From: Pseudazoarcus pumilus
Lineage (GTDB): Bacteria; Pseudomonadota; Gammaproteobacteria; Burkholderiales; Rhodocyclaceae
Length of the DNA stretch: 64,000 nt
Assembly (NCBI RefSeq): GCF_002872475.1
Contig: NZ_CP025682.1
Location: 2,790,001 to 2,854,000, forward strand
Direction of reading: 5' to 3'
Part shown: positions 1 through 64,000 of the stretch, piece after piece
How positions within the stretch are numbered: position 1 is the first letter of the stretch
Layout: every line of letters begins with the position of its first letter
Notes under the pieces: model-generated
What the model was told of the DNA's origin: nothing
The model's database searches: none
Seen by the model: the letters and a program-made list of their open reading frames with translations, nothing else
Made by a program: the position numbers and the translations under genes

Positions 1-2276
1 TCGGGGATCTCGGCCGCGAAAACGATGGGGCTGGCGGCCTGGGCGGACAGGCGCGCGAAGCGGCCCGAGGTCTTGGCGACGAGGCTGGGGTAGTCGTCCC
101 ACGCGGCGCCATCGGGCGAGAGTTCGAGCGCCGTGTCAGGCGCACCGGTAACGGGCGTCAGGGTGTGTTGGCCGCTCCAGTTGCCGGCCAGCGTCAGGCC
201 GAAATCGACCGACTCGGAGCGCCACAGCGATGCCACCGCGTTGTAGGCGGCGAGCACCTCGGTGTAGTCGGTCAGCGCGCCCGCGAACTTGGTGGCCACC
301 GCGTCGCCGTCCTCGGTGACCCAGCGCCGGGCGGCATCGAGCCGGCCGAGGCGGTACTCGGCCATGCCTTCGGTGACCGGCGCGTCCAGCTCGACCTCGT
401 CGACCAGGAAGGCGGCGGCGTCGAGCGTCACCGTGATGGTGCGACGCGCCTCGGCCGGCGAGTAGTTGCCCACCGAGTCGACGGCCTTGACCATGAAGTC
501 CCACTCGCCGGCCGGGATGATGGCCGCGACCAGGCGCAGGCCGTCGACGCGGTCGATCAGGCTGCCCTCGGCCCACGTGCCGCCGGCCGGCGCGTAGCGC
601 ACCTCGTAGCGCCAGATGTCGATGTCGATGGCAGGCTTCCACTGCAGGCGCACCTCGCCCCCGACCTCGAAGCCCGACACCGACGGCACGTTGCCCGGCG
701 GCAGGAACTTGCCCTGGGCCACCACGGCCAGTTCGGCCGCCTCGCCGCTCACCAGTTCGGACACCGCGAACACGCGCACGGTGTACTCCACCAGCTCCTG
801 CAACGCGCCAGTAACGGCGCTCGCGCTGCGCGTCTCGATCAGCCAGGCGAGGTTGTCTTCGGCCAGCACCTCGACGCGGTAGCCGGTGGCGTAGGGCCAG
901 TCGCTGGCGTCCCAGCTCACGCGCAGGCGCGATGAGAAGGTGCCGTTCTGCTGCTGATAGACCTCCTCGGTTGCCGCCAGGACGGTGACTGGCGGCGGAG
1001 GCGTGCGCGGGTCGGGCAGCGGGGTGGAGATGGCGCCGGGCGCGCTCGCGATGGCGTCCGAATACACGGCCGCGTCGTAGGCCGAGGCCTCGATGCGCCA
1101 GCGCCCCGGCCCCTCGGGCGATACGTCGGTGATGCGCAGCGGCTGGGCGTCGAGGCGCTCGCCGTCGGTCAGCGTGACGACGTCGCCGATCTCGTCGGCC
1201 AGTGCTTCGTCGGTCGAGATCCACGAAGCGTCCAGGTCGGTCAGGATGGCCGCGTTGAGACGCTCGACCGCCTCGCGGTAGGCCACCGCATGGCTGCGGT
1301 AGCCCGGCAGCGGCACCACCGATTCACGCCACGGCCGCGTGCCCGCGAGCACGCCGGGCGCGTAGGCCACGGCGTCGGTGTCGTTCCAGTCCGCGCCGGT
1401 GTAGCGCACGCGCACGACGGTGGGCCGGTTGGCGCGTGCGGTACGCTGCAGACGCACCGAGCCGATGATCTGCTCGGGACCGATGTGGCGGCTGACCGCG
1501 CGCGGGCGATCGGGCACCAGCACCAGGCCGTCCGGCCCGCGCGTGATGATGCAGCCGGCGTAGGTGCGCAGCGTCTCGATCCAGCTCTCGGCCGAGGCGC
1601 GACGGTCGATCGACAGCCCGCCCCAGCGCCGTGCCTCGTCGCCCAGCGCCTCGTCGCAGGCGTCGAAGGCGGCTTCGGAGCGCGCGTAATCGACCGTGCG
1701 GCCCAGCCCATAGACCGGGTTCGAGAGCCAGTCGGCGAGCCACAGCGCCGGGTTCTCGAAGTGGTCGGTGGTATCGGTGCGCGAGTCATACACCGCCAGG
1801 CCGTCGAACTCGGCCTCGATGCGTGCCGGCGCATCCTTGGGGATGCGCAGCACCGAGTAGGCCAGCGGCACGGTCTGCCCGCCGTGCTCGAGCACCAGCG
1901 CGTCGTCGTAGCCGTCGATGGCATCGACCAGCCAGGGGTGCGGCGGTTGCAGCGCATCACCGGTGACGTGGGATTGCTCGACGCCGGCGGGCAGCGGGTT
2001 GCCCGAACTGTCGTAGAGCGTCGGCTCGCCCAGCGGCCCCACGCCCCACAGGCAGCCGAGCAACAGCTTGCCGGCATGCACCACCGGCGAGAACACGCCG
2101 GCGCCGCAGCGCACGCGGCCGTAATGCACCGCAATGGCCGCGCCGATTGCAGCGTGAGTGAGCCGGCGCTCTCGCGCGCTGCGCGCAGTGCGCGAGAGGT
2201 TCGAGCGCGATGCGCGGCCACCGGCCGAGTTGGGCCGCGGCGCGACGTAGCCCGGCAGGGTCGGCAGCGCGCTCAC
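1..2276 (-). CDS. Phage tail tip / host-specificity protein (J-like), 3' end cut
   Basis: Open reading frame of about 758 codons that runs off the left edge, so the C-terminus is missing. The GTG start at 2274-2276 overlaps the TGA of the upstream tail gene (GTGA), which implies translational coupling. The first half, about residues 60-400, resembles the tail-tip attachment proteins of siphophages. The later part contains beta-rich segments with the spacing of fibronectin type III repeats, at about residues 430-640. Position after the tape measure and two small tail genes is where a central tail-tip protein is expected. It probably sets adsorption specificity. Identification is by order and general sequence character; lambda J is the nearest well-known functional analogue. 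Confidence 0.75.
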   Translation of the reverse strand, partial: MSALPTLPGYVAPRPNSAGGRASRSNLSRTARSARERRLTHAAIGAAIAVHYGRVRCGAGVFSPVVHAGKLLLGCLWGVGPLGEPTLYDSSGNPLPAGVEQSHVTGDALQPPHPWLVDAIDGYDDALVLEHGGQTVPLAYSVLRIPKDAPARIEAEFDGLAVYDSRTDTTDHFENPALWLADWLSNPVYGLGRTVDYARSEAAFDACDEALGDEARRWGGLSIDRRASAESWIETLRTYAGCIITRGPDGLVLVPDRPRAVSRHIGPEQIIGSVRLQRTARANRPTVVRVRYTGADWNDTDAVAYAPGVLAGTRPWRESVVPLPGYRSHAVAYREAVERLNAAILTDLDASWISTDEALADEIGDVVTLTDGERLDAQPLRITDVSPEGPGRWRIEASAYDAAVYSDAIASAPGAISTPLPDPRTPPPPVTVLAATEEVYQQQNGTFSSRLRVSWDASDWPYATGYRVEVLAEDNLAWLIETRSASAVTGALQELVEYTVRVFAVSELVSGEAAELAVVAQGKFLPPGNVPSVSGFEVGGEVRLQWKPAIDIDIWRYEVRYAPAGGTWAEGSLIDRVDGLRLVAAIIPAGEWDFMVKAVDSVGNYSPAEARRTITVTLDAAAFLVDEVELDAPVTEGMAEYRLGRLDAARRWVTEDGDAVATKFAGALTDYTEVLAAYNAVASLWRSESVDFGLTLAGNWSGQHTLTPVTGAPDTALELSPDGAAWDDYPSLVAKTSGRFARLSAQAASPIVFAAEIP

Positions 2277-2614
2277 GATTCGGGCACCTCCACCGCACCG
2301 CGGATCTCGACGTTGGCCATCCAGTCGGCGCCGGTGACGCGGTCCACGCTCCAGACGCCGAGCACGCCGGCGTAGGTGCGTCCGTCGCGCCAGACCACGG
2401 TAACGGTCTCGCCTTCCCACGTTTCGCACCAGGCCTGCAGGGTGAGCGCGTCGGCCTCGGGCATGTGGGCATGCGACAGCGTGAAGTACCAACTAGTGTG
2501 GCGGCGGCGCGCACGCGCCGTTCCGGCAGCGGTGATGTCGACCTGCAGGCGCCCCTCCTCGGGCACACGCGTGCTCTCGCGCAGGTCCCAGGGGGCTGGG
2601 TAGAGGTTGCTCAT
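2273..2614 (-). CDS. Small tail assembly protein, 113 aa
   Basis: 113-residue protein starting MSNLYPAPWDL, rich in Trp (about six) and without membrane segments. The ATG at 2614 overlaps the stop of the upstream gene (ATGA), and its own stop overlaps the GTG of the tail-tip gene, so four consecutive tail genes are translationally coupled. It lies between the tape measure and the tip protein, where siphophages encode small distal-tail components such as lambda gpM/gpL. I do not recognise the family from sequence, so the tail role is inferred from context. Confidence 0.7.
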   Translation of the reverse strand: MSNLYPAPWDLRESTRVPEEGRLQVDITAAGTARARRRHTSWYFTLSHAHMPEADALTLQAWCETWEGETVTVVWRDGRTYAGVLGVWSVDRVTGADWMANVEIRGAVEVPES

Positions 2615-3126
2615 GCGCCCGGCTCCAGGATCAGCACCTCGCCGCCCCACTCGATGCGGGTGCCGGCGGCAGGCAAGTGGTTGAAGATGGGCGGTGCGAC
2701 GCGCCAGCGTGGCTGCTCGCGGTTGTCGGCGTCGGCCGGGGCCAGCGCCAGCTCGGCCCAGCCGTCGTCCGAGGTGCCGCCGTCGAGCACGCACTCGGCG
2801 ATCAGCACAGGGTCTTCAGGCGCGTGCGGGCCGGCGCCGGTGACCTGCCAGATGCGCACGGGCAGATCTTCGTCGCCGGCAGCAAGCAGCAGGCCGGTGC
2901 CGGTGCCGTTGTGGTCGGGCAGACGCAGCGTGCCGCGGGCGAAGCCGCTTGCGTCGATCGTCAGGCCCGTCACCTCCAGCCCGGGCAGGGACTGGAACGC
3001 CAGGCCGTCCCAGGTGGTGGTCGGGCCGTCGGTCAGGCGCAGCGTGTCGAGCTCGACCAGCCACCACGGCTCGGTGGTGGCGGTCGAGGTGCCGGCGGCG
3101 GTAGCCGTGGAGAGCGTGCGGCTCAT
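2611..3126 (-). CDS. Tail protein downstream of tape measure, 171 aa
   Basis: 171-residue protein (start MSRTLSTATAAG, Thr/Ala-rich N-terminus), predicted soluble and beta-rich. It follows the tape-measure gene with an ATGA overlap and precedes the 113-aa tail gene with another, so it belongs to the coupled tail-tip cluster. The start at 3126 was chosen because it produces this overlap; upstream in-frame sequence is Arg-rich out-of-phase tape-measure DNA. It probably forms part of the distal tail or tip. No catalytic motif is visible. Confidence 0.7.
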   Translation of the reverse strand: MSRTLSTATAAGTSTATTEPWWLVELDTLRLTDGPTTTWDGLAFQSLPGLEVTGLTIDASGFARGTLRLPDHNGTGTGLLLAAGDEDLPVRIWQVTGAGPHAPEDPVLIAECVLDGGTSDDGWAELALAPADADNREQPRWRVAPPIFNHLPAAGTRIEWGGEVLILEPGA

Positions 3127-6100
3127 CCGCCCACCTCGGATACGAACACCGGCGAGGGCTGCACGGCCGGCTGGCTCTTGACAGACACATCCACCTTCAG
3201 CGGCGTGCTGGCCACGCGCGAGAAGGTCTGCGCGGCGTCGCTGATGCGCTCGGCCGCGTCGCCCATCTGCCGCGCGGCTGCGGCCTGTGTCTCGGCCGCT
3301 TCCTCGAACTCGGCCATGATGCGCGAGAGCGAATCGTCGATGGTGTCGCCGATGGTGGTCTGATCTTCCTCGAGACCGTCCAGTGCATTTGCGATCTGTG
3401 CCTGGGTGAGTGCGTCGATCTCCTCGAGGAAACTCAGGAAGCCGCCCGACATGGCCTGGCGCTGCGACTCGTCGAGCGAGTTCCACATGTCGCGCGTGAG
3501 CTGCTCGATCTGCTCGGCGGTGGCCATGATCTGCGCCGGGTCGGTCATGGTGGTCATGGCCTCGGTCAGCGCGTCCACCTGCGACTTGCGGTGGTCGTAG
3601 AGCTCGCGCTCGCTCATCAGCGATTCGCGGATGTCGTTCGACAGATTGCCGAACAGCGCGGCGACCTGGTCGCTGGCCTGGTGCAGCGCCATGGCCAACT
3701 GGTGGGCCATGGCCTGCTGCTGCTCGTAGGCGGCCGCCAGCTCGCGGGTGGAGGCCAGGGTGCCGTCGTATTCGGCGGCAAGCTCCAGCACGGCGTCGGT
3801 CTGTTCGCGATAGACCTCAGTGGCGCTTCGGCCGGCGCGCTCGTAGTCGAGCGCGGCCTGGCCGATCACGTCGCGCGTGACCAGATCCTGAAAGTGCACG
3901 ATGCTGGCGATGGCCGCATCCACCTCGGCCGAGGTTCCCAGCCCGTCGAACATGCGCTTGACGTACTCGGGCAGGCGCGAGGCCTCGATGGCTTCGACCA
4001 CCCCGCGCGAGAGCACGTCTTCCATGAACTGATCGAACGCGTCCTGGATTTCGGCATCCTCGCCGTACTGCCCGCTGATGCTGAAGGCTTCTTCCACCTC
4101 CTCGCCCAGCGTGCCGAAGAACTGCGCGGCGAGCCGGCCCGAGGTGCGGCGCAGGCGCACGCGTACCGTGGTGTCGATGCTGTCATCGATGTCGAACGCG
4201 CCGAACAGCGCGCCAAGGCGACTCGAAAAGCTCTCCTGCAGCCCGGACAAGGCCTTGTCCATGTCGTCGCCGAACTGGTCCTCGGTGGCGTGCTCCCAAC
4301 TCATGTCCGGGCCGGTGCTGATGAAGGCGCCGTCGCGGTACGTGCCCGTGCCCGAAGCAACGGTGCGCGGGAAACGCTCGCCCGAGCCCCCGAACAGCGA
4401 ACCGAGGAAGCCGCCGCCCACGGTACCGAGCAGCGCCCCGACCGGACCGCCCAGGGCGAAGCCCAGCGTCGAGCCCAGGCTGCCGCCGATGCCTGAATAG
4501 CCCTTGCCGTCGAACAACAGGTTCGCACCCAGGCCGCCACCCAGCCCCGCGAGGCCGAACTGCCAGTTCGGAATGCCCGCCACATTGCCGGCGAAGCCGC
4601 CCAAGAAATTGCCGGCGCCGGTGCCCGAGATGCCGTTCAGCCCGCCAAGGAATGTCGCGGCGTTACTGAATCCCATGCCGATGGAGTTGCCGCCCAAAAA
4701 CGACAGCGGGTTGAAGCCAAAGCCGCCCGCGCCGCCCCCGATGCCACCGACGCCGCCCATGCCACCACCTGCAGCGCCGGCCGGCCCGGCGGCGAGTCCC
4801 AGTGACACCAGAATCGGCCGCGTGATGGCGGCGTGGGCCAGCTCGGCCAGCAGTTGCTTGAAGGCGTCGCCCAGCCCGCGCGCGAACGCGCGGAAGCTGT
4901 CGAAGGCGCCTTTCCAGGCATTGGCAAAGGTCTCGTCGATGCGGTTGGCGGCCTCTTCCCAGGCGCGGGCGAAGGGGTCGGCCTCGCCCGCCGTGGCGAA
5001 GGCCTCGTTGCCCATCTCGCGCAGCGCCGGCCCTGCGTCCTCGGCCGAGGCGTGAACGCGCGCGATCATGTCGGCCAGCTGCTCTTGCGTGATGACGCCC
5101 GCCGCGGCCGCTTCCCACAGCAGGAATTCGGCGTCGGCCAGCTCGGCCACGGCACGGTAGGCGGGATCGACGCGGCGACGCAGGGATTCGACTTCGCCGG
5201 CGAGGTCGCGGGTGGCGGATGTAGCGGAGTTTGCGCCCGTGCTCATGCCGCTCAGCGCGGCCGTGGCGCCCTCGGCAAAGGCGCGAATGCTGCGCAGCCC
5301 GTCGGCACCGGTCGCGCTCATCTTGAGGAAGCTGCCTTCGCTGGCGCCGGCTGCGGCGCCGGCCCGGCCGGCGCTCTTGCCGACCTGGTCGAACATGTCG
5401 TTATAGATCGCGCCGATCTGCCCCATCTCGCGCAGCGTGTTGGCGCGGATCTGCTGCAGGGTCTTTTCGTGCTCGGCGGCCGTGGCGCCGCGCAGGCCGT
5501 CAAAGTCGGTGCGGATCTGGTCGGCCAGGCCGTCGAGCCCGAGAAACTTCAGCGCGGTCTTGCCCAGGCCCTGAATCCACTCGAAGAAATCGGCGATCTT
5601 GCCGCGCGCGAAGTCGAAGGGGCTCGTCAGGGCGAACTTCACGTTCTCGGCGAACAGGTCGAACTCGCCGCGCAGCCACACGATGGCGCGATGCACCGAG
5701 CTGGCCATGACGATGCCGGCCTTCTCGACGCCGGTGAAGTTCTCACGCGCCCATTTGCCCAGCTCCCAACCGGCGAACAACGCCATGACCGGGAGCATGG
5801 CCTTCTGCATCAGGGTCAGTCCTGCAGCCGCGGCAGAGGCGCCGCCGCCGACCAGCCACAGCGTGGCCGCATAGGTGGCTTTCACGGCCGTGGCGGCTAG
5901 CTGCGCCGTCTTGATGCTGGTCACCAGTCCGAGGTACACGCCGGCGACCTTCACGATGGCGCCGATGCCCGAGATCACCGCGTCGTAGTCGCCGGCCTTC
6001 AGGTTCTCGTTGAACTCGAAGACGTAGCCGGCCAGCTGCTTGACGATCTCGGCGCCTGTCTGACCGACCTCGAAGTACTCGGCCAGCGCTAGGCGTGCTT

Positions 6101-6902
6101 CCTCGAGCGCCTGGTTCAGGGTGTCCACGGCGCCGGCCCAGCCCTCGGCTTCCTTGCGGGCGACACCGCCGTACTTGCCAGCCAGCTCGTCGAGAATCAG
6201 CGCTTGCGCGCCGGCCTTGTCGCCGCTCTCGACCAGCGCCGCGATCACTTCCTTCTGGGCCTCGGTGAAGGTGACGCCGGCCTCGCGCAGGCCGTCGATG
6301 CCACGCACCGGGTCTTCCAGCGCCTTGCCGAGCTGTTTCATGGCGCTGTTCAGGTCGGTGCCGGTCACGCTGGCCAGGTCAGCGGCTAGTTCCGTGGCGC
6401 GCGTGAAAGTCTCGGCGCTGACCGACTTGAAGGTGAGCAGGATCTGCTGGGCACGCTCGACGTCCTCGACGCTTTGCAGTGTGCCCAGCGCCAGTTCGCG
6501 CGCCTGCTCACGCAGTTGCTGGGCGGTGAGGCCGGCGCTTGCGCCGGTCGCCTCGATGATGGCCTGGGTGCGCAGCAGGTTCTGCTCGTAGCGCGACTGC
6601 TCGTCGATCAGCGCCTGCAGGAAACGCTTCGATGCGAAGCCGGCCACCGCAGCCGCGAGGCCCCGCACTACGCCCTCCATGCCGCCAAGCTTGTCGAGAA
6701 AGCCACCCGCGCTCTTGGTCGTGTCGTCAAGCGCATCGCCCACGCCTTCGACCGAGTTGCGGGTGCCGTCCATCGCCGGGCGGGCTTCGTTGCCGGCTTG
6801 CGTCGCGGCACTGCCGACACCGCCCAGGCGTCCTTCGACACGGCCCAGCTCGGTGTCGAGCTCGGCCGTGCCGTCAGCGCGAATGCGGATCTTCAGTTCC
6901 AT
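3123..6902 (-). CDS. Tail length tape measure protein, 1259 aa
   Basis: The largest phage gene. It begins MELKIRIRADGTAELDTEL, the usual opening of tape-measure proteins. It has long Ala/Gln/Glu-rich helical stretches, a hydrophobic section around residues 330-380 and a Gly-rich, Ala-rich hydrophobic section around 700-850 that may be released into the host membrane during DNA injection. The C-terminal third is helical and Met/Glu rich. In siphophages this protein fixes tail length by spanning the tail lumen and needs the chaperones encoded just upstream. The gene lies between the chaperone pair and the tip cluster, as expected. Confidence 0.95.
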   Translation of the reverse strand: MELKIRIRADGTAELDTELGRVEGRLGGVGSAATQAGNEARPAMDGTRNSVEGVGDALDDTTKSAGGFLDKLGGMEGVVRGLAAAVAGFASKRFLQALIDEQSRYEQNLLRTQAIIEATGASAGLTAQQLREQARELALGTLQSVEDVERAQQILLTFKSVSAETFTRATELAADLASVTGTDLNSAMKQLGKALEDPVRGIDGLREAGVTFTEAQKEVIAALVESGDKAGAQALILDELAGKYGGVARKEAEGWAGAVDTLNQALEEARLALAEYFEVGQTGAEIVKQLAGYVFEFNENLKAGDYDAVISGIGAIVKVAGVYLGLVTSIKTAQLAATAVKATYAATLWLVGGGASAAAAGLTLMQKAMLPVMALFAGWELGKWARENFTGVEKAGIVMASSVHRAIVWLRGEFDLFAENVKFALTSPFDFARGKIADFFEWIQGLGKTALKFLGLDGLADQIRTDFDGLRGATAAEHEKTLQQIRANTLREMGQIGAIYNDMFDQVGKSAGRAGAAAGASEGSFLKMSATGADGLRSIRAFAEGATAALSGMSTGANSATSATRDLAGEVESLRRRVDPAYRAVAELADAEFLLWEAAAAGVITQEQLADMIARVHASAEDAGPALREMGNEAFATAGEADPFARAWEEAANRIDETFANAWKGAFDSFRAFARGLGDAFKQLLAELAHAAITRPILVSLGLAAGPAGAAGGGMGGVGGIGGGAGGFGFNPLSFLGGNSIGMGFSNAATFLGGLNGISGTGAGNFLGGFAGNVAGIPNWQFGLAGLGGGLGANLLFDGKGYSGIGGSLGSTLGFALGGPVGALLGTVGGGFLGSLFGGSGERFPRTVASGTGTYRDGAFISTGPDMSWEHATEDQFGDDMDKALSGLQESFSSRLGALFGAFDIDDSIDTTVRVRLRRTSGRLAAQFFGTLGEEVEEAFSISGQYGEDAEIQDAFDQFMEDVLSRGVVEAIEASRLPEYVKRMFDGLGTSAEVDAAIASIVHFQDLVTRDVIGQAALDYERAGRSATEVYREQTDAVLELAAEYDGTLASTRELAAAYEQQQAMAHQLAMALHQASDQVAALFGNLSNDIRESLMSERELYDHRKSQVDALTEAMTTMTDPAQIMATAEQIEQLTRDMWNSLDESQRQAMSGGFLSFLEEIDALTQAQIANALDGLEEDQTTIGDTIDDSLSRIMAEFEEAAETQAAAARQMGDAAERISDAAQTFSRVASTPLKVDVSVKSQPAVQPSPVFVSEVGG

Positions 6903-6912
6903 GACTCTCGGC

Positions 6913-7550
6913 TCATTGCTTGCGACGACGGGTGCTGAGCACCTCGAGCACCTCGGCCTCCATCGCGCGCACGCGGCCGAAGGTGGCCGCGGGTTCGGGG
7001 GTGTCGAGCATGCGCATCACGGCCTCGACGGCTGCGTAGTCCAGCCCGCACATGCGACCCTCGCGCCCGGTGCGGCGCCACTGCGTGCCGCATGCCACGA
7101 ACACCTGCACGGCCGGCCAGTTCTCGGGCCATACGTCGTAGTCGCGCGAGGCGCGCTCCTCGGGGATGCCCAGCGCCTGTTCCTCGGCACTGGCGGACGG
7201 ACTGGCGTCCATCCAGTGCCGCGCAGCTCCCTTCAGGTTTTCGGACGGTTTTTTTTCACGATGGAGTCGTGGTAAGCCGCGATCAGCGCGGCCGATACGG
7301 CCGGGTCCGCCTTGACCGCCTCGAGCAGGTCGGCACCGGCGAGCGGCGCACCGTCTTCGCCGTCGATCTCGATGCCCTCGACGCCCACCAGCACCACGTC
7401 GAGCAGGCGCTCCTCGCCACGATCGCGCAGCTCGTCGCTGCCGGCCGCGCGGAAGGTGGCGTGGAACTGGCCCTTGTGCTCCTTCTCGCCCTCGTGGACG
7501 ACGACGGTGACGGGGTAGCGGTAGGTGCGGTTGCGGTTGAGCTTGAACAT
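6913..7550 (-). CDS. Tail assembly chaperone, long form (G-T fusion by -1 frameshift)
   Basis: Frameshift product of the tail-chaperone pair, functionally like lambda gpGT. Translation starts at 7550 (MFKLNRNRTY). At the A-AAA-AAC heptamer (7254 down to 7248) ribosomes can slip -1 and continue into a second frame, PSENLKGAARHW onward, ending at 6913. The second-frame segment of about 110 codons has no start of its own near its beginning and contains a DUF1799-like stretch (ENWPAVQVF). In related phages the long form binds the tape measure and the short form binds it in excess. Not an annotated fusion in the DNA: the product depends on recoding. Confidence 0.85.
7233..7550 (-). CDS. Tail assembly chaperone, short form (G-like), 105 aa
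   Basis: Zero-frame product of the chaperone pair, starting MFKLNRNRTYRYPVTV and ending DSIVKKNRPKT at the TGA at 7233-7235. It is acidic in the middle and small, like gpG-type chaperones that coat the tape-measure protein before the tail tube polymerises. It lies directly after the tail-tube gene and before the tape measure. The slippery site is five codons upstream of its stop, so the termination product and the frameshift product share all but the last few residues. Family assignment rests on position, size and the recoding signal. Confidence 0.85.
   Translation of the reverse strand: MFKLNRNRTYRYPVTVVVHEGEKEHKGQFHATFRAAGSDELRDRGEERLLDVVLVGVEGIEIDGEDGAPLAGADLLEAVKADPAVSAALIAAYHDSIVKKNRPKT
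7248..7254 (-). promoter_or_regulatory. Programmed -1 frameshift site A AAA AAC
   Basis: On the minus strand the zero frame reads GTG AAA AAA AAC CGT; the last seven bases of the A run plus C form the canonical heptamer A-AAA-AAC in the right phase. A -1 slip gives AAA AAA then CCG TCC GAA and enters the overlapping second frame. The location, at the end of the first of two small genes between tail tube and tape measure, is the conserved place for this recoding in long-tailed phages. Confidence 0.9.
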
Positions 7551-7561
7551 GCGGGCCTCGA

Positions 7562-8512
7562 TCAGTTGAAGGTGAAGAGATATTCGTCGTTGCCGGCATC
7601 GGCCATGGCAACGATGGGGATGTCCCAGGCGGCGATGCCGTCGATATCCGTGCGCTGCGGGTCGCCCATCTGCACCGAGGGCAGGTCCAGGCGTACGCTG
7701 CGCCCGGCCGGGCCGGTGACGGTGGCGAACACCGGCACGCGCGCATGCGCGGCGACCAGGGCGCGGATGTCCAGGTAAGAGACTTCGGGGCGGTAGATGC
7801 GCAGCGTGCCGCTGACCTGGCGGTCGGTCAGGCGCGTCACACGCGCCTCGGAGTGCTCGACCATGGTCAGCTGCGCGCCGGTGTCGAGCTCGATCGAGAC
7901 GCCGTCGACCTTGGTGTCGTCGATCTGCACCTCGAAGCTCTCGGTGGTGATGGCCACCGGCTCCTGGTAGGCGCTGTAGTCGGTATCGCCCGGCAGCGCG
8001 GACTCGGTCACGCCGGCCACGCTGCCCTGGAGTTGGAACTCCGCCTTGGCGAAGTCGTTGATGGCCAGCATGATGCGATTGAGCGCGGCGCGGCAGCCGG
8101 TGAGCTTGACCAGCTCGCCGCCGTGGTAGAACCACGCGGTGGCGCTGATGATGCCGGTCGACACCGGGTTGTATTCGGCCGCCAGCGGCGTGACCTCGTC
8201 GACGTCGAGCACCTGGGTGTAGGCGTGCGCGCCCGCGCGCAGCAGCGCGTCGATGGGTGCGGGGTCACCCACCTGGGCGGCGCCGAGCAGCTCGATGGAG
8301 CCCGACACGCTGCCGCGCTGGCGCGTGCGCACGAAGGGCCGGGAGCTGAAGTACGGCGTGTCGATCTCGCGCGACAGGCGCTCGGATTCGATCTGGCCCT
8401 GGCCGTTCATGATCTGCAGGGCGTTGGCGGCCGGGGTCGGTGCGCTGTCGGTGCCCTCGGTGGCCTCAGGCTTGAGCAGCAGCGCCCGCAGGCGGAAAAG
8501 GTCGAGCGGCAT
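7562..8512 (-). CDS. Phage tail tube protein, 316 aa
   Basis: Predicted major tail-tube (tail terminator-proximal) subunit. The protein opens MPLDLFRLRALLLKPEATEG, a typical opening for tube proteins of B3/D3112-type phages, and contains a region near residues 45-130 and a C-terminal beta-rich half (SVSGSIELLGAA, QVSGTLRIY). It precedes the chaperone pair and follows the head-tail connector genes, the standard position for the tail tube. No sheath gene accompanies it, which supports a flexible non-contractile tail. Confidence 0.85.
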   Translation of the reverse strand: MPLDLFRLRALLLKPEATEGTDSAPTPAANALQIMNGQGQIESERLSREIDTPYFSSRPFVRTRQRGSVSGSIELLGAAQVGDPAPIDALLRAGAHAYTQVLDVDEVTPLAAEYNPVSTGIISATAWFYHGGELVKLTGCRAALNRIMLAINDFAKAEFQLQGSVAGVTESALPGDTDYSAYQEPVAITTESFEVQIDDTKVDGVSIELDTGAQLTMVEHSEARVTRLTDRQVSGTLRIYRPEVSYLDIRALVAAHARVPVFATVTGPAGRSVRLDLPSVQMGDPQRTDIDGIAAWDIPIVAMADAGNDEYLFTFN

Positions 8513-8515
8513 GGC

Positions 8516-8695
8516 TTACTCCTCGGTGTTCTGCGGTTCGGTTTGCGCCGGCACCTCGGGCGCAGTGCCCTTGCGGGAGGCGCGCGCGGGCCGGGTATTG
8601 GCCGGGGCCTCGAGCGGGCGCAGCGTGCCGCCCACGCGGCGAAACGCGCCGCCCGTGGCCGGGCGCGGGATGGGGGTCTGGCTCTTCTTGCTCAT
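8516..8695 (-). CDS. Small basic/proline-rich phage protein, 59 aa
   Basis: 59-residue protein MSKKSQTPIPRP..., rich in Pro, Thr, Arg and Ala and probably disordered. Its ATG (8693-8695) overlaps the stop of the gp37-like gene, and it ends three bases before the tail-tube start. Tight packing on both sides and shared strand argue it is translated. I do not recognise a family; small unstructured proteins at this place occur in related phages. It could be a tail or head-tail assembly accessory factor. Confidence 0.65.
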   Translation of the reverse strand: MSKKSQTPIPRPATGGAFRRVGGTLRPLEAPANTRPARASRKGTAPEVPAQTEPQNTEE

Positions 8696-9141
8696 GCGTT
8701 CTGCCTCCGGGGCAAGTAGTAGTCGGTCTCGAAAATGTCTTCCCACCACATCGCGCCCTTGACTGGGCCGAGCCGGCGGCCGCTGACAAAGCTGACCGGG
8801 CTCGCGGCGTCGGCCGGCGTCCAGCCCGTCAGCGCCGTGATGAGCGCCTTGCGCCGCTCGCGCAGCGCGTCGGTGGCACGCCCAGCAGTGGCGTCGCCGT
8901 AGCTGCGCAGCGCCGTGACGATGGACACGCGCACCGTCACGCGCTGGTAGAGCGAGGGCTCGTCCATCGGCGCGGCGCTGGTCTCGTCGGCCGGCAGCAC
9001 CCACGCGCCGGGCAGCGCGCCCTGGGCGTTCTGCAGCCGGGCCAGGTCTCCGGCCAGGCCGACGCTCTTGAGGCCGGTCACCGCTGATTCCAGCCGCGCA
9101 GCCCACAGGGCCAGATCCAGCGGGCTGCCGGTGTCGGCCAT
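8692..9141 (-). CDS. Mu gp37-like tail terminator protein, 149 aa
   Basis: 149-residue protein MADTGSPLDLALWAARLESAV..., with a mid-protein helix and a C-terminal half ending in an aromatic stretch (FETDYYLPRR), as in the gp37 family of Mu-like phages. In Mu this product caps the tail and joins it to the head. The start at 9141 overlaps the stop of the gp36-like gene (ATGA). Placement after gp36 and before the tail tube matches Mu order. Identification is by order and general resemblance. Confidence 0.75.
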   Translation of the reverse strand: MADTGSPLDLALWAARLESAVTGLKSVGLAGDLARLQNAQGALPGAWVLPADETSAAPMDEPSLYQRVTVRVSIVTALRSYGDATAGRATDALRERRKALITALTGWTPADAASPVSFVSGRRLGPVKGAMWWEDIFETDYYLPRRQNA

Positions 9142-9548
9142 CAGCGCAGCCCTCCGCCAAAGACCTTGCGGCCGGCCTGCACCACCTCGGCCGAGCCGGT
9201 GGCATTGCCGGGCATGTGCGCGCCCAGGCGCACCTGGCCGGCGGCCACCGAGCGCAGGAAGCGCACGGCCTCCTCGTAGCGGCGCGCGACGGTCTCGCTG
9301 GCGTGGTCGTCGTGCAACCGGTAGCGCGCGATGTCGGCGGCGAAGCCGGTGACCACCCGCGGCGGGTTGGCCAGCGGCACGGCGTAGCCCGCGCCATCTA
9401 GGTAGCCGTCGATCTCGCCGGCGGCGTCCTCGCAGGCGCGATCGATGCGCTCGGCGTCGAGCCCTTCGCCCTCGGCCGCGGGGGCCACGGCAGCGAGCTC
9501 GTCCGCACCGAAGCGCTCGACCAGGTCCTGCTGGGTGCAATAGGCCAT
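9141..9548 (-). CDS. Mu gp36-like protein (DUF1320), 135 aa
   Basis: 135-residue protein beginning MAYCTQQDLVERFG, the diagnostic opening of the DUF1320/gp36 family, followed by an acidic region with DGYLDGAGYAVPLANPP. These proteins are head-tail connector or head completion factors in Mu-like phages; biochemical function is not established. It is coupled to the downstream gp37-like gene by an ATGA overlap and lies four bases after the gp35-like gene, inside the head-to-tail transition. Confidence 0.9.
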   Translation of the reverse strand: MAYCTQQDLVERFGADELAAVAPAAEGEGLDAERIDRACEDAAGEIDGYLDGAGYAVPLANPPRVVTGFAADIARYRLHDDHASETVARRYEEAVRFLRSVAAGQVRLGAHMPGNATGSAEVVQAGRKVFGGGLR

Positions 9549-9552
9549 GGCG

Positions 9553-9978
9553 TTACGCGCCGTCCTCGCCGGTGACGCGCACGACCTCCAGTAACGGCTC
9601 GGCTTCCAGTGCCTCGATCTGCTCGGGCGTGAAGCCGCCGGCCGGCACCGTCACCGGCTCATGCGGCCAGTGCCGGCCAGCACGGCGAAAGCCGCCCTCG
9701 ACCAGCGCACGCACCTGCAGGTGCGCCGCCTTGCCGGCCTTGGGCGCGCCGCGCTGCGCTGCGACGATGTCGTTCACATCGTCGCCAGGCTTGGCCACGG
9801 CCTCGGCCTTGCGCGCCAGATCCTCGGCGGCCGCTTCGCTGCCCCCGGCCTCCGGGGAAACCCCAGAGGCCTCGGTGGTCACGGGCTCGACGCCCTCGGC
9901 GGTGTGCTGCGGCGCGGTGGCCGGCTGGGTGGCGGCGCCCTTCGACGCCGCCCGGCTCTTGGTCTTGGCTTGCGTCAT
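9553..9978 (-). CDS. Mu gp35-like head protein, 141 aa
   Basis: 141-residue protein with a Lys/Ala/Thr-rich disordered N-terminal half and a compact C-terminal domain from about residue 80 (HLQVRALVEGGFRRAGRHWP ... GFTPEQIEALEAEP). The C-terminal pattern is that of the gp35/HI1506-related proteins of Mu-like phages. It lies between the capsid gene (gpT) and gp36. It is probably a minor head or connector protein; role inferred from family and order. Confidence 0.8.
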   Translation of the reverse strand: MTQAKTKSRAASKGAATQPATAPQHTAEGVEPVTTEASGVSPEAGGSEAAAEDLARKAEAVAKPGDDVNDIVAAQRGAPKAGKAAHLQVRALVEGGFRRAGRHWPHEPVTVPAGGFTPEQIEALEAEPLLEVVRVTGEDGA

Positions 9979-9984
9979 GACGGC

Positions 9985-10881
9985 TTACTCCAGCCAGGGG
10001 CTGACGATGAGCTGCGCGGTGCCGCGCCACACGTTGGTGGCGCCGGCGGCGTTGCGCTCGGCGTTGAGCAACTCCAGCGCGGCCGCCTCGTTGCTGGGGC
10101 CCACGATCAGGTGGGTGGCCTTCACACCCAGCGGCGAGCCGTCGGTGCGGAACTGGCTGGCCAGCGACACGCGCGCGGCTTCGTAGTTGGTCGCATCCAG
10201 GCCCTGCTTGCTGCCGACGGCGAGCTGGTGGAAGCCGAAGCCGGCGTTGTAGCGCGCGTCCGCACCGAAAACGAACTCGGCGTGGTCGAACACGTGCGGA
10301 TCGGCCGGGTTGGTGCGCGGCACGAACTGCGCCTTCTTGCGCTCCTGGAAGATCAGCGGCTTCATGAAGCTGCGCGACAGATCGGCCACGAACCACGGCG
10401 CGGCAGCGCCCCCCTGGGTGTTGCTCCAGCTCACTTCCTGCTTGGCGCGGTTGAAGCCGACGTGGTCGGTGTCGAAGAAGTACTGCCCGTCGAAGCCGCG
10501 CGTACTGAAGCCGGTGGGCAACAGGCCCCACACCAGGTCATCCGGATGACGGGCGACGATCTCGCCCTGGATCGCGAACAGGTTCGAGTAGATGCCGAGC
10601 TTGTCGTCCTCGATGTGATCGCGCTTGACGGCGATGGTGTGCTCCCACGGCTTGTTGCGCAGCTGCGCCGTGGCGGCCTCGAGGTTGTTGTAGACGCGCT
10701 GGCCGACCCACTCGCGCATGCCGGGCAGGTCTTTCATCCAGCCGTAGTTCTCGGCGTCCGACGTGCTGGGGATCAGCATCGCGATCTGGTTCCAGCTCGG
10801 CGAAACCGAACCGAAGCCGCGCAGGAAGGCGGCGTTGAAGCCCTGCGCCAGGGAGGTGAGGGTCTGATTGTTGATCAGCAT
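9985..10881 (-). CDS. Mu gpT-like major capsid protein, 298 aa
   Basis: 298-residue protein starting MLINNQTLTSLAQGFNAAF, the characteristic beginning of the gpT family of Mu-like major head subunits. Conserved features seen include the N-terminal FxRGF segment, an internal ENYGWMKDLPGMREW stretch and DDLVWGLL. It forms the shell of the icosahedral head after assembly on the gpI/Z scaffold. It follows the decoration protein and precedes gp35. Length is normal for the family (about 300). Confidence 0.97.
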   Translation of the reverse strand: MLINNQTLTSLAQGFNAAFLRGFGSVSPSWNQIAMLIPSTSDAENYGWMKDLPGMREWVGQRVYNNLEAATAQLRNKPWEHTIAVKRDHIEDDKLGIYSNLFAIQGEIVARHPDDLVWGLLPTGFSTRGFDGQYFFDTDHVGFNRAKQEVSWSNTQGGAAAPWFVADLSRSFMKPLIFQERKKAQFVPRTNPADPHVFDHAEFVFGADARYNAGFGFHQLAVGSKQGLDATNYEAARVSLASQFRTDGSPLGVKATHLIVGPSNEAAALELLNAERNAAGATNVWRGTAQLIVSPWLE

Positions 10882-10905
10882 TGCTTTGCTCCGGTTGGTG
10901 TTGCG

Positions 10906-11316
10906 TTACTGGCCGAGGCCGACCTGCACCCAGACGCCGTCGGTCTCGACAGCCGCGACCTTGCCGGCGCGCGAGCGCGTGCCCGTGCCGTCGGTCTTGG
11001 CCACGGTCTGGTCGTCGACGATGTAGCAGTCGGCGCCCACGTCGGCCTGGGCGATCTCGTCGGCGTCGGCGGAGTTGGCGAACTTGAAGACGCCGCGGCG
11101 CACCTCGACGGCGGCGTCGCCGGCCGAGACGGCGGTGGCGCCGTTCTCTGCGCGGCCGATGGCCACCAGGCCGGTGGCGGTGCGGCCCGGCGCGGCATAG
11201 CCGGCGTCGAGCACCACCAGGCTGCCCTGGTACACGGTGGTGGCGGCCTTCACCGGAAAGCCGAGCACGTCACCCACGCGCTGGGCGGTATTGCGGGGAG
11301 CGGTCAGTGCGGGCAT
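10906..11316 (-). CDS. Capsid decoration / head fibre-like protein, 136 aa
   Basis: 136-residue, Gly/Ala/Val-rich beta protein (MPALTAPRNTAQRVG...). The pattern of short beta strands with VYQGSLVVLDAGYAAPG resembles the small capsid-decoration proteins (DUF2190-like) that precede major capsid genes in Mu-like and other phages. It lies between scaffold/protease gpI and gpT. It probably binds the outside of the head shell to stabilise it. Not essential to the shell fold; assignment from pattern and position. Confidence 0.75.
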   Translation of the reverse strand: MPALTAPRNTAQRVGDVLGFPVKAATTVYQGSLVVLDAGYAAPGRTATGLVAIGRAENGATAVSAGDAAVEVRRGVFKFANSADADEIAQADVGADCYIVDDQTVAKTDGTGTRSRAGKVAAVETDGVWVQVGLGQ

Positions 11317-11317
11317 G

Positions 11318-11833
11318 TCAGCGGCCCTCCTGCTTGCCCTTGGCGAACTCCTCCGGCGTCAGGCCCAGGGCCTTGCACACGGCGAGATCCGCTTCGGTGG
11401 TTTGCGATTCGGCGCCGGCACCGGCCGGCGCACGGCCGCCGGTCTGGCCGCCCTTGAGTGCGGCGATCGGCTGGGCCGTGTCGAGGTACTGGCGCAGCGC
11501 GGCAATGTCCTTCTTGCCCAGGCCCTCGGCCCACTCCTTCTGCGCGAGCAGCAGGCGGCCGTCGTCGAGCGCGCCCTCGACGAGCTGCGCCACCTCGCTG
11601 CCGTTGATGCGGGCGGTGAGCGCGGCGACCTCGTTCTTGAGCGCGGTCATGGTTTCCACCGGCACGTACTTGGCCGGGTCGGGCTCGGGGCTCGCGGCCT
11701 TGAGCGCCGCGATCTCTTCTTGCGCTTCATCCGCCTTGGCCTTGAGCGCGGCCACACCGGCGATCGCGTCGCTCTCGGTGGTCGTCTCGGGCAGGCCCAG
11801 GGCGGCGAGCAGCTTCTTCAGCGTCTCGTTCAC
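11318..11833 (-). CDS. Scaffold protein (gpZ-like) from internal in-frame GTG start, 171 aa
   Basis: Within the gpI gene, AGGAGA at 11,847-11,842 lies 8 bases before an in-frame GTG at 11,833 (GTG AAC GAG ACG CTG, giving M/V-NETLKKLLAALG). This would yield the helical C-terminal 171 residues alone, the scaffold part. In Mu and several tailed phages the scaffold is a nested product of the head protease gene. The spacing and strength of the ribosome site, in contrast to the weak one of the full gene, support production of excess scaffold. Confidence 0.75.
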   Translation of the reverse strand: MNETLKKLLAALGLPETTTESDAIAGVAALKAKADEAQEEIAALKAASPEPDPAKYVPVETMTALKNEVAALTARINGSEVAQLVEGALDDGRLLLAQKEWAEGLGKKDIAALRQYLDTAQPIAALKGGQTGGRAPAGAGAESQTTEADLAVCKALGLTPEEFAKGKQEGR

Positions 11834-12442
11834 TGCGGGGGTCTCCTGTGGAATTGCGGGGGCGTGCCCCCCGTTGGCGTGAAAATCGGGCGCGCGACGC
11901 GCAGCGGCAGCCGTCACCAGTTCGGTGTCGATCGCCGGGGTGTTGGTCAGGGCTACGTGGTAGAGGCCGAGCACCGCACCGCTGTCGCGGGCGTAGGGGA
12001 AGACGGGCGAGAGGTAGCGGTAGGAGCCGTCCTCGATCCACCCGGCCGCGCGGGGCGTCCAGCGCACCGTGGCGTACAGGCCGGGCTCGTCGCCGTCGGC
12101 GACCCACTCGAGCGAGGCGCGCTCGATCCAGCCGGCCGCGGGCGCGGGCTGGCCGTTTTGCTCGGCGAGCAGGATCTGGTGTTCGTAGTCGACGGGGATG
12201 TCGGTGGAGCGCGCCGCGACGCGGGCGATCACCTGCGCGGCCAGGGCCGCGTCGATGAACCACGGCCCGCTGCCGGAGAGCGCACCGCGCGGCGCATCGA
12301 AGCGCCCGGCCGGGAATACACGCACCCGGCTCTGGCCGGGACGCACTTCGAGCGCACACACGGCGATGGCCGGCGCGCCCTCGCCCGAACGGGCGGCGGC
12401 GGTGCGGATGTCAGGGCGGGAAGCGGCGGGATGTCCGTACAT
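11318..12442 (-). CDS. Mu gpI-like head maturation protease with scaffold C-terminus, 374 aa
   Basis: N-terminal half (about residues 20-200) is the gpI peptidase-like domain (DIPVDYEHQ, SYRYLSPVF, ALTNTPAID), which in Mu processes the head. The C-terminal half (about 205-374) is a charged helical scaffold with heptad-like LKAKADEAQEEIAALK. A strong internal ribosome site makes a separate scaffold start likely (see next entry). It begins the head operon downstream of a 21-bp box at 12,478-12,498 that may be the PI promoter site. The ATG at 12442 has no obvious Shine-Dalgarno, so a slightly later start is possible. Confidence 0.9.
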   Translation of the reverse strand: MYGHPAASRPDIRTAAARSGEGAPAIAVCALEVRPGQSRVRVFPAGRFDAPRGALSGSGPWFIDAALAAQVIARVAARSTDIPVDYEHQILLAEQNGQPAPAAGWIERASLEWVADGDEPGLYATVRWTPRAAGWIEDGSYRYLSPVFPYARDSGAVLGLYHVALTNTPAIDTELVTAAAARRAPDFHANGGHAPAIPQETPAVNETLKKLLAALGLPETTTESDAIAGVAALKAKADEAQEEIAALKAASPEPDPAKYVPVETMTALKNEVAALTARINGSEVAQLVEGALDDGRLLLAQKEWAEGLGKKDIAALRQYLDTAQPIAALKGGQTGGRAPAGAGAESQTTEADLAVCKALGLTPEEFAKGKQEGR

Positions 12443-12477
12443 GCCGCCAATGGTGGCGGCGGGAAGCGGTAAACTCA

Positions 12478-12498
12478 GGGGGAACGGGTTCCGGGGGG
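12478..12498. promoter_or_regulatory. 21-bp box, candidate late-activator site upstream of gpI (copy 1)
   Basis: A palindrome-centred box: five G, AAC, G, GGTTCC, then six G on the plus strand. It matches the copy at 24,670-24,690 in 20 of 21 positions. It lies 36 bases upstream of gpI, where Mu has the C-activated late promoter PI, but also 105 bases upstream of the plus-strand membrane-protein gene. No convincing -10 hexamer follows on the minus strand, so which gene it controls is open. Confidence 0.55.
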
Positions 12499-12499
12499 T

Positions 12500-12515
12500 G
12501 CTATCCGCGGATAGC
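12500..12515. repeat. Perfect 16-bp palindrome GCTATCCGCGGATAGC
   Basis: Uninterrupted 8+8 dyad two bases from the 21-bp box, in the divergent region between gpI and the plus-strand cargo. It has the form of a dimeric operator. No other copy was noticed in the window. Confidence 0.6.
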
Positions 12516-12602
12516 TACAACGTACCAAAGCCGGGATGGCGCGGCAAGCTAGTGCCATTGCCGTCGTACCATGTGTCATCTCATATGCTCAGCGGGGGAG
12601 TC

Positions 12603-13271
12603 ATGTCCGAAGATTTGATCCGCGAAATCGCACAAGAGGTCGTCCGCCAGATGCCACCCGTGGGCGGATGGGCGTACTACGTCATCTTGGTGCTCTGCAT
12701 GGTGGGCTCGGCATTCCTAGGGGCCTACTTCCGGAAACGCGGGGAAACCTTCGCTACGAAGGCCGACATGGAGGAAGTTCTCAGGCAACTCACGGAGACT
12801 ACCCAGGCGACGGAGGAAGTGCGAGCGGCCATTTCCCATGCTGACTGGCACACGAGAGAGTGGAAAACCTTGCGCAGACAGAAATTGGAGGACTTGTTGT
12901 GCGCAGTTCATCGTGCGCGCAATGACTGGCATGAGTATGTGCGTGGAGTCCTTTATGCCGAGAAAATTCCTTCTGGAATGCCACAGACGTGGGATATCTC
13001 AATGCTCTGCTGCTTATATTTTCCTGAGCTTCGAACACAAGTGCAGCAGGTCCTCGAAGTGACGGAGGCTTATTGGAAGTGGGCTCACGACATTCGAGCC
13101 GGTCAACCTTCCGTGATTCCTGGAAGCGTCGGATACGAGGCCTACGCGGCCACAACGATCAGCGAAGCTGAGCCTCGCATTGGCGCGATAAGGGATGCTG
13201 TTCAAGCCGTTGATGCTCGAGCGGCTGACTTGATGAGGGTGTTTGCCAACATCAATGACGGCGCGACGTAA
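12603..13271 (+). CDS. Membrane-anchored coiled-coil protein of unknown function, 222 aa
   Basis: Plus-strand cargo gene. ATG at 12,603 follows a GGGGGAG by two bases; an alternative in-frame ATG lies at 12,585. The protein has a short N-terminal helix, one transmembrane segment (about residues 22-43, WAYYVILVLCMVGSAFLGAY), then YFRKRGETFATKADMEEV and a coiled coil (about 50-80), followed by a helical cytoplasmic domain. The GEx-ATKAD motif after the membrane helix recurs in accessory membrane proteins, but I cannot assign a function. Base composition is visibly lower in GC than the flanking phage genes, so it was acquired separately. TcmP begins 76 bases downstream. Confidence 0.85.
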   Translation: MSEDLIREIAQEVVRQMPPVGGWAYYVILVLCMVGSAFLGAYFRKRGETFATKADMEEVLRQLTETTQATEEVRAAISHADWHTREWKTLRRQKLEDLLCAVHRARNDWHEYVRGVLYAEKIPSGMPQTWDISMLCCLYFPELRTQVQQVLEVTEAYWKWAHDIRAGQPSVIPGSVGYEAYAATTISEAEPRIGAIRDAVQAVDARAADLMRVFANINDGAT

Positions 13272-13347
13272 TCTTTTTGTACCTCGTCGAGGCGCCGCGT
13301 TCTGCTACATTCCTGCTCATGTCATATCTCGGGCGAGGAAATCGAGC

Positions 13348-14187
13348 GTGGATAACGACTTTGGAGCCGAGCACACCACCGCCAAATTGAGAGCGCTGGG
13401 CGACTACTTGCCGGCCTACACGACGGCGCTGAAGGCTCAACCGTTTCGTCTCACCTACATTGACGCGTTCGCCGGAACCGGAGAGTGTCGAATCAAGATA
13501 CGAGGTGGGGAAAAGATCACGATTCCCGGGTCCGCGACCTTGGGTCATCGATGCGATCCGCCATTTGACCGGCTGGTATTCATCGAGAAGCACTCGGGAT
13601 TTGTGGACGATCTGAACCGTCTACGCGCGAGCACGCCCGAGCGGGAGATCGATGTGATCTGTGGAGACGCGAACGTCGAACTGCCGCGAGTTCTTGCGCG
13701 CCTCAACCCCGCCAGTGATCGGACCGTGATCTTCCTCGACCCGTTCGGGATGGAACTGGACTGGGCCACACTCAAAGCCGTGGCGAAATCGGGGTTCGCG
13801 GATGTCTGGTATCTCTTCCCGTTGTCGGGACTCTACCGACAGGCTGCTCACAACTCGACCGACGTCGACGCGGGCAAGGCCGCCCGCCTGACGCGAATGC
13901 TTGGGACCGACCGCTGGAGAGTCGATTTCTACAAGGAACCGCCTCAGATGGGGCTCTTCAGCAAGCCGGATGAAGTGCGGGACTTTGACGTACAGCAGAT
14001 GACCGACTGGGTGACCGAGCACCTTCGGTCGATATTCCCAAAGGTGATGCCTCCGAAAATCCTTCATCAGACGATGCCGTCCGGGGTGCAGGGCGCGCCG
14101 CTGTACGCGCTCTATTTCGCAATGGCCAACCCGAGTTACAGGGCGCATGCGTTGGCAACCCGGCTCGTCACCCCGTCACTGCGGTGA
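13348..14187 (+). CDS. tcmP: Three-Cys-motif partner protein TcmP, 279 aa
   Basis: The N-terminus NDFGAEHTTAKL, the Rossmann-like YIDAFAGTGECRI (about residues 37-49) and the DPFG motif after a hydrophobic strand (about 128-134) are the hallmarks of TcmP, a methyltransferase-fold family named for genomic pairing with a three-Cys protein. The GTG start was chosen for its GAGG 9 bases upstream; sequence before it is the tail of the preceding gene. The 3' end overlaps the convergent DUF5131 gene by 20 bp. No biochemical function is established. GC content is lower than in the phage structural genes. Confidence 0.9.
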   Translation: MDNDFGAEHTTAKLRALGDYLPAYTTALKAQPFRLTYIDAFAGTGECRIKIRGGEKITIPGSATLGHRCDPPFDRLVFIEKHSGFVDDLNRLRASTPEREIDVICGDANVELPRVLARLNPASDRTVIFLDPFGMELDWATLKAVAKSGFADVWYLFPLSGLYRQAAHNSTDVDAGKAARLTRMLGTDRWRVDFYKEPPQMGLFSKPDEVRDFDVQQMTDWVTEHLRSIFPKVMPPKILHQTMPSGVQGAPLYALYFAMANPSYRAHALATRLVTPSLR

Positions 14188-14923
14188 TGGTCGTGATCGG
14201 GTAGGCGTCCCAGGTCCGGCCATCGAGCACACGACCGTTGGCTTTCTTGTTGCGCTTCACACCGTCCGCGCCCCAGCCGCCCCACTGCTTGAAGAAGAAC
14301 GACACGCCGGCGTCCAGGCATTGCCGGCGAACGGCGGTGACCCATTCCGCTTCCATCGGGCGGGCCTGGCTCCCCGACTCGCCGCCGACGATCACCCAGT
14401 GGATGCCGCTGAGATTGAGTTCGCCCACATCCTCAAGCAGGGGTTCGACCGACAGAAACCGGATGCGCGCATTCACCCGACGCAGCTCGTCGATGCGAGG
14501 CACACCGTACTTGCGGTCCTCGACCGACACGCCCAGCCAGACATTGGCCGGCACAGGCTCATCGCCGAAGTACGCCGGCAGGCGCTCGGCGCGCTTGGTC
14601 AGGATCTGGTAGGTGTGTTGCGGCGTCTCGCGGATGACTTCGAAGACCTGGTCGATGAACGCGTCCGGCACCTGCTCATGGAACAGATCGCTCATCGAAT
14701 TGACGAAGTAGACCGTCGGCTTGCGGCGGCGCTTGGGCTGTTCCAGACGCTGTGGGTGGAGCGTCAACTCGAAACCGTTCTGATAGCCGTGCGCGCCCAT
14801 CGCACGAAGTCGGCGCGCCATGACCTCCGCGTAGCAGTGCTTGCAGCCGGGGCTGATCTTTGTGCAGCCCGTGACGGGATTCCACGTCTGCTCGGTCCAC
14901 TCGATCTTGCTTTCCGTAGCCAT
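14168..14923 (-). CDS. DUF5131 / phage Gp37-Gp68 family three-Cys protein, 251 aa
   Basis: Starts MATESKIEWTEQTWNPVTGC, the diagnostic opening of the DUF5131 (Gp37/Gp68) family. Cys20, Cys27 and Cys30 form CX6CX2C followed by YAE, which resembles an iron-sulfur site of the radical-SAM type but with non-canonical spacing. Other family features are MSDLFH, ILTKRAER, GVSVEDRKY, FLSVEPLL and GGESG. It is the standard partner of TcmP; here the two genes are convergent with 20 bp overlap, whereas they are usually co-directional. The ribosome site is AGGTGG before the ATG at 14,923. The reaction is unknown. Confidence 0.93.
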   Translation of the reverse strand: MATESKIEWTEQTWNPVTGCTKISPGCKHCYAEVMARRLRAMGAHGYQNGFELTLHPQRLEQPKRRRKPTVYFVNSMSDLFHEQVPDAFIDQVFEVIRETPQHTYQILTKRAERLPAYFGDEPVPANVWLGVSVEDRKYGVPRIDELRRVNARIRFLSVEPLLEDVGELNLSGIHWVIVGGESGSQARPMEAEWVTAVRRQCLDAGVSFFFKQWGGWGADGVKRNKKANGRVLDGRTWDAYPITTITAVTG

Positions 14924-15001
14924 TTTTCCACCTACTGTAAAAATTACCAGTCCACGGTGCTTACGCTGCCAGTCTAGACCCGTGTGCACCGAATTTGCGT
15001 C

Positions 15002-15031
15002 GTGATAGCCCCGATCCTTGACAGCCGTCAA
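15002..15031 (-). promoter_or_regulatory. Candidate promoter for the DUF5131 gene
   Basis: On the minus strand TTGACG (15,031-15,026) is followed after 18 bases by TATCAC (15,007-15,002), about 80 bases before the DUF5131 start. The -35 lies in an inverted repeat (CTTGAC with GTCAAG). A separate TGGTAATTT nearer the gene could be an extended -10. The rest of the 229-bp interval 14,924-15,152 shows no gene. Confidence 0.4.
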
Positions 15032-15152
15032 GAATCTGAACCGCGTTACCGCCCCGTTACTCGCCCGCACACGCCGCGATCACCTTTGATGCTGCGCCAC
15101 GGGCCGCGGCGCCCCCCGATCGCCCCGCCACGGGCCTGTAACGCGTCGGCCG

Positions 15153-15629
15153 CTATCGCCCGTCTTCCAGATACACCTCGAGCACGTCGAGTACGGTGCG
15201 GGTGGCCTCGGGGGCGAGCTGGTTGGTCTCGGGGTGGAAAGGCAGGAAGGGGCGTGCGGGGATCTGGGCGCCGGGGATCATGCTCAGCGCGCTGGTGGTG
15301 CCGCCTAAGTGCTGCATGGCGGCGTGGGGCTTGTTGCTGCCGATCCACGCCTCGGCCTCGGCAAAGCCCGTTTGCACGGACGCGGCGAGCTGGCCGCTGA
15401 CCTGGAGCTTGCGGCCGGTGGTACCGCTGCGCTCGCGCAGTTCTTTGGTGGTCTGCGACAGTTCGGGCCAGGCACCGGCCGGGCCGGATTCGGTCTGGAA
15501 CTGGCGTTCGGATTCCGAGGCCAAGGCAGCGGCGATGTTGGCCATGGCCGGGCGCATGTCACGCGCGCGGCCGCGCAGCGCCTGCAGCGCGGCGAGTACT
15601 TCGGTGTCGTCGATCTCGATCCGGAGCAT
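15153..15629 (-). CDS. Mu gpG-like virion morphogenesis protein, 158 aa
   Basis: 158-residue protein MLRIEIDDTEVLAALQALRGR... of the phage virion morphogenesis / tail completion family (Mu gpG, P2 gpS). Typical features are LASESERQFQTE, WPELSQTTKELRER, LQVSGQLAASV and the C-terminal IPARPFLPF. In Mu, gpG acts in head or tail completion. It follows gpF in Mu order. The interval of 80 bases between gpF and gpG is unusually long for this phage and contains a structured RNA candidate on the other strand. Confidence 0.92.
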   Translation of the reverse strand: MLRIEIDDTEVLAALQALRGRARDMRPAMANIAAALASESERQFQTESGPAGAWPELSQTTKELRERSGTTGRKLQVSGQLAASVQTGFAEAEAWIGSNKPHAAMQHLGGTTSALSMIPGAQIPARPFLPFHPETNQLAPEATRTVLDVLEVYLEDGR

Positions 15630-15645
15630 ATGCTATTCTCGATAT

Positions 15646-15741
15646 GAGGGCGGTGATCCTCCCTGGGGGAGGCTTAGATGGCCGGTTCGAACCCGTGCAC
15701 CGTCCTCGATCAAAGCGGCCGCCATCGGCCGCTTTTGATTT
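15646..15741 (+). ncRNA. Candidate structured small RNA antisense to the late operon
   Basis: On the plus strand a 10-bp helix (15,646-15,655 with 15,698-15,707, one G-U pair) closes a junction with a 6-bp hairpin (CCTCCC/GGGAGG, 15,658-15,672) and a T-loop-like arm (CGG-TTCGAAC-CCG, 15,683-15,695). It is followed at once by a terminator-like hairpin. An extended -10 (TGC TATTCT, 15,631-15,639) places a start at the first base of the outer helix. The same helix read on the minus strand has an A-C mismatch instead of G-U, which favours the plus strand. No expression evidence is available. Confidence 0.45.
15709..15741 (+). terminator. Rho-independent terminator (plus direction) inside the end of gpF
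   Basis: AAAGCGGCCG (15,712-15,721), loop CCAT, CGGCCGCTTT (15,726-15,735), then TTTTGATTTT. The 10-bp GC-rich stem with U-rich tail fits a terminator for plus-strand transcripts, either of the small RNA candidate or of read-through from tcmP. On the minus strand the U tract is poor, although the stem also encodes the last codons of gpF. Confidence 0.7.
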
Positions 15742-16987
15742 TCCGATCCGCGTCGGCGTCCCGGTAGGCCGAATCGACCGCGCCATCCGGCCCCACCATC
15801 ACGTGCTTGCCGTCGGGCAATTGTCCGATGACGTTTCCCGTCTCGCTGTCGCTGAACCACTGCGCCTCGCCCATCGCTGCGGGCAGCGCGGCCCACTCCT
15901 CGCGCGTGAGCGCGTCGCCCTTCTCCTGGTGGCGTCGAGCCTTCTTGCCGATGATCAGCCGGTCCTCCGCATGGATGACCGGGGCGACGGACTTCCCTTC
16001 CTGCGACAGACGGCGCACGACCTCGAGCGGCAGGATGCCGAGGGTCATGGTCTGGCCCTGGATACGGTCGAACTCGAAGGTGTTGTCGACGAAGCTCGAC
16101 CACGCCTTCATGCGCGTGGGCGACGTGACGGCGCGCGCCACGCTGGCGAAGCCGGCTTCGCCGCCCAGCGCGTCGACGGCCTTCTGCGCCAGCACGTTGT
16201 CCATCCAGTGGCCGGCGAGCGGGTTACTGTTGAAGCCGGGGTCGGCCCACATCACGGTGGGCTTGCCGTCGGAGCCGGTCACGCGGATGCCGGTCTGTTG
16301 GGTACGGAACAGTTCGCCGCTGCGCCGGTCGGTGCCGGCGTCGACCGTGCGGGTCACGGTCTGTCCCCGGCTAGAGCGCACATCCAGCCCTTCACGCTCC
16401 ACCTGGCTGGCGGTGAGCGGACGCGTGCGGCAACGGCAGTTGAAGCCGTTGGGCGGGGTGTGGGTGTCCCAGATCGGGTCATCCTTGGCGAAGACCTGCC
16501 CGTCGAGCGCGGCGTGCGTGGGGCGCGTGCGGCTGTCCATCACCGCCACGTACTGCAGGTAGGGGAAGGCGTCGGCCGCCTGCTGCGCCTGGGCGCGCCC
16601 GGCCATGTAGACGCTTTGCACGTTGGTCTGATAGATGGTCTTGAGCCGGCGCGGGCTACCCAGCTGCACCATCTCGGCACCGCCGGACGAATCGACCACC
16701 ACCTGTTTGCCCCACCAGCCCTTTTCCTGAAGCACTGGTTCGAGCTCGTCGCGGAACTGGCGCAGCGTCTTGCCCTCGCGCGTGGCGTCGATGACCGCGC
16801 GGCGGATGTCGGACAGCACATCGATACGCGTGGCTTTGGCAACAGTGAAGGCGCGCGCGTGGGCTTCGTCGAGCATCTCGGCCCAGTTCCAGGTGACGCG
16901 CAGCCCCTTGGATTCGAGCCAGGCGACGGCCTCAGCCGGCTCGCGGTCGAACAGCGCGGCCAGCGTCTCGCGGTCAGGCCCGGCCAT
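15710..16987 (-). CDS. Mu gpF-like minor head protein with C-terminal domain, 425 aa
   Basis: Residues about 1-230 are the Mu F / SPP1 gp7 head morphogenesis domain, with TIYQTNVQSVYMAGR and the conserved C-terminal motif HTPPNGFNCRCRTRPLT. In Mu, gpF is a minor head protein next to the portal. The last 150 residues (about 275-425) are an extra domain rich in charged residues; similar extensions in gpF proteins belong to the Barnase/EndoU/ColicinE5/RelE-like nuclease superfamily, which I suggest but cannot confirm here. The start at 16987 overlaps the portal gene end by 14 bp. Confidence 0.92.
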   Translation of the reverse strand: MAGPDRETLAALFDREPAEAVAWLESKGLRVTWNWAEMLDEAHARAFTVAKATRIDVLSDIRRAVIDATREGKTLRQFRDELEPVLQEKGWWGKQVVVDSSGGAEMVQLGSPRRLKTIYQTNVQSVYMAGRAQAQQAADAFPYLQYVAVMDSRTRPTHAALDGQVFAKDDPIWDTHTPPNGFNCRCRTRPLTASQVEREGLDVRSSRGQTVTRTVDAGTDRRSGELFRTQQTGIRVTGSDGKPTVMWADPGFNSNPLAGHWMDNVLAQKAVDALGGEAGFASVARAVTSPTRMKAWSSFVDNTFEFDRIQGQTMTLGILPLEVVRRLSQEGKSVAPVIHAEDRLIIGKKARRHQEKGDALTREEWAALPAAMGEAQWFSDSETGNVIGQLPDGKHVMVGPDGAVDSAYRDADADRKIKSGRWRPL

Positions 16988-18536
16988 TCAGGCGCCCCCA
17001 CATCTGCGCGGCCCACAGCAGGCGGCCGAGCTTTTCCTCGAGCGCACCGCCGTCGGCCTCGGGGAAGGCTTCGGCCAGCCAGCCGAGCAACTCGTTCGGG
17101 TCCGGATCTTCGTCCAGGCGTTCAAGCACCGGCGCGAGCAGCTCGCGCATCTGCGCGTCGAGCGTGTCGGCGCCGATCGCCTCGAGCGCGGCATCGAGCA
17201 TGTCCTGGTCGGCGAAGCCCTCGGCCGCCGGGCGACGCGCAGCGGCCATCGCCGGGCGGCGCAGCGCGCCCATGGGCGGCATGGCCGGCACCTCGAGCAC
17301 ATCCTCGTTGGCGTCCGGCTCGGGAATGCGCAGCTTGGCGTGGCCCCACGCGCGGGGGATCTTGAAGCCCACGCCCACCAGCTTGGGCAGGGCCTCGGCG
17401 TAGGCGGCCAGATCCTCGGCCTCACCGGCGTCGAAGACCCAGCGCGGGCAGCGCCGGTAGCTCTCCACGCCCGGCCGGTTGAGCGCCACCAGCGGATAGA
17501 TCAGGTCGCGCGTGAGGGTGTCGGCGAGCTGGCGCGCGTCGCTCTTGAGGATGTCGCGGCGCACCTCGCCGTGCAGATCGGCCACGCCGCTGCCCAGGCC
17601 GGTGGCCTGCGCCTCGCTGCTGGTGGTCTGGCCCAGCACGACCTTGCTCTGGGCGCGGTCGGCCCATTCGACCATCGCCATGTGATGGCTGCCCCCGGTG
17701 CCGCCGGTGACGGTCTGGATCTCCAGCGCCATGCCCTCGGGCATGATGGCGCGCGCATCGTGCCCCAGCGCGGCCACCGCGCGCATCAGGCTGGACTTCT
17801 CCTCGGCCGTGGCGCCGGCCATGTATTTGCCGACGATGATGGGCAGGCCGTAGGTCTCCAGGAACTCGGCGAAGTCGCCCACCGCGTAGGCCTTGTACAG
17901 GAAGGGCCACAGGCAGGCGCGGAAGATGCCGGCGCGGCCGAGATAGCCGGTCTTGACCTTCTTGTGCTGGTGAAGGATCCAGCCCATGGGAATGGGCTCG
18001 GCGCCGTCCGGGCTGCCGTCGGCCAGGCGCAGCGCGCGCCGGTGAGTGTCGGTGCGAAACCACGTCTGCGGGCGCGGATGGAACTTGGGGATCCAGTCGC
18101 GGCCGATACGCTGCCATTCGAGTTCGATGGGCGCGAAGCCGTGGCCGGGCGCTTCCATCATCGCCAGCAGCACGTCCTCGAGGTCGTCGACCGCATCGCG
18201 CAGCATCTCCCCGGCGTAGGCCGCGGCGGCCTTCTCGGCGGCCGACGCGTTGGCCGGCGGCTCGATGCTCCAGTCCAGCGCCACCGGCGCGCCCTGGCGC
18301 TTCTCGTACTCGCTGCGCAGATGCGCGTCGCGGTCGAGCATGTCGTCGAAGAGCTGGCTTTGCGCGGTCAGGTCGCCCAGGTCGGCATCCTTGAGGATGC
18401 GCGCGGCCTTGGCCGGCGAGATGCCGTCGAGTTGGCTGTCGATGAGCTGGTGCGCGAGCTGTGCGATGCGCGTGGTCTGCGGCTCGGCGAGTTGGCCGGT
18501 GTCGAAGGGATTGCCGTGTTGGTCGAGGATTTTCAT
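16974..18536 (-). CDS. Mu gp29-like portal protein (DUF935), 520 aa
   Basis: 520-residue DUF935 protein, starting MKILDQHGNPFDTGQL, with LDGISPAKAARILKDADLGDLTAQ, WFRTDTHRR and YGLPIIVGKY, all typical of gp29-type portals. It forms the dodecameric DNA channel at the head vertex and the docking site for terminase. The acidic C-terminal region (about 395-520) is of the kind that varies among phages. It would normally follow the terminase gene directly; here a 136-codon reading frame and a 60-base gap separate them. Confidence 0.96.
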   Translation of the reverse strand: MKILDQHGNPFDTGQLAEPQTTRIAQLAHQLIDSQLDGISPAKAARILKDADLGDLTAQSQLFDDMLDRDAHLRSEYEKRQGAPVALDWSIEPPANASAAEKAAAAYAGEMLRDAVDDLEDVLLAMMEAPGHGFAPIELEWQRIGRDWIPKFHPRPQTWFRTDTHRRALRLADGSPDGAEPIPMGWILHQHKKVKTGYLGRAGIFRACLWPFLYKAYAVGDFAEFLETYGLPIIVGKYMAGATAEEKSSLMRAVAALGHDARAIMPEGMALEIQTVTGGTGGSHHMAMVEWADRAQSKVVLGQTTSSEAQATGLGSGVADLHGEVRRDILKSDARQLADTLTRDLIYPLVALNRPGVESYRRCPRWVFDAGEAEDLAAYAEALPKLVGVGFKIPRAWGHAKLRIPEPDANEDVLEVPAMPPMGALRRPAMAAARRPAAEGFADQDMLDAALEAIGADTLDAQMRELLAPVLERLDEDPDPNELLGWLAEAFPEADGGALEEKLGRLLWAAQMWGRLNGRA

Positions 18537-18596
18537 GACGTGATGGCCGGATGACTGAGATGGCTGAAGAACCGTTTTGAAATCGCAGGATTTCGG

Positions 18597-19007
18597 CTAC
18601 GCTGTATTCACACGTGTAGGGCGCGCAGTGCGCACAACCCGATTGCGTGTACGGGGTTGACTACCCCGGTGGCGCACAGTCAATGCGCTTAAGGTGGTAA
18701 CGCTCCCTACCCCGCGTGAGCGGCCGGAGGTCAGTGCTGCCGGCGTTCGAGGCGATTCGCGGTAAACCCCGGACAAGCGCCCGCAAGGCGCTATACAAAT
18801 AGCCAACTTCAAACGTTGGCGCCGGCGCCAGCATTGAATAAGGCTCATGCCAATGTTCAAGCTGACGTTACAGGTCGAGTTGGATTTGAACGCGCTGTAT
18901 CGTGTTTTGCGGACAGTGTCGTTCTGGTTCGTCATCCTTCTCGTTCCATGATGAGTCCCGGGGCTCGGGTTCGCCCGAGCTCCGGGGTTCTCAATTCGCT
19001 GGCACAT
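18597..19007 (-). CDS. Unrecognised 136-aa reading frame between terminase and portal
   Basis: Start ATG at 19,007 overlaps the terminase stop (TGATG) and GGAGG lies 8 bases upstream, so translation is plausible. The predicted protein is basic, Ser/Asn/Thr/Arg rich, with Cys-containing segments (FKSNSTCNVSLN, IAPCGRLSG) and ends RTARPTRVNTA. Its codon use is unlike the strongly GC3-biased neighbours, and several hairpins run through the DNA. It may be an acquired small phage gene or a structured non-coding segment with a chance frame. I do not recognise the family. Confidence 0.45.
   Translation of the reverse strand: MCQRIENPGARANPSPGTHHGTRRMTNQNDTVRKTRYSAFKSNSTCNVSLNIGMSLIQCWRRRQRLKLAICIAPCGRLSGVYRESPRTPAALTSGRSRGVGSVTTLSALTVRHRGSQPRTRNRVVRTARPTRVNTA
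18957..18986. repeat. Strong inverted repeat (11 bp paired, 2x2 internal loop, TTCG loop)
   Basis: CCCGG, GG, CTCGGG, loop TTCG, CCCGAG, CT, CCGGG. Two stems (6 and 5 bp) are separated by a GG/CT internal loop. It is just downstream of the terminase gene in the transcribed direction and lacks a U tract, so it is more likely an RNA processing or stability element than a terminator. Confidence 0.6.
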
Positions 19008-20653
19008 CAGAACATCCTCCGTGACTCGAACCCGTCCATGTCGTCGAAGGCGTCCGAGCGCCCCGCATGCCGCCGAAGGCTCTGGAAACCCTCGGTGGTG
19101 TTGCCCATGGACGTAGAGGCCATCCACAGCATCTGCAGGGCATCCGGGCCGTCGTCGTGGTCGGCCTTGGGAAAGTGGCGCAGCTGGTCGATCAGCGTGG
19201 TCTGGCCGGGGTGGAGTCGGATCAGGCCGTTCTTGACGTGCGGCTGCAGGCTCTCGATGCGCAGCAGCTTGTCGGTGATGGGCGTGACGCCGCGTGCCGG
19301 CACGGGAATGCCGCGCGCGGCCGCGCGCTTGACCAGCTCGCTGTAGAGGAAGGCCTGGAACTGCACCGTCTCGATGACCCAAAGCAGGCAGCGGTATTCG
19401 GCTTGGTAGGCGATCACGTCTTCGATGATGCGATCCGGAAGGCGCTTCTTGATGGCGGCCTCGACGACGTCGAGGATGCCGGTTTGCCGGTTGAATCCGC
19501 CCACCAGTAACGCGGAAGGGTCACGGCTGGCGCCGGCCTTGCCCAGGCTGGGGTCGCACGCGCCGAAGAACACCCACTCGGTCAGGCGGTTGACCCAGAA
19601 CTGGATGATGTTGGCGAACGGGGCGTTGTCGCCGGCCACGGGGTCGTTCTGGTACTCGCTGTCGAAGGTGTCGTGCCCGTCGCGGGCGCGGATCTTCATC
19701 AGCGTGAGCAGCGGGCGCGCGGCCCAGCTCACCTCGGCACCGGCTTCCATCCCGGCCGCGTGCGCCCAGTAGAAGGCATCGGCCGCGTCTTCGCCCTCGT
19801 TGCGCAGGGTTTCCTCCCAGCGCTCCCACAGGTCCATGCGCTCGGGCCAGCGGATCAGCGCCTTGAAGCGTGCCGTGCGCCACATCCGGTTGGCCAGCGT
19901 GCGCGAGAGCACCGAGTCGTAGTGCAGGATGGTGCCGATATAGACCACGTCGAACTTGGCACCGGCGCCGCCCAGCGGCAGCACCGTCTTCGACAGCCAC
20001 GCCTGCAGCTTGTCGCGCTGCTCGGGGTTGCGCACCTGCTCGTCGTTCTCGATGTCGTCGAGCACGGCCAGATCGGGCCGGTAGGGGCCGTGGCGCAGGC
20101 CGCGCAGCTTCTTGCCGGAGCCGGCCACCTGCACCTTGACGTCGTTGGCGGTGACGATGGTACCGGCCTGCCACACGCGCCCCTGCCCGCAGGCCTCGGG
20201 GAAGTCCATCATCAGGCGCGGGTTGAAGGCCAGCTCCGCCTTGATCGCCTCGAGCATCGGGTAGGCCTGGTCGATGCTGTCCATGACCACCACCGGGTAT
20301 CGCTTGCGGCCGGTGACGATGCACCACAGCACGAAGAGCTGCGAGACCAGCGTGGACTTGGCCTCGCCGCGTGGGGCCGCGATGGCGTCGGTCTCGCTGC
20401 GGTCGGACGCCACGATTTCGGGCAGGCGCGTGAACAGGTACCGGTGCAGCACGCTCTTGTGCGGACTGCGCACGTAGTGCGGGAAGTAGGTGCCGACGAA
20501 GGTGTCGAAGTCGTTCCAGGCGCTCTGCCTGCGCTCGGCACGCGCGGCCGGGTCCGGGTCGAAGCCGGTGACCTCGGCCTCGATGCGCGCGCGGAAGGAG
20601 GCGGCGAGTTGGGCGAGTTCGGCGAGGAACGATTTTCGAGTGTTGGTAGTCAT
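19007..20653 (-). CDS. Mu gp28-like large terminase subunit, 548 aa
   Basis: Packaging motor of the phage. The N-terminal ATPase part has a Walker A-like APRGEAKST (about residues 93-101) and Walker B LAVLDDIEND; the C-terminal nuclease part has FFGACDPSLGKAG, a central acidic VIETVQF and the final DDGPDALQM. This layout is that of gp28-type terminases that cut host-flanked phage DNA during headful packaging. ATG at 20,653 was preferred to a GTG six bases upstream because AAGG stands at proper distance. It is followed by the 136-codon frame and the portal. Confidence 0.96.
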   Translation of the reverse strand: MTTNTRKSFLAELAQLAASFRARIEAEVTGFDPDPAARAERRQSAWNDFDTFVGTYFPHYVRSPHKSVLHRYLFTRLPEIVASDRSETDAIAAPRGEAKSTLVSQLFVLWCIVTGRKRYPVVVMDSIDQAYPMLEAIKAELAFNPRLMMDFPEACGQGRVWQAGTIVTANDVKVQVAGSGKKLRGLRHGPYRPDLAVLDDIENDEQVRNPEQRDKLQAWLSKTVLPLGGAGAKFDVVYIGTILHYDSVLSRTLANRMWRTARFKALIRWPERMDLWERWEETLRNEGEDAADAFYWAHAAGMEAGAEVSWAARPLLTLMKIRARDGHDTFDSEYQNDPVAGDNAPFANIIQFWVNRLTEWVFFGACDPSLGKAGASRDPSALLVGGFNRQTGILDVVEAAIKKRLPDRIIEDVIAYQAEYRCLLWVIETVQFQAFLYSELVKRAAARGIPVPARGVTPITDKLLRIESLQPHVKNGLIRLHPGQTTLIDQLRHFPKADHDDGPDALQMLWMASTSMGNTTEGFQSLRRHAGRSDAFDDMDGFESRRMF

Positions 20654-20712
20654 CCACACACCCTTCGTTCTTTACCTTGAGGTAATGCCGTGGAAGGCGT
20701 TACTATGAGTCC

Positions 20713-20937
20713 ATGAAACGCCGAATCTATAAGCGCTTTCGCTTTCTTCGCGCCGTCCTCCGGGGCATGGGCGCGCCTGCCTTCATGTTCGAATCCGAAC
20801 ATCGTGGTCGCCGTGTTACTGGCTACCCGCACGCCAACGAAATGGAAGCCATGCGTAGCGATTGGCTGCGCATAGGTGGCGATTTTCAGACTGCGGTGAA
20901 GCGTGAAGAAACATTCCGCGCGACAACCCAGTCCTAG
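20713..20937 (+). CDS. Accessory 74-aa basic protein, stop codon created by IS insertion
   Basis: 74-residue basic protein MKRRIYKRFRFLRAVLRG... on the plus strand, opposite to the phage operon. No signal peptide or membrane helix is clear, and the family is not recognised. The insertion sequence entered at its stop codon: the uninterrupted site reads TCC TAA, the present one TCC TAG with the final G from the IS, so the protein is unchanged. DUF2335 lies 31 bases beyond the IS, suggesting the two formed one small operon. The region between 20,654 and 20,712 carries a TTACC-TTGA-GGTAA palindrome that may be an operator. Confidence 0.6.
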   Translation: MKRRIYKRFRFLRAVLRGMGAPAFMFESEHRGRRVTGYPHANEMEAMRSDWLRIGGDFQTAVKREETFRATTQS

Positions 20938-21760
20938 GCTCTGTTCACATTTGAAGTTTTATGTTCACATTCTGATCTTTGAGCGGAGATCAGGATGGCT
21001 CGGATGGTGCTGTCGGATGAACAGTGGGCGTCGATCGAAGATCTGTTGCCCGGCAAGCCAAGCGATCGTGGGCGTACGGCCAAGGACAATCGGTTGTTCG
21101 TCGAGGCTGTGCTGTGGTTGGCGCGCACGGGCAGCCCTTGGCGCGACCTTCCGCCCGAGTTTGGTAACTGGCACTCGACGTACGTACGCTTTGCGCGTTG
21201 GCGCGATGCTGGCGTCTGGGACCGAATCGCCTTTGCGTTGGCCGGTGAGCGCGATCTGGCGCGGGTGTTCATCGACTCGACCATCGTGCGTGCCCACCAG
21301 CACGCCTGTGGCGCCCAAAAAAAGTAGGGCCGCAGGCGCTGGGTCGCTCGCGTGGGGGGCTGACGACCAAACTGCATTTCGCGGTCGATGCTTTGGGCAA
21401 ACCGCTGCGCATGATTCTGACCGCCGGACAGGTTGCCGACATCGAGTGTGCGAACGAGCTCATTGCCGAGTTGCCCTGCGCCAGCCTTGTGGCCGACAAA
21501 GGCTACGATGCCAACGCGTTGGTAACGAGCGTCGAAGCGTCCGGTGCGCAAGCGGTCATTCCGCCGCGCTCCAACCGCATCGAACCCAGGCAGTACGACC
21601 GCAGCGCCTACCGCGAACGCAACCTGATCGAGCGCTTCTTCAATCGCATCAAGCATTTTCGACGGATCGCCACGCGTTACGACAAACTCGCCCGCAGCTA
21701 TCTGGCATTCGTGCGCGTTGTGTGTGCGGTGATTTCATATCGCTATATGTGAACAGAACC
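20937..21760 (+). mobile_element. IS5-family (IS427-type) insertion sequence, 824 bp
   Basis: Terminal inverted repeats GGCTCTGTTCACAT (left) and GGTTCTGTTCACAT (right, reverse complement) match at 13 of 14 positions. The element is flanked by TA on both sides (20,935-20,936 and 21,761-21,762), the 2-bp duplication typical of the IS427 group. It carries one transposase made by frameshifting. It separates two accessory genes without breaking either. Confidence 0.9.
20995..21752 (+). CDS. IS427-type transposase, joined by -1 frameshift (252 aa)
   Basis: First frame 20,995-21,327 (MARMVLSDEQWASIEDLLPG ... STIVRAHQHACGAQKK) carries the N-terminal domain and the first catalytic Asp (FIDSTIVRAHQ). 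At A-AAA-AAG (21,318-21,324) a -1 slip enters the second frame (VGPQALGRSRGG) that ends at 21,752 and carries the second Asp (VADKGYDA) and Glu (YRERNLIERFFNR). The DDE set and the slippery heptamer are intact, so the element looks active. It ends within the right inverted repeat. Confidence 0.9.
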
Positions 21761-21791
21761 TAACCCTCCGGCCGACCGGACAACCACCACC

Positions 21792-22145
21792 GTGACCAAG
21801 GCGACTTGGTCAGGCCCTTTGCCGCCGCCAGAGTGTCTTGAGCGATTCGATGCAATTGCTCCGGGCGCCGCCGAGCGCATTCTCAAGATGGCGGAGGATG
21901 AGCAGGCGCACAGGTTGAGATGCGAAAGTGAAGCCTTAACAGAGAATATCCAGACGGCCCGCGTCGAACGAATCATCGATACGCGAGGCCAGTGGTTGGG
22001 GGCTGGCCTTTCCCTCGCTGCAGTCGTTGGAGCGGTTTGGCTGGCTCTTGCTACCGGCGCGGTAATGGTCCCGCTCGCTCTACTGGGCCTCCCCTTGATG
22101 GGCGTGGCACGCGCGTTGATTATCCGCAAAGGGAAGCGGGAGTAG
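21792..22145 (+). CDS. DUF2335 membrane protein, 117 aa
   Basis: Starts with GTG at 21,792 (M/V-TKATWSGPLPPPECLERFDAI). The N-terminal GPLPPPE...YD/FD-IxPGAAERIL-MAEDEQAHR is the signature of DUF2335, followed by two membrane-spanning segments (about residues 66-85 and 88-108) and a basic tail. DUF2335 proteins are common accessory genes in phages and plasmids with unknown role; membrane location suggests a possible superinfection or host-interaction function, which is inference. Its stop abuts the stop of the convergent gp27-like gene. The IS may have cut it off from its original promoter. Confidence 0.88.
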   Translation: MTKATWSGPLPPPECLERFDAIAPGAAERILKMAEDEQAHRLRCESEALTENIQTARVERIIDTRGQWLGAGLSLAAVVGAVWLALATGAVMVPLALLGLPLMGVARALIIRKGKRE

Positions 22146-22646
22146 TCACCCATACGCCTTCGCCAGCTCTTCGCCGAACGCCTCCAGCAGTTCCACGAAA
22201 TCGGCGGCCAGCGCGGGCTTGCGCTTGGCGGTGAACTCGCCCAAGCGGCGTACCACGTCCATCGCGATGGCGAACTTGTCGGTCTCAGGCATCAGCCGCT
22301 TAGAGACGGCCATGAGCTTGTGGTACGCGTCGGCCAGGCTGGCGAGCATCTGCACCTTCACGGCGGGGTCCATGTCGGGCGCGGCCTGGATGGCTTCGAC
22401 GGTGGCCTGCACCTGCTGAACTACCACCGCCAGCGTCTGGCGCACCACGTCCTCGATGCCCCCGCCGGCGATCATCTGCGCGCCGCGCGCCTTGTCCCAG
22501 TCGTCACCGGCACGCCGGGCCTCGGCCTTCCAGCGGCGGGCGGTGGCCACCGGCACGCCGTGCTTGAGGGCGGCTACTTCGAGCCCCAGCTGGTCGAACA
22601 CGAAGCCTGCGCGCACCTTGCGACGGGTGTCGGCGTCATGGGCCAT
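22146..22646 (-). CDS. Mu gp27-like small terminase (DUF1804), 166 aa
   Basis: 166-residue DUF1804 protein starting MAHDADTRRKVRAGFVFDQL, with an N-terminal helix-turn-helix (LEVAALKHGVPVATARRWKAEAR, about residues 22-44), a helical oligomerisation region and a C-terminal helix. It is the small terminase that recognises phage DNA for packaging. In Mu the large terminase gene follows directly; here the two are separated by the plus-strand accessory block and IS. Ends meet the DUF2335 gene tail to tail. Confidence 0.92.
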   Translation of the reverse strand: MAHDADTRRKVRAGFVFDQLGLEVAALKHGVPVATARRWKAEARRAGDDWDKARGAQMIAGGGIEDVVRQTLAVVVQQVQATVEAIQAAPDMDPAVKVQMLASLADAYHKLMAVSKRLMPETDKFAIAMDVVRRLGEFTAKRKPALAADFVELLEAFGEELAKAYG

Positions 22647-22648
22647 GT

Positions 22649-22924
22649 TCAGGCCTCGCCCGGCATCGGCTTGCGCTCGAGCACCACGTCGCGGCCGTCC
22701 TCGGTGAGGGCGGCGACGTCCGCTCCGGCGCGCACCAGACCGACATCAGCCAGCCACAGGACGTCCGCGCGCACACGGTCGACGGTGACCACCTGGCCGT
22801 ACAAGGCCTCGAGCTCGTCGCGCAGGCGGCGCACCGGCATGGTCTGCACGTCGGCGAACAGCAGCACGGACAGGATCGCGCGGCGGCGGATGCGGGTGGC
22901 TTCACGTTCGGCGGTGGTGCTCAT
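22649..22924 (-). CDS. Mu gp26-like winged-helix protein, 91 aa
   Basis: 91-residue protein MSTTAEREATRIRRRAILSVL... with helix-helix-beta pattern and VRRLRDELEALYGQVVTVDRVRADVLWLADVGLV, typical of a small winged helix. Gene order (between gp25 and gp27) matches Mu gp26. Its exact role is unknown; it may help packaging or act on DNA. Start overlaps the end of the gp25-like gene. Confidence 0.8.
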   Translation of the reverse strand: MSTTAEREATRIRRRAILSVLLFADVQTMPVRRLRDELEALYGQVVTVDRVRADVLWLADVGLVRAGADVAALTEDGRDVVLERKPMPGEA

Positions 22925-23262
22925 TTCATGCCCTTCTCTGCGATGCGGTTGAGGATCAGGCGCAGCGTCTCACCCATGCCCTTGACCTCGCCCACCAGCT
23001 GGCTGACGGCCCGGCTGGTTTCGTTCTGCTTGGCGTAGAGTGCGCCCAGGTCGTGGTGCGTGGGCGCGGCCTTGATCTGGGTCTCCAGCCGCACCAGGCG
23101 CTCGGAATGGGTGTCGAGCCTGTGATCCACAGCTTCCTCGAGGTCGCTGATTCGTTCGTTGGTGACGCGGTGCCGGCCGGTGGCCCAGACGTAGATCCCG
23201 ATGCCGAAGGTGACGACGATGTGCACCACCTGCAGCCAGAACATCTTTTCTTCCACCGTCAC
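22921..23262 (-). CDS. Mu gp25-like membrane/coiled-coil protein (DUF2730), 113 aa
   Basis: One N-terminal membrane segment (about residues 8-26, WLQVVHIVVTFGIGIYVWA) then a polar helical domain with TNERISDLEEAVDHRLDTHSERLVRLE, as in DUF2730. The GTG start at 23,262 has GGAGG 8 bases upstream, which makes it preferable to an ATG further upstream at 23,295. It lies in the lysis-to-head transition after DUF1353. Function unknown; it may assist lysis or the inner membrane. Confidence 0.85.
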   Translation of the reverse strand: MTVEEKMFWLQVVHIVVTFGIGIYVWATGRHRVTNERISDLEEAVDHRLDTHSERLVRLETQIKAAPTHHDLGALYAKQNETSRAVSQLVGEVKGMGETLRLILNRIAEKGMK

Positions 23263-23705
23263 GCGCGGCCCTCCGCGCGGCGGTAGCGATACCACCCACG
23301 CCAGCCGAACAGGCGCACCATCAACCAGATGGGCCAGCGGTGGCGCCAGTGCACACCCTCGTCGCGCATCGCGGCGAGGAAGATGCGGTCGGCCATGCGC
23401 CGGCCGACCTTTGCACCGCCTTCGCTCAGACGTCCGGACTTGTACAGCCAGTCATGCGCGACGGCGCCCTTGATCGTGCGGCCCTTGGCCAGCCAGTAGG
23501 CCAGAGGCAGGCGCGGCACGCTGTCGAGATCGCACTCGAAGCCGGCGGGCACGTCCACAAACGGGATGAGGAAGCAGCAGGCCGCGCGGTAACGGAATTC
23601 CTTGTTGACCCGCCACCAGCCCGGGCGCAGGGGCGTCAGATCCAGCTCCGAGAATGCTTCCGTGGCTGGGCAGTGTTCGGGCAGTTCGACGGGCGTCTGC
23701 TTCAT
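23259..23705 (-). CDS. DUF1353 protein, 148 aa
   Basis: 148-residue DUF1353 protein with the family features FECDLDSVPRLP, AVAHDWLYKSGRL and a C-terminal Trp/Arg-rich segment (WRHRWPIWLMVRLFGWRGWYRYRR) that may associate with membrane. The His-Asp of AHDWLY is invariant in the family. DUF1353 genes are common in the lysis regions of Mu-like phages; activity unknown. The ATG at 23,705 overlaps the preceding lipoprotein gene, and its stop overlaps the DUF2730 gene. Confidence 0.9.
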   Translation of the reverse strand: MKQTPVELPEHCPATEAFSELDLTPLRPGWWRVNKEFRYRAACCFLIPFVDVPAGFECDLDSVPRLPLAYWLAKGRTIKGAVAHDWLYKSGRLSEGGAKVGRRMADRIFLAAMRDEGVHWRHRWPIWLMVRLFGWRGWYRYRRAEGRA

Positions 23706-24217
23706 CGCACCACCTTGGCGAGCATGGCCACCAGCGGGGCGAGATCGCCGACCAGTGCGACAATTTCGGTGCCGGTGGAGCGCGGCGCGGTGCCCAGGCG
23801 CTGCACGACCTCGTCCAGGCGTTTGGCGCGGCGGTCGATCTCGAGCAACCGGGTGCGCTCGATGGGGTCGGCCAGCGTGCCGGCATCGACCAGCGCCACC
23901 GCTTCCTCGCGCAACTGCAACCAAGCCGGGCGCGCCATCTCGTAGAGAAGCAGCGCCTCGGTGAGCGACGGAATGTCGCCCGACTGCACGCGGGCATGGA
24001 GCACCTCGACCACTGCCCAGGCACGCTCCACGTAGGCGCGGCGCGCATCGGGCACTTGATCGATGTGGGCGCGGTAGATCTCGCGAGCGTGGTCGAACTC
24101 GCCCTCGAGCGCCACCAGATGGGCGGCGGCCAGGGCCACGTCACGGCCTTGCGTGGCGGTGCAGCCGACCACCACCAACGCGGCCCAGGCGAGCACGGCA
24201 ATGAGTACCTTGCGCAT
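23702..24217 (-). CDS. Phage lipoprotein of lysis region, 171 aa
   Basis: A signal peptide with lipobox (VLIAVLAWAALVVVGC, Cys19) predicts a lipoprotein attached to a membrane after cleavage. The mature part is helical and charged, with a possible coiled coil. It follows the endolysin, so it may act as a spanin-like or lysis accessory protein, although it is longer than typical outer spanins. The family is not recognised beyond this. Confidence 0.75.
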   Translation of the reverse strand: MRKVLIAVLAWAALVVVGCTATQGRDVALAAAHLVALEGEFDHAREIYRAHIDQVPDARRAYVERAWAVVEVLHARVQSGDIPSLTEALLLYEMARPAWLQLREEAVALVDAGTLADPIERTRLLEIDRRAKRLDEVVQRLGTAPRSTGTEIVALVGDLAPLVAMLAKVVR

Positions 24218-24218
24218 G

Positions 24219-24608
24219 TCAGTAGCTCCAGATGGCGGGCGCCGCCAGGCCAGGGCCGCCGATACCCAGATGCAGGAAGCGGGCGCTCCCCTTCTGCTGC
24301 ACGCCGATGCGCGTGATGCCGTGGGCCAGCGCGATGCGGATCAGATCGACGGCGTCGGCGCCTTGCACGCCGATGTCGGCGCACATGCCCAGCGTGTGCT
24401 CGCCGGTGGCGTGGCCCTTGCGCGCCTCCACCGGGTGGCTGGGGTGGCGGTAACCGCTGGTGATGCGCAGGGGCCGCCCGTACTCGGTACGGATGGCCTG
24501 CAAGCGGTCCATGAACTCGGCCTGCATGGCGCACTGCCCGGTGTGGCGGCAGCGGAATTCGGCTTCGGAGAAGTTGGGGTATTTGCCCCAGTCGGTGACG
24601 ACGCCCAT
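24219..24608 (-). CDS. M15A-family endolysin / D-Ala-D-Ala carboxypeptidase-like, 129 aa
   Basis: Zinc peptidase of the M15A family. Conserved SGYRHPSHP (about residues 51-59), the HxxxxxxD zinc motif (His71, Asp78 in GEHTLGMCADIG) and the final His113 (FLHLGIG) are intact. It cuts peptidoglycan peptide bridges for host lysis; a signal peptide is absent, so export would need a holin or the Sec-independent route. The ATG at 24,608 has GGGAG six bases upstream. It is the first gene of the late lysis block, and a 21-bp box 62 bases upstream may mark Plys. Confidence 0.92.
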   Translation of the reverse strand: MGVVTDWGKYPNFSEAEFRCRHTGQCAMQAEFMDRLQAIRTEYGRPLRITSGYRHPSHPVEARKGHATGEHTLGMCADIGVQGADAVDLIRIALAHGITRIGVQQKGSARFLHLGIGGPGLAAPAIWSY

Positions 24609-24669
24609 GGCGTGCTCCCGTGACAACAGCATGGGAGCGAGTGTGCGGGCGGGGGTGCCTGTGTTTGGC

Positions 24670-24690
24670 GGGGGAACCGGTTCCGGGGGG
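24670..24690. promoter_or_regulatory. 21-bp box, candidate late-activator site upstream of endolysin (copy 2)
   Basis: Five G, AACC, GGTTCC, then six G on the plus strand, centred on the perfect palindrome GGAACCGGTTCC. It matches the copy at 12,478-12,498 in 20 of 21 positions. Position suggests the Mu Plys equivalent served by a Mor/C-type activator. It also lies 102 bases upstream of the plus-strand secreted-protein gene, nearly the same distance as copy 1 from its plus-strand gene. Confidence 0.55.
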
Positions 24691-24791
24691 CTACTGGAAC
24701 CGTGCCTTATACGGTAGCGTGCGCGGCGAATTTCGCGCAAGTGGGGTGGCGGGTATCATGACGAAACGATCGAACGACCCGAGGGGATGCC

Positions 24792-25124
24792 ATGAGAGTC
24801 TTGCTCCTTCCCGCTTTGGTCACCGCGCTGTTGGCGGCCAATCCGGTACACGCCGAAGAACCGATGACACGCGCGGAAGCCCTCGAACTGTGCAAGCGTG
24901 TGGCAGAGATCGCCGAAGCCGTGATGGAAAGTCGTCAGGCAGGAGTGCCAATGGTGAAGCTGATGGAAACCGTGCCGGATAACTCCGTCTATCAAAGCAT
25001 CATCATCGATGCATATCAAAAGATGCGTATTCCTCCGGACTTTCCAGACATGCAGCGTTCCGCCATCACTGACTTTCAGGACCAGCAGTACGGCGAGTGC
25101 TTGCGCCAATTGCTACCGAAGTGA
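24792..25124 (+). CDS. Small secreted accessory protein, 110 aa
   Basis: Cleavable signal peptide (MRVLLLPALVTALLAANPVHA, cleavage likely after residue 21), then an 89-residue mature domain with two Cys (ALELCKRV and YGECLRQL) able to form a disulfide. It is on the plus strand between the Mor-type activator and the endolysin, against the phage operons, so it may be expressed in the lysogen. TATCAT at 24,755-24,760 is a possible -10. Family not recognised. Possible roles are superinfection exclusion or host periplasmic modification. Confidence 0.75.
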   Translation: MRVLLLPALVTALLAANPVHAEEPMTRAEALELCKRVAEIAEAVMESRQAGVPMVKLMETVPDNSVYQSIIIDAYQKMRIPPDFPDMQRSAITDFQDQQYGECLRQLLPK

Positions 25125-25132
25125 TCTGAGCA

Positions 25133-25531
25133 TCAGAACAGGTCGGCCTGCCGCTCTTCCTCGCGGGCTTCGGCACGGCGCAGTAGCTTGCGGATGCCGC
25201 GCTCGGTATAGCCATAGGCGCGAGCAAGCTCGGCACGGGATCTGCCGGATTCGGCCTCGGCCGCGATGAGGCGCTCGCGCGCGGCGGCCAGCGCGGCCGC
25301 GCAGCGCGGCACCTCGATCTCGTCACCGGCAGCGTAGTCGATGAGCGCCTGGGCGGCCTCGCAGCCGACGAGCTTTGACAACCAGTGGTCGGGGTCGAAG
25401 CGCACCGGCACATAGAAGCGAATGCCCCCGCGCGCCTCGACGATGGCCAGCGCGGCGCTCATGCCGACGACTTCCACCAGTTCGATAACGGACTCGGGCA
25501 GATGCGCGGGCAGAGGTGCGGGCTTGCTCAT
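25133..25531 (-). CDS. Mor-type transcription activator, 132 aa
   Basis: Belongs to the Mor/C activator family of Mu-like phages. The N-terminal dimerisation region (about residues 9-55, LPESVIELVEVVG and GGIRFYVP) is followed by a C-terminal helix-turn-helix (SRAELARAYGYTERGIRKLLRR, about 98-120). In Mu, Mor turns on the middle promoter and its relative C the late promoters; only one such gene is in this window, so it may do both. It probably binds the 21-bp boxes at 12.5 and 24.7 kb, which is inference. The start overlaps nothing but has close spacing to the gp16-like gene. Confidence 0.9.
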   Translation of the reverse strand: MSKPAPLPAHLPESVIELVEVVGMSAALAIVEARGGIRFYVPVRFDPDHWLSKLVGCEAAQALIDYAAGDEIEVPRCAAALAAARERLIAAEAESGRSRAELARAYGYTERGIRKLLRRAEAREEERQADLF

Positions 25532-25533
25532 GT

Positions 25534-25971
25534 TCAGTCGCCGGCGATCTTGTATTGCAGGGTGCGGTTGAGCGCGCCGATGATCTTGTGCAGTGCGGTG
25601 GCGTCGGCGAAGTCGATGTTCTCGGCCCAGCCATTGCGACGCGCGATGGCGTCGGCGTACTTGAGGGTGTGGGGTTCGCCGGTGACGCGGTGCAGTTCGG
25701 CCAACAGCGCGTCGATCTTGCCGAGCAGCGGGGCGCGATCCTTGGCGGGCGTGACGCGGCGGCGTCCGGCGTAGCCTTGCTGGGTCTGGTTGAGGTAGTT
25801 CAGCACGGCGCCCAGTTCGACCAGGCTGCACTCGGTGAGGCTGGTACGGTCGGCGACACGGCGCACGATGTCGCGCCGCATGGCGTCGTCGATGCCGGCG
25901 GCGCGGCAGGCGGCGAAGATGGCGCGGCGGCGCGCGGCGATGCGAACGGACTCGGGAGCATGTGCGGCCAT
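25534..25971 (-). CDS. Mu gp16-like protein (DUF1018), 145 aa
   Basis: 145-residue DUF1018 (gp16) protein: IRAAIFAACRAAGIDDAMRRDIVRRV-like N-terminus, the central LNYLNQTQQGYAGRRRVTPA, and a C-terminal YADAIARRNGW...ALHKIIGALN. GGAG is 8 bases before the ATG at 25,971. It belongs to the semi-essential early region of Mu-like phages, just before the middle activator. Function is unknown; DNA-related role is likely. Confidence 0.9.
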   Translation of the reverse strand: MAAHAPESVRIAARRRAIFAACRAAGIDDAMRRDIVRRVADRTSLTECSLVELGAVLNYLNQTQQGYAGRRRVTPAKDRAPLLGKIDALLAELHRVTGEPHTLKYADAIARRNGWAENIDFADATALHKIIGALNRTLQYKIAGD

Positions 25972-26054
25972 GGTGGTTCTCCTCGTCACGGTGTAACCAG
26001 GCTTGCCGGATGGCCCGCCGGTAACGGCAGGCCATCGAGCCAACCGGCTCGGGG

Positions 26055-26330
26055 TCAGAGGTTGAGTGCGTCGACCAGCGCCTTGCCGGCGCTGAAGCGG
26101 GCGGCGATGCGCTCGGGGATCTGCACCGGATCGCCGGTGCGCGGGTTGCGCGCGGTGCGCGCGGCGCGCGGCGCGGCCTTGATCTTGCCGAGGCCCGGCA
26201 GCACGGCTTCGCCCTCCTCGTGCAGGGCTTCGACGAGCACATCGCGCTGGGCGTCGAGCACTTCCGCGACCCGGGCCTTCGACAGCGCGGTGCGCGCGGC
26301 GACACGTTCGATCAGTTCGGTTTTGTTCAT
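26055..26330 (-). CDS. HU-family DNA-binding protein of phage, 91 aa
   Basis: 91-residue HU/IHF-type protein starting MNKTELIERVAARTALSKARVAEVLDA, with the DNA-binding arm region RNPRTGDPVQIPER and C-terminal FSAGKALVDALN, all as in HU. Phage HU homologues bend DNA and may assist transpososome assembly or repression in Mu-like phages that carry them. AGGAGA precedes the ATG at 26,330 at good distance. The 131-bp interval upstream (26,331-26,461) shows no gene; it is pyrimidine-rich on the plus strand. Confidence 0.95.
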   Translation of the reverse strand: MNKTELIERVAARTALSKARVAEVLDAQRDVLVEALHEEGEAVLPGLGKIKAAPRAARTARNPRTGDPVQIPERIAARFSAGKALVDALNL

Positions 26331-26461
26331 GTTGCGGTTCTCCTGGTGAATGAGGGGTGCGGGTTCCCGGCGACCTTTTTGGCGCGAGCCTTGGCGGTCC
26401 TTTGCTTTCTCCGTGCCCGCTGGTTCCGTTATGTGCCCCACGGTTTCCTTGGGTGTCGGGG

Positions 26462-26644
26462 TTATTCAGGGGCCGCTTCGGGCGGTGCGGGGTTGGCTTT
26501 CAGGTAATCGCGCAGCGCCTCGACGGAGGCGAGCGCGGCCTGGTGGGCGGGGCTGTCGGGCCGGGCGCCGTTGGGGAGGAAGTCGACGCTCACGCCGATC
26601 TCATCCCCCTCGGTGTCGGTGAACCGGATGCTGGCGGTGGCCAT
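26462..26644 (-). CDS. Small early phage protein, 60 aa
   Basis: 60-residue acidic protein MATASIRFTDTEGDEIGVSVDF..., predicted beta-rich N-terminal half and Pro/Ala-rich tail. It is coupled to the Gam gene (Gam stop at 26,644 shares a base with its start). Located in the semi-essential early region. Not recognised; its regular packing supports it being real. Confidence 0.7.
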   Translation of the reverse strand: MATASIRFTDTEGDEIGVSVDFLPNGARPDSPAHQAALASVEALRDYLKANPAPPEAAPE

Positions 26645-27144
26645 TACGCGACCTCCGCGATGGCGTCGCGCTTGATCTCGTAGCCGAAGGCGTCTTCGCT
26701 CTTGAGGGTGGCGCCGACGGCGTGCAGGGTCTCAAGCGGCAGGTTCTTCATCGCCTCCTTGTCGCACTCCTCCTTCACGCGGATGCATTGCGTGAGCTGC
26801 AGATCCTTGAGCGCCTGCAGGGTGTCGGCGATGCGCTTGATGACGACCTTGGTCGAGATGCGAAAGCCGACGCTGCCGAAGGTCAGCCCGCGAGTCTTGG
26901 CGCGGACGAACTCGGCGCGGTTGGCCTCGGCGAATTCCTTGATGGCCATCTCGAGGCCGAGCTTCTTGTTCTGCAGCGGTTCGGCCGCGGCCTTGGTGGA
27001 CGCGCGGATGGCGTCGATGCGTTCCTGCTGGTCGGCTTCGAGCAGGGCCAGTTCGCGGTCGATCTCGCCGATGTTGCGCAGGCAGGTGTCGACCTCGTCC
27101 CAGGTTTGCAGCGCGGGTTCGCTGGAGATGCGTTTGCGTGGCAT
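26644..27144 (-). CDS. gam: Gam-like host-nuclease inhibitor, 166 aa
   Basis: 166-residue Mu Gam family protein with the expected TWDEVDTCLRNIGEIDRELALLEADQ opening and long central helices (KAAAEPLQNKKLGLEMAIKEF), then TFGSVGFRISTKVVIKR and a C-terminal domain. Gam is a Ku-like DNA end-binding protein that protects linear phage DNA from exonucleases. Normal length for the family (about 170). Starts three bases after the upstream gene ends. Confidence 0.95.
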   Translation of the reverse strand: MPRKRISSEPALQTWDEVDTCLRNIGEIDRELALLEADQQERIDAIRASTKAAAEPLQNKKLGLEMAIKEFAEANRAEFVRAKTRGLTFGSVGFRISTKVVIKRIADTLQALKDLQLTQCIRVKEECDKEAMKNLPLETLHAVGATLKSEDAFGYEIKRDAIAEVA

Positions 27145-27147
27145 CGT

Positions 27148-27621
27148 TCAGGCTCCTTTGAGGGGGTAATCGGTGTGCGCCGGCACGCCCAGCAAGCGCG
27201 CCAGGCGAGCGGTGTCGTCGGGGAAGATCTGGATGATCTGGTCGGCGTCGTGAATGCACAGCCGGCCGTCGTCCCACAGGGAAAACTGCAGGCGCGAAGT
27301 GACTCGTTCAGTGGCCTCGGTTGCCGGTGCCTTGTCTGGCGCGGTTTCGGCAGCGGGTTGGACGACTTGCGGTGGTGGTGCTGGCGTCTCTTCCGGCAGC
27401 GCTTCGGTGGCGCGGAAACAATGCGCGCTGCCGCCGAGGCCCTGGCGCTCGCCGACTTTCTCGACCTGGCCCTTGTCGACCAGGCGATAGATGAGCTGGC
27501 GTGTGTTCTCCACGCTGCTGTCGATTCGCTCGGCGACTTCGGCCACGGTGAGCGGCTCGCCGGCGGCGCGAAGCACGGCGAGCGCTCGCGCGGACATTTC
27601 GCCACGTTTGTGCTTGTGCAT
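27148..27621 (-). CDS. Nested short product from internal start, 157 aa
   Basis: Inside the 283-aa gene a perfect AGGAGG (27,635-27,630) lies 8 bases before an in-frame ATG at 27,621 (MHKHKRGEMSARALAVL). This would produce only the second winged helix and C-terminal domain. The ribosome site is stronger than that of many single genes here. Alternatively, the two could once have been separate genes fused by loss of a stop. The site is visible; use in vivo is inferred. Confidence 0.65.
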   Translation of the reverse strand: MHKHKRGEMSARALAVLRAAGEPLTVAEVAERIDSSVENTRQLIYRLVDKGQVEKVGERQGLGGSAHCFRATEALPEETPAPPPQVVQPAAETAPDKAPATEATERVTSRLQFSLWDDGRLCIHDADQIIQIFPDDTARLARLLGVPAHTDYPLKGA

Positions 27622-27999
27622 TGCGGGTTCCTCCTGTTTCGGGGTGGGCGCGGTCGCGCGCGTGCGCGGTGCGCTGGCCGCGCGCAGCGCCGGCACGATG
27701 GGCGCTTGGCGCACGAACAGCGCGCGGTGGCTCTTGCCCGTCCAGCCGGCGCTGGGCAGTTGCACGCCGGTGGGCCAGATGGCCAGCCACGGGGCGGCAT
27801 CGCCACGGCGCTGGATCTGCGCGGTGTTGATGCGGCACTCGGCCGCGAGCGCCTCGAGGGCGGGCTCGAACTCGGCCGCGCCCACGTCGAGCTTTGCGCG
27901 TACCTCGTCCGCGCGCACTGGGTGCTGGCTGCTGGCGCGGCCGATGGCGGCGAGGATGCGGTCGGGCAGATCGGCCGAAACCACCGCGGGCGCGTTCAT
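27148..27999 (-). CDS. Early two-domain winged-helix protein, 283 aa
   Basis: Residues about 1-75 resemble a winged helix (LPDRILAAIGRASSQHPVRADEVRAKLDV), followed by a linker. About 127-200 is a second MarR/ArsR-like winged helix (MSARALAVLRAAGEPLTVAEVAERIDSSVENTRQLIYRLVDKGQV), then a Pro/Ala-rich linker and a C-terminal domain (LQFSLWDDGRLCIHDADQII). This suggests a DNA-binding regulator of the early region. An internal ribosome site at codon 127 may give a short form. The gene is coupled at its start to the 81-aa membrane protein. Confidence 0.75.
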   Translation of the reverse strand: MNAPAVVSADLPDRILAAIGRASSQHPVRADEVRAKLDVGAAEFEPALEALAAECRINTAQIQRRGDAAPWLAIWPTGVQLPSAGWTGKSHRALFVRQAPIVPALRAASAPRTRATAPTPKQEEPAMHKHKRGEMSARALAVLRAAGEPLTVAEVAERIDSSVENTRQLIYRLVDKGQVEKVGERQGLGGSAHCFRATEALPEETPAPPPQVVQPAAETAPDKAPATEATERVTSRLQFSLWDDGRLCIHDADQIIQIFPDDTARLARLLGVPAHTDYPLKGA

Positions 28000-28241
28000 C
28001 GCTCGCGCTCCTCGTTCAGCGTGGCGATCAGCGGTCGGCCGGCCTCCCACACCTCGCCGCAGGCCTCGCGGTAGATGTGGACGACGTCGACGGCGCGGTC
28101 GGCTAGGTCCATGGCGCCGGCGGCCAGCGCGTCGGCGCGATGCTCGCGGTGCTCGACCGAGAACTTCATCGCCAGCACGCCGCAGGCGAAGGCCATCACC
28201 AACGGCAAAACGCGGCGTTCGCAGAATTCGGTGGTGTTCAT
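27996..28241 (-). CDS. Small membrane protein of early region, 81 aa
   Basis: 81 residues, one membrane segment near the N-terminus (about residues 9-25, RVLPLVMAFACGVLAMKF) then a charged helical part. AGGAGG precedes the ATG at 28,241 at 8-9 bases. Coupled to both neighbours through 4-bp overlaps. Family unknown; single-span early membrane proteins in phages may affect superinfection or host physiology. Confidence 0.7.
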   Translation of the reverse strand: MNTTEFCERRVLPLVMAFACGVLAMKFSVEHREHRADALAAGAMDLADRAVDVVHIYREACGEVWEAGRPLIATLNEERER

Positions 28242-28564
28242 GAGCGCTTCCTCCTGTTGTGCGGGCAGCGCCGGCAGGCGCGCCAATGCGGCACCTCAAG
28301 CGCGGTGATGGCGGGGTAGCTGCGCAAGGCGTAGCCGCGGCACTGCGCGGCCGTGATGGCGGTGCCGAGGTACGGGCAATCGATGCTCACCAGCTCACCC
28401 ATCACGGCGGCGGCGATCTTGCGGGTGTCGCCGTAGGTACCCGAGAGCACGCGGCTGATCGCCGGGCGGCTGTAGCCGAGGCGCTCGGCCACACCGGTGA
28501 CGCCGCGCGGGTCGGCGGCGATCGCGCGGCGCAGGTGCTCGAGCCAGTCGGTGGCGTCATGCAT
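28238..28564 (-). CDS. Helix-turn-helix protein with Cys cluster, 108 aa
   Basis: An N-terminal helix-turn-helix (VTGVAERLGYSRPAISRVLSG, about residues 22-42) resembles phage Cro/XRE type regulators. Cys63, Cys75, Cys97 and Cys100 (IDCPYLG, AQCRGY, RACRRCPHN) could bind one zinc. It lies among early genes downstream of MuB. It probably regulates transcription or binds nucleic acid. No assigned family is claimed; the HTH-plus-zinc arrangement is seen in small early proteins of Mu-like phages. Confidence 0.75.
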   Translation of the reverse strand: MHDATDWLEHLRRAIAADPRGVTGVAERLGYSRPAISRVLSGTYGDTRKIAAAVMGELVSIDCPYLGTAITAAQCRGYALRSYPAITALEVPHWRACRRCPHNRRKRS

Positions 28565-29147
28565 CGCTCACCTCCGCCGCCTCTGGCCGAAGGATGTTTC
28601 CGGTGTTGGGGTCGAAGACCACGCCATGGCGCTGGCGCCAGACCGGCGCGGCGCGGCCAAGGTCACGCTTGAGCCACCACAGGATGTGGCCGTTCGAAGT
28701 CATGGCCGTGCCCGGTACGCGCCGGCGCATGCGCTGCACCACACCGACGCGCTCGAGTTGCACCAGCCAGCGGCGCAGGTTGTCGGCGGGGTCGCGTTCG
28801 GAGCCGTCGGCCAGCGTGGTGAGCAGATCCGCGACGGTGAACTTGCGGATCTCGCGCATCAGCCACCAGGCACGCTGGCGCAGGCCGTAGGTGCGTTCGT
28901 GCCGACGCCGGCCCTGGCCGCTGGCAATGACGCGGCCGTTGGCCAGCCAATCGCGCCCGGCTGGCGTGACTCGATACAGGCCGGTACTCGGCACCTCGAT
29001 CAGGCGCTTGCGCTTGAGGCGCACGGCGGTGGTGGTGACCAGGTTGCTGCCGCGGCCGAGCTGCTCGACCACCTCGGCCGTGGTGATGCCGTCCGGCCGG
29101 CTGGCGATCAGCTCCAGCATGGGCTGAGAGAGGCGGTTGAACGTCAT
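28557..29147 (-). CDS. Early winged-helix DNA-binding protein, 196 aa
   Basis: 196 residues, N-terminal winged helix (LSQPMLELIASRPDGITTAEVVEQLGRGSNLVTTTAVRLKRKRLIE, about residues 6-50) followed by a second helical domain with FTVADLLTTLADG and a Trp-containing C-terminal part. ATG at 29,147 overlaps the MuB stop (ATGA). Position right after MuB suggests a role in replication or early regulation. Specific function unknown. Confidence 0.75.
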   Translation of the reverse strand: MTFNRLSQPMLELIASRPDGITTAEVVEQLGRGSNLVTTTAVRLKRKRLIEVPSTGLYRVTPAGRDWLANGRVIASGQGRRRHERTYGLRQRAWWLMREIRKFTVADLLTTLADGSERDPADNLRRWLVQLERVGVVQRMRRRVPGTAMTSNGHILWWLKRDLGRAAPVWRQRHGVVFDPNTGNILRPEAAEVSDA

Positions 29148-29875
29148 GCGGCCCTCCGCACGCCACCGCGCACCACTGCCCGGTTGAAGTCCTCGCACAG
29201 CGCCAGGCCCTTCACGTCGGCCGCTTCCACGACCTTCTTGCCGTTGCGCCGCGCCACCGCCTCGACGCGGTTGATGGCGGTCATCACCAGGCGCATGCGC
29301 GCGTCGGTATCGCGGTGGATGCGCTCGACCAGATCCGGGGAGATCTCCACCTCACCCAGCTGCCGGCAGGCGGCGCCGACGTCGTCGAGCGTGCTCTTGT
29401 GGAAGTCGCACACGTAGGAGATGCGCGAGGCGATCTGCATGCGCCGGGCGAACTTGGGCCGATCCTGCTCCATGGCGGCCATCACCATCAAGGTGCAGCT
29501 CTTGTCGGTGATGCCGCGCAGGCGCTCGAGGCACGCGGCGTTGTTGCCCAGCGCGAAGGCGGACTCATCCAAGACGATGGGGATTTCCTCGCCGGCGATG
29601 GTCTCCTCGATCTTGCGCTCGTACCCACGCACCGACTCGATGCCGAGCTTCTCGGCCAATTCGACGAGCATGCGCGTGGGCGTCCAGCCCTCCTGGGCGG
29701 TGAGCATCACCGCGCCCACCTCGGCCGCCCAGTTGTGCAGCGTGGTGGTCTTGCCTTCGCCGGGCCGGCCGATGACCAGCATCCAGCCGGCCTCCAGCGC
29801 GCCGCGCGCCTCCAGCATGGCGATGCCGGCGCGAAAGCGCTTGGCGTTCTCGGTGCGGACGAATTCACGTTTCAT
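29144..29875 (-). CDS. MuB-like ATP-dependent target-DNA activator, 243 aa
   Basis: AAA+ ATPase with Walker A GRPGEGKT (residues 36-43) and Walker B VLDE (101-104). In Mu, MuB binds target DNA, stimulates MuA and confers target immunity. ATG at 29,875 was chosen because GGAG lies 8 bases upstream; a GTG nine bases further upstream is less likely. It lacks the N-terminal HTH extension of Mu MuB (312 aa), as in other short B proteins. It follows the transposase gene by 65 bases. Confidence 0.93.
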   Translation of the reverse strand: MKREFVRTENAKRFRAGIAMLEARGALEAGWMLVIGRPGEGKTTTLHNWAAEVGAVMLTAQEGWTPTRMLVELAEKLGIESVRGYERKIEETIAGEEIPIVLDESAFALGNNAACLERLRGITDKSCTLMVMAAMEQDRPKFARRMQIASRISYVCDFHKSTLDDVGAACRQLGEVEISPDLVERIHRDTDARMRLVMTAINRVEAVARRNGKKVVEAADVKGLALCEDFNRAVVRGGVRRAA

Positions 29876-29940
29876 GCGATACACTCCTCGTTGCAGGTTC
29901 TGCCCTGTGCTTCAAACAAGGCCGTCGCGTGAGTTGCAGC

Positions 29941-32043
29941 TCACTCGGCGGCCGCCCTCTTCAAGTCCTCGGTTTCCTCGTCTTCGAGCTGGTCGCCGTA
30001 CAGGTACATGGCGATGTCGGTGATGTCGTTGTGCTGGCGCTCGGCGGGCTCGATTGCCGTTACGGCCCCCGTGCGCTCGGTCGCCGGTGTCGCGGCCGGT
30101 AACGCTTCGGCAGGTTCCGGCGCGCTGAAGAATTCGGTGGCGAAGTCGATGACCCGGGCTTCCTCGGCCGGGGCGTCGAGGGTGCGGAACGGGTTGCGCG
30201 CTGCGATGTTTTCGATCTGCTGCTCGCGCCGACGCACGGCGGCCCGCTCGCGCTTTTCCAGCGCGGCTTCGTAGAGGCTTTGCGGACGTGGGAGCCGGCC
30301 TTCCAGGAACTGCGCTTCGCAGATCAAGCGGCCCTGCAGGTCCTTCACCCACACGCGGCGCCAGTCCATGATGTCGATGGCCACCTGCACCCACTCGCCG
30401 TTCCAGTGCTCCAGCTCGGGGTGGTCGTAGCGCTGGCCGCTGTGGGGGCTCACGCCGCCGCGCTTGACCTGCTTTTTCACGTGCGGCCGGAAGGCGTCGA
30501 CGATGGCCGCGTCAGACATGGCCACCGGCTCCCAGCCCTCGGCGCGGAATTGCTCCAGACGCTCGCGCGGGGTCATGTGGCGGCGCTTGCCGGTGGCCGG
30601 ATCGGTGATCTTCGGCAGGTTGCGGTTGGGCATGTCGCGGCGCTTCTCGACCATGCGCTGCATCACCGCCACGCCTTCATCGAAGCTGTCGATCACCAGC
30701 CCCTTGCCGGCGCGTTCGGCCTCGCGCTTGGCCTTGTCGCGCGCGACCAGGTCGCCGCGCTTGGCCGCGCGCACCATCTGCGTGGTGAATTTCTGCACCC
30801 GCTTGAAGGCCAGCGAATCCATGCTCTTGCCCTGGTACGTGGCCAGCGCCCGCGCCTCACGGTCGTAGTAGGCGTGCAGGTTCTCGGCCAGGCCGTTGGC
30901 TTGACTGTTGCCCTTGCCGGTGGCCAGCATCGCCGGGTGCACGATGGTGATGCCCAGGCGTTCCTGCAGGCTGGTGATGGGGTCGAACTCGAAGCGGTCG
31001 TTCTTGACGCTGCCCGTGCTGTCGGTCTGGAAGACGGCCGGCACGCCGAAGGTGCGGATGTAGTTCTCCAGGCACTTGGCGATGACCTCGAAGGATTCGG
31101 TCATGCCGATGGCCGGGTCGGCCGGGTAGCCGGTGGCGAAGTCGATGGCCGTCCACACCTCGTAGGTGACGTATTCGCCCGTCACCGGGTGCGGCGCGCT
31201 GAAGTGCGTGCACCAGCCGTCGGCGTGACACTCCATCGCGGGCAGCAGCCCGGCGCGGGTGCGCACGTTGTAGCGCCGGTGAGATTGCAGGTCCATGCCG
31301 TTGTGACGCCCGACGAGCTGGTCGATGGCGCTGAACTTCTCGCGGAAGAAGCGCGCCACTACGTCGTAGCTCGGCGGGGTGTCACCCCAGGCCGGGTTCC
31401 ACTGTTCGACGAGTTGCTCGTGCAGCCAACGCAACGTGCTGCCCTGCGGCCGCTGACGCAGGCTCACGGCCAGTGCGTGCCAGGGCTTGATGGTCATATC
31501 GCGCTGCGGCACACGCGGCGCCAGGTCCTGAGTGGCGAGCCACTTGTACAGCGCGCGCCGGCTCGGGTAGCCGTCGCCAGGTCGGCCGCGTGAATCGCGC
31601 GCCGTGCGCAGCATCTGCTGCAGGTGCGGCTCGAGGCGGCCCGCGCGGGCGTTGGTCAGCAGTGTCGTGATCGCCTGTTCGCGCGAGCACCCGGCCTCGG
31701 CCTGCAGCCGGCCGATCGCCGCCAGCACACCGGCGCGTGCATCGCGCTGCAGGCGCTGGCGCTCGGTCAGCTCGGTATCGGCCACCGGCAACGCGGGTGG
31801 CTTGGGCGTCGGTGCTGCCGGCACGCTCGCGGTGTCATTCGCGCCCAGCGTCGCCGCCTTGTGCGTGAGCAGCGCCAGGCGTACGTCGGCAGGCAGGTCG
31901 GCGGGGGCGTAGAGGCGGCGCTTGCCGCCGCGCACCGGCTCTTCAACGCACGGCCAGGCTTCTCGATCGGCGCGGATCTCCACGGCCCGCTTCGACCTAC
32001 TCTGCGCCTGAGCGATTTCCGCCAGCGTCACCCGCGTGCTCAT
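29941..32043 (-). CDS. MuA-like DDE transposase, 700 aa
   Basis: Catalyses cutting and joining of phage ends in integration and replicative transposition. The N-terminal part has a MuA-type helix-turn-helix (TLAEIAQAQSRSKRAVEIRA, about residues 6-25). The core carries the DDE set Asp275 (ECHADGW), Asp341 (QTDSTG) and Glu387 (GLAENLH), close to Mu's 269/336/392. The C-terminal part contains a beta-barrel domain and a charged tail that would contact MuB. Length is slightly above Mu's 663. No defects are visible, so the phage may still transpose. Confidence 0.96.
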   Translation of the reverse strand: MSTRVTLAEIAQAQSRSKRAVEIRADREAWPCVEEPVRGGKRRLYAPADLPADVRLALLTHKAATLGANDTASVPAAPTPKPPALPVADTELTERQRLQRDARAGVLAAIGRLQAEAGCSREQAITTLLTNARAGRLEPHLQQMLRTARDSRGRPGDGYPSRRALYKWLATQDLAPRVPQRDMTIKPWHALAVSLRQRPQGSTLRWLHEQLVEQWNPAWGDTPPSYDVVARFFREKFSAIDQLVGRHNGMDLQSHRRYNVRTRAGLLPAMECHADGWCTHFSAPHPVTGEYVTYEVWTAIDFATGYPADPAIGMTESFEVIAKCLENYIRTFGVPAVFQTDSTGSVKNDRFEFDPITSLQERLGITIVHPAMLATGKGNSQANGLAENLHAYYDREARALATYQGKSMDSLAFKRVQKFTTQMVRAAKRGDLVARDKAKREAERAGKGLVIDSFDEGVAVMQRMVEKRRDMPNRNLPKITDPATGKRRHMTPRERLEQFRAEGWEPVAMSDAAIVDAFRPHVKKQVKRGGVSPHSGQRYDHPELEHWNGEWVQVAIDIMDWRRVWVKDLQGRLICEAQFLEGRLPRPQSLYEAALEKRERAAVRRREQQIENIAARNPFRTLDAPAEEARVIDFATEFFSAPEPAEALPAATPATERTGAVTAIEPAERQHNDITDIAMYLYGDQLEDEETEDLKRAAAE

Positions 32044-32138
32044 ATCCGCCGCCCTCCCCGGTTTTGGCGAGGGCCCATCCCGCTAGAATGGCCGTGCAGG
32101 CTCGCAATCTGCCCGCCATTCACTCCGGGAGAACCCTC

Positions 32139-32339
32139 ATGGAAATGATTCCTGTCTCGTCCAGCGCCATTGCCGCCATCGGATACGACCCCGACACTCG
32201 ACGCATGAGAATCACGTTCACGTCGGGCGGGACCTACGACTTCTGTGGAGTGCCTGAACATGTGTTCACCGGCTTCCTTCACGCGCCGTCGAAGGGCTCG
32301 TTCTACGATCAGCACATCCGAGACCGCTATCAATGCTGA
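32139..32339 (+). CDS. KTSC-domain protein, 66 aa
   Basis: 66-residue KTSC domain (MEMIPVSSSAIAAIGYDPDTRRM ... YDFCGVPEHVFTGFLHAPSKGSFYDQHIRDRY), a small domain also found at the C-terminus of some lysyl-tRNA synthetases. GGGAG lies 7 bases before the ATG. The gene runs opposite to the early operon, starting between MuA and the upstream regulators, and overlaps the convergent 78-aa gene by 74 bp. TAGAAT at 32,085-32,090 is a possible -10. Its role in phages is unknown. Confidence 0.88.
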   Translation: MEMIPVSSSAIAAIGYDPDTRRMRITFTSGGTYDFCGVPEHVFTGFLHAPSKGSFYDQHIRDRYQC

Positions 32340-32502
32340 TGGCAATTACCTCCTCGATCGCGGCAAGCTCTGCGCGGTGATCGGTAACCCACACGGGCCA
32401 GTCCTTGCGGGGCAGATCGGGCCGATCGGTAACGGTCAGGTTGTGGCTTGCCGACAAGGCCAGATGCGCACGTCTCAAGGCGTTGATGACTTGATCGGTC
32501 AT
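32266..32502 (-). CDS. Small early phage protein, 78 aa
   Basis: 78 residues, MTDQVINALRRAHLALSASHNL..., helical first half and a polar tail. ATG at 32,502 overlaps the stop of the 145-aa gene (ATGA), which supports translation. Its 3' part overlaps the plus-strand KTSC gene. If both genes are real, the shared 74 bp constrains both proteins. Family not recognised. Confidence 0.6.
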   Translation of the reverse strand: MTDQVINALRRAHLALSASHNLTVTDRPDLPRKDWPVWVTDHRAELAAIEEVIAISIDSGLGCADRRTSPSTAREGSR

Positions 32503-32936
32503 TGCTGTTCCCCCAGTAGCTTCTTCAGTTCCCGCTCCTGCCGCGCCAGCTCGTCGCGCTTGCGGCTCACCTTGCCCAGCTGTGCCTCGAGCGCGTCGCG
32601 CCCCACGGACAGCCGCGCCCCTCGCAGGTCGGCGATCCAGGCGGTGATTTCGTGGGTTTCCAGTGCGGCTTCCAACGCCGGCAGGTACTCGAGCGGAAAG
32701 CGCCAGCCCTCGCGGCTCTCGGCCGTCCAGGAATCGAGCTGGTGCTTGCTGATGTGGTCGCCCGTCAGCTCCGACATGCGCGCGGCCACTTCGAAACGCG
32801 ACATCGGGCTGCGCTTGAGCAGGTCGGAGAGCAGCCCGCGTAGCGCCGGACCGATGGCCAGCGCGCCGGGTGTCGGACGCACCGGCACCGGCACTTCGAA
32901 CAGGTCCATCGTCAACGGGTCGACGCGGCGCGGCAT
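32499..32936 (-). CDS. Early regulator-region protein with helical C-terminus, 145 aa
   Basis: 145 residues starting MPRRVDPLTMDLFEVPVPV; a middle helix-turn-helix-like stretch (MSRFEVAARMSELTGDHISKHQLDSWTA, about residues 46-74) and a C-terminal coiled coil (LGKVSRKRDELARQERELKKLL). This opening and layout recur in Mu-like phages directly after Ner. It may bind DNA or a DNA-bound complex near the left end. Function not established. Starts three bases after the Ner-like stop. Confidence 0.75.
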   Translation of the reverse strand: MPRRVDPLTMDLFEVPVPVRPTPGALAIGPALRGLLSDLLKRSPMSRFEVAARMSELTGDHISKHQLDSWTAESREGWRFPLEYLPALEAALETHEITAWIADLRGARLSVGRDALEAQLGKVSRKRDELARQERELKKLLGEQQ

Positions 32937-32938
32937 GT

Positions 32939-33271
32939 CTACGCAACCTGTTGCGTTTTGCCATTGTGTTGGCAATGGGCTGGGGTAGACTGGATAGCCA
33001 AACGGGTGCGCCGGATGCCGCGTTGGCGCGGGCGGCCGTCCGGGTAATAGCGGCTAGGCCAGATCTCTTGTACGGGCACGCCGATCGCGTCGGCAATGCG
33101 CCGCTCGTTGATCGGATAGCTGCGGTCGAAGGTGTGGCTCAGCGTATTGCCGCGGATGCCGTGATGTTCGCCAAGCGCGCGCAGCGTCCAGCCCTTCTTC
33201 TCGAGAGCGGCCTTGATGTCGGCCGGATGCCAGTCCTCGCGGCTGGCCTTTTTTGCGGGAGCGGTTGCCAT
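32939..33271 (-). CDS. ner: Ner-like early repressor, 110 aa
   Basis: 110-residue protein of the Ner/Nlp family: DWHPADIKAALEKKGWTLRALGEHHGIRGNTLSHTFDRSYP and ADAIGVPVQEIWPSRYYPDG match the helix-turn-helix and tail of Mu Ner. Ner binds between the early and repressor promoters and reduces both after infection. It is the first gene of the early operon, about 30 bases after a good promoter. The C-terminal 30 residues extend beyond Mu Ner (75 aa). Confidence 0.93.
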   Translation of the reverse strand: MATAPAKKASREDWHPADIKAALEKKGWTLRALGEHHGIRGNTLSHTFDRSYPINERRIADAIGVPVQEIWPSRYYPDGRPRQRGIRRTRLAIQSTPAHCQHNGKTQQVA

Positions 33272-33306
33272 CTGTAACCCATCCTCTAGCGTGGTCGATG
33301 GGTTGC

Positions 33307-33335
33307 ATTAGATGCTCAAATTTGCGCACTGTCAA
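33307..33335 (-). promoter_or_regulatory. Early lytic promoter (Pe equivalent)
   Basis: On the minus strand TTGACA (33,335-33,330), 17-base spacer, TCTAAT (33,312-33,307). This is a near-consensus sigma-70 promoter with transcription starting about 28 bases before ner. The -35 is inside the palindrome GTCAAC-CGT-GTTGAC (33,331-33,345), which may be a repressor or Ner operator. Confidence 0.85.
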
Positions 33336-33358
33336 CCGTGTTGACTACCCGCATTTGC

Positions 33359-33491
33359 TTTCGCACTTTAGGGAATTCTGATGTACAACTCTAGCGGGGC
33401 AAATCCGCCAAACGGCGCGGGGTGTGGGCAAGTGCGAATGTTTGTGCGGTTTCGCACTTTCGTTTCGCGCTTCGTGCGGCGAAGTGCGAAA
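33359..33491. promoter_or_regulatory. Operator cluster: four AAGTGCGAA sites
   Basis: The 9-10 bp motif AAGTGCGAA(A) or its complement occurs four times in the intergenic region: 33,359-33,368 (complement), 33,430-33,438, 33,450-33,459 (complement) and 33,482-33,491, the last overlapping the repressor ATG. Alternate orientation and clustering next to the repressor gene indicate binding sites of the phage repressor or Ner. A possible repressor -35 is TTGACT at 33,341-33,346; no clear -10 was found. Confidence 0.75.
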
Positions 33492-34198
33492 TGACGGTCG
33501 GCAATCGCATCAGGGAGGCACGCACGCGGCTGGGGCTTTCGCAACCAGAAGCGTCGAGCAAATCCGGTATTCCTCTCGGGACACTGCGCAAATATGAGCA
33601 CGACTCAAGCCTGCCAGGTGCCGAGGCAATCACCGGCTTCGTCCGTCTTGGGGTCAATAGCAACTGGCTGCTGACCGGCGAGGGTCCGATGCTGCTGTCA
33701 GATACACCTCTAGCTGAGCGGGCCGCGCCGCTCGCGGGAAGTAGTGAGGAGACGGTCTCGACGGACGACGCCGGCTACGTCGCCGTGGCGCTCTACAATG
33801 GCATCCACGCGGCCGCTGGCCATGGCGCCGTAGCGGGCACCGAGACGCCCGACGACGCGCTGATGTTCAAGGAAGATTGGATCCGCTTCGAACTCGGCGC
33901 GAAGCCCGCGGATCTCTGTCTGATCCGCGTAAGCGGCGACAGCATGGAGCCCACCCTGCGCGCCGGCGACGTGATCCTGGTCGATCGGCGCGCCCAGCAG
34001 CCCGACCGCGAAGGCATCTACATCCTGCGCATGGACGACATGCTCCTGGTCAAGCGCCTGCAGGCACTGCCCGGCGGCGTGCTCCAGGTCTCCAGCGACA
34101 ACGCAGCCTTCGCCACCTGGACGCTCAAGGTCTCCGAGCTCGAAGCCAACGCGGTGCACATCATCGGCCGCGTCGTCTGGGCCGGTCGCCGCTTCTAA
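33491..34198 (+). CDS. XRE/S24-type phage repressor, 235 aa
   Basis: The N-terminal helix-turn-helix (IREARTRLGLSQPEASSKSGIPLGTLRKYE, about residues 7-36) is of XRE type. The C-terminal S24 peptidase domain has the Ser of SGDSMEPT (Ser151) and the Lys of LLVKRL (Lys188), the LexA/CI catalytic pair; an Ala-Gly such as 115-116 could be the cleavage site. This predicts RecA-stimulated self-cleavage and SOS induction, unlike the Mu c repressor. It is transcribed away from the early operon toward the phage end. Start at 33,491 lies in an operator copy. Confidence 0.93.
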   Translation: MTVGNRIREARTRLGLSQPEASSKSGIPLGTLRKYEHDSSLPGAEAITGFVRLGVNSNWLLTGEGPMLLSDTPLAERAAPLAGSSEETVSTDDAGYVAVALYNGIHAAAGHGAVAGTETPDDALMFKEDWIRFELGAKPADLCLIRVSGDSMEPTLRAGDVILVDRRAQQPDREGIYILRMDDMLLVKRLQALPGGVLQVSSDNAAFATWTLKVSELEANAVHIIGRVVWAGRRF

Positions 34199-34442
34199 TC
34201 ACCCCGCGCGCGGTCGATGCCAAATCCCGCGCAAACCTGAGCGGCGCCCGCGCAAAATGTTCACTCGCGGTCACCGACCACCGATGACGTCAAAGCCCAA
34301 GCGGCACGCGGCTTCCCCCCGAAGCTCGGCCGATCCCGTGCCGTGCCAAAACGATCACCTCCCCTCACCCCTCGATTCAACGCCACAACTTCCAGGTCCG
34401 GACTCGCACCCTACCCACAGTGACGAGCGCGGTGCGCGCGTC
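34199..34442. other. Prophage left-end region and junction with host DNA
   Basis: 244 bp without a gene. CCCGCGCAAA occurs twice, 21 bp apart (34,226-34,235 and 34,247-34,256), and related TTTTGG/ATTTGG cores occur at 34,219-34,227 and 34,345-34,353 on the minus strand, as expected for transposase-binding sites. The outermost one suggests an end at 34,357 (5'-TGATCGTTTTGG on the minus strand). A flanking 5-bp duplication cannot be checked because the other end is outside. Confidence 0.45.
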
Positions 34443-35177
34443 TCAGCGCTTGCGGCACACCAGCAGGAAGTTCTTCGACGAGAGCATCGTGAAACCGTTG
34501 CCGTCGGCGTAGCGGCCGTAACGGCGCGGGTTGATCAGCGACTTGAGCGCGCCCACACCCATCACCAGCAACGTCACCGGCAGCAGCCACAGGGGCTTGC
34601 GGCTGTCGATGGTGGCCTCCACCGCCTGCACGTCGAGGCCGGCGCCGGCGACGATCTCCTTGACGCGCGAGAGCGTGATCGGCATGCGCACGTTGGCCTC
34701 GGGGTTGTCGACGGTCTGCTCGTAGCCGGGGCGGTCGAAGCGCATGCCCAGACTGCCGTCGAAAAGAAAGCTCAGGCGGCGATCGAGCGTGGCGAAGTTG
34801 GGGCAACTCAGGTACAGCGTGCCGCCGCTCTTGAGCAGGCGGGCGAACTCGAAGATCGCGTTCTCCGGGCAGAACAGGCGCTGGATGCCGGCGATCGAGA
34901 CGATCACGTCGAAACCCGCATCGGGAATGGCCAGCGGTCGGTTCAGGTCGGCGACCTCGACCGACAGGCCGTACTGCCCGCCCTCGAAGTTGCCCGGATC
35001 GATGTCGTAGCACGACACCTCGAAGCCGTGCTCCTGCAACTGACGCGACATCGCGCCGGCGCCGCAGGGCGCGTCCATCAGCCGCAGGCCGCGGCCGCCG
35101 TCGGGATGGTCGCGACGCACGCGCTCGAAGACGACGCGGTGGGCCGAGCGGTCGGCCATCAGCTTGATTTGTGCCAC
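34443..35177 (-). CDS. SAM-dependent methyltransferase, 244 aa
   Basis: Class I methyltransferase fold: SAM-binding LMDAPCGAGAMSRQLQEHG (about residues 31-49), acidic strand end CYDIDPG, and GFDVIVSIAGIQRL, LKSGGTLYLSCPN. A hydrophobic stretch near the C-terminus (PLWLLPVTLLVMGVGAL) may attach it to membrane. The GTG start at 35,177 has AGGAG 7 bases upstream. It is the first host gene next to the phage. Substrate unknown; lipid or polysaccharide-related targets are possible because of the membrane segment and the neighbouring kinase-like gene. Confidence 0.85.
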   Translation of the reverse strand: MAQIKLMADRSAHRVVFERVRRDHPDGGRGLRLMDAPCGAGAMSRQLQEHGFEVSCYDIDPGNFEGGQYGLSVEVADLNRPLAIPDAGFDVIVSIAGIQRLFCPENAIFEFARLLKSGGTLYLSCPNFATLDRRLSFLFDGSLGMRFDRPGYEQTVDNPEANVRMPITLSRVKEIVAGAGLDVQAVEATIDSRKPLWLLPVTLLVMGVGALKSLINPRRYGRYADGNGFTMLSSKNFLLVCRKR

Positions 35178-35215
35178 TGAGTTCTCCTGGAGGCTGGTAA
35201 CAGGGCACGCCGCGC

Positions 35216-35956
35216 TCAGGCCCGGCGCGCCGCGAAGATTCGATCGAAATGCACGCAGATGCGCCCGGCCGAGCGACGCTCGCAGGCCAGATGCAGACGT
35301 TCGCGCGTGTGCAGGCGCGAGGCCAGTTCGCGCGGCAAGCGCAGACGCGCCATTCTCGCCCACTCCGGGCCAAAACCGTTCTTGAAGCGCGCGAAGGCGG
35401 CATCCAGGTCGCTCTCACCGAAGTGCCGCGCAACATCGAAGAACAATCGCGTCAGCAGGTAGCGGTAATAACGATGCGGGCGCAGCATGCGCGTGAGCAG
35501 GCCGGCACGGAAGCCGCCTTCGTAGTCGATGTGCATGAGACTGCCGTCGCGGGCGACGAGGATATTGGCGAGCTTGCGGTCGCGCATGCCCAGCCGCAGC
35601 GCGCTCGCCGCCAGCGTGCCGAGCTGGTCGAACAGGTCGATGCGGTAGTGCGCCGGATCGAGGCGCTCGAGGCTGGCGTCGCCGACGTCGCGCATCGCGA
35701 TCCAGCCCTCGCCGAGCGGCACGATCGCGCAGTGCGGCACGGCCAGCGCGGCCAGCACCGCGTCAACGCGCAAGTCCTTGTCGGCATCCTTGGGGCGCTT
35801 GACGATCCACGCGGCCTCGCCCGTGCCAAAGCGGTACACCGGATTGGTCGCGGCCAGCGCCTCCCAGTGCCTGCGCTCGGGCGTCGCGTCGCGGCCGCCG
35901 ATGCGATCGAGGGCATCGACAACCGACGCGGGGACGGGGCAGGCGGAATCGGGCAT
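35216..35956 (-). CDS. Kinase-fold protein (LPS/Kdo kinase-like), 246 aa
   Basis: The catalytic-loop pattern MRDRKLANILV (about residues 131-141) followed by HIDYEGG is that of small protein-kinase-like enzymes such as Kdo/heptose kinases; VKRPKDADKDLR could hold the ATP Lys. The C-terminal part is Arg rich (CERRSAGRICVHFDR). It may phosphorylate lipid A core sugar, together with the adjacent methyltransferase. Specific activity uncertain. It is transcribed opposite to thiL. Confidence 0.7.
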   Translation of the reverse strand: MPDSACPVPASVVDALDRIGGRDATPERRHWEALAATNPVYRFGTGEAAWIVKRPKDADKDLRVDAVLAALAVPHCAIVPLGEGWIAMRDVGDASLERLDPAHYRIDLFDQLGTLAASALRLGMRDRKLANILVARDGSLMHIDYEGGFRAGLLTRMLRPHRYYRYLLTRLFFDVARHFGESDLDAAFARFKNGFGPEWARMARLRLPRELASRLHTRERLHLACERRSAGRICVHFDRIFAARRA

Positions 35957-36031
35957 GAACGGACGGACGCGCCGCAAAAGGGCGCATTCTAGAGCACGCG
36001 GGCAAGACTGCGGCGCACCAGTGCGCTTTGC

Positions 36032-36075
36032 TATACTGCGCCGCAACCGTTCCGGCCCGCAGCGATGCGGGCCGG
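36032..36075 (+). promoter_or_regulatory. thiL promoter and leader hairpin
   Basis: Extended -10 TGC TATACT (36,029-36,037) without clear -35, then a 9-bp hairpin CCGGCCCGC (36,052-36,060) with GCGGGCCGG (36,067-36,075), followed by TCTTGTT. The hairpin lies in the untranslated leader and could attenuate transcription. It does not resemble a thiamine riboswitch. Confidence 0.55.
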
Positions 36076-36122
36076 TCTTGTTCGTGGCGACCGCCGCGCA
36101 CACCTCCTATCATGCAAACATC

Positions 36123-37073
36123 ATGGCGTCCGAGTTCGAACTGATCCGGCAGCACTTCACCCGCGACGGCCGCCACACCGATCTGGGCGTGGGCGACGAC
36201 GCGGCGCTGTTCACGCCGACGGCGGGCATGCAGCTGGTCGTGTCCACCGACATGCTGGTCGAGGGCACGCACTTCCTGCCGGACACCGATCCGCGGGACC
36301 TGGGCTGGAAGACCCTCGCCGTGAACGTCTCCGACATCGCCGCCATGGGCGCGACACCACGCTGGAGCCTGCTCGCGCTGGCAATGCCGGCACCCGACGA
36401 GGCCTGGGTCGAGGGCTTCGCGCGCGGTCTGTTCGAGTGCGCGCAGGCCTTCGACATCGATCTGGTCGGCGGTGACACCACGCGCGGCCCGCGTACCCTG
36501 TGCGTGACGATCTTCGGCGAGGTGCCGGCCGGGCACGCCATCACGCGCGGCGGGGCAGCGCCCGGCGACGAGGTGTGGGTCACCGGCGCGCCGGGACGCG
36601 CCGCGCTGGGGCTGGCCCACCTGCAGGGACGTCTGCGCCTGACCGACGCGGGCGCGGCCGAATGCGTCGCCGCACTGCAGCGCCCGCAACCGCGCGTTGC
36701 CGCCGGGCGGGCACTGCGCGACGTGGCGAGCGCGATGCTCGACGTCTCCGACGGCATCGCCGGCGACCTCGGTCACATCCTGGAGCGCTCCGGCGTCGGC
36801 GCCGAGATCCAGGTCGCGGCTCTGCCGCTGGATGCGCTGATCGCGTTCGGCGCGGACGATGCAGCCGCCCGCGCGGCCTGCCTCTCCGGCGGCGACGACT
36901 ACGAACTGCTATTTACCGCGCCGGCGGCACAGCGCGCCGCGATCGAGCGCATCGCCACCACGCAGGATCTGGCGATCACACGCATCGGTCGCATCGACGA
37001 CACCCCCGGCCTGCGCGTTGTCGATGCCGACGGCAACGTCGGCACGGCCGGCGGTTACGATCACTTCAGCTAG
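36123..37073 (+). CDS. thiL: Thiamine-monophosphate kinase
   Basis: Converts thiamine monophosphate and ATP to thiamine pyrophosphate. Family features: N-terminal FELIRQHF, DLGVGDDAALF, STDMLVEGTHF, LAVNVSDIAAMGA, LVGGDTTRG and the C-terminal SGGDDYELLF. 316 residues, normal length. ATG at 36,123 gives the usual MASEFELI opening. It heads an operon with pgpA (11-base gap) and pncC (4-base overlap). Confidence 0.97.
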   Translation: MASEFELIRQHFTRDGRHTDLGVGDDAALFTPTAGMQLVVSTDMLVEGTHFLPDTDPRDLGWKTLAVNVSDIAAMGATPRWSLLALAMPAPDEAWVEGFARGLFECAQAFDIDLVGGDTTRGPRTLCVTIFGEVPAGHAITRGGAAPGDEVWVTGAPGRAALGLAHLQGRLRLTDAGAAECVAALQRPQPRVAAGRALRDVASAMLDVSDGIAGDLGHILERSGVGAEIQVAALPLDALIAFGADDAAARAACLSGGDDYELLFTAPAAQRAAIERIATTQDLAITRIGRIDDTPGLRVVDADGNVGTAGGYDHFS

Positions 37074-37084
37074 ACCCGCCACCG

Positions 37085-37564
37085 ATGGATCCGACCCCCC
37101 GCTTCCTCCTCGCCCACCCCTCGCACTTCATCGCCCTGGGCTTTGGCGCCGGCCTGTCGCCGGTGGCACCCGGCACCTTCGGCACGCTGCTGGGCTGGGC
37201 GCTCTATCCGCTGCTGGCGTGGTCGCTGTCCGAGCCGATGCTGTTCGTGATGCTGGTGGTGTTCTTCGCCGGTGGCGTGCTCGCCTCCGAACGCGCCGGG
37301 CGTGCGCTGGGCGTTGCGGATCACGGCGCCATCGTATGGGACGAGATGGTGGCGATCTGGCTGGTGCTCGCCCTGGCGCCGCCGACGCTCGTCTGGCAGG
37401 CGGTGGCAGTGGTGTTGTTCCGCTTCTTCGACATCGTCAAGCCGCCGCCGGTGCGCAATGTCGAAGCGGCCTTCAAGGGCGGCTTCGGGGTGATGATCGA
37501 CGACATCGTGGCAGCCGGCTACGCCCTGCTGGTGCTGGCGATTCTGGTGAGGATATTCGCATGA
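37085..37564 (+). CDS. pgpA: Phosphatidylglycerophosphatase A
   Basis: Integral membrane phosphatase that forms phosphatidylglycerol. Typical [20 protein letters not shown] near the N-terminus, acidic [14 protein letters not shown] and C-terminal DIVKPPPVR...[11 protein letters not shown], with several membrane spans. 159 residues as usual. Stop overlaps the pncC start by ATGA, so the two are translationally coupled. Confidence 0.97.
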
Positions 37565-38061
37565 CGGCTGTCGACGACGAACTCGAAGCGCTGGCCACCG
37601 AGGTCGGGCGCTGGCTGACGCAGCACGGCTGGCTGCTCGCCACGGCCGAGTCGTGCACCGGCGGGTGGATTTCGACCGCGGTCACCGCGGTGGCCGGCAG
37701 TTCGGACTGGTTCGACCGCGGCTTCGTGACCTACTCCTACGAGGCCAAGGAAGAAGTGCTCGGGGTGGCGCGCGCGACGCTGGAACGACATGGCGCGGTC
37801 AGCGAAGCGGTGGTGCGGCAGATGGCCACCGGCGCGCTGACCGCGAGTCGCGCCGACATCGCATTGGCCGTGTCCGGCATCGCCGGGCCGGGCGGCGCCA
37901 CCGCCGACAAACCGGTGGGCACCGTGTGTTTCGCCTGGGCGCGGCGCGACGGCGCGGTGACGAGCGAGACGCTACGCTTCGACGGGGATCGCCGCGCGGT
38001 GCGCCTGGCCACGGTGCGCCACGCGCTGGGCGTGCTGGCCGCACGCATCGGGGCACGCTAG
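37561..38061 (+). CDS. pncC: Nicotinamide-nucleotide amidohydrolase (CinA C-terminal type)
   Basis: Hydrolyses NMN to nicotinic acid mononucleotide. The family motifs [33 protein letters not shown] and [18 protein letters not shown] are present. 166 residues, the short form without the N-terminal CinA domain. Coupled to pgpA; recA follows after 71 bases. Confidence 0.97.
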
Positions 38062-38132
38062 ATGCGGGGCGCGGCGCCGCGCTCATGCAATCTCTGTGCC
38101 ATAATTTCCCACACTTAACGCAAGGACACGAC

Positions 38133-39163
<1,031 letters not shown>

Positions 39164-39164
<1 letters not shown>

Positions 39165-39619
39165 TGACCGACGCGGCGGACCGGCTGCGGCAAAAGGCGC
39201 TGCGCCTGCTCGCCCTGCGCGAGCACTCGCGTGCGGAGCTGGCCCGCAAGCTCGACGGCCTGGGCACCCCTGACGAAGTCGAAGCGACGCTCGAGCGCAT
39301 GGCCGAACTCGGCCTGCAGTCGGACCGGCGCTTCGCCGAGAGCTGGGTGCGCAGCAAGGCCGGGCGTTTCGGTACGGCGCGACTGCGCATGGATCTGGCG
39401 CGTCGCGGCATCGACGCCGATACCATCGTCGAGGTGCTGGGCGCGGCGGACGCCGGCACCGACATCGAACGCGCCCGCGCAGTGTGGGCGACAAAATTCG
39501 GCACGCTCGCACGCGATCGCCGCGAATGGGCAAGACAGGCGCGCTTCCTGCAGGGGCGCGGATTTTCGACCGACGTGATCGCGAAGCTGCTGAAAGAGGG
39601 ACCGGATGAGCCTGCTTGA
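39164..39619 (+). CDS. recX: RecA regulator RecX
   Basis: 151-residue RecX family protein: [48 protein letters not shown] and the C-terminal [20 protein letters not shown]. RecX blocks extension of RecA filaments. Starts within the recA stop (TGATG). Ends overlapping the lptB start by 14 bases. Confidence 0.96.
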
Positions 39620-40331
39620 AGTATCGGGACTGCGCAAGAAATACAAGGCTCGCACGGTCGTGCGCGATGTGGACTTCGAGGTCGGCCCCGGCGAGGTGGT
39701 GGGCCTGCTCGGGCCGAACGGCGCCGGCAAGACCACCTGTTTCTACATGATCGTCGGTCTGGTGCGCTGCGATGCCGGTGCGATCCGCCTCGACGGCGCC
39801 GAACTCACGCACCTGCCGATCCACCGCCGCGCACGCATGGGCCTGTCCTACCTGCCGCAGGAGATGAGCGTGTTCCGCCGCCTGACAGTCGCCGACAATG
39901 TGCGTGCAGTCCTGGAGCTGCAGGAAGGTCAGGACGCCGCCAAGCTGGAGGAGCGCCTCGAAGGGCTGCTCGAGGATCTGGGCATCGCCCACCTGGCCGA
40001 CAGCATGGCCGTGTCGCTGTCCGGCGGCGAGCGCCGCCGCTGCGAGATCGCCCGCGCGCTGGCCACCAACCCGCGGCTGATCCTGCTCGATGAACCCTTC
40101 GCCGGCGTCGACCCGATCGCCGTGCTCGACATCCAGAAAATCATCCGCTATCTCAAGGAGCGCGGCATCGGCGTGCTGATCACCGACCACAACGTGCGCG
40201 AGACGCTGGGCATCTGCGACCACGCCTACATCATCAGCGAAGGCGAGGTACTCGCGCGCGGCCGGCCCGACGAGATCATCGAGGACGAGCGCGTGCGTCG
40301 CGTCTATCTGGGCGAACACTTCCGGCTGTAG
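39606..40331 (+). CDS. lptB: LPS export ABC transporter ATPase LptB
   Basis: 241-residue ABC ATPase: Walker [10 protein letters not shown] (about 37-45), Q-loop [14 protein letters not shown], signature [15 protein letters not shown], Walker [18 protein letters not shown]-loop [10 protein letters not shown], and tail. The residue set is that of LptB, which powers LPS extraction with LptF/G. In most beta-proteobacteria lptC and lptA precede it, but here recX does. rpoN follows after 16 bases, a conserved pairing. Confidence 0.97.
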
Positions 40332-40347
40332 CCGGGCCAATGGCGAC

Positions 40348-41799
40348 ATGAAGCAATCCCTCCAGCTCAAGCTCTCGCAGTCGCTCACGCTGACGCCGCA
40401 GTTGCAGCAGTCGATCCGCCTGCTGCAACTGTCGACGATCGAGCTCAATCAGGAGATCGAGCGCTTTCTCGCCGAGAACCCGCTGCTCGAACGCGAGGAC
40501 GGCGAGGACGCGCCACCGCCGGCACGCGGCGAGGCGGGCGCGCAGGAGACCACCACCAGCACGACCGATCACGCCAGCGAGCGCGAGAACGAAAGCGAGC
40601 GCGAAAGGTCGGCCTCCGACACTTCGGCGGATTTCCCCGAGCCCGGCGGCGACTGGGGCAGCGGCAGCCCGCGCAGCCACGACGACGAGGACGAGCGCGA
40701 CTACCAGGACGTGCAGGCCGCGTCGATCAGCCTGCGCGAGCATCTCAACGAGCAGATCAGCCTGTCTCCGATGTCCGACCGCGACCGCCTGCTGGCGCGC
40801 TTCATCATCGAGGCGCTCGACGACGACGGCTACCTGCACCAGTCGCTCGAGGAACTGCTGGAGGTCATTCCGGAAGACTTCGAGGTCGAACTCGACGACC
40901 TGCACATCGCGCTCAGCCAGATCCAGAGCCTGGAGCCGGCCGGCATCGCGGCACGCACGCCGGCCGAGTGCCTGGCGCTGCAACTGCGCGCGCAGCCGGC
41001 CGATGCATGCCGCGACCTCGCACTGGACATCGTCGAACACCACCTGCAACTGCTCGCCGAGCGCAATTTCGCCCGCCTGCGCCGCGAAACCGGCCGCAGC
41101 GACGACGAGCTGCGCGCGGCGCATGCACTCATCCGCGGACTCGACCCGCACCCCGGCCTGCAGTACGGCGCCGACGACACCGGCTACATCGTGCCCGATG
41201 TGGTCGTGCGCAAGACGCGCGCAGGCTGGCGCGCCAGCCTCAACGGCGACGCCATGCCCAAACTGCGCGTCAACCAGCTCTACGCCAGCATCCTGCAGCA
41301 GAACCGCGGCTCCAACGGGGCGCTCACCGGCCAGCTGCAGGAAGCGCGCTGGCTGATCAAGAACGTGCAGCAGCGCTTCGACACGATTCTGCGCGTCTCG
41401 CAGGCCATCGTTGACCAGCAGCGTCAGTTCTTCGAATATGGAGACGTGGCGATGCGGCCCCTGACGCTGCGCGAAATCGCCGACGAACTGGAGTTGCACG
41501 AATCGACCATCTCGCGGGTGACGACGCAGAAGTACATGTCCACGCCGCGCGGCGTGTTCGAACTCAAGTACTTCTTCGGCAGTCATGTATCCACGGACAC
41601 GGGCGGATCCGCCTCGTCGACCGCCATCCGCGCACTCATCCGCCAACTGGTCGATGCCGAGGACAAGAAGAAGCCGCTATCCGATTCCCGCATCACGGAC
41701 TTGCTCGGCGAGCAGGGCATCGTCGTCGCACGCCGCACGATCGCCAAGTACCGGGAATCCCTGAACATCCCACCGGTCAGTCAGCGCAAGCAGATCTGA
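40348..41799 (+). CDS. rpoN: RNA polymerase sigma-54 factor
   Basis: 483 residues. Region I is Gln/Leu rich (MKQSLQLKLSQSLTLTPQLQQSIRLLQLS); an acidic, disordered region II (about 50-125); region III contains the core-binding part and HTH (TLREIADELELHESTISRVTTQKY) and the RpoN box ARRTIAKYR (about 465-473). Sigma-54 directs nitrogen-related and other enhancer-dependent promoters and in this block forms the classic rpoN-hpf-ptsN-hprK order. Confidence 0.98.
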   Translation: MKQSLQLKLSQSLTLTPQLQQSIRLLQLSTIELNQEIERFLAENPLLEREDGEDAPPPARGEAGAQETTTSTTDHASERENESERERSASDTSADFPEPGGDWGSGSPRSHDDEDERDYQDVQAASISLREHLNEQISLSPMSDRDRLLARFIIEALDDDGYLHQSLEELLEVIPEDFEVELDDLHIALSQIQSLEPAGIAARTPAECLALQLRAQPADACRDLALDIVEHHLQLLAERNFARLRRETGRSDDELRAAHALIRGLDPHPGLQYGADDTGYIVPDVVVRKTRAGWRASLNGDAMPKLRVNQLYASILQQNRGSNGALTGQLQEARWLIKNVQQRFDTILRVSQAIVDQQRQFFEYGDVAMRPLTLREIADELELHESTISRVTTQKYMSTPRGVFELKYFFGSHVSTDTGGSASSTAIRALIRQLVDAEDKKKPLSDSRITDLLGEQGIVVARRTIAKYRESLNIPPVSQRKQI

Positions 41800-41825
41800 C
41801 CTCACCCACGACGCGAGGAGCGATC

Positions 41826-42164
41826 ATGAATCTCAACATCACCGGACACCACGTAGAAGTCACTCCCGCCATCCGCGAGTACGTCTCGGGCAAGCTCGAC
41901 CGCGTGATCCGTCACTTCGACAACGTCACCAGCATCAACGTGATCCTGTCGGTCGAGAAACTCGTGCAAAAGGCCGAGGTCACCTTGCATGTGCGCGGCA
42001 AGGACTTGTTCGCCGAGGCCGAGGACGGCGATCTCTACGCGGCCGTCGACGCGATGACCGACAAGCTCGACCGCCAGGTGCTCAAGCACAAGAACAAGAA
42101 CCTCGAGCACAACCACGAGGCGCTCAAGCACCAGCCGGCCGACGAAGCCGCCGGTGAGCAATAG
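41826..42164 (+). CDS. hpf: Ribosome hibernation promoting factor, short form
   Basis: 112-residue HPF/YfiA protein: MNLNITGHHVEVTPAIREYVSGKLDRVIRHF, VQKAEVTLHVRG and DGDLYAAVDAMTDKLDRQVLKHK. It binds the decoding site of the 30S subunit and drives 100S dimer formation in slow growth. AGGAG precedes the ATG. Usual neighbour between rpoN and ptsN. Confidence 0.97.
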   Translation: MNLNITGHHVEVTPAIREYVSGKLDRVIRHFDNVTSINVILSVEKLVQKAEVTLHVRGKDLFAEAEDGDLYAAVDAMTDKLDRQVLKHKNKNLEHNHEALKHQPADEAAGEQ

Positions 42165-42222
42165 GGCGTGCAATAGTTCGCTGCATTGCACAATCGATTC
42201 TGCAAACCCGACGGGGTGCGTT

Positions 42223-42228
42223 TATACT
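42223..42228 (+). promoter_or_regulatory. -10 element TATACT upstream of ptsN
   Basis: TATACT with preceding GTT lies 88 bases before ptsN in the 151-bp interval after hpf. No convincing -35 is at the proper distance. It suggests that ptsN-hprK can be expressed separately. Confidence 0.4.
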
Positions 42229-42315
42229 CACGCCTCACAACGTGCCCGGCGCACCCCCGAAACCCATGATCGTTCTGGCGATTGCGGTACGCCGCAAGCG
42301 CCAGACGCCTCCCAA

Positions 42316-42801
42316 ATGAGTCTGATAGCCGAACTCCTTCCCAGCGAAAACGTCGTCATCGATCTGGATGCAAGCAGCAAGAAGCGCGTGTTCGAGCGGG
42401 CCGGCCTGCTCTTCGAGAACAACCAGGGCATCGGTCGCAGCGACGTGTTCGACAGCCTGTTCTCGCGCGAGCGTCTGGGCTCCACCGGCCTGGGCCAGGG
42501 CATCGCGATTCCGCACGGACGCATCAAGGGCCTGAAGAAGGCCGCTGGCGCGTTCTTCCGGCTCAACACGCCGGTGCAGTTCGACGCCCCGGACGGCCGT
42601 CCGGTCAACATGCTGTTCGTACTGCTCGTACCCGAACAGGCCAACGAGCAACACCTGCAGTTGTTGTCCGAACTGGCGCAGATGTTCAGCGATGCCAGCT
42701 TCCGCGACCGCCTGCAGGACGCGGCCGACGGCGACGCCGTCCACGAACTGTTCGCCGGCTGGGCGCCGCATGCGGCAGATCAGCGTCGCGCGGCTGTTTG
42801 A
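42316..42801 (+). CDS. ptsN: Nitrogen-regulatory PTS enzyme IIA (PtsN)
   Basis: 161-residue EIIA-Ntr: phosphoacceptor His67 in GIAIPHGRI, N-terminal SLIAELLPSENVVIDLDASSKKRVFE, LLFVLLVPEQANEQHLQLLSELAQMF. It takes phosphate from Npr and regulates potassium and nitrogen functions. ATG at 42,316 gives the standard start; a longer upstream frame has no ribosome site. Overlaps hprK by 32 bases. Confidence 0.97.
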   Translation: MSLIAELLPSENVVIDLDASSKKRVFERAGLLFENNQGIGRSDVFDSLFSRERLGSTGLGQGIAIPHGRIKGLKKAAGAFFRLNTPVQFDAPDGRPVNMLFVLLVPEQANEQHLQLLSELAQMFSDASFRDRLQDAADGDAVHELFAGWAPHAADQRRAAV

Positions 42802-43711
42802 ATCGCGCCGCGAGGCGCTGGCGCTCGCCCACGTCTGCGGGCCGCTGGATCGTTCGATCGCGGTTGCCGAGACCAATCTGTGGCCTGCCGATCTGGTCGG
42901 CCACCTCAACCTGATCCACCCCGAGCGCGTGCAGGTCATCGGCAATGCCGAACTGGCCTGGGCGCGGCGCCAGCCACAGGAGCGCATCGCCCAGCATCTG
43001 GACGACGTGTTCAGTGCCTGTCCGCCGGCCATCATCGTCGCCGACGACTGCGAATTGCCGATGCTCATGCGCCAGTTGTGCGAGGCGCACGATGTGCCGC
43101 TGTTCATGACGCCGCAGAGCTCGGCGCGCGTGATCGACCAGTTGCGCGGCTTTCTCGCGCACGAACTGGCCGAGAAGGTCTCGCTGCATGGCGTGTTCAT
43201 GGACGTGCTGGGCATCGGCGTGTTCATCACAGGAGACTCGGGCACCGGCAAGTCCGAACTCGCGCTCGAACTGATCTCGCGCGGCCACGGCCTGGTCGCC
43301 GACGACATCACCGAGTTCTCGCGCATCGCCCCGGCGGTGATCGAGGGGCGCTGCCCCGAACTGCTGCAGGACTTCATCGAAGTGCGCGGCCTCGGGGTGC
43401 TCAACATTCGCACGATCTTCGGCGAGACCGCCTCGCGGCGGAAGATGCGCCTGCGTCTGGTCGTGCACCTGGAGCGCCGCATGCCCGGCCAGGACGACCC
43501 GGACCGGCTACCCATCCACCTCGAGACGCAGGAAATCCTCGGCGCGCAGATCCCGCGCACGGTGCTGCCGGTGGCCGCCGGGCGCAACCTCGCCGTGCTG
43601 CTGGAGGCGGCCGTGCGCTCGACCATCCTCAAGCTGCGCGGCATCGACGCCACCCAGGAACTGATCGAGCGCCACCAACGCCTGCTCGGCACAGACGGCG
43701 TGCCCGACTGA
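42770..43711 (+). CDS. hprK: HPr kinase/phosphorylase
   Basis: 313 residues. Walker A GDSGTGKS (155-162), following the conserved VSLHGVFMDVLGIGVFITG and before LVADDITEFSRI; C-terminal signature EVRGLGVLNI. Phosphorylates or dephosphorylates Ser of HPr-like proteins; in Proteobacteria it works with PtsN/Npr rather than catabolite repression. The start inside ptsN reads MRQISVARLFESRREAL as usual. The next 70 bases before ilvA contain no gene. Confidence 0.97.
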   Translation: MRQISVARLFESRREALALAHVCGPLDRSIAVAETNLWPADLVGHLNLIHPERVQVIGNAELAWARRQPQERIAQHLDDVFSACPPAIIVADDCELPMLMRQLCEAHDVPLFMTPQSSARVIDQLRGFLAHELAEKVSLHGVFMDVLGIGVFITGDSGTGKSELALELISRGHGLVADDITEFSRIAPAVIEGRCPELLQDFIEVRGLGVLNIRTIFGETASRRKMRLRLVVHLERRMPGQDDPDRLPIHLETQEILGAQIPRTVLPVAAGRNLAVLLEAAVRSTILKLRGIDATQELIERHQRLLGTDGVPD

Positions 43712-43781
43712 TTCCTCCGCTTGCCGGTTCGCGTCGGCGACTGATACGCTCTTGCCCCTTTCCGCCCGCATCGGCCCCAAC

Positions 43782-45299
43782 ATGAAAACCCCGCCGGACT
43801 ATCTGGAACGCATCCTCAACGCGCAGGTGTACGACGTCGCCGAGGAGACGCCGCTCGAGCACGCGGACAGCCTGTCGGCACGCCTGGGCAACTCGCTGCT
43901 GCTCAAGCGCGAGGACATGCAGCCGGTGTTCAGCTTCAAGATCCGCGGCGCCTACAACAAGATGGCCAATCTCTCGCCGGCCGCCCTCAAGCGCGGCGTG
44001 CTCTGCGCCTCGGCCGGCAACCACGCCCAGGGCGTGGCGATGTCGGCGGCGAAGCTCGGCGCCCGCGCGGTCATCGTGATGCCGACTTCGACCCCGCAGA
44101 TCAAGGTCGATGCGGTACGCGGACGCGGCGGCGAAGTGGTGCTGGTGGGCGACTCGTTCTCCGAGGCCTTCGCCCACGCCAAGCAGCTCGAGAAGGAAGA
44201 GCGCCTGACCTTCGTCCATCCCTTCGACGACCCCGACGTGATCGCCGGCCAGGGCACCATCGGCATGGAGATCCTGCGCGCCCATCCGCGCCCCATCCAC
44301 ACCATCTTCTGCTGCGTCGGCGGCGGCGGCCTGATCTCGGGCATCGCCGCCTACGTCAAGCGCCTGCGCCCGGAAACACGCATCATCGGCGTCGAGGCCG
44401 AGGATTCGGAAGCGATGACGCAGTCACTCGCGGCGGGGCGGCGCATCGAGCTCGACCAGGTCGGGCTGTTCGCCGACGGCGCGGCCGTGAAGCTGGTCGG
44501 CGCCGAGACCTTCCGCCTGTGCCAGGCATACGTCGACGAGATGATCGTCGTCGACAACGACGCCATCTGCGCGGCGATCAAGGACGTCTTCGAGGACACG
44601 CGTTCCATCCTCGAGCCGGCCGGCGCGCTCGCCGTGGCCGGCGCCAAGGAATACGTCAAGCGCCACAAGCTGCGCGACAAGACGCTGGTGGCGATCGCCT
44701 CGGGCGCCAACATGAACTTCGATCGCCTGCGCTTCGTCGCCGAACGCGCCGAACTGGGCGAGCAGCGCGAAGTCATCCTCGCCGTGACCATTCCCGAGCA
44801 GCCGGGCTCCTTCCGCAAGTTCTGCGGCCTGCTGGGCAAGCGCAACATCACCGAGTTCAACTACCGCTACGACGACCCGTCGAACGCCCACATCTTCGTC
44901 GGCATCAACGTATCCAACCGCGCCGAGGCCGGCCGCATGATCGAGATGCTGGCCCGCCACGACCTGCCCGCCATCGATCTGACCGACGACGAGATGGCCA
45001 AGAGCCACATCCGCTACATGGTGGGCGGGCGGGCGCCGCATGCCGACAACGAGCTGCTCTACCGCTTCATCTTCCCGGAGCGCCCCGGCGCACTGATGAA
45101 TTTCCTCACGCAGCTGCGCTCGGACTGGAACATCAGCCTGTTCCACTACCGCAACCACGGCGCCGACTTCGGCCGCGTCCTGGTCGGCATGCAGGTGCCC
45201 CCGGGCGACAAGGCCGAATTCGACGCCTTCCTCGAACGCCTCGGCTACGAGTTCACCGAAGAAACAGACAACCCGACGTACAAGCTGTTTCTGGGCTGA
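43782..45299 (+). CDS. ilvA: Biosynthetic threonine ammonia-lyase
   Basis: 505 residues. PLP-dependent deaminase converting threonine to 2-oxobutanoate, first step to isoleucine. PLP Lys53 is in FSFKIRGAYNKM; CASAGNHAQGVA and the Gly loop CCVGGGGLISG follow. Two C-terminal ACT-like domains (about 330-410 and 420-505) sense isoleucine and valine. Length matches the biosynthetic (two-ACT) form. Independent promoter likely. Confidence 0.98.
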   Translation: MKTPPDYLERILNAQVYDVAEETPLEHADSLSARLGNSLLLKREDMQPVFSFKIRGAYNKMANLSPAALKRGVLCASAGNHAQGVAMSAAKLGARAVIVMPTSTPQIKVDAVRGRGGEVVLVGDSFSEAFAHAKQLEKEERLTFVHPFDDPDVIAGQGTIGMEILRAHPRPIHTIFCCVGGGGLISGIAAYVKRLRPETRIIGVEAEDSEAMTQSLAAGRRIELDQVGLFADGAAVKLVGAETFRLCQAYVDEMIVVDNDAICAAIKDVFEDTRSILEPAGALAVAGAKEYVKRHKLRDKTLVAIASGANMNFDRLRFVAERAELGEQREVILAVTIPEQPGSFRKFCGLLGKRNITEFNYRYDDPSNAHIFVGINVSNRAEAGRMIEMLARHDLPAIDLTDDEMAKSHIRYMVGGRAPHADNELLYRFIFPERPGALMNFLTQLRSDWNISLFHYRNHGADFGRVLVGMQVPPGDKAEFDAFLERLGYEFTEETDNPTYKLFLG

Positions 45300-45300
45300 G

Positions 45301-45474
45301 CGCACCGCGTCGCATTTTCGCCTGCGGCTCGATGCGACCACCGCGTTGCCGGCGTTCCGTCGTAGGTCGTGACGAGCGCAGCGAGTGCGACAACCACCGG
45401 AGCTCAAGGGAATACGGCCCGCTTGTGTCGAGCCGAGCTGTCGCACTCGCCTGCGGCTCGACGCGATCTACAGT
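45301..45474. repeat. Dispersed intergenic palindromic repeat, copy 1
   Basis: Contains GTAGGTCGTGACGAGCGCAG followed by CGAGTGCGACA (45,363-45,393), and inverted matching segments TCGCACTCGCCTGCGGCTCG (45,442-45,461), plus a degenerate third at 45,307-45,340. It can fold into a long hairpin. The same core is at 50,064-50,095. REP/BIME-like or a MITE; probably many genomic copies. Confidence 0.75.
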
Positions 45475-46058
45475 GTTGCGCGAAACGTACCGGCCTCGGT
45501 GACGAGCCAGTCCATCGCCCTGTCGTGCGGCTGAGGCAGTACAGTGTCTACCCGTCCCAACTCGTAGCCGACACCCACGGCCAGCGCGTCGAGCACCGCC
45601 AGCGTGCGATCGAAATAGCCGCCACCGTAGCCCAGACGAAAGCCGGCCGCGTCGAAGGCGTTGAGCGGCACCAGCACCAACTCGGGCACCACGTCCTCGC
45701 CCGTCGGCGGGTGGGGAATGCCGTGACGGTCGGGTTCCAGCCGCATGCCGGGCGTCCAGCGACGGAACGCGAGCGGCGCTTCACGGTCCGTCACCACCGG
45801 GAGCGCGGCGAGACGCGAGGCATCCTGCGCGAGCCAGCGCGCGACGAAGTGGCGCAGGTCGGGCTCGGCACGAAACGGCCAGCAGAAAGCCAGCCGACGC
45901 GGCGCGAGACGTTCGAGCAGATCCGCAAGATGCACCTCGAGGCGCCGCTCGAGCGCGCCGCGCGCAGTGACGGTGAGCGCCTCGCGTGCGGACAGGGCAG
46001 CGTTTCGCAGCGCGCGCCGGCGCGCTACGATGTGATTGTCGGATTGCGGTTCCTTCAT
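45468..46058 (-). CDS. 5-formyltetrahydrofolate cyclo-ligase
   Basis: 196 residues. Family features: RRRALRNAALSAREAL, FCWPFRAEPDLRHF, PDRHGIPHP, LVLVPLNAFDAAGFRLGYGGGYFDRTLA. It converts 5-formyl-THF to 5,10-methenyl-THF with ATP, a folate salvage step. Divergent from the slt gene; starts 49 bases apart. Its 3' end touches the repeat. Confidence 0.95.
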   Translation of the reverse strand: MKEPQSDNHIVARRRALRNAALSAREALTVTARGALERRLEVHLADLLERLAPRRLAFCWPFRAEPDLRHFVARWLAQDASRLAALPVVTDREAPLAFRRWTPGMRLEPDRHGIPHPPTGEDVVPELVLVPLNAFDAAGFRLGYGGGYFDRTLAVLDALAVGVGYELGRVDTVLPQPHDRAMDWLVTEAGTFRATL

Positions 46059-46106
46059 GCCCGGAGCGCCGTGATGCATTCTTCACCGGGCCATGGTCGC
46101 GGAAAC

Positions 46107-48026
46107 ATGAAACACGTCCTTGTCGGTCTGATGGTTGTGGCGCTCGCCGGTGCGGCATTCGCACAGTCGGGCGACAAGCGCATTCTAGCGGCGCGCGATG
46201 CGCTGCGAAGCGGCGATCATGCGACGCTCGAACGCCTCGCAGCAAGCGCGGACGACCACCTGCTCGGTCACTACGTCGAGTACTGGCGGCTGCTCTCGCA
46301 CCTCGATCGCAGAGACACCCCGCCGCCAACGGCGGCATTGCAGGCCTTCGTGACCCTGCACTCGGGCAGTGTGCCGGCCACCCGACTGGCCGCGCATTGG
46401 CTGCGCCGCCTGGCCGCCGACGAGGACTGGGAAGGCGTACTGCGCGTGTTCCCGCACACCGAGCCCGACGTCGAACTGCGCTGCCTGGCCTGGCAGGCGC
46501 ACCACCGTCTCGGCGATGCGGCCGTGCTCGACGAGGTCGCCGCCTCCTGGCGTGAGCTGCTCGCCAACCCGGTCGCCTGCGATGCCGTGCTCGAAGCGGT
46601 AGCCACCACGGCCCACGTCGCGCTCGACGAGGTGTGGTGGCGCTTCCGTCAGCAGATCGACAGCCGCGACCCTTCCCCCGCGCACGCCACGCTGGAGTGG
46701 CTGGGCGTGGGCCAAGAACGGGCATTGCGCCAGTTGCTCGCCGACCCTGCGGGCTACCTCGACCGGCTGCCGGACGACTTTCACCGCACGCGCGCCGGGC
46801 GCGAACTCGCGCTCGCCGCGCTGGTGCGTCTGGCCCGCCGCGATCCGCCACTCGCCCACGTGCGCCTGTTGCGCCGCGCCGAGCGATTCACCGCGGACGA
46901 ACAACGTCACGCCTACCTCGCCCTGGGCTACCACGGCGCACTGTCGCGCCTGCCGCTGACCACCGAGTGGTACCGCGCCGCCGGCGAGGTCGACATGACC
47001 GCCAGCCAGCGCGAATGGCGCGTGCGCGCGGCCTTGCGCGCCGGCGAATGGAACTATGTCGAGCAGGCCATCGACGGCCTCGACGCCACCCAGCGATCCG
47101 ATCCCGAGTGGGTCTACTGGCTCGCACGCGCGCGCGCCGAGCGCGGCGACCGCAGCGGGGCTGAAGCCCTCTACGCGCAGATCGCCAAGGGCTACGGCTA
47201 CTACCCGATGCTCGCAGCCGAGGAGTTGGGCCGACCCTTCGTCGCGCCAGAGCGCTCGGCGGCGCTGGCGCCCGAAGACAAGGCACGCGCCGCGCTCGAT
47301 CCGGACATCCGGCGGGCGATGCGCTTCTATGCGCTGGGCCTGCCCACCGAAGGCCTGCGCGAATGGATCGCCGCGCTGCGCGGACGCGACCGCGGCTTCA
47401 TCCTCGGCGCGGCTCATGTGGCGCTCGACCAGGGTCTGCTCGAGCGCGCGATCAACGCGGCCGAATACGCCGATGCCGGAGACAACTTCGAACTGCGCTT
47501 CCTGACCCCCTACCGCGAGCTGGTCGAACCCCAGGTCACACGCCAGAATCTCGATCTGGCCTGGGTCTACGGCCTGATGCGCCAGGAGAGCCGTTTCAAC
47601 ATCCCGGCACGCTCGAGCGCGGGCGCGCAGGGGCTGATGCAGGTGATGCCGGCAACGGGACGCTGGGTGGCGCGCCAGATCGGGCTCAAGAGCTACCATC
47701 CGCGCATGCTCAACGACCCCAAGACCAACGTGCTGCTGGGCACCAGCTACCTGCGGCTGATCCTCGCCGATCTGGACGACCATCCGGTGCTCGCCTCGGC
47801 CGGCTACAACGCCGGCCCGAGCCGCGCACGCCGCTGGCGCGGCGATACGCCGATCGAGGGCGCGATCTACGTCGCGACCATTCCCATCGACGAGACCCGC
47901 GAGTACGTCCAGAAGGTACTCGTCAACAAGGTCGTCTATGCCGCGCTGCTCGAAGGCAGGGCGCAATCGCTCAAGGCGCGCCTGGGTACGATCCCGGCGG
48001 CCGTCGAGACAACCGCCAACCGCTGA
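46107..48026 (+). CDS. Soluble lytic murein transglycosylase (Slt70 family)
   Basis: 639 residues. Signal peptide (MKHVLVGLMVVALAGAAFA), long alpha-superhelical U and L domains, and C-terminal lysozyme-like domain with the catalytic Glu494 (GLMRQESRFN), SSAGAQGLMQVMPATG, NVLLGTSYLR and SAGYNAGPSRARRWR. Cleaves peptidoglycan glycan strands with 1,6-anhydro product in the periplasm. Standard length for Slt70. Confidence 0.96.
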   Translation: MKHVLVGLMVVALAGAAFAQSGDKRILAARDALRSGDHATLERLAASADDHLLGHYVEYWRLLSHLDRRDTPPPTAALQAFVTLHSGSVPATRLAAHWLRRLAADEDWEGVLRVFPHTEPDVELRCLAWQAHHRLGDAAVLDEVAASWRELLANPVACDAVLEAVATTAHVALDEVWWRFRQQIDSRDPSPAHATLEWLGVGQERALRQLLADPAGYLDRLPDDFHRTRAGRELALAALVRLARRDPPLAHVRLLRRAERFTADEQRHAYLALGYHGALSRLPLTTEWYRAAGEVDMTASQREWRVRAALRAGEWNYVEQAIDGLDATQRSDPEWVYWLARARAERGDRSGAEALYAQIAKGYGYYPMLAAEELGRPFVAPERSAALAPEDKARAALDPDIRRAMRFYALGLPTEGLREWIAALRGRDRGFILGAAHVALDQGLLERAINAAEYADAGDNFELRFLTPYRELVEPQVTRQNLDLAWVYGLMRQESRFNIPARSSAGAQGLMQVMPATGRWVARQIGLKSYHPRMLNDPKTNVLLGTSYLRLILADLDDHPVLASAGYNAGPSRARRWRGDTPIEGAIYVATIPIDETREYVQKVLVNKVVYAALLEGRAQSLKARLGTIPAAVETTANR

Positions 48027-48033
48027 GGTGGAC

Positions 48034-48954
48034 ATGAACGATCGACGCATACTCGTGACCGGTGGCAGCGGCTTCATCGGCAGCGCCGTGGTCGCCCGGC
48101 TGGTCGAACAGGGGTGCCGGGTGCGCGTACCGACGCGCGAACCGAAGCGCGCGCGCCGCCTGGCCGATCTGGACGGGGTCGAGATCATCGAGGCCGACGT
48201 GCACGACGATGCCACGCTGGCCCGACTGGCCCAGGGCTGCGAGGCCGCGGTCAACCTGGTCGGCGTGCTGCACTCGCGTTCGGGCGAGCCCTGGGGGCCG
48301 GATTTCGACGCCGCACACGTGGCCTTGCCGCGGCGACTGGTGGCGGCGCTCAAGGCCGCGGGCAGCGCGCATCTGGTGCATGTCAGCGCGCTCGGCGCAG
48401 ACGAGAACGGCCCCTCCGAATACCAGCGCTCCAAGTCCGCCGGCGAGGCCGCCGTGCGCGAGGGCGGCGATGCGCCCGCATGGACCATCCTGCGCCCCTC
48501 GGTGGTGTTCGGCCCCGGAGACAGCTTCCTCAACCTGTTCGCGCAACTGACGAAGTTCATCCCCGTACTGCCGCTGGCCGGCGCCGACACGCGTTTCCAG
48601 CCGGTGTTCGTCGGTGACGTGGCCGATGTCGTCGCGCGCTGCCTGGACGACAAGGCCGCTCGCGGCCAGACCTTTGAACTGGCCGGCCCCACCGTCTACA
48701 CGCTGCGCGAACTGGTGCTGTACGTGTGCCAGACGACCGGACGCAGACGGCTGGTGTTCGGCCTCCCCGAGCCGCTCGGCCTGGCACAGGCGGCCACCAT
48801 GGAACTGCTGCCCAATCCACCGATGAGTCGCGACAACGTGCGCTCGCTGCGGGTGGACAACGTCGCGCACGACGCCCCGCTGCCGTTCGGCCTGACGCCG
48901 ACCGCGCTCGAGGACGTCGCGCCGGGCTATCTGGGCCGGGGCGCGAACGACTGA
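48034..48954 (+). CDS. Complex I NDUFA9-type NAD(P)-binding protein
   Basis: 306 residues of the extended short-chain dehydrogenase/epimerase type: Gly-rich [15 protein letters not shown] at the N-terminus, [30 protein letters not shown] (Tyr-x3-Lys) and [21 protein letters not shown], the latter typical of the NDUFA9/ubiquinone-biosynthesis accessory group. Function in bacteria uncertain. It follows slt by 7 bases and overlaps cca by one codon end. Confidence 0.9.
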
Positions 48955-50075
48955 TGCGAAGCTACGTGGTCGGCGGCGCGGTGCGCGACGAACTGCTGGG
49001 TCTGCCGGTACGCGACCGCGACTGGGTGGTGGTCGGCGCCACTCCGGAAGAGATGCTCGCGGCGGGCTTTCGCCCGGTGGGCAAGGACTTCCCGGTGTTC
49101 CTGCACCCGGACACCAACGAGGAGTACGCGCTGGCGCGCACCGAGCGCAAGAGCGGACCGGGCTACAAGGGTTTCAGCTTCCACGCCGCGCCCGACGTGA
49201 CCCTGGAGCAGGACCTGCAGCGGCGCGACCTGACCGTCAACGCGATGGCGCGCGACGAATACGGGGAAATCATCGACCCCTTCGGCGGGCGGCGCGACCT
49301 GGCCGCGCGCGTGCTGCGCCACGTCAGCCCGGCCTTCGCCGAGGATCCGCTGCGCATCCTGCGCGTGGCACGCTTTAGCGCGCGCTTTGACGAATTCTCG
49401 GTGGCGCCCGAGACGATGGGGCTGATGCGCGACATCGTCGCCGCCGGCGAGGTCGAGCACCTCGTGGCCGAACGCGTATGGCAGGAGATCGCGCGCGGAC
49501 TGATGGAGACGCACCCGCAGCGCATGTTCGCGGTGCTGTGCGAAAGCGGCGCGCTCGCGCGATTGCTGCCCGAACTCGATGTCCTGCCCGCCGACGGACG
49601 CAACGCGCTGGATGCAGGCCTGGCGCGTGCGGTCGCACGCGACGCACCGCTCGAGGCACGCTGGGCCGTGGCGCTGCACCGACTCGATGGCGACACCGCC
49701 CGCGCCGTGTCCGAACGGCTCAAGGCGCCCAACGAGGCGCGCGATCTGGCGCTGATGCTGGCGCGCGAGGCCGCGTCATTGCGATGCGCACTGAGCGTGG
49801 CCGAAACCGCGCTCAACCTCCTCGCGCGCTGCGACGCCCTGCGTCGCCCCGAGCGCTTCTCCGCGCTGCTCGCGGCCGCGCACGATTGCCACCCGGACTT
49901 CGACCCGACGCCCTGGCGCGACGCGCTCGCCGCAGCGCAAGGCGTGGATGCCGGCGCGATCGCCACTGCCTGCGCCGACAAGCGCGAGATCCCGCAACGC
50001 GTACGCGAGGCGCGCATCGCCGCGATCGCGGCCGGCCAATCCCCTGCACAAGGCGAGTGGGGTCGTAGGTCGTGA
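48954..50075 (+). CDS. cca: CCA tRNA nucleotidyltransferase (multifunctional CCA protein, short)
   Basis: 373 residues. Nucleotidyltransferase motif [35 protein letters not shown] and the helical body [12 protein letters not shown]. Adds or repairs 3' CCA on tRNA. It lacks the HD phosphohydrolase domain typical of the 412-aa E. coli enzyme. The last codons (GEWGRRS) are encoded within a dispersed repeat, so the repeat has supplied the stop. Confidence 0.96.
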
Positions 50076-50157
50076 CGAGCGCAGCGAGTGCGACACCTTG
50101 CGCAGGAATCTGCGCGCGTGTCGGACTTCGCCTGCGGCTCACTCCTACCTACAACGA
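50062..50157. repeat. Dispersed intergenic palindromic repeat, copy 2
   Basis: Same core GTAGGTCGTGACGAGCGCAG and CGAGTGCGACA at 50,064-50,094, with an inverted, degenerate partner TTCGCCTGCGGCTCACTCCTAC (split here: TTCGCCTGCGG and CTCACTCCTAC) near 50,127-50,149. It forms the end of cca and the interval before DUF2905. Confidence 0.75.
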
Positions 50158-50194
50158 CTCGAACCGTGCGGGGCGCGCGTCTCGTGGCGCACGG

Positions 50195-50392
50195 CTAGAT
50201 CGACCACAGAAGCAGCATCGCCACCGCCGACAGCAGCAAGGTGCTGGTAAACGGGAAATGGTAGGCTCGCCCGCGGAAGTTGAAATGTACGTCGCCGGGC
50301 AGGCGCCCGAGGCGCAGGTGGCGCGACAGCGTCGCGCGGAACATGCCGGTGACGAAAACGATGACGAGGATGACGATCAGCCATTTCAACAT
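50195..50392 (-). CDS. DUF2905 membrane protein, 65 aa
   Basis: 65-residue DUF2905 family protein: MLKWLIVILVIVFVTGMF, RLPGDVHFNFRGRAYHFPFTSTLLLSAVAMLLLW. Two membrane helices around a conserved RLPGD...G..F.FP motif. Function unknown but widely conserved. Divergent from the GST gene. Confidence 0.92.
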   Translation of the reverse strand: MLKWLIVILVIVFVTGMFRATLSRHLRLGRLPGDVHFNFRGRAYHFPFTSTLLLSAVAMLLLWSI

Positions 50393-50448
50393 GCGGCATT
50401 AGACCCCGAAGCACGGCACGCCGCCAACCGGAAAGCAGAAAGGACGCC

Positions 50449-51069
50449 ATGATCACCCTGTACACCTGGAGCACCCCGAACGGCCGCAAGGTCTCGATCG
50501 CGCTGGAGGAACTCGGGCTCGACTACGACGTGAAGCGCATCGACATCACGAAGGGCGAACAGCACGCGGCGGATTTTCTCGCCATCAGCCCCAACAACAA
50601 GATCCCGGCCATCGTCGACGAGGACGGGCCCGACGGCCATCCGATCGCGCTGTTCGAATCGGGGGCGATCCTGATCTATCTGGCCGAAAAGTGTGGCCGC
50701 CTGCTGCCAACCGGCGCGCGCGAACGACTGGACGTGCTGCAATGGCTGATGATGCAGATGGGCTCGGTGGGTCCGATGATGGGGCAGGCGCACCACTTCC
50801 TGCGCTTCGCGCCCGAGGACGTGCCGTACGCGAAGAAGCGCTACTCGGACGAGACGCGGCGCATCTACGGCGTGCTCGACCGCCGGCTCGCAGAACACGA
50901 ATGGCTGGCGGCCGGCGAATACACCATCGCCGATATCGCCACCTTCCCGTGGATCGCGCGTCACGAGTGGCAGCAGGTGGCGCTGGAAGACTTCCCCAAC
51001 GTCAAGCGCTGGTTCGACGCGATCGCCGCCCGACCCGCGGTCGCACGCGGCATGCAGGTGCCCGGCTGA
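50449..51069 (+). CDS. Glutathione S-transferase-like (YfcG/Nu-type)
   Basis: 206 residues. Thioredoxin-like N-terminal domain MITLYTWSTPNGRKVSIALEELGLDY with the TPNG active site and FESGAILIYLAEK, then helical C-terminal domain (AGEYTIADIATFPWI). It matches the Nu-class disulfide-bond oxidoreductases. Four-base overlap with the hydrolase gene suggests an operon. Confidence 0.93.
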   Translation: MITLYTWSTPNGRKVSIALEELGLDYDVKRIDITKGEQHAADFLAISPNNKIPAIVDEDGPDGHPIALFESGAILIYLAEKCGRLLPTGARERLDVLQWLMMQMGSVGPMMGQAHHFLRFAPEDVPYAKKRYSDETRRIYGVLDRRLAEHEWLAAGEYTIADIATFPWIARHEWQQVALEDFPNVKRWFDAIAARPAVARGMQVPG

Positions 51070-51881
51070 TGGTCGCCGGGCGTCGTCTCGAGTTCATCTC
51101 CCGCCTGCCCGAAGGCGAGCCCCGACTGCAACCGCTGCTTTTCGTGCACGGCGCCTACACCGGCGCCTGGTGCTGGGACGAGCATTTCCTGCCCTTCTTC
51201 GCGCGCCACGGCTATGCCGCGCACGCGCTGTCGTTGTCCGGTCACGGCGACAGCGACGGCCGCGACGTGCTCGATACGCTGCGCATCGCCGACTACGTTG
51301 ACGACGTCGAGCGCGCCATCGAGCGCCTGCCCGCGCCGCCCGTGCTGATCGGCCACTCGCTGGGCGGCTTCGTCGTGCAGCACTGCCTGACGCGGCTGCG
51401 CCCGGCCGCGGCCGCCCTGCTGTGCGCCGTGCCGCCCTCCGGCCTGGCGTGGTCGTCGCTGTCGATGCTGATGCATCACCCCAGCCTCCTCGTCACGCTC
51501 AACAGCATCCTCGCCGGGCGCTCGCCCGATGTCGAGAACGTGCGCGAGGCGCTCTTTCACCAACCGGTCGAGCACGCGCGGCTGGAGCGCTTCGTGCGCC
51601 ACAGCCAGCCCGAGTCGATGCGCGCGATCTGGGACATGATGGGCTTCGACCTGCCCGACCGCCGCCGCATGCATCGCGTGCCCCTGCTCGTGCTGGGCGC
51701 CGAACACGACCGCCTGATCCCGGCATCGGAAGTGCTTTCGGCCGGTCGCGCGCTGGGCAAGTCGGCGGAGATCGTTCCCGGCCTGGGTCACGCGGTGATG
51801 CTCGAACGTGACTGGGAACGGGTCGCCACCCGCCTGCTGCAGTGGATGCAGAGCCTGGCCAGTCAGGGAGCAGACTCATGA
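51069..51881 (+). CDS. Alpha/beta hydrolase
   Basis: 270 residues. LLFVHGAYTGAWCWDEHFLPFF (oxyanion region), nucleophile elbow GHSLGGFV, acid VLGAEHDRLIPASE and final His in GLGHAVMLE make a complete triad. Substrate unknown. Coupled to gst upstream (GATG) and to the SDR gene downstream (ATGA). Confidence 0.9.
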   Translation: MVAGRRLEFISRLPEGEPRLQPLLFVHGAYTGAWCWDEHFLPFFARHGYAAHALSLSGHGDSDGRDVLDTLRIADYVDDVERAIERLPAPPVLIGHSLGGFVVQHCLTRLRPAAAALLCAVPPSGLAWSSLSMLMHHPSLLVTLNSILAGRSPDVENVREALFHQPVEHARLERFVRHSQPESMRAIWDMMGFDLPDRRRMHRVPLLVLGAEHDRLIPASEVLSAGRALGKSAEIVPGLGHAVMLERDWERVATRLLQWMQSLASQGADS

Positions 51882-52648
51882 ACGATGCCCCGGTGATTCT
51901 CGTCACCGGCGCCGCGCGACGCGTCGGCGCCGAGATCGCGCGCACCCTGCACGCGGCCGGTTGCCGCGTGCTCATCCACTATCGCGGCAGCGCCGAGGCG
52001 GCGCACGCCCTGGCCCAAGAACTTCAGGCGGAACGCCCCGGCTCGGCCGCCACGCTGGCCGGCGATCTGGGTGAGATCGCCGCCACACAGCGCATCGCGA
52101 GCGACGCACTGGCGTGCTTCGGGCGCATCGACGGCCTGGTCAACAACGCCTCGAGCTTCTTCGGCACGCCGCTCGGACACATCGACGAAGCCGCCTGGGA
52201 CGACCTCACCGGCTCCAACCTGAAGGGGCCGCTGTTCCTGACCCAGGCGCTGGCACCGGCGCTCACGCAGGCCGGCGGCGCCATCGTCAACATCGTCGAC
52301 ATCCATGCCGAACGACCGCTGCGCGGCTATGCGCTGTACTGCGCGGCCAAGGCCGGCCTGCTCGGCCTCACCCGCGCACTGGCCGTCGAGCTGGCGCCGC
52401 GGGTGCGCGTCAACGGCGTCGCGCCCGGGCCCATCGAATGGCCGGAAGACGGCCAGTTCCCCGACACCGAACGCGAGGCCATCGTCGCCGACACCCTGCT
52501 CGGGCGCGAGGGCCGGCCGAGCGACATCGCCGGCGCGGTGCGCTACCTGCTGCTCGATGCACCCTACGTGACCGGCCAGATCCTGGCCGTCGACGGCGGG
52601 CGCAGCGCCCATCTGGCCACGCCCGGCAGCACGCCGGGACGCGTATAA
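51878..52648 (+). CDS. SDR-family pteridine reductase-like protein
   Basis: 256 residues. The N-terminal TGAARRVGAEIARTLH has the Arg-Arg-Val-Gly of pteridine reductase/FolM-type enzymes instead of the usual TGxxxGIG. LVNNASSFFGTPLG, YCAAKAGLLGLTRALAVELAP and VNGVAPGPI complete the SDR set. It may reduce dihydromonapterin or dihydrofolate. Preferred ATG at 51,878 has GGGAG upstream. In operon with the hydrolase. Confidence 0.88.
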   Translation: MNDAPVILVTGAARRVGAEIARTLHAAGCRVLIHYRGSAEAAHALAQELQAERPGSAATLAGDLGEIAATQRIASDALACFGRIDGLVNNASSFFGTPLGHIDEAAWDDLTGSNLKGPLFLTQALAPALTQAGGAIVNIVDIHAERPLRGYALYCAAKAGLLGLTRALAVELAPRVRVNGVAPGPIEWPEDGQFPDTEREAIVADTLLGREGRPSDIAGAVRYLLLDAPYVTGQILAVDGGRSAHLATPGSTPGRV

Positions 52649-52649
52649 T
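52644..52649 (+). promoter_or_regulatory. ttcA -10 element TATAAT
   Basis: Perfect TATAAT 30 bases before the ttcA GTG, overlapping the end of the SDR gene. No good -35 at 17 bases, but a GC-rich inverted repeat precedes it. Confidence 0.45.
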
Positions 52650-52678
52650 CGGCCGCCGTTGCAAGAAGGATTCGGGTT

Positions 52679-53578
52679 GTGAACGCACCGGCTGAGATTT
52701 CCCGCGGCACGCCCCAGCGGCTGTCCAACACCGCGGAAAGACTGAAGAAGAAGCTCGAGCGCGGCGTCGGCCAGGCGATCGCCGACTTCGACATGATCGG
52801 AGACGGCGACACCGTGATGGTGTGCGTATCCGGCGGCAAGGATTCGTACACGCTGCTGTCGTGCCTGCTCGCGCTGCGCGAGCGTGCGCCGGTGGATTTT
52901 CGCATCGTCGCCGTCAACCTCGACCAGAAGCAGCCCGGCTTCCCGGCCGAGGTGCTGCCGGCGTACTTCGAAACCATCGGCGTCGAATACCGCATCGTCA
53001 CCGAGGACACCTATTCGATCGTTCGCGACAAGATCCCCGAGGGCAAGACCACCTGCTCGCTGTGTTCGCGCCTGCGTCGCGGCATTCTCTACCGCACGGC
53101 GCGCGAGATCGGCGCCACGCGCATCGCGCTGGGCCACCACCGCGACGACATCCTCGAGACCTTCTTCCTCAACCTGTTCTTCGGTGGTCGCACCAAGGCC
53201 ATGCCGCCCAAGCTCGTCAGCGACGACGGCGAGCACGTCGTGATCCGGCCGCTGGCCTATTGCACCGAGGCCGACATTGCGCGCTTCGCCCGTGCCATGG
53301 ACTACCCGATCATCCCGTGCAACCTGTGCGGCTCGCAGGAAAACGCCCAGCGCAAGCACGTCAAGGCCATGCTGCAGGGCTGGGCGAGCGAGCACCCCGG
53401 ACGCATCGAGTCGATCTTCACGGCATTGGCCAACGTCGTGCCCTCGCACCTGATGGACGACGCGCTGTTCGATTTTCGCGGACTCACGCGCGCCACCGAA
53501 GTGGCCGAAGGTGACACCGCCTTCGACCCGCCGGATCTGCCCGCGGCCACGCTTGGTGGCATCCGCATCCTCGGCTGA
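52679..53578 (+). CDS. ttcA: tRNA 2-thiocytidine synthetase
   Basis: 299 residues. PP-loop SGGKDS (51-56), the Cys pair CSLC (126/129), [38 protein letters not shown] and the later PCNLCGSQ (about 217-221) that bind an iron-sulfur cluster. It thiolates C32 of several tRNAs. Starts with GTG; ribosome site weak (GGGTT). Single-gene transcription unit. Confidence 0.97.
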
Positions 53579-53691
53579 GCGCGCCTCGGCAACAAGTCGT
53601 TGCACGCGCTCGCGCATTCCCCCATCATACGCCGCATCGCCCTGAAACACGCTCTGGGCGGGGCCTCCCCCGCGGCACCACGGAAAGACAC

Positions 53692-54522
53692 ATGCCGACA
53701 TCCTGCATTCTCGTCGCCGAGATTCTCGGAGGCCCCGCGCCCCGCGCCGGCGCCGTTGCCGACGAGGCCGGACACACGCTGGAGCGCTGTCGCAACCGCA
53801 TCAAGCTGGCCGTGGAATCGAACGGCGGGAAATGCGCAGACACGGCCACGCCGGAGTTGCAGGCCGGCTTCGCCAGCGCCGACGCGGCGGTACTCGCGGC
53901 CTGCGAAATGATCGACCGCGTGCATGCGCTGCCCCCGGCGCGCGGCGCGCGTTTCGCGCTGCGCGTGGGGCTGGCCGCCGGCGACGGTGATGCCGCCGTG
54001 ACCGCTGCGTCGCGCCTGCGTGCCCTGGCGCGCGCCGGCGAAGCCCTGCTCGACGCGTGCGCTGCCCGCGCCCTGAGCGCACCGACGCGCCAGTTCGCGC
54101 GCATCGTGCCCGCGCCTGCGCGAATCGGCATCGAAGCTGGCGCCGAGTTCATCCTGCGTCACGCCGAGGACACGCTGGCGCCCGCCGTGCAACCGGGTTC
54201 GCCGCGCCTGCGCGTGCACCACGCCGGGCGCACGCTGTACGTGGACGAGCGCCACCCGCGCCTGCTGCTCGGGCGCGACGCGACCAACGACCTGGTAATC
54301 GGCGATCCGCGCGCTTCACGCATTCACGCGACGATCGCGCATCGCGCCGGCGGCTTCGTGCTCATCGACCACAGCAGCAACGGTTGCTGGATCGAGGGCC
54401 ACGGCACCGAGGCGCGCTGCGTCAAGGGCAACGAAGCCGGCCTGCCCGGACGGGGCCGCCTCGGCCTGGGCGCACCGGCCACGGATGGAGACTCGAACCG
54501 GGTCGATTTCGAGGTCGGCTGA
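53692..54522 (+). CDS. FHA-domain protein with degenerate cyclase-like N-terminus, 276 aa
   Basis: C-terminal FHA phosphothreonine-binding domain (about residues 180-250): [25 protein letters not shown] and [14 protein letters not shown]. The N-terminal 150 residues look like the adenylate/guanylate cyclase fold ([38 protein letters not shown]) but lack catalytic acids. It may bind a phosphorylated partner. Stand-alone gene in the window. Confidence 0.8.
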
Positions 54523-54692
54523 GGCGCTCTTGCGCGGCGCAACACCCGGGCCCCGCACGCTGGGTACGGCGATTTTCCGTATCCGGATCAATGCCCTGTA
54601 GCCACAAGGGGTTTGCGGCCGGGGCTTCGTCGGGCAACTCACGGTACAATCGTCGGTCCCATTGCAGCAATTGCACCGGAACTGCCCCGCCC

Positions 54693-57600
54693 ATGACTCA
54701 GCGCCTGCGAGAAATCCCCTACAACTACACCTCGTTCTCGGATCGCGAGATCGTCATCCGCCTGCTCGGCGCCGAGGCCTGGGAAATCCTCGACGGCCTG
54801 CGTGCCGAGCGCGTCACCGGACGTTCGGCGCGCATGCTCTACGAGGTGCTGGGCGACATCTGGGTGGTGCAGCGCAATCCCTATCTGCAGGACGACCTGC
54901 TCGCCAGCCGCGACCGGCGCGAGGCGCTGGTCGGCGCCATGCAGCACCGTCTGCGCGAAGTCGAGAAGCGTCGCCAGGAAAGTTCGGCCGACGACCCGGA
55001 GCGCTCTGCCAAGGTCGCCCGGCTGGTCAACGCGGCCGAGGCCGCAGTGGGCGCGTTCTCGCGTTTCTTCGACGACACCGCAGCACTGCGCAAACGCGTC
55101 GCCAAGGTGCTGGCGCGCCACACGCGGCGCGACAACATCTGCTTCGACGGCCACACGCGCGTCTCGCACGTGACCGACGCCACCGACTGGCGCGTCGAGT
55201 ATCCCTTCGTGGTGCTGCGCCCGGACACCGAGGACGAGATCGCCGCGCTGGTGCGCGACTGCATCGAACTCGGCCTGACCATCATCCCGCGCGGCGGCGG
55301 CACCGGCTATACCGGCGGCGCGATCCCGCTCGACGCGAAATCCGTGGTCATCAACACCGAAAAACTCATCACCCTCGGCGCGGTCGAGGAAATGGCGCTG
55401 CCCGGCCTGGATGCGCCCGTTCCGACCATCCGCACCGGCGCCGGCGTGATCACCGCGCGCGTGGCCGAAGCGGCCACTGCCGCCGGGCGCGTGTTCGCAG
55501 TCGACCCGACCTCGGCCGAGGCCTCCTGTATCGGCGGCAACATCGCGATGAACGCCGGCGGCAAGAAGGCCGTGCTGTGGGGCACGGCGCTGGACAACCT
55601 GGCCTGGTGGAAAATGGTCACGCCCGACGGCGAGTGGCTGGAGGTCGAACGCCTCAACCACAACCTCGGCAAGATCCACGAGCAGGAAACGGTCGAATTC
55701 CGCCTGCGCCGCTTCGACGCGAGCGGGCGCAAGCAACTGGGCGAGGAAGTCATCGCGATGCCCGGCGCGAGCTGCCGCAAGACCGGGCTGGGAAAGGACG
55801 TCACCGACAAGTTCCTGGGCGGCGTGCCGGGCGTGCAGAAGGAAGGCACGGACGGGCTGATCGTGGCCGCGCGCTGGGTATTGCACAAGATGCCGCCGCA
55901 CACGCGCACCGTATGCCTGGAGTTCTTCGGCCAGGTGCGCGAGGCCGTGCCGGCCATCGTCGAGATCACCGACTACTTCAAGCCCGGTGGCGAGGGCCAC
56001 GCCGCCGGCGTGCAGCTGGCCGGCCTCGAACACCTGGACGAGCGCTACGTCAAGGCCGTGGGCTACGCCACCAAGGCGCGCCGCCACGGTCGGCCCAAGA
56101 TGGTGCTGGTGGGCGACATCGTCGGCCACGACGAGGACGCGGTGATGACCGCCGCCTCGGAGGTGGTGCGCATGTGCAACGCGCGCGCGGCCGAGGGCTT
56201 CATCGCCGCCTCCGAGGAACAGCGCAAGCGCTTCTGGCTGGACCGCTCGCGCACCGCGGCGATCTCCCGCCACACCAACGCCTTCAAGATCAACGAGGAC
56301 GTAGTGATCCCGCTCGATCGCATGGGCGACTACTGCGACGCCATCGAGCGCATCAACATCGAACTGTCCACCGCCAACAAGCTCGCGCTGTGCGACGCGC
56401 TGGCCGAGTTGGTCGCCGGCGATCTGCCGATCGATGTCGGCGACTCCGATCTGGACAAGGAAGAACTGATCGGCGAGAGCCGCGAAACCGCCATCGAGGC
56501 CATCGCCGAGATCCGCGAGCGCTGGCAGTGGCTGCTCGACAACCTCGACACGCCGCTGGCCGAGGCCGAGCCGGCCTTCTCCGGCCTGGGCATCGCTGCG
56601 ACCGAATTCACCAATCGCGCCGCCGACCCCGTGCTGTTCCACCGGCTGCAGGACTACTCCATCCGCGTGTCGTGGAAGGCCGAACTCAAGCCAAGGCTCG
56701 ATCACATCTTCGACGGCGTGGCATTCGCACCGGTGCGCGAGCGCATCGCGGCGATCCACCGAGAGGTGCTGCGCGGACGCGTGTTCGTGGCGCTGCACAT
56801 GCACGCGGGCGACGGCAACGTGCACACCAATATCCCGGTCAACTCCGACCACTACGAGATGCTGACCACGGCCAACCGCACGGTCGACCGCATCATGGCG
56901 ATTGCGCGATCGCTCGACGGCGTGATCTCGGGCGAGCACGGCATCGGCATCACCAAGCTCGACTACCTCAGCGACGCCGAGATGGCGGGCTTCTGGGCGT
57001 ACAAGAAAAAGGTCGATCCCAACGGCCACTTCAACCGCGGCAAGCTCATGCGCGATGCAGAGCACAGCGCCAATCTGGATCTCGCCTACACGCCCAGCTT
57101 CAACCTGATGGGGCACGAGTCGCTGATCATGGAGCAGACCGAGATCGGCGACATCGCGCACGACATCAAGGACTGCCTGCGCTGCGGCAAGTGCAAGCCG
57201 GTGTGCTCGACCCACGTGCCGCGCGCCAATCTGCTGTATTCGCCGCGCGACAAGATCCTGTCCACCTCGCTGCTGATCGAGGCCATCCTCTACGAGGAGC
57301 AGACGCGGCGCGGCGTGTCGCTGGCCCACTGGGCCGAGTTCGAGGACGTGGGCGACCACTGCACGGTGTGCCACAAGTGCGAGAAGCCCTGTCCGGTGGA
57401 CATCGACTTCGGCGACGTATCGATCAAGATGCGCAACCTGCTGCGCAAGCAGGGCAAGAAGTCGTTCAACCCCGGCACGACCGCCGCGATGGCCTTTCTC
57501 ACCGTCAAGGACCCGGCCACCATCAAGCTCATCCGCAAGGGCATGATCGAGTGGGGCTACAAGGCGCAGCGCCTGGGCCACCGCATCGGCAAGTCGCTGG

Positions 57601-58580
57601 GGCTGATCCAGGAACAGGTCAAGGCGCCGCCGGCCACGCTGGGCAAGGCTTCGATCAAGGCGCAGGTGATTCACTTCATCAACAAGCCCATGCCGGGCAA
57701 CCTGCCCAAGCGCACCAGCCGCGCGCTGCTCGACATCGAGGACGACAAGATCGTGCCGGTGATCCGCGACCCGCAGGGGCGGCGCGACGAATCCGAGGCG
57801 GTGTTCTACTTCCCCGGCTGCGGCTCGGAGCGCCTGTTCAGCCAGGTGGGGCTGGCCACGCAGGCCATGCTGTATCACGTCGGCGCCACCACGGTGCTGC
57901 CGCCGGGCTATCTGTGCTGCGGCTACCCGCAGACCTCGGCCGGCTTCGAGGACAAGGGCCAGCAGATCACCACCGACAACCGCGTGCTCTTCCACCGCGT
58001 CGCCAACACGCTCAACTACCTCGACATCAAGACCGTGATCGTGTCCTGCGGCACCTGCATGGATCAGCTCATGAAATACCAGTTCGAGCAGATCTTCCCG
58101 GGGTGCCGGCTGCTCGACATCCACGAATACCTGATGGAAAAGGGTGTGAAGCTCGAAGGCATCGAGGGCGTGCGCTACATGTACCACGAGCCCTGCCACA
58201 CGCCGATGAAGCAGTATTCCGGCATCAAGGTGGCCAACGAGCTGATGGGCACGCGCGTGGATCTCAACGACCGCTGCTGCGGCGAATCGGGCACGCTGGC
58301 CGCCTCGCGCGCCGACATCTCGACGCAGGTGCGCTTTCGCAAGCAGGAAGAGATCGAGAAGGGTGCGGCCGCACTGCGCGAGGACGCGCCGAGCGCGCCG
58401 GTCAAGGTGCTCACCTCGTGCCCGAGCTGCCTGCAGGGGCTGTCGCGCTTCTCCGACGACGGCAAGGTCGAGGCGGACTATATCGTGGTCGAGATCGCCC
58501 GCCACATCCTCGGCGAGAACTGGATGCCCGAATACGTCGCGCGCGCCAACCAGGGCGGCATCGAGCGCGTGCTGCTGTAG
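54693..58580 (+). CDS. FAD/FMN and Fe-S oxidoreductase (DUF3683), 1295 aa
   Basis: A fused membrane-associated dehydrogenase, likely for D-lactate or glycolate-type 2-hydroxy acids. DUF3683 N-terminus (about 1-150), FAD-binding type 4 domain with [15 protein letters not shown] (about 200-210), FAD-oxidase C-terminal domain with [10 protein letters not shown] and GEHGIGITK, two 4Fe-4S motifs ([11 protein letters not shown] and [12 protein letters not shown]), and two CCG domains (CGYPQ with GCGSERLF and ECCGESGT with EPCHTP). The order matches the large fused D-lactate dehydrogenase family. The start ATG at 54,693 is preceded by a TACAAT -10 at 54,645. Confidence 0.93.
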
Positions 58581-58592
58581 GGGCGGCGGGCT

Positions 58593-59228
58593 TCAGCGCT
58601 GCGCGCGTTCGGCGATGAGCTCCGCGTAGCGGCGACGGTCGGCGGCGTAGCGCGCCTGGATGGATTCGCGCTCGGCCTGCTTGGCCTCGAGCAGGCGCTG
58701 ATAGGAGCGCAGCTCGCTGTCGACAGCGCGCAGCGAACGGTTCAGCGGTTCCACGTCCTGGTCGGCGGGCAGCGCCGCGATTTCCTCTTCGAGCGCGCGA
58801 CGCTCGGCCATCAGGCCGCGGCGGCGTTCGTGGATGTCGGCGATGCTGCGCTCGACATCCTCGAGCGCAAGTGCCTCGCGCATGTCGATGTCGTTGAGTC
58901 CGCGATAGGTTTCGAGCAAGGCGTTGTCCATGTTGCGCTGCTGACGCTCGAGCGCCTCCTGACGCGCGCGGCGGCGGTTCTCGGCTTCGAGCCTGGCCTG
59001 CTCCTCGACCGTGAGCGGCGCGGCGACATGGCGCACCACCAGCCCGCGCGGCGAGATCTCGCGGTAGGCACGCCCGTAGCATGCCGGCGGCAGCGTGTCG
59101 GCGCAGATGGACTGCTCCTGAGCGTCCTCGCAGCAGAAGATCACGCGCCCGGCCTGCGCCTCCGCCGGTGCAGGCAGAAACGCTGCAGCGGCGGCAACCG
59201 TCAGACTAGGCAGCCAGATCCACGCCAT
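58593..59228 (-). CDS. Exported coiled-coil protein, 211 aa
   Basis: Signal peptide ([24 protein letters not shown]), a short Cys-containing segment ([23 protein letters not shown]) with about six Cys, then a long charged coiled coil from about residue 75 to the end ([24 protein letters not shown]). Location periplasmic. Function unknown; coupled to pyrE with 23-bp overlap at its start. Confidence 0.8.
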
Positions 59229-59853
59229 AGCGCTCCCTGTATGCACGCACGGCCTCGAGGTTGGCGACGAGCTCCGCATGGCCGGCCAGATAGCCGATCA
59301 GATCCTCCAGCGTCGCGACTGCGATGACGGGAATGCCGAACTGTTCGCGCACCTCCTGCACCGCGGATTTGTCACCCGCGCCGCGTTCCATGCGATCGAG
59401 CGCGATCACCACGCCGGCCGGTTCGGCACCATTGGCGCGGATGATGTCGACGGATTCGCGCACCGAAGTACCGGCCGAGATCACGTCGTCGAGAATCAGC
59501 ACGCGCCCGGAAAGCGGCGCACCGATCAGCGTGCCGCCTTCGCCGTGATCCTTGGCTTCCTTGCGGTTGAACGCGAAGGGTAGGTTGACGCCGGCTTCGG
59601 CAAGCCGCATCGACACCCCCGCGACCAGCGGAATACCCTTGTAGGCGGGGCCGAAGAGCATGTCGCAGGGCACGCCGGAGGTGCGAATGGCGTCGGCGTA
59701 GAAGCCGCAGAGCGCGCGAAACGAGGCGCCGTCGTCGAACAGGCCGGCATTGAAGAAGTACGGAGAGGTGCGTCCGGCCTTGGTGACGAAGGAACCGAAA
59801 CGCAGCACGCCCTTGTCGCAGGCGAGTGCGATGAAATCGCGGCTAGAATCCAT
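59206..59853 (-). CDS. pyrE: Orotate phosphoribosyltransferase
   Basis: 215 residues. PRPP-binding motif [13 protein letters not shown] (about 119-131), substrate loop [23 protein letters not shown]. Transfers PRPP ribose phosphate to orotate in UMP synthesis. Starts [22 protein letters not shown]. Divergent from xthA, 31 bases between starts. Confidence 0.97.
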
Positions 59854-59884
59854 GTCCGGCAGACCAGAGGAGACAATCCGAAGC

Positions 59885-60667
59885 ATGTTACGCGTCATCA
59901 CAGCCAACCTCAACGGCATCCGTTCAGCCTCCCGCAAGGGCTTCTTCGAGTGGCTCCCCAGGCAGGATGCCGACTTCGTGTGCCTGCAGGAACTCAAGGC
60001 CCAGACCGCCGACATGACGGCCGAAATGCTCAACCCGTCGGGATATTACGGATATTTCCATTACGCCGAGAAGAAGGGCTACAGCGGCGTGGGCATTTAT
60101 TCACGGCGCCAGCCCGATCAGGTCATCGAGGGTCTGGGCGAACCCGAATTCGACGCCGAGGGCCGCTACATCGAACTGGTGTTCGGCACGCTCTCGGTGA
60201 TTTCCGTCTACGTCCCATCGGGCTCCAGCGGCGAACTCCGCCAGGAGGTCAAGTACCGCTTCATGGACCGCTTCTTCGAGCATCTGGCGGCACTCGTCGC
60301 GAGCGGCCGCGAAGTGGTGCTGTGCGGCGACTGGAACATCGCCCACAAGGAGATCGACCTCAAGAACTGGCGCTCCAACCAGAAGAACTCCGGCTTCCTG
60401 CCCGAGGAGCGCGCCTGGCTCTCGCGCGTGTTCGACGAACTGGGCTGGATCGACGTCTATCGCCGCCTGCACCCGGACACCACCAGCGAGGCCTATACAT
60501 GGTGGTCAAACCGCGGTCAGGCCTGGGCCAACAACGTGGGGTGGCGGCTCGACTACCAGATCGCCACGCCCGCGCTTGCAGCCACGGCGACGCGCGCGTC
60601 GATCTACAAGGACGAACGCTTCTCCGACCACGCACCGCTGACCATCGACTACGCCTTCGGCGAGTAA
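59885..60667 (+). CDS. xthA: Exodeoxyribonuclease III
   Basis: 260 residues. [10 protein letters not shown] (metal Glu), [24 protein letters not shown] and final [10 protein letters not shown] give the ExoIII/AP endonuclease set. It removes bases-less sites and 3' blocks in DNA repair. Ends before a strong terminator. Confidence 0.97.
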
Positions 60668-60683
60668 GTTTTCGCGGCCGTTA

Positions 60684-60717
60684 ACAAAAAAAGCCGCGCC
60701 CTGGGGCGCGGCTTTTG
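60684..60717. terminator. Bidirectional rho-independent terminator
   Basis: ACAAAAAAA, then stem GCCGCGCCC with GGGCGCGGC (60,693-60,712), then TTTT. A-rich on one side and T-rich on the other, so it terminates xthA and the convergent reductase gene. Confidence 0.93.
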
Positions 60718-60734
60718 CATTGCCGGAAAACCGA

Positions 60735-61805
60735 TCAGGCGGCTTTCTTGCGGTTGGCCTCGAGCCAGCCGTCGACGGTGGTGACGATCTCGTCCACCGC
60801 GGCGTTCTTCATGCCCTTCTGCGCGGCCAGCAGCTGCACCACGCGGTCGACGCGCTCGATGTTGGTCGCACCGGCGGCCAGCGCACGCGCGGCCGACGAC
60901 GGGCTGCCCAGCGACTGGGCTGCGTCGGCGTACTTCTGGAACGCCACGAGGTCTTCGCGCTTGGCACCCAGAGCGACGCACACGTCCATGACCCACTCGT
61001 AGATCGCACGCGAGGCTTCGATGTCGCCATGCACGGCTTCCTTGATGGGGCGCACACCGTCCTTCATCACGCAACGGTAGTTACCGGCCAGCAGCATCGC
61101 CCACTTGGCCAGCGGCACGTAGATGGAGTCATGCGCCTTGAGCTTGACCGGCAGTTCCAGCTTCTCGCCGTTGACTTCGAAGCGCGCGGCGGTGATGTCC
61201 GCATCCAGGTCACGGATGATCTGGGTGTGGGCGTCGTTCTCGAACGGCGCGCACTTGAAGTTGGTCGGCAGGCGAACCTGCAGCACGTTGACCTTCTCCT
61301 CGGGCGGACGGAAAGCCTGCGGATCCGGGCTGCACAGGGTCATCAGCTTGGGATCGATGACGTCCCACACCGAAGCGTCGGCGTAGCAGTCACGCAGCAG
61401 GCTGGCGTCGATACCCGGGATGCGGGCAACGAACGGCAGCGGCGGCATGTTCATGATCGACATGCACGGCACGCCGGCCTTGGCGATCTCGCCCAGCAGC
61501 TCACGCACGCCCGGCGAACGGTACTGCGGCTCCTGCATGGCCATGCCGACCAGATCGTAGTCGGCCGGGTTGATCGCACTGGGAACGTCCGCCGTGACCG
61601 AACCCGGCAGGTTCTTGGTGTTGACCTCGACCAGGCCTTCGCGACCACGCACCGGCATGCGCACGATGCAGCCTTCGGCGTTGATCAGTTCGGCTTCGGC
61701 CGGCAGGCACACCAGCTTGACCGAATGACCGGCCATGGCCATTTTCATGCCCAGCAGGGAGCCGTAGGACGCCCCCAGGATCAGCACATTGTATTTCTTG
61801 CTCAT
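60735..61805 (-). CDS. Ketopantoate reductase-like protein
   Basis: 356 residues. The N-terminal Rossmann NVLILGASYGSLLGMKMAMAGHSVKL (Gly motif GxxxGS, non-classic), followed by a helical C-terminal domain (APLAKWAMLL-like). It belongs to the 2-dehydropantoate 2-reductase-like fold but is longer than PanE and lacks certain motif detail, so a different oxidoreductase substrate is possible. AGAGGAG precedes the ATG. Codon use is strongly biased, suggesting high expression. Confidence 0.75.
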   Translation of the reverse strand: MSKKYNVLILGASYGSLLGMKMAMAGHSVKLVCLPAEAELINAEGCIVRMPVRGREGLVEVNTKNLPGSVTADVPSAINPADYDLVGMAMQEPQYRSPGVRELLGEIAKAGVPCMSIMNMPPLPFVARIPGIDASLLRDCYADASVWDVIDPKLMTLCSPDPQAFRPPEEKVNVLQVRLPTNFKCAPFENDAHTQIIRDLDADITAARFEVNGEKLELPVKLKAHDSIYVPLAKWAMLLAGNYRCVMKDGVRPIKEAVHGDIEASRAIYEWVMDVCVALGAKREDLVAFQKYADAAQSLGSPSSAARALAAGATNIERVDRVVQLLAAQKGMKNAAVDEIVTTVDGWLEANRKKAA

Positions 61806-62176
61806 GAGATGACTACTCCTCTAAGGTGACAAACGAAAAAAGAAACGGAAACTCGCAAGGTCGCGCCGGCAAGTGCTGCCAGGCACGACCATCTGGAACC
61901 GGACCGGGCACACGACAAGGGATGTTCGTCGGTGCCGCACGGTGCGGGTGCGCCCTACGGGGCGCCGTGGATTCTCGTAAAAACCCCGATTGCTGTTCAA
62001 GCGCCCGTGACGTATGGGCGCAGTTGGGGCCATGGTACTGTGATTTTCCCGCCCGGCCAAGGGAACCGATCACTTTACGTCGGAGTCCCTCCCCGTTCGA
62101 CCAGCGCAAACCACGCCCGCAGCGCCGCACCTCGCGCCACGGTTAGAATGGGCCCAACGCAATGCGGAGCCCCTGC
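61806..62176. other. Intergenic region between reductase and hpt
   Basis: About 370 bp without an evident gene. It holds the leader and promoter of the minus-strand reductase and TAGAAT at 62,144-62,149, a likely -10 for hpt. A TTGAAC followed by T-rich DNA on the minus strand may be the reductase -35, but no pair is convincing. Confidence 0.5.
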
Positions 62177-62728
62177 ATGAACCTGGACGAAATCCGGCGC
62201 ATCCGCGACGAGGCCGACTGCCTCGCCGATGCCGCCGCCGTCGAAACCGCCCTGGAACGTCTGGCCCACGAGATCACCACGGCCATCGGCGAGGCCAACC
62301 CGATCGTCTTCGTCGTCATGAACGGCGGCGTGATCTTCTCCGGCCAACTCCTGCCGCGCCTGCCGTTCCCGCTCGAGACCAGCTATTTGCACGCCACCCG
62401 CTACGGCGACCGCACGCGCGGCGAGCGTCTGCACTGGCGTGCCGAACCGGCCCAGGCAGTGGCCGGGCGCACGGTACTGGTGCTCGACGACATCCTCGAC
62501 GAAGGCCACACGCTCGACGCAATCGTGCGTCACCTCGACGAAAACGGCGCAGCCCGGGTATTCACCGCCGTCCTCGTCGACAAGAACCACGACCGCAAGG
62601 CCCGCCCCGGCATGCGCGCAAACTTCACTGGCCTGGACGTGGCCGACCGCTTTCTGTTCGGATGCGGTATGGACTACAGGGGCTACTGGCGCAACGCGCC
62701 CGGCATCTACGCGGTGCGCGGCCTGTAG
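62177..62728 (+). CDS. hpt: Hypoxanthine-guanine phosphoribosyltransferase
   Basis: 183 residues. PRPP motif VLVLDDILDEGHTLDA (about 99-114), N-terminal substrate loop VFVVMNGGVIFSGQLL and C-terminal LFGCGMDYRGYWRN. Salvages hypoxanthine or guanine to IMP or GMP. Preferred ATG at 62,177 (MNLDEIRRI); GGAG lies about 7 bases upstream. Followed by DUF1840. Confidence 0.93.
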   Translation: MNLDEIRRIRDEADCLADAAAVETALERLAHEITTAIGEANPIVFVVMNGGVIFSGQLLPRLPFPLETSYLHATRYGDRTRGERLHWRAEPAQAVAGRTVLVLDDILDEGHTLDAIVRHLDENGAARVFTAVLVDKNHDRKARPGMRANFTGLDVADRFLFGCGMDYRGYWRNAPGIYAVRGL

Positions 62729-62773
62729 GCTGTGCACCGGCACGCCCGCCACACTTGCACCAGGAGCACTCTC

Positions 62774-63112
62774 ATGGTCGTCACCTTCAAATCCCGCGCC
62801 GCCGCCGACGTCATCATGCTCGGCGACCACGCCCACGCGCTGCTCAGGATCCTCGGCAAGGATGCGGACGCGCGTCAGGGCATCCTCACCGCCGAACAGC
62901 TGCCGGACGCCATCGCCGCCCTGCAGGCCGCCATCGAGGCCGATCGCGAACGCGACCGCCAGCGCCAGAACGAGCCCGAGGACGAGAACGAGGACGAACC
63001 GCCGCCGACCGGCATCGGCGCGGCCGTCAGCCTGCACCAGCGCGGCTGGCCGCTGCTCGAGATGCTGCGCCAGTCGCTCGACGCCGATAAGCCGGTCACC
63101 TGGGAAAGCTGA
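62774..63112 (+). CDS. DUF1840 protein, 112 aa
   Basis: 112 residues, starting MVVTFKSRAAADVIMLGDHAHALLRILGK, the DUF1840 signature, with an acidic Glu/Asp-rich middle (EPEDENEDEPPP) and C-terminal RGWPLLEMLRQSL. AGGAG lies 8 bases before the ATG. Function unknown, common in beta-proteobacteria. Confidence 0.9.
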   Translation: MVVTFKSRAAADVIMLGDHAHALLRILGKDADARQGILTAEQLPDAIAALQAAIEADRERDRQRQNEPEDENEDEPPPTGIGAAVSLHQRGWPLLEMLRQSLDADKPVTWES

Positions 63113-63122
63113 GCGCGCCGGC

Positions 63123-64000
63123 GTGAACCGCACCGAACGCCTCTACCGCATCGACCAGATCATCTCCGAGCGCGGCGTCGTCAACCGGCAAGACCTGCTC
63201 GACGCACTCGAAGTCTCGCTCGCCACGCTCAAGCGCGATCTCGAATACCTGCGCGAGCGCCTCAATGCCCCCATCGTCTGGGACCGCGAGGCCGGCGGCT
63301 ACCGCTTCTCGCGCGGCCAGCAGGTCGGCGCCCAGTACGAGTTGCCCGGCCTGTGGTTCTCCGACCGCGAGATCCACGCCCTGCTCACCATGCAGCACCT
63401 GCTCGCCAACCTCGACCCCGGCGGCATCCTCGCACCCCACGTGCAGCCGCTGATGGCACGCCTCAACGCCCTGCTCGGCACCGCCGACGACGCCGCCGAG
63501 GAAGTACGCCGCCGCGTGCTCATCGTCGGCATCGGCAAGCGCGCGATGAAGCTCGACCACTTCGAACACATCGGCTCCGCCCTGCTGCGCCGCAAGCGGC
63601 TCAACATCCGCTACTACGCCCGCGGCAAGGGCGAAGAGTCCGAGCGCGACATCTCCCCCCAGCGCCTCGTCCACTATCGCGAGAACTGGTACCTCGACGC
63701 CTGGTGTCACCTGCGTAACGACCTGCGCAACTTCGCCGTCGACAGCATCCGCCATGTCGAACTGCTCGAACGCCCCGCGAAGAACGTATCCGCGAAGACC
63801 CTCGACGCCATCCTCGGCCCCGGCTACGGCATCTTCTCCGGCCGCAAACTGCAGACCGCCCGCCTGCGCTTCACCCCCGAACGCGCCCGCTGGGTCGCCA
63901 CCGAACACTGGCACCCCAAACAGCGCGGCCACTTCGACGACGCCGGCCACTACCTCCTCGAATTCCCCTACGCCGACCACCGCGAACTGCTCATGGACAT
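63123..64000 (+). CDS. WYL-domain transcriptional regulator, 3' end cut
   Basis: Starts with GTG at 63,123. N-terminal helix-turn-helix (RTERLYRIDQIISERGVVNRQDLLDALEVSLATLKRDLEYLRERL, about residues 3-47) of DeoR type, then a WYL domain from about residue 145 (LNIRYYARGKG...RLVHYRENWYLDAWCHLRNDLRNFAVDSIRHVEL). WYL regulators often sense nucleic-acid ligands and many control defence loci or DNA-damage genes. The remaining C-terminal part is outside the window, so a neighbouring operon to the right may be the target. Confidence 0.9.
   Translation, partial: MNRTERLYRIDQIISERGVVNRQDLLDALEVSLATLKRDLEYLRERLNAPIVWDREAGGYRFSRGQQVGAQYELPGLWFSDREIHALLTMQHLLANLDPGGILAPHVQPLMARLNALLGTADDAAEEVRRRVLIVGIGKRAMKLDHFEHIGSALLRRKRLNIRYYARGKGEESERDISPQRLVHYRENWYLDAWCHLRNDLRNFAVDSIRHVELLERPAKNVSAKTLDAILGPGYGIFSGRKLQTARLRFTPERARWVATEHWHPKQRGHFDDAGHYLLEFPYADHRELLMD

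Follow-up and report, generated by a model that had tools for sequence, protein, structure and literature searches.

A tRNA-like RNA antisense to the F-G junction of Mu-like phages as a candidate antitoxin for the RNase-like domain of gpF

In a Mu-like prophage of Pseudazoarcus pumilus, the genes for gpF (Phage_Mu_F, a minor head protein also annotated as DNA pilot; 15710-16987, minus strand) and gpG (Phage_tail_S/neck family; 15153-15629, minus strand) are separated by 80 nt, and an RNA on the opposite strand fills this gap. What is such an RNA, and what could it do at this position? Unless a locus is named, coordinates refer to the window, that is, the whole 64,000-nt stretch of DNA that was analysed. 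The original prediction had described a small phage-encoded RNA with its own promoter, an outer helix, two inner arms and a terminator, perhaps tRNA-like and either expressed in the lysogen or acting on late mRNA.

A structured RNA at the F-G junction

An extended -10 promoter element, TGCTATTCT, was recognised from sequence at 15631-15639 on the plus strand, adjoining the gpG start codon and without a clear -35 element. No TTGACA-like -35 is present, CGATCT standing at 17-nt spacing instead, and a general sigma-70 scan of 14900-16300 returned zero sites; the promoter of the RNA would therefore be of the extended -10 type. The predicted transcription start is 15646, seven bases past the -10 (TGC TATTCT). 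In relatives, antisense -10 signals were found at the same place.

The tRNA-like structured RNA itself, our candidate RNA antitoxin (15646-15707, plus strand), is defined by folding, alignment of relatives and covariation. Its outer, acceptor-like helix of 10 bp, including one G-U pair, joins GAGGGCGGTG (15646-15655) to CACCGTCCTC (15698-15707). Within it, on the same strand, lie a first hairpin at the D-arm position (CCTCCC-TGG-GGGAGG, 15658-15672; 6 bp, loop UGG), a variable stretch (15673-15682) in which four bases precede a conserved GAUGGC, and a T-arm-like element (15683-15695) of 3 bp with the 7-nt loop UUCGAAC (TTCGAAC in the DNA). An intrinsic terminator-like hairpin with a T-rich tail (15708-15741, plus strand; stem 15712-15735) comes last and overlaps the end of gpF; its stem is one of two detected in the region, where 1.1 were expected. 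Promoter, outer helix, inner arms and terminator were all found where the original prediction had placed them.

Folding of 15646-15741 gave -50.9 kcal/mol on the plus strand (z -3.94; 0 of 200 shuffles as strong), and this z fell to -2.18 once the flanks were included. The minus strand reached z -3.35, with 1 of 200 shuffles as strong. As both strands fold almost equally well, energy alone cannot assign the strand, and the window sequence taken by itself made a moderate case for an RNA.

Homologues at the same junction settled both points. A scan of bacterial genomes yielded two (L446, Candidatus Dactylopiibacterium; L449, a Rhodoferax MAG), and a scan of viral contigs for an 18-nt core gave seven matches, namely our own contig, L526, L528, L529, L530, L532 and L527; the last was discarded as a chance match with neither gpF nor gpG nearby. 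In the window and the seven true relatives, the RNA is antisense and adjoins gpG and a MuF_C-type domain, the gpF of L528 being cut by the contig end. Across these eight distinct RNAs, 96.7% of alignment cells were paired and 8 of the 19 pairs covaried two-sidedly, with 19 two-sided cells against 6.1 in shuffles (none of 500 reached this value) and 1-5 when the pairing partners were slid along the alignment. Two-sided changes affected six of the ten pairs of the outer helix and two of the six in the first hairpin, where no pair was broken. The T-arm-like element is nearly invariant and so has no covariation support of its own. Because homologues at one and the same junction keep the fold with compensatory changes, the conserved plus-strand RNA is real. 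The predicted plus-strand RNA antisense to the junction was thereby borne out, and the compensatory changes in homologous phages, whose lack had been named in advance as grounds for abandoning the idea, were present. Of the two inner arms drawn from the single sequence, the hairpin at 15658-15672 was kept; the second was not conserved as drawn, its site holding an extra helix in L446 and L532 and just four bases in the other relatives.

We then considered how far this RNA resembles a tRNA. ARAGORN reported no tRNA for it, and Rfam gave the window no match above the gathering score, low-threshold matches staying under their own cut-offs. A functional tRNA should have an anticodon loop and be recognised by ARAGORN or a covariance model, and the window RNA has no anticodon arm. 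Its likeness to tRNA lies in the acceptor-like outer helix, supported by covariation, and in a T-arm with a UUCRA loop, although this T-arm has just 3 bp compared with a full one in the RNA families that we call A and B. The suspected tRNA-like character was strengthened by the relatives, which are cloverleaf-like RNAs. Searches of phages and plasmids with BLASTN gave short chance matches only, and there was no second copy in the prophage's own genome or in 100 relatives.

RNAs of the same kind are already annotated in Mu-like prophages of E. coli, where NCBI tRNA-OTHER features such as RG55_RS27800 lie antisense at the F-G junction. One member of family A (L533 1844-1923; E. coli M3 987531-987610) is annotated in this way between phage head genes, and a family A query matched 169 of 5,426 E. 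coli genomes. These annotations were made automatically and without a function, and the family lacks a 7-nt anticodon loop in the alignment.

The C-terminal domain of gpF and the occupancy of the gap

The gpF gene next to the RNA has the architecture of MuF polymorphic toxins, with PF04233, a C-terminal extension and a portal gene upstream. Sequence types, a structural model and structural matches point to a PBECR/MuF_C-type RNase domain, a putative toxin, in the extension (aa 246-425; 15713-16252, minus strand). Iyer et al. (2017; PMC5512222), writing on phage polyvalent proteins, treat the domain in Mu as a PBECR that has lost activity and consider its active orthologues likely to be RNases; the gpF C-terminus would belong to this domain class. 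Pfam gave no MuF_C or PBECR match in the window gpF up to E 1; among relatives, PBECR2 (L011, L020) and PBECR3 (L029) scored above the cut-off, and MuF_C was sub-threshold in D108 and L013. A PDB sequence search with the domain profile returned weak NHL-repeat matches only.

The model of aa 246-425, built with 37 viral relatives, reached a pLDDT of 91.5 and a pTM of 0.84. Its first PDB match in Foldseek was the colicin D tRNase (E 0.13, weak), and a second structural alignment also recovered colicin D (Z 5.2, modest; 2.9 Å over 83 residues). Colicin D, BrnT, CdiA-CT toxins, colicin E5, YoeB and RelE are included in the first thirteen rows. As the Z values are modest, the argument is one of consistency at the top of the list, by which the gpF C-terminus is predicted to be closest to colicin-D-type RNase toxins. 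ToxN was not among the structural matches listed; such an absence excludes nothing, for this fold or for others. A putative catalytic motif, KKARRH (15929-15946, minus strand), contains His353 of gpF and is conserved, together with a SAY segment, in gap-bearing relatives. PBECR and other BECR-fold RNases are marked by an N-terminal helix with a histidine and by a conserved residue farther downstream, and His353 may be the counterpart of this histidine in colicin D.

To place this junction among others, we collected gpF loci from one order-level genome survey, five viral-contig scans that used gpF alignments, one genome-contig scan and eleven phage records. The end of gpF was complete in 506 loci; gpG lay in range in 474 of these, and 376 were distinct over the final 120 aa. 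The scans were ranked by similarity, with at most the best 80 matches taken from each, and the first were seeded mainly by gap-bearing proteins, so the frequencies below are not population frequencies. C-terminal types were called with our own HMMs, whose seeds were chosen by eye, and RNA families were initially grouped by eye.

Gaps went with long gpFs. When gpF had a C-terminal extension of at least 100 aa, 226 of 285 junctions had a gap of 50-450 nt (53 were shorter and 6 longer), compared with 10 of 91 when it had none (68 shorter, 13 longer). An earlier, smaller set had shown 105 junctions with and 19 without a gap for extended gpFs, and 6 with and 36 without for unextended ones. A long gpF is nevertheless no sufficient cause, as D108, D3112 and JBD67 have a long gpF and no gap. 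These cases prompted a test of the catalytic motif.

The test covered 149 distinct gpFs of the colicin-D-like domain type and used a pattern (KxxRH, HxxxxKH or HxxR) that was written after the result for [KR]H at the aligned column had been seen. The pattern was present in 108 of 109 gpFs with an F-G gap of 50-210 nt and in none of the 40 that had no gap. The single gap case lacking it (L382) is probably not of this domain type, and nine of ten further colicin-D-like gpFs with longer gaps carried the motif. With bare [KR]H at the aligned column, one of the 40 no-gap gpFs was positive (L249); it keeps KH, but its first His and NAY segment are missing. Within the colicin-D-like group, gap state changed at least 20 times on a MuF-domain tree, and the motif went with the gap in all 12 supported independent phylogenetic pairs (p 0.0005). 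Phages B3, with motif and a 123-nt gap, and JBD67, with neither, form a natural pair. Among no-gap members of the other PBECR types, both conserved histidines were lost in three of three PB3D proteins and the conserved arginine in four of five PB2 proteins (L322 retains it); the five PB3 proteins showed scattered losses only. Across relatives, an intact catalytic-motif pattern goes with a filled slot and a lost one with an empty slot.

In phage B3, an annotated ORF of 32 aa (ORF34; L043 2728-2826) sits in the F-G gap. An antisense RNA is likely there, and the ORF may be a spurious annotation.

RNA fold and nuclease type

The gaps were next compared by strand. Behind PBECR-type gpFs, -10 signals at p<=0.05 were found on the antisense strand in 63 of 178 gaps and on the sense strand in 7 of 178. 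The antisense signal was seen in 1 of 21 gaps behind other C-termini and in 0 of 10 behind gpFs without an extension. At the non-PBECR junctions (L130, L131, L015, L183 and others), 18 of 21 held sense ORFs of at least 35 aa; together with the lack of an antisense promoter signal, this is fitting for protein immunity. Folding z was dropped as proof across junctions, its mean lying barely under that of shuffles and being equal on both strands.

With near duplicates removed, antisense T-arms were present at 56 of 95 colicin-D-like junctions and at 0 of 83 other PBECR junctions (0/26 PB2, 0/36 PB3, 0/21 PB3D). The sense strand of the colicin-D-like junctions gave 0 of 95, and the 150 nt behind gpG, taken as a control, gave 2 of 89. 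One of 21 non-PBECR junctions had a T-arm (L183), probably by chance, as its C-terminus belongs to no PBECR type. Among the colicin-D-like junctions listed, 41 were without a recognisable T-arm, and some of these hold quite different RNAs.

Several groups showed covariation. The acceptor, D and T stems of family A (16 sequences) covaried: 98.4% of cells were paired, and two-sided cells numbered 56 where shuffles gave 17. Its alignment contains no anticodon loop of 7 nt. Ten tRNA-like RNAs formed a second set, with 88.1% paired and 8 two-sided cells, a result weakened by misaligned acceptors. Family C, found at PB3 junctions, had compensatory changes in 15 of 27 pairs, and its strand is fixed because all 15 RNAs contain G-U pairs, which the opposite strand would turn into A-C. 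We also weighed whether the structure works instead in the F-G mRNA, as a sense-strand signal for processing or translation. The minus strand of the window does fold (z -3.35), and the mean z of the gaps is the same on both strands; however, the complete lack of sense-strand T-arms at colicin-D-like junctions, the excess of antisense -10 signals and the G-U pairs of family C make such a signal very improbable.

RNA signatures were distributed by nuclease type. Signatures C (25 cases) and F (5) occurred only with PB3 and E (7) only with colicin-D-like domains, while D was found with PB3D in seven of eight cases, the eighth being the colicin-D-like junction L127. A further D-type match (L252) was discarded as coding sequence or away from the junction. 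The RNA fold thus follows the nuclease type, tRNA-like RNAs going with colicin-D-like domains and other folds with PBECR2 and PBECR3. This result bears on the view that the RNA is an antisense regulator of the late operon, pairing with the F-G mRNA or blocking transcription through the junction and so lowering gpG. Such a regulator would be expected to lie as this RNA does, opposite the F-G gap and the last part of gpF, with a promoter at the gpG start. If the RNA simply controlled F or G as an antisense transcript, however, neither the dependence on the catalytic motif nor the match between fold and RNase type would be expected, and perfect antisense pairing needs no conserved structure with compensatory changes. 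We consider regulation of this kind improbable, and action on late mRNA, as first suggested, is unsupported as the main role.

A related possibility is that a phage-captured tRNA gene is decaying here without function. In its favour, Rfam called tRNAs at two junctions (L104, L027), the remainder of the 40 scanned loci having no Rfam match there, ARAGORN called a tRNA in three of 36 loci, and NCBI lists the E. coli relatives as tRNA-OTHER. A relic would hardly show strong covariation, a fixed position and strand and dependence on a nuclease motif, and we regard this as extremely improbable. Two other Rfam hits, sRNA-Xcc1 (L134 4636-4723, minus strand) and C4 antisense RNA (L150 3136-3222, plus strand), lay away from the F-G junction.

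Some gaps held more than one RNA. Three T-arms stand in a row in L312 (427-nt gap) and two in L142 (207-nt gap), and the 294-nt gap of L127 combines a D-type RNA with a tRNA-like RNA beside a colicin-D-like gpF. The extra RNAs in these three phages look like spare immunities.

A putative immunity RNA and its relation to known systems

Since the RNA is present with an active-looking gpF tail and absent with a dead-looking one in related phages, we favour the reading that it is an RNA antitoxin, an immunity RNA directed at the RNase domain that gpF carries as a C-terminal fusion, and put this at roughly 70%. We infer that the RNA neutralises the gpF RNase in the following way. gpF would bring the RNase into the cell, and the RNA, transcribed from its own promoter, would fold into a tRNA mimic that lacks the anticodon arm and bind the RNase domain as an uncleavable decoy, keeping host tRNA safe. 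When a sister phage superinfects and injects its gpF, the lysogen could be guarded in this way, as could a producing cell against gpF synthesised before packaging; gpF and the RNA would then form a toxin-immunity cassette with the RNA as immunity factor. Colicin D cuts in the anticodon arm. The tRNA-like shape would suit a tRNase inhibitor, the elbow and acceptor being retained and the anticodon arm gone.

The main rival to the antidote reading is that the RNA serves the domain as cofactor, guide or cargo, being bound by the gpF PBECR domain for activation, targeting or carriage in the virion to the next host. Both the co-occurrence of RNA with motif and the agreement between RNA type and domain type would fit this equally well, and Iyer et al. 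(2017; PMC5512222) suggest that the inactive domain of Mu binds RNA. To our knowledge, however, known BECR-fold RNases need no RNA partner. The D-type RNA beside the colicin-D-like domain of L127 fits a spare immunity better, and an antisense promoter of its own, apart from late transcription, fits an antidote. On balance we judge a cofactor or cargo role unlikely.

Extended to Mu-like phages in general, the antidote reading becomes a broader proposal towards which we lean with some reserve. A polymorphic, virion-delivered RNase toxin would be met by RNA immunity, with unrelated structured RNAs matched to each nuclease type; anticodon-less tRNA-mimic decoys would be the largest group, encoded antisense behind the toxin gene, and spares would accumulate in some phages. 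If true, a polymorphic toxin system would have RNA and not protein as its immunity factor, and the known structured RNAs would gain several groups whose junctions gave no Rfam match. In the open-access literature, as covered by titles and abstract openings, no report of such an RNA was found.

The closest parallel in action is type III toxin-antitoxin systems (ToxIN, TenpIN, CptIN), in which an RNA neutralises an endoribonuclease encoded next to it. An RNA would do the same here, and several RNAs stand in a row at some junctions (L312, L142). In type III systems the RNA lies upstream in the same operon and strand as a tandem-repeat antitoxin, whereas here it lies downstream of gpF on the opposite strand, as a single RNA in the window and as several only in a few relatives. 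It also has its own promoter and is a mostly single-copy, tRNA-like RNA, and the putative RNase is the C-terminal domain of a virion protein, whose predicted fold would be that of colicin D and not of ToxN. The pair would work like a type III pair, but with its different gene layout we set it apart from membership in that type.

Colicin D is the closest solved fold to the gpF domain, and its inhibitor, ImmD, is a protein that mimics the tRNA substrate; here, in contrast, a tRNA-like RNA and not a protein would be the inhibitor. Phage tRNAs are known to rescue infection from host anticodon nucleases, as in T5 against PARIS, and there too a phage tRNA-like RNA is set against a tRNase. In that case, however, a usable tRNA replaces the one cut by a host nuclease, whereas here an anticodon-less mimic would act on the phage's own nuclease.

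MuF polymorphic toxins of temperate phages were described by Jamet et al. (2017; PMC5576092), and the parts of that paper on immunity propose small immunity proteins. The toxin domain behind MuF and an immunity factor expected directly downstream agree with our locus; unlike in their proposal, the factor here would be an opposite-strand RNA and not a small protein. The account of PBECR in the corresponding passages of Iyer et al. (PMC5512222) names no RNA partner, unlike the pairing suggested here.

Two accessory genes lie downstream of gpG in the window. The first, on the plus strand (13243-14187), encodes TcmP, a three-Cys-motif partner protein (TIGR04474); the second, on the minus strand (14168-15070), encodes a DUF5131 radical-SAM-like protein whose score falls short of the NCBIfam cut-off for its best model. 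The pair occupies the site of the anti-CRISPR genes in D3112 and JBD24.
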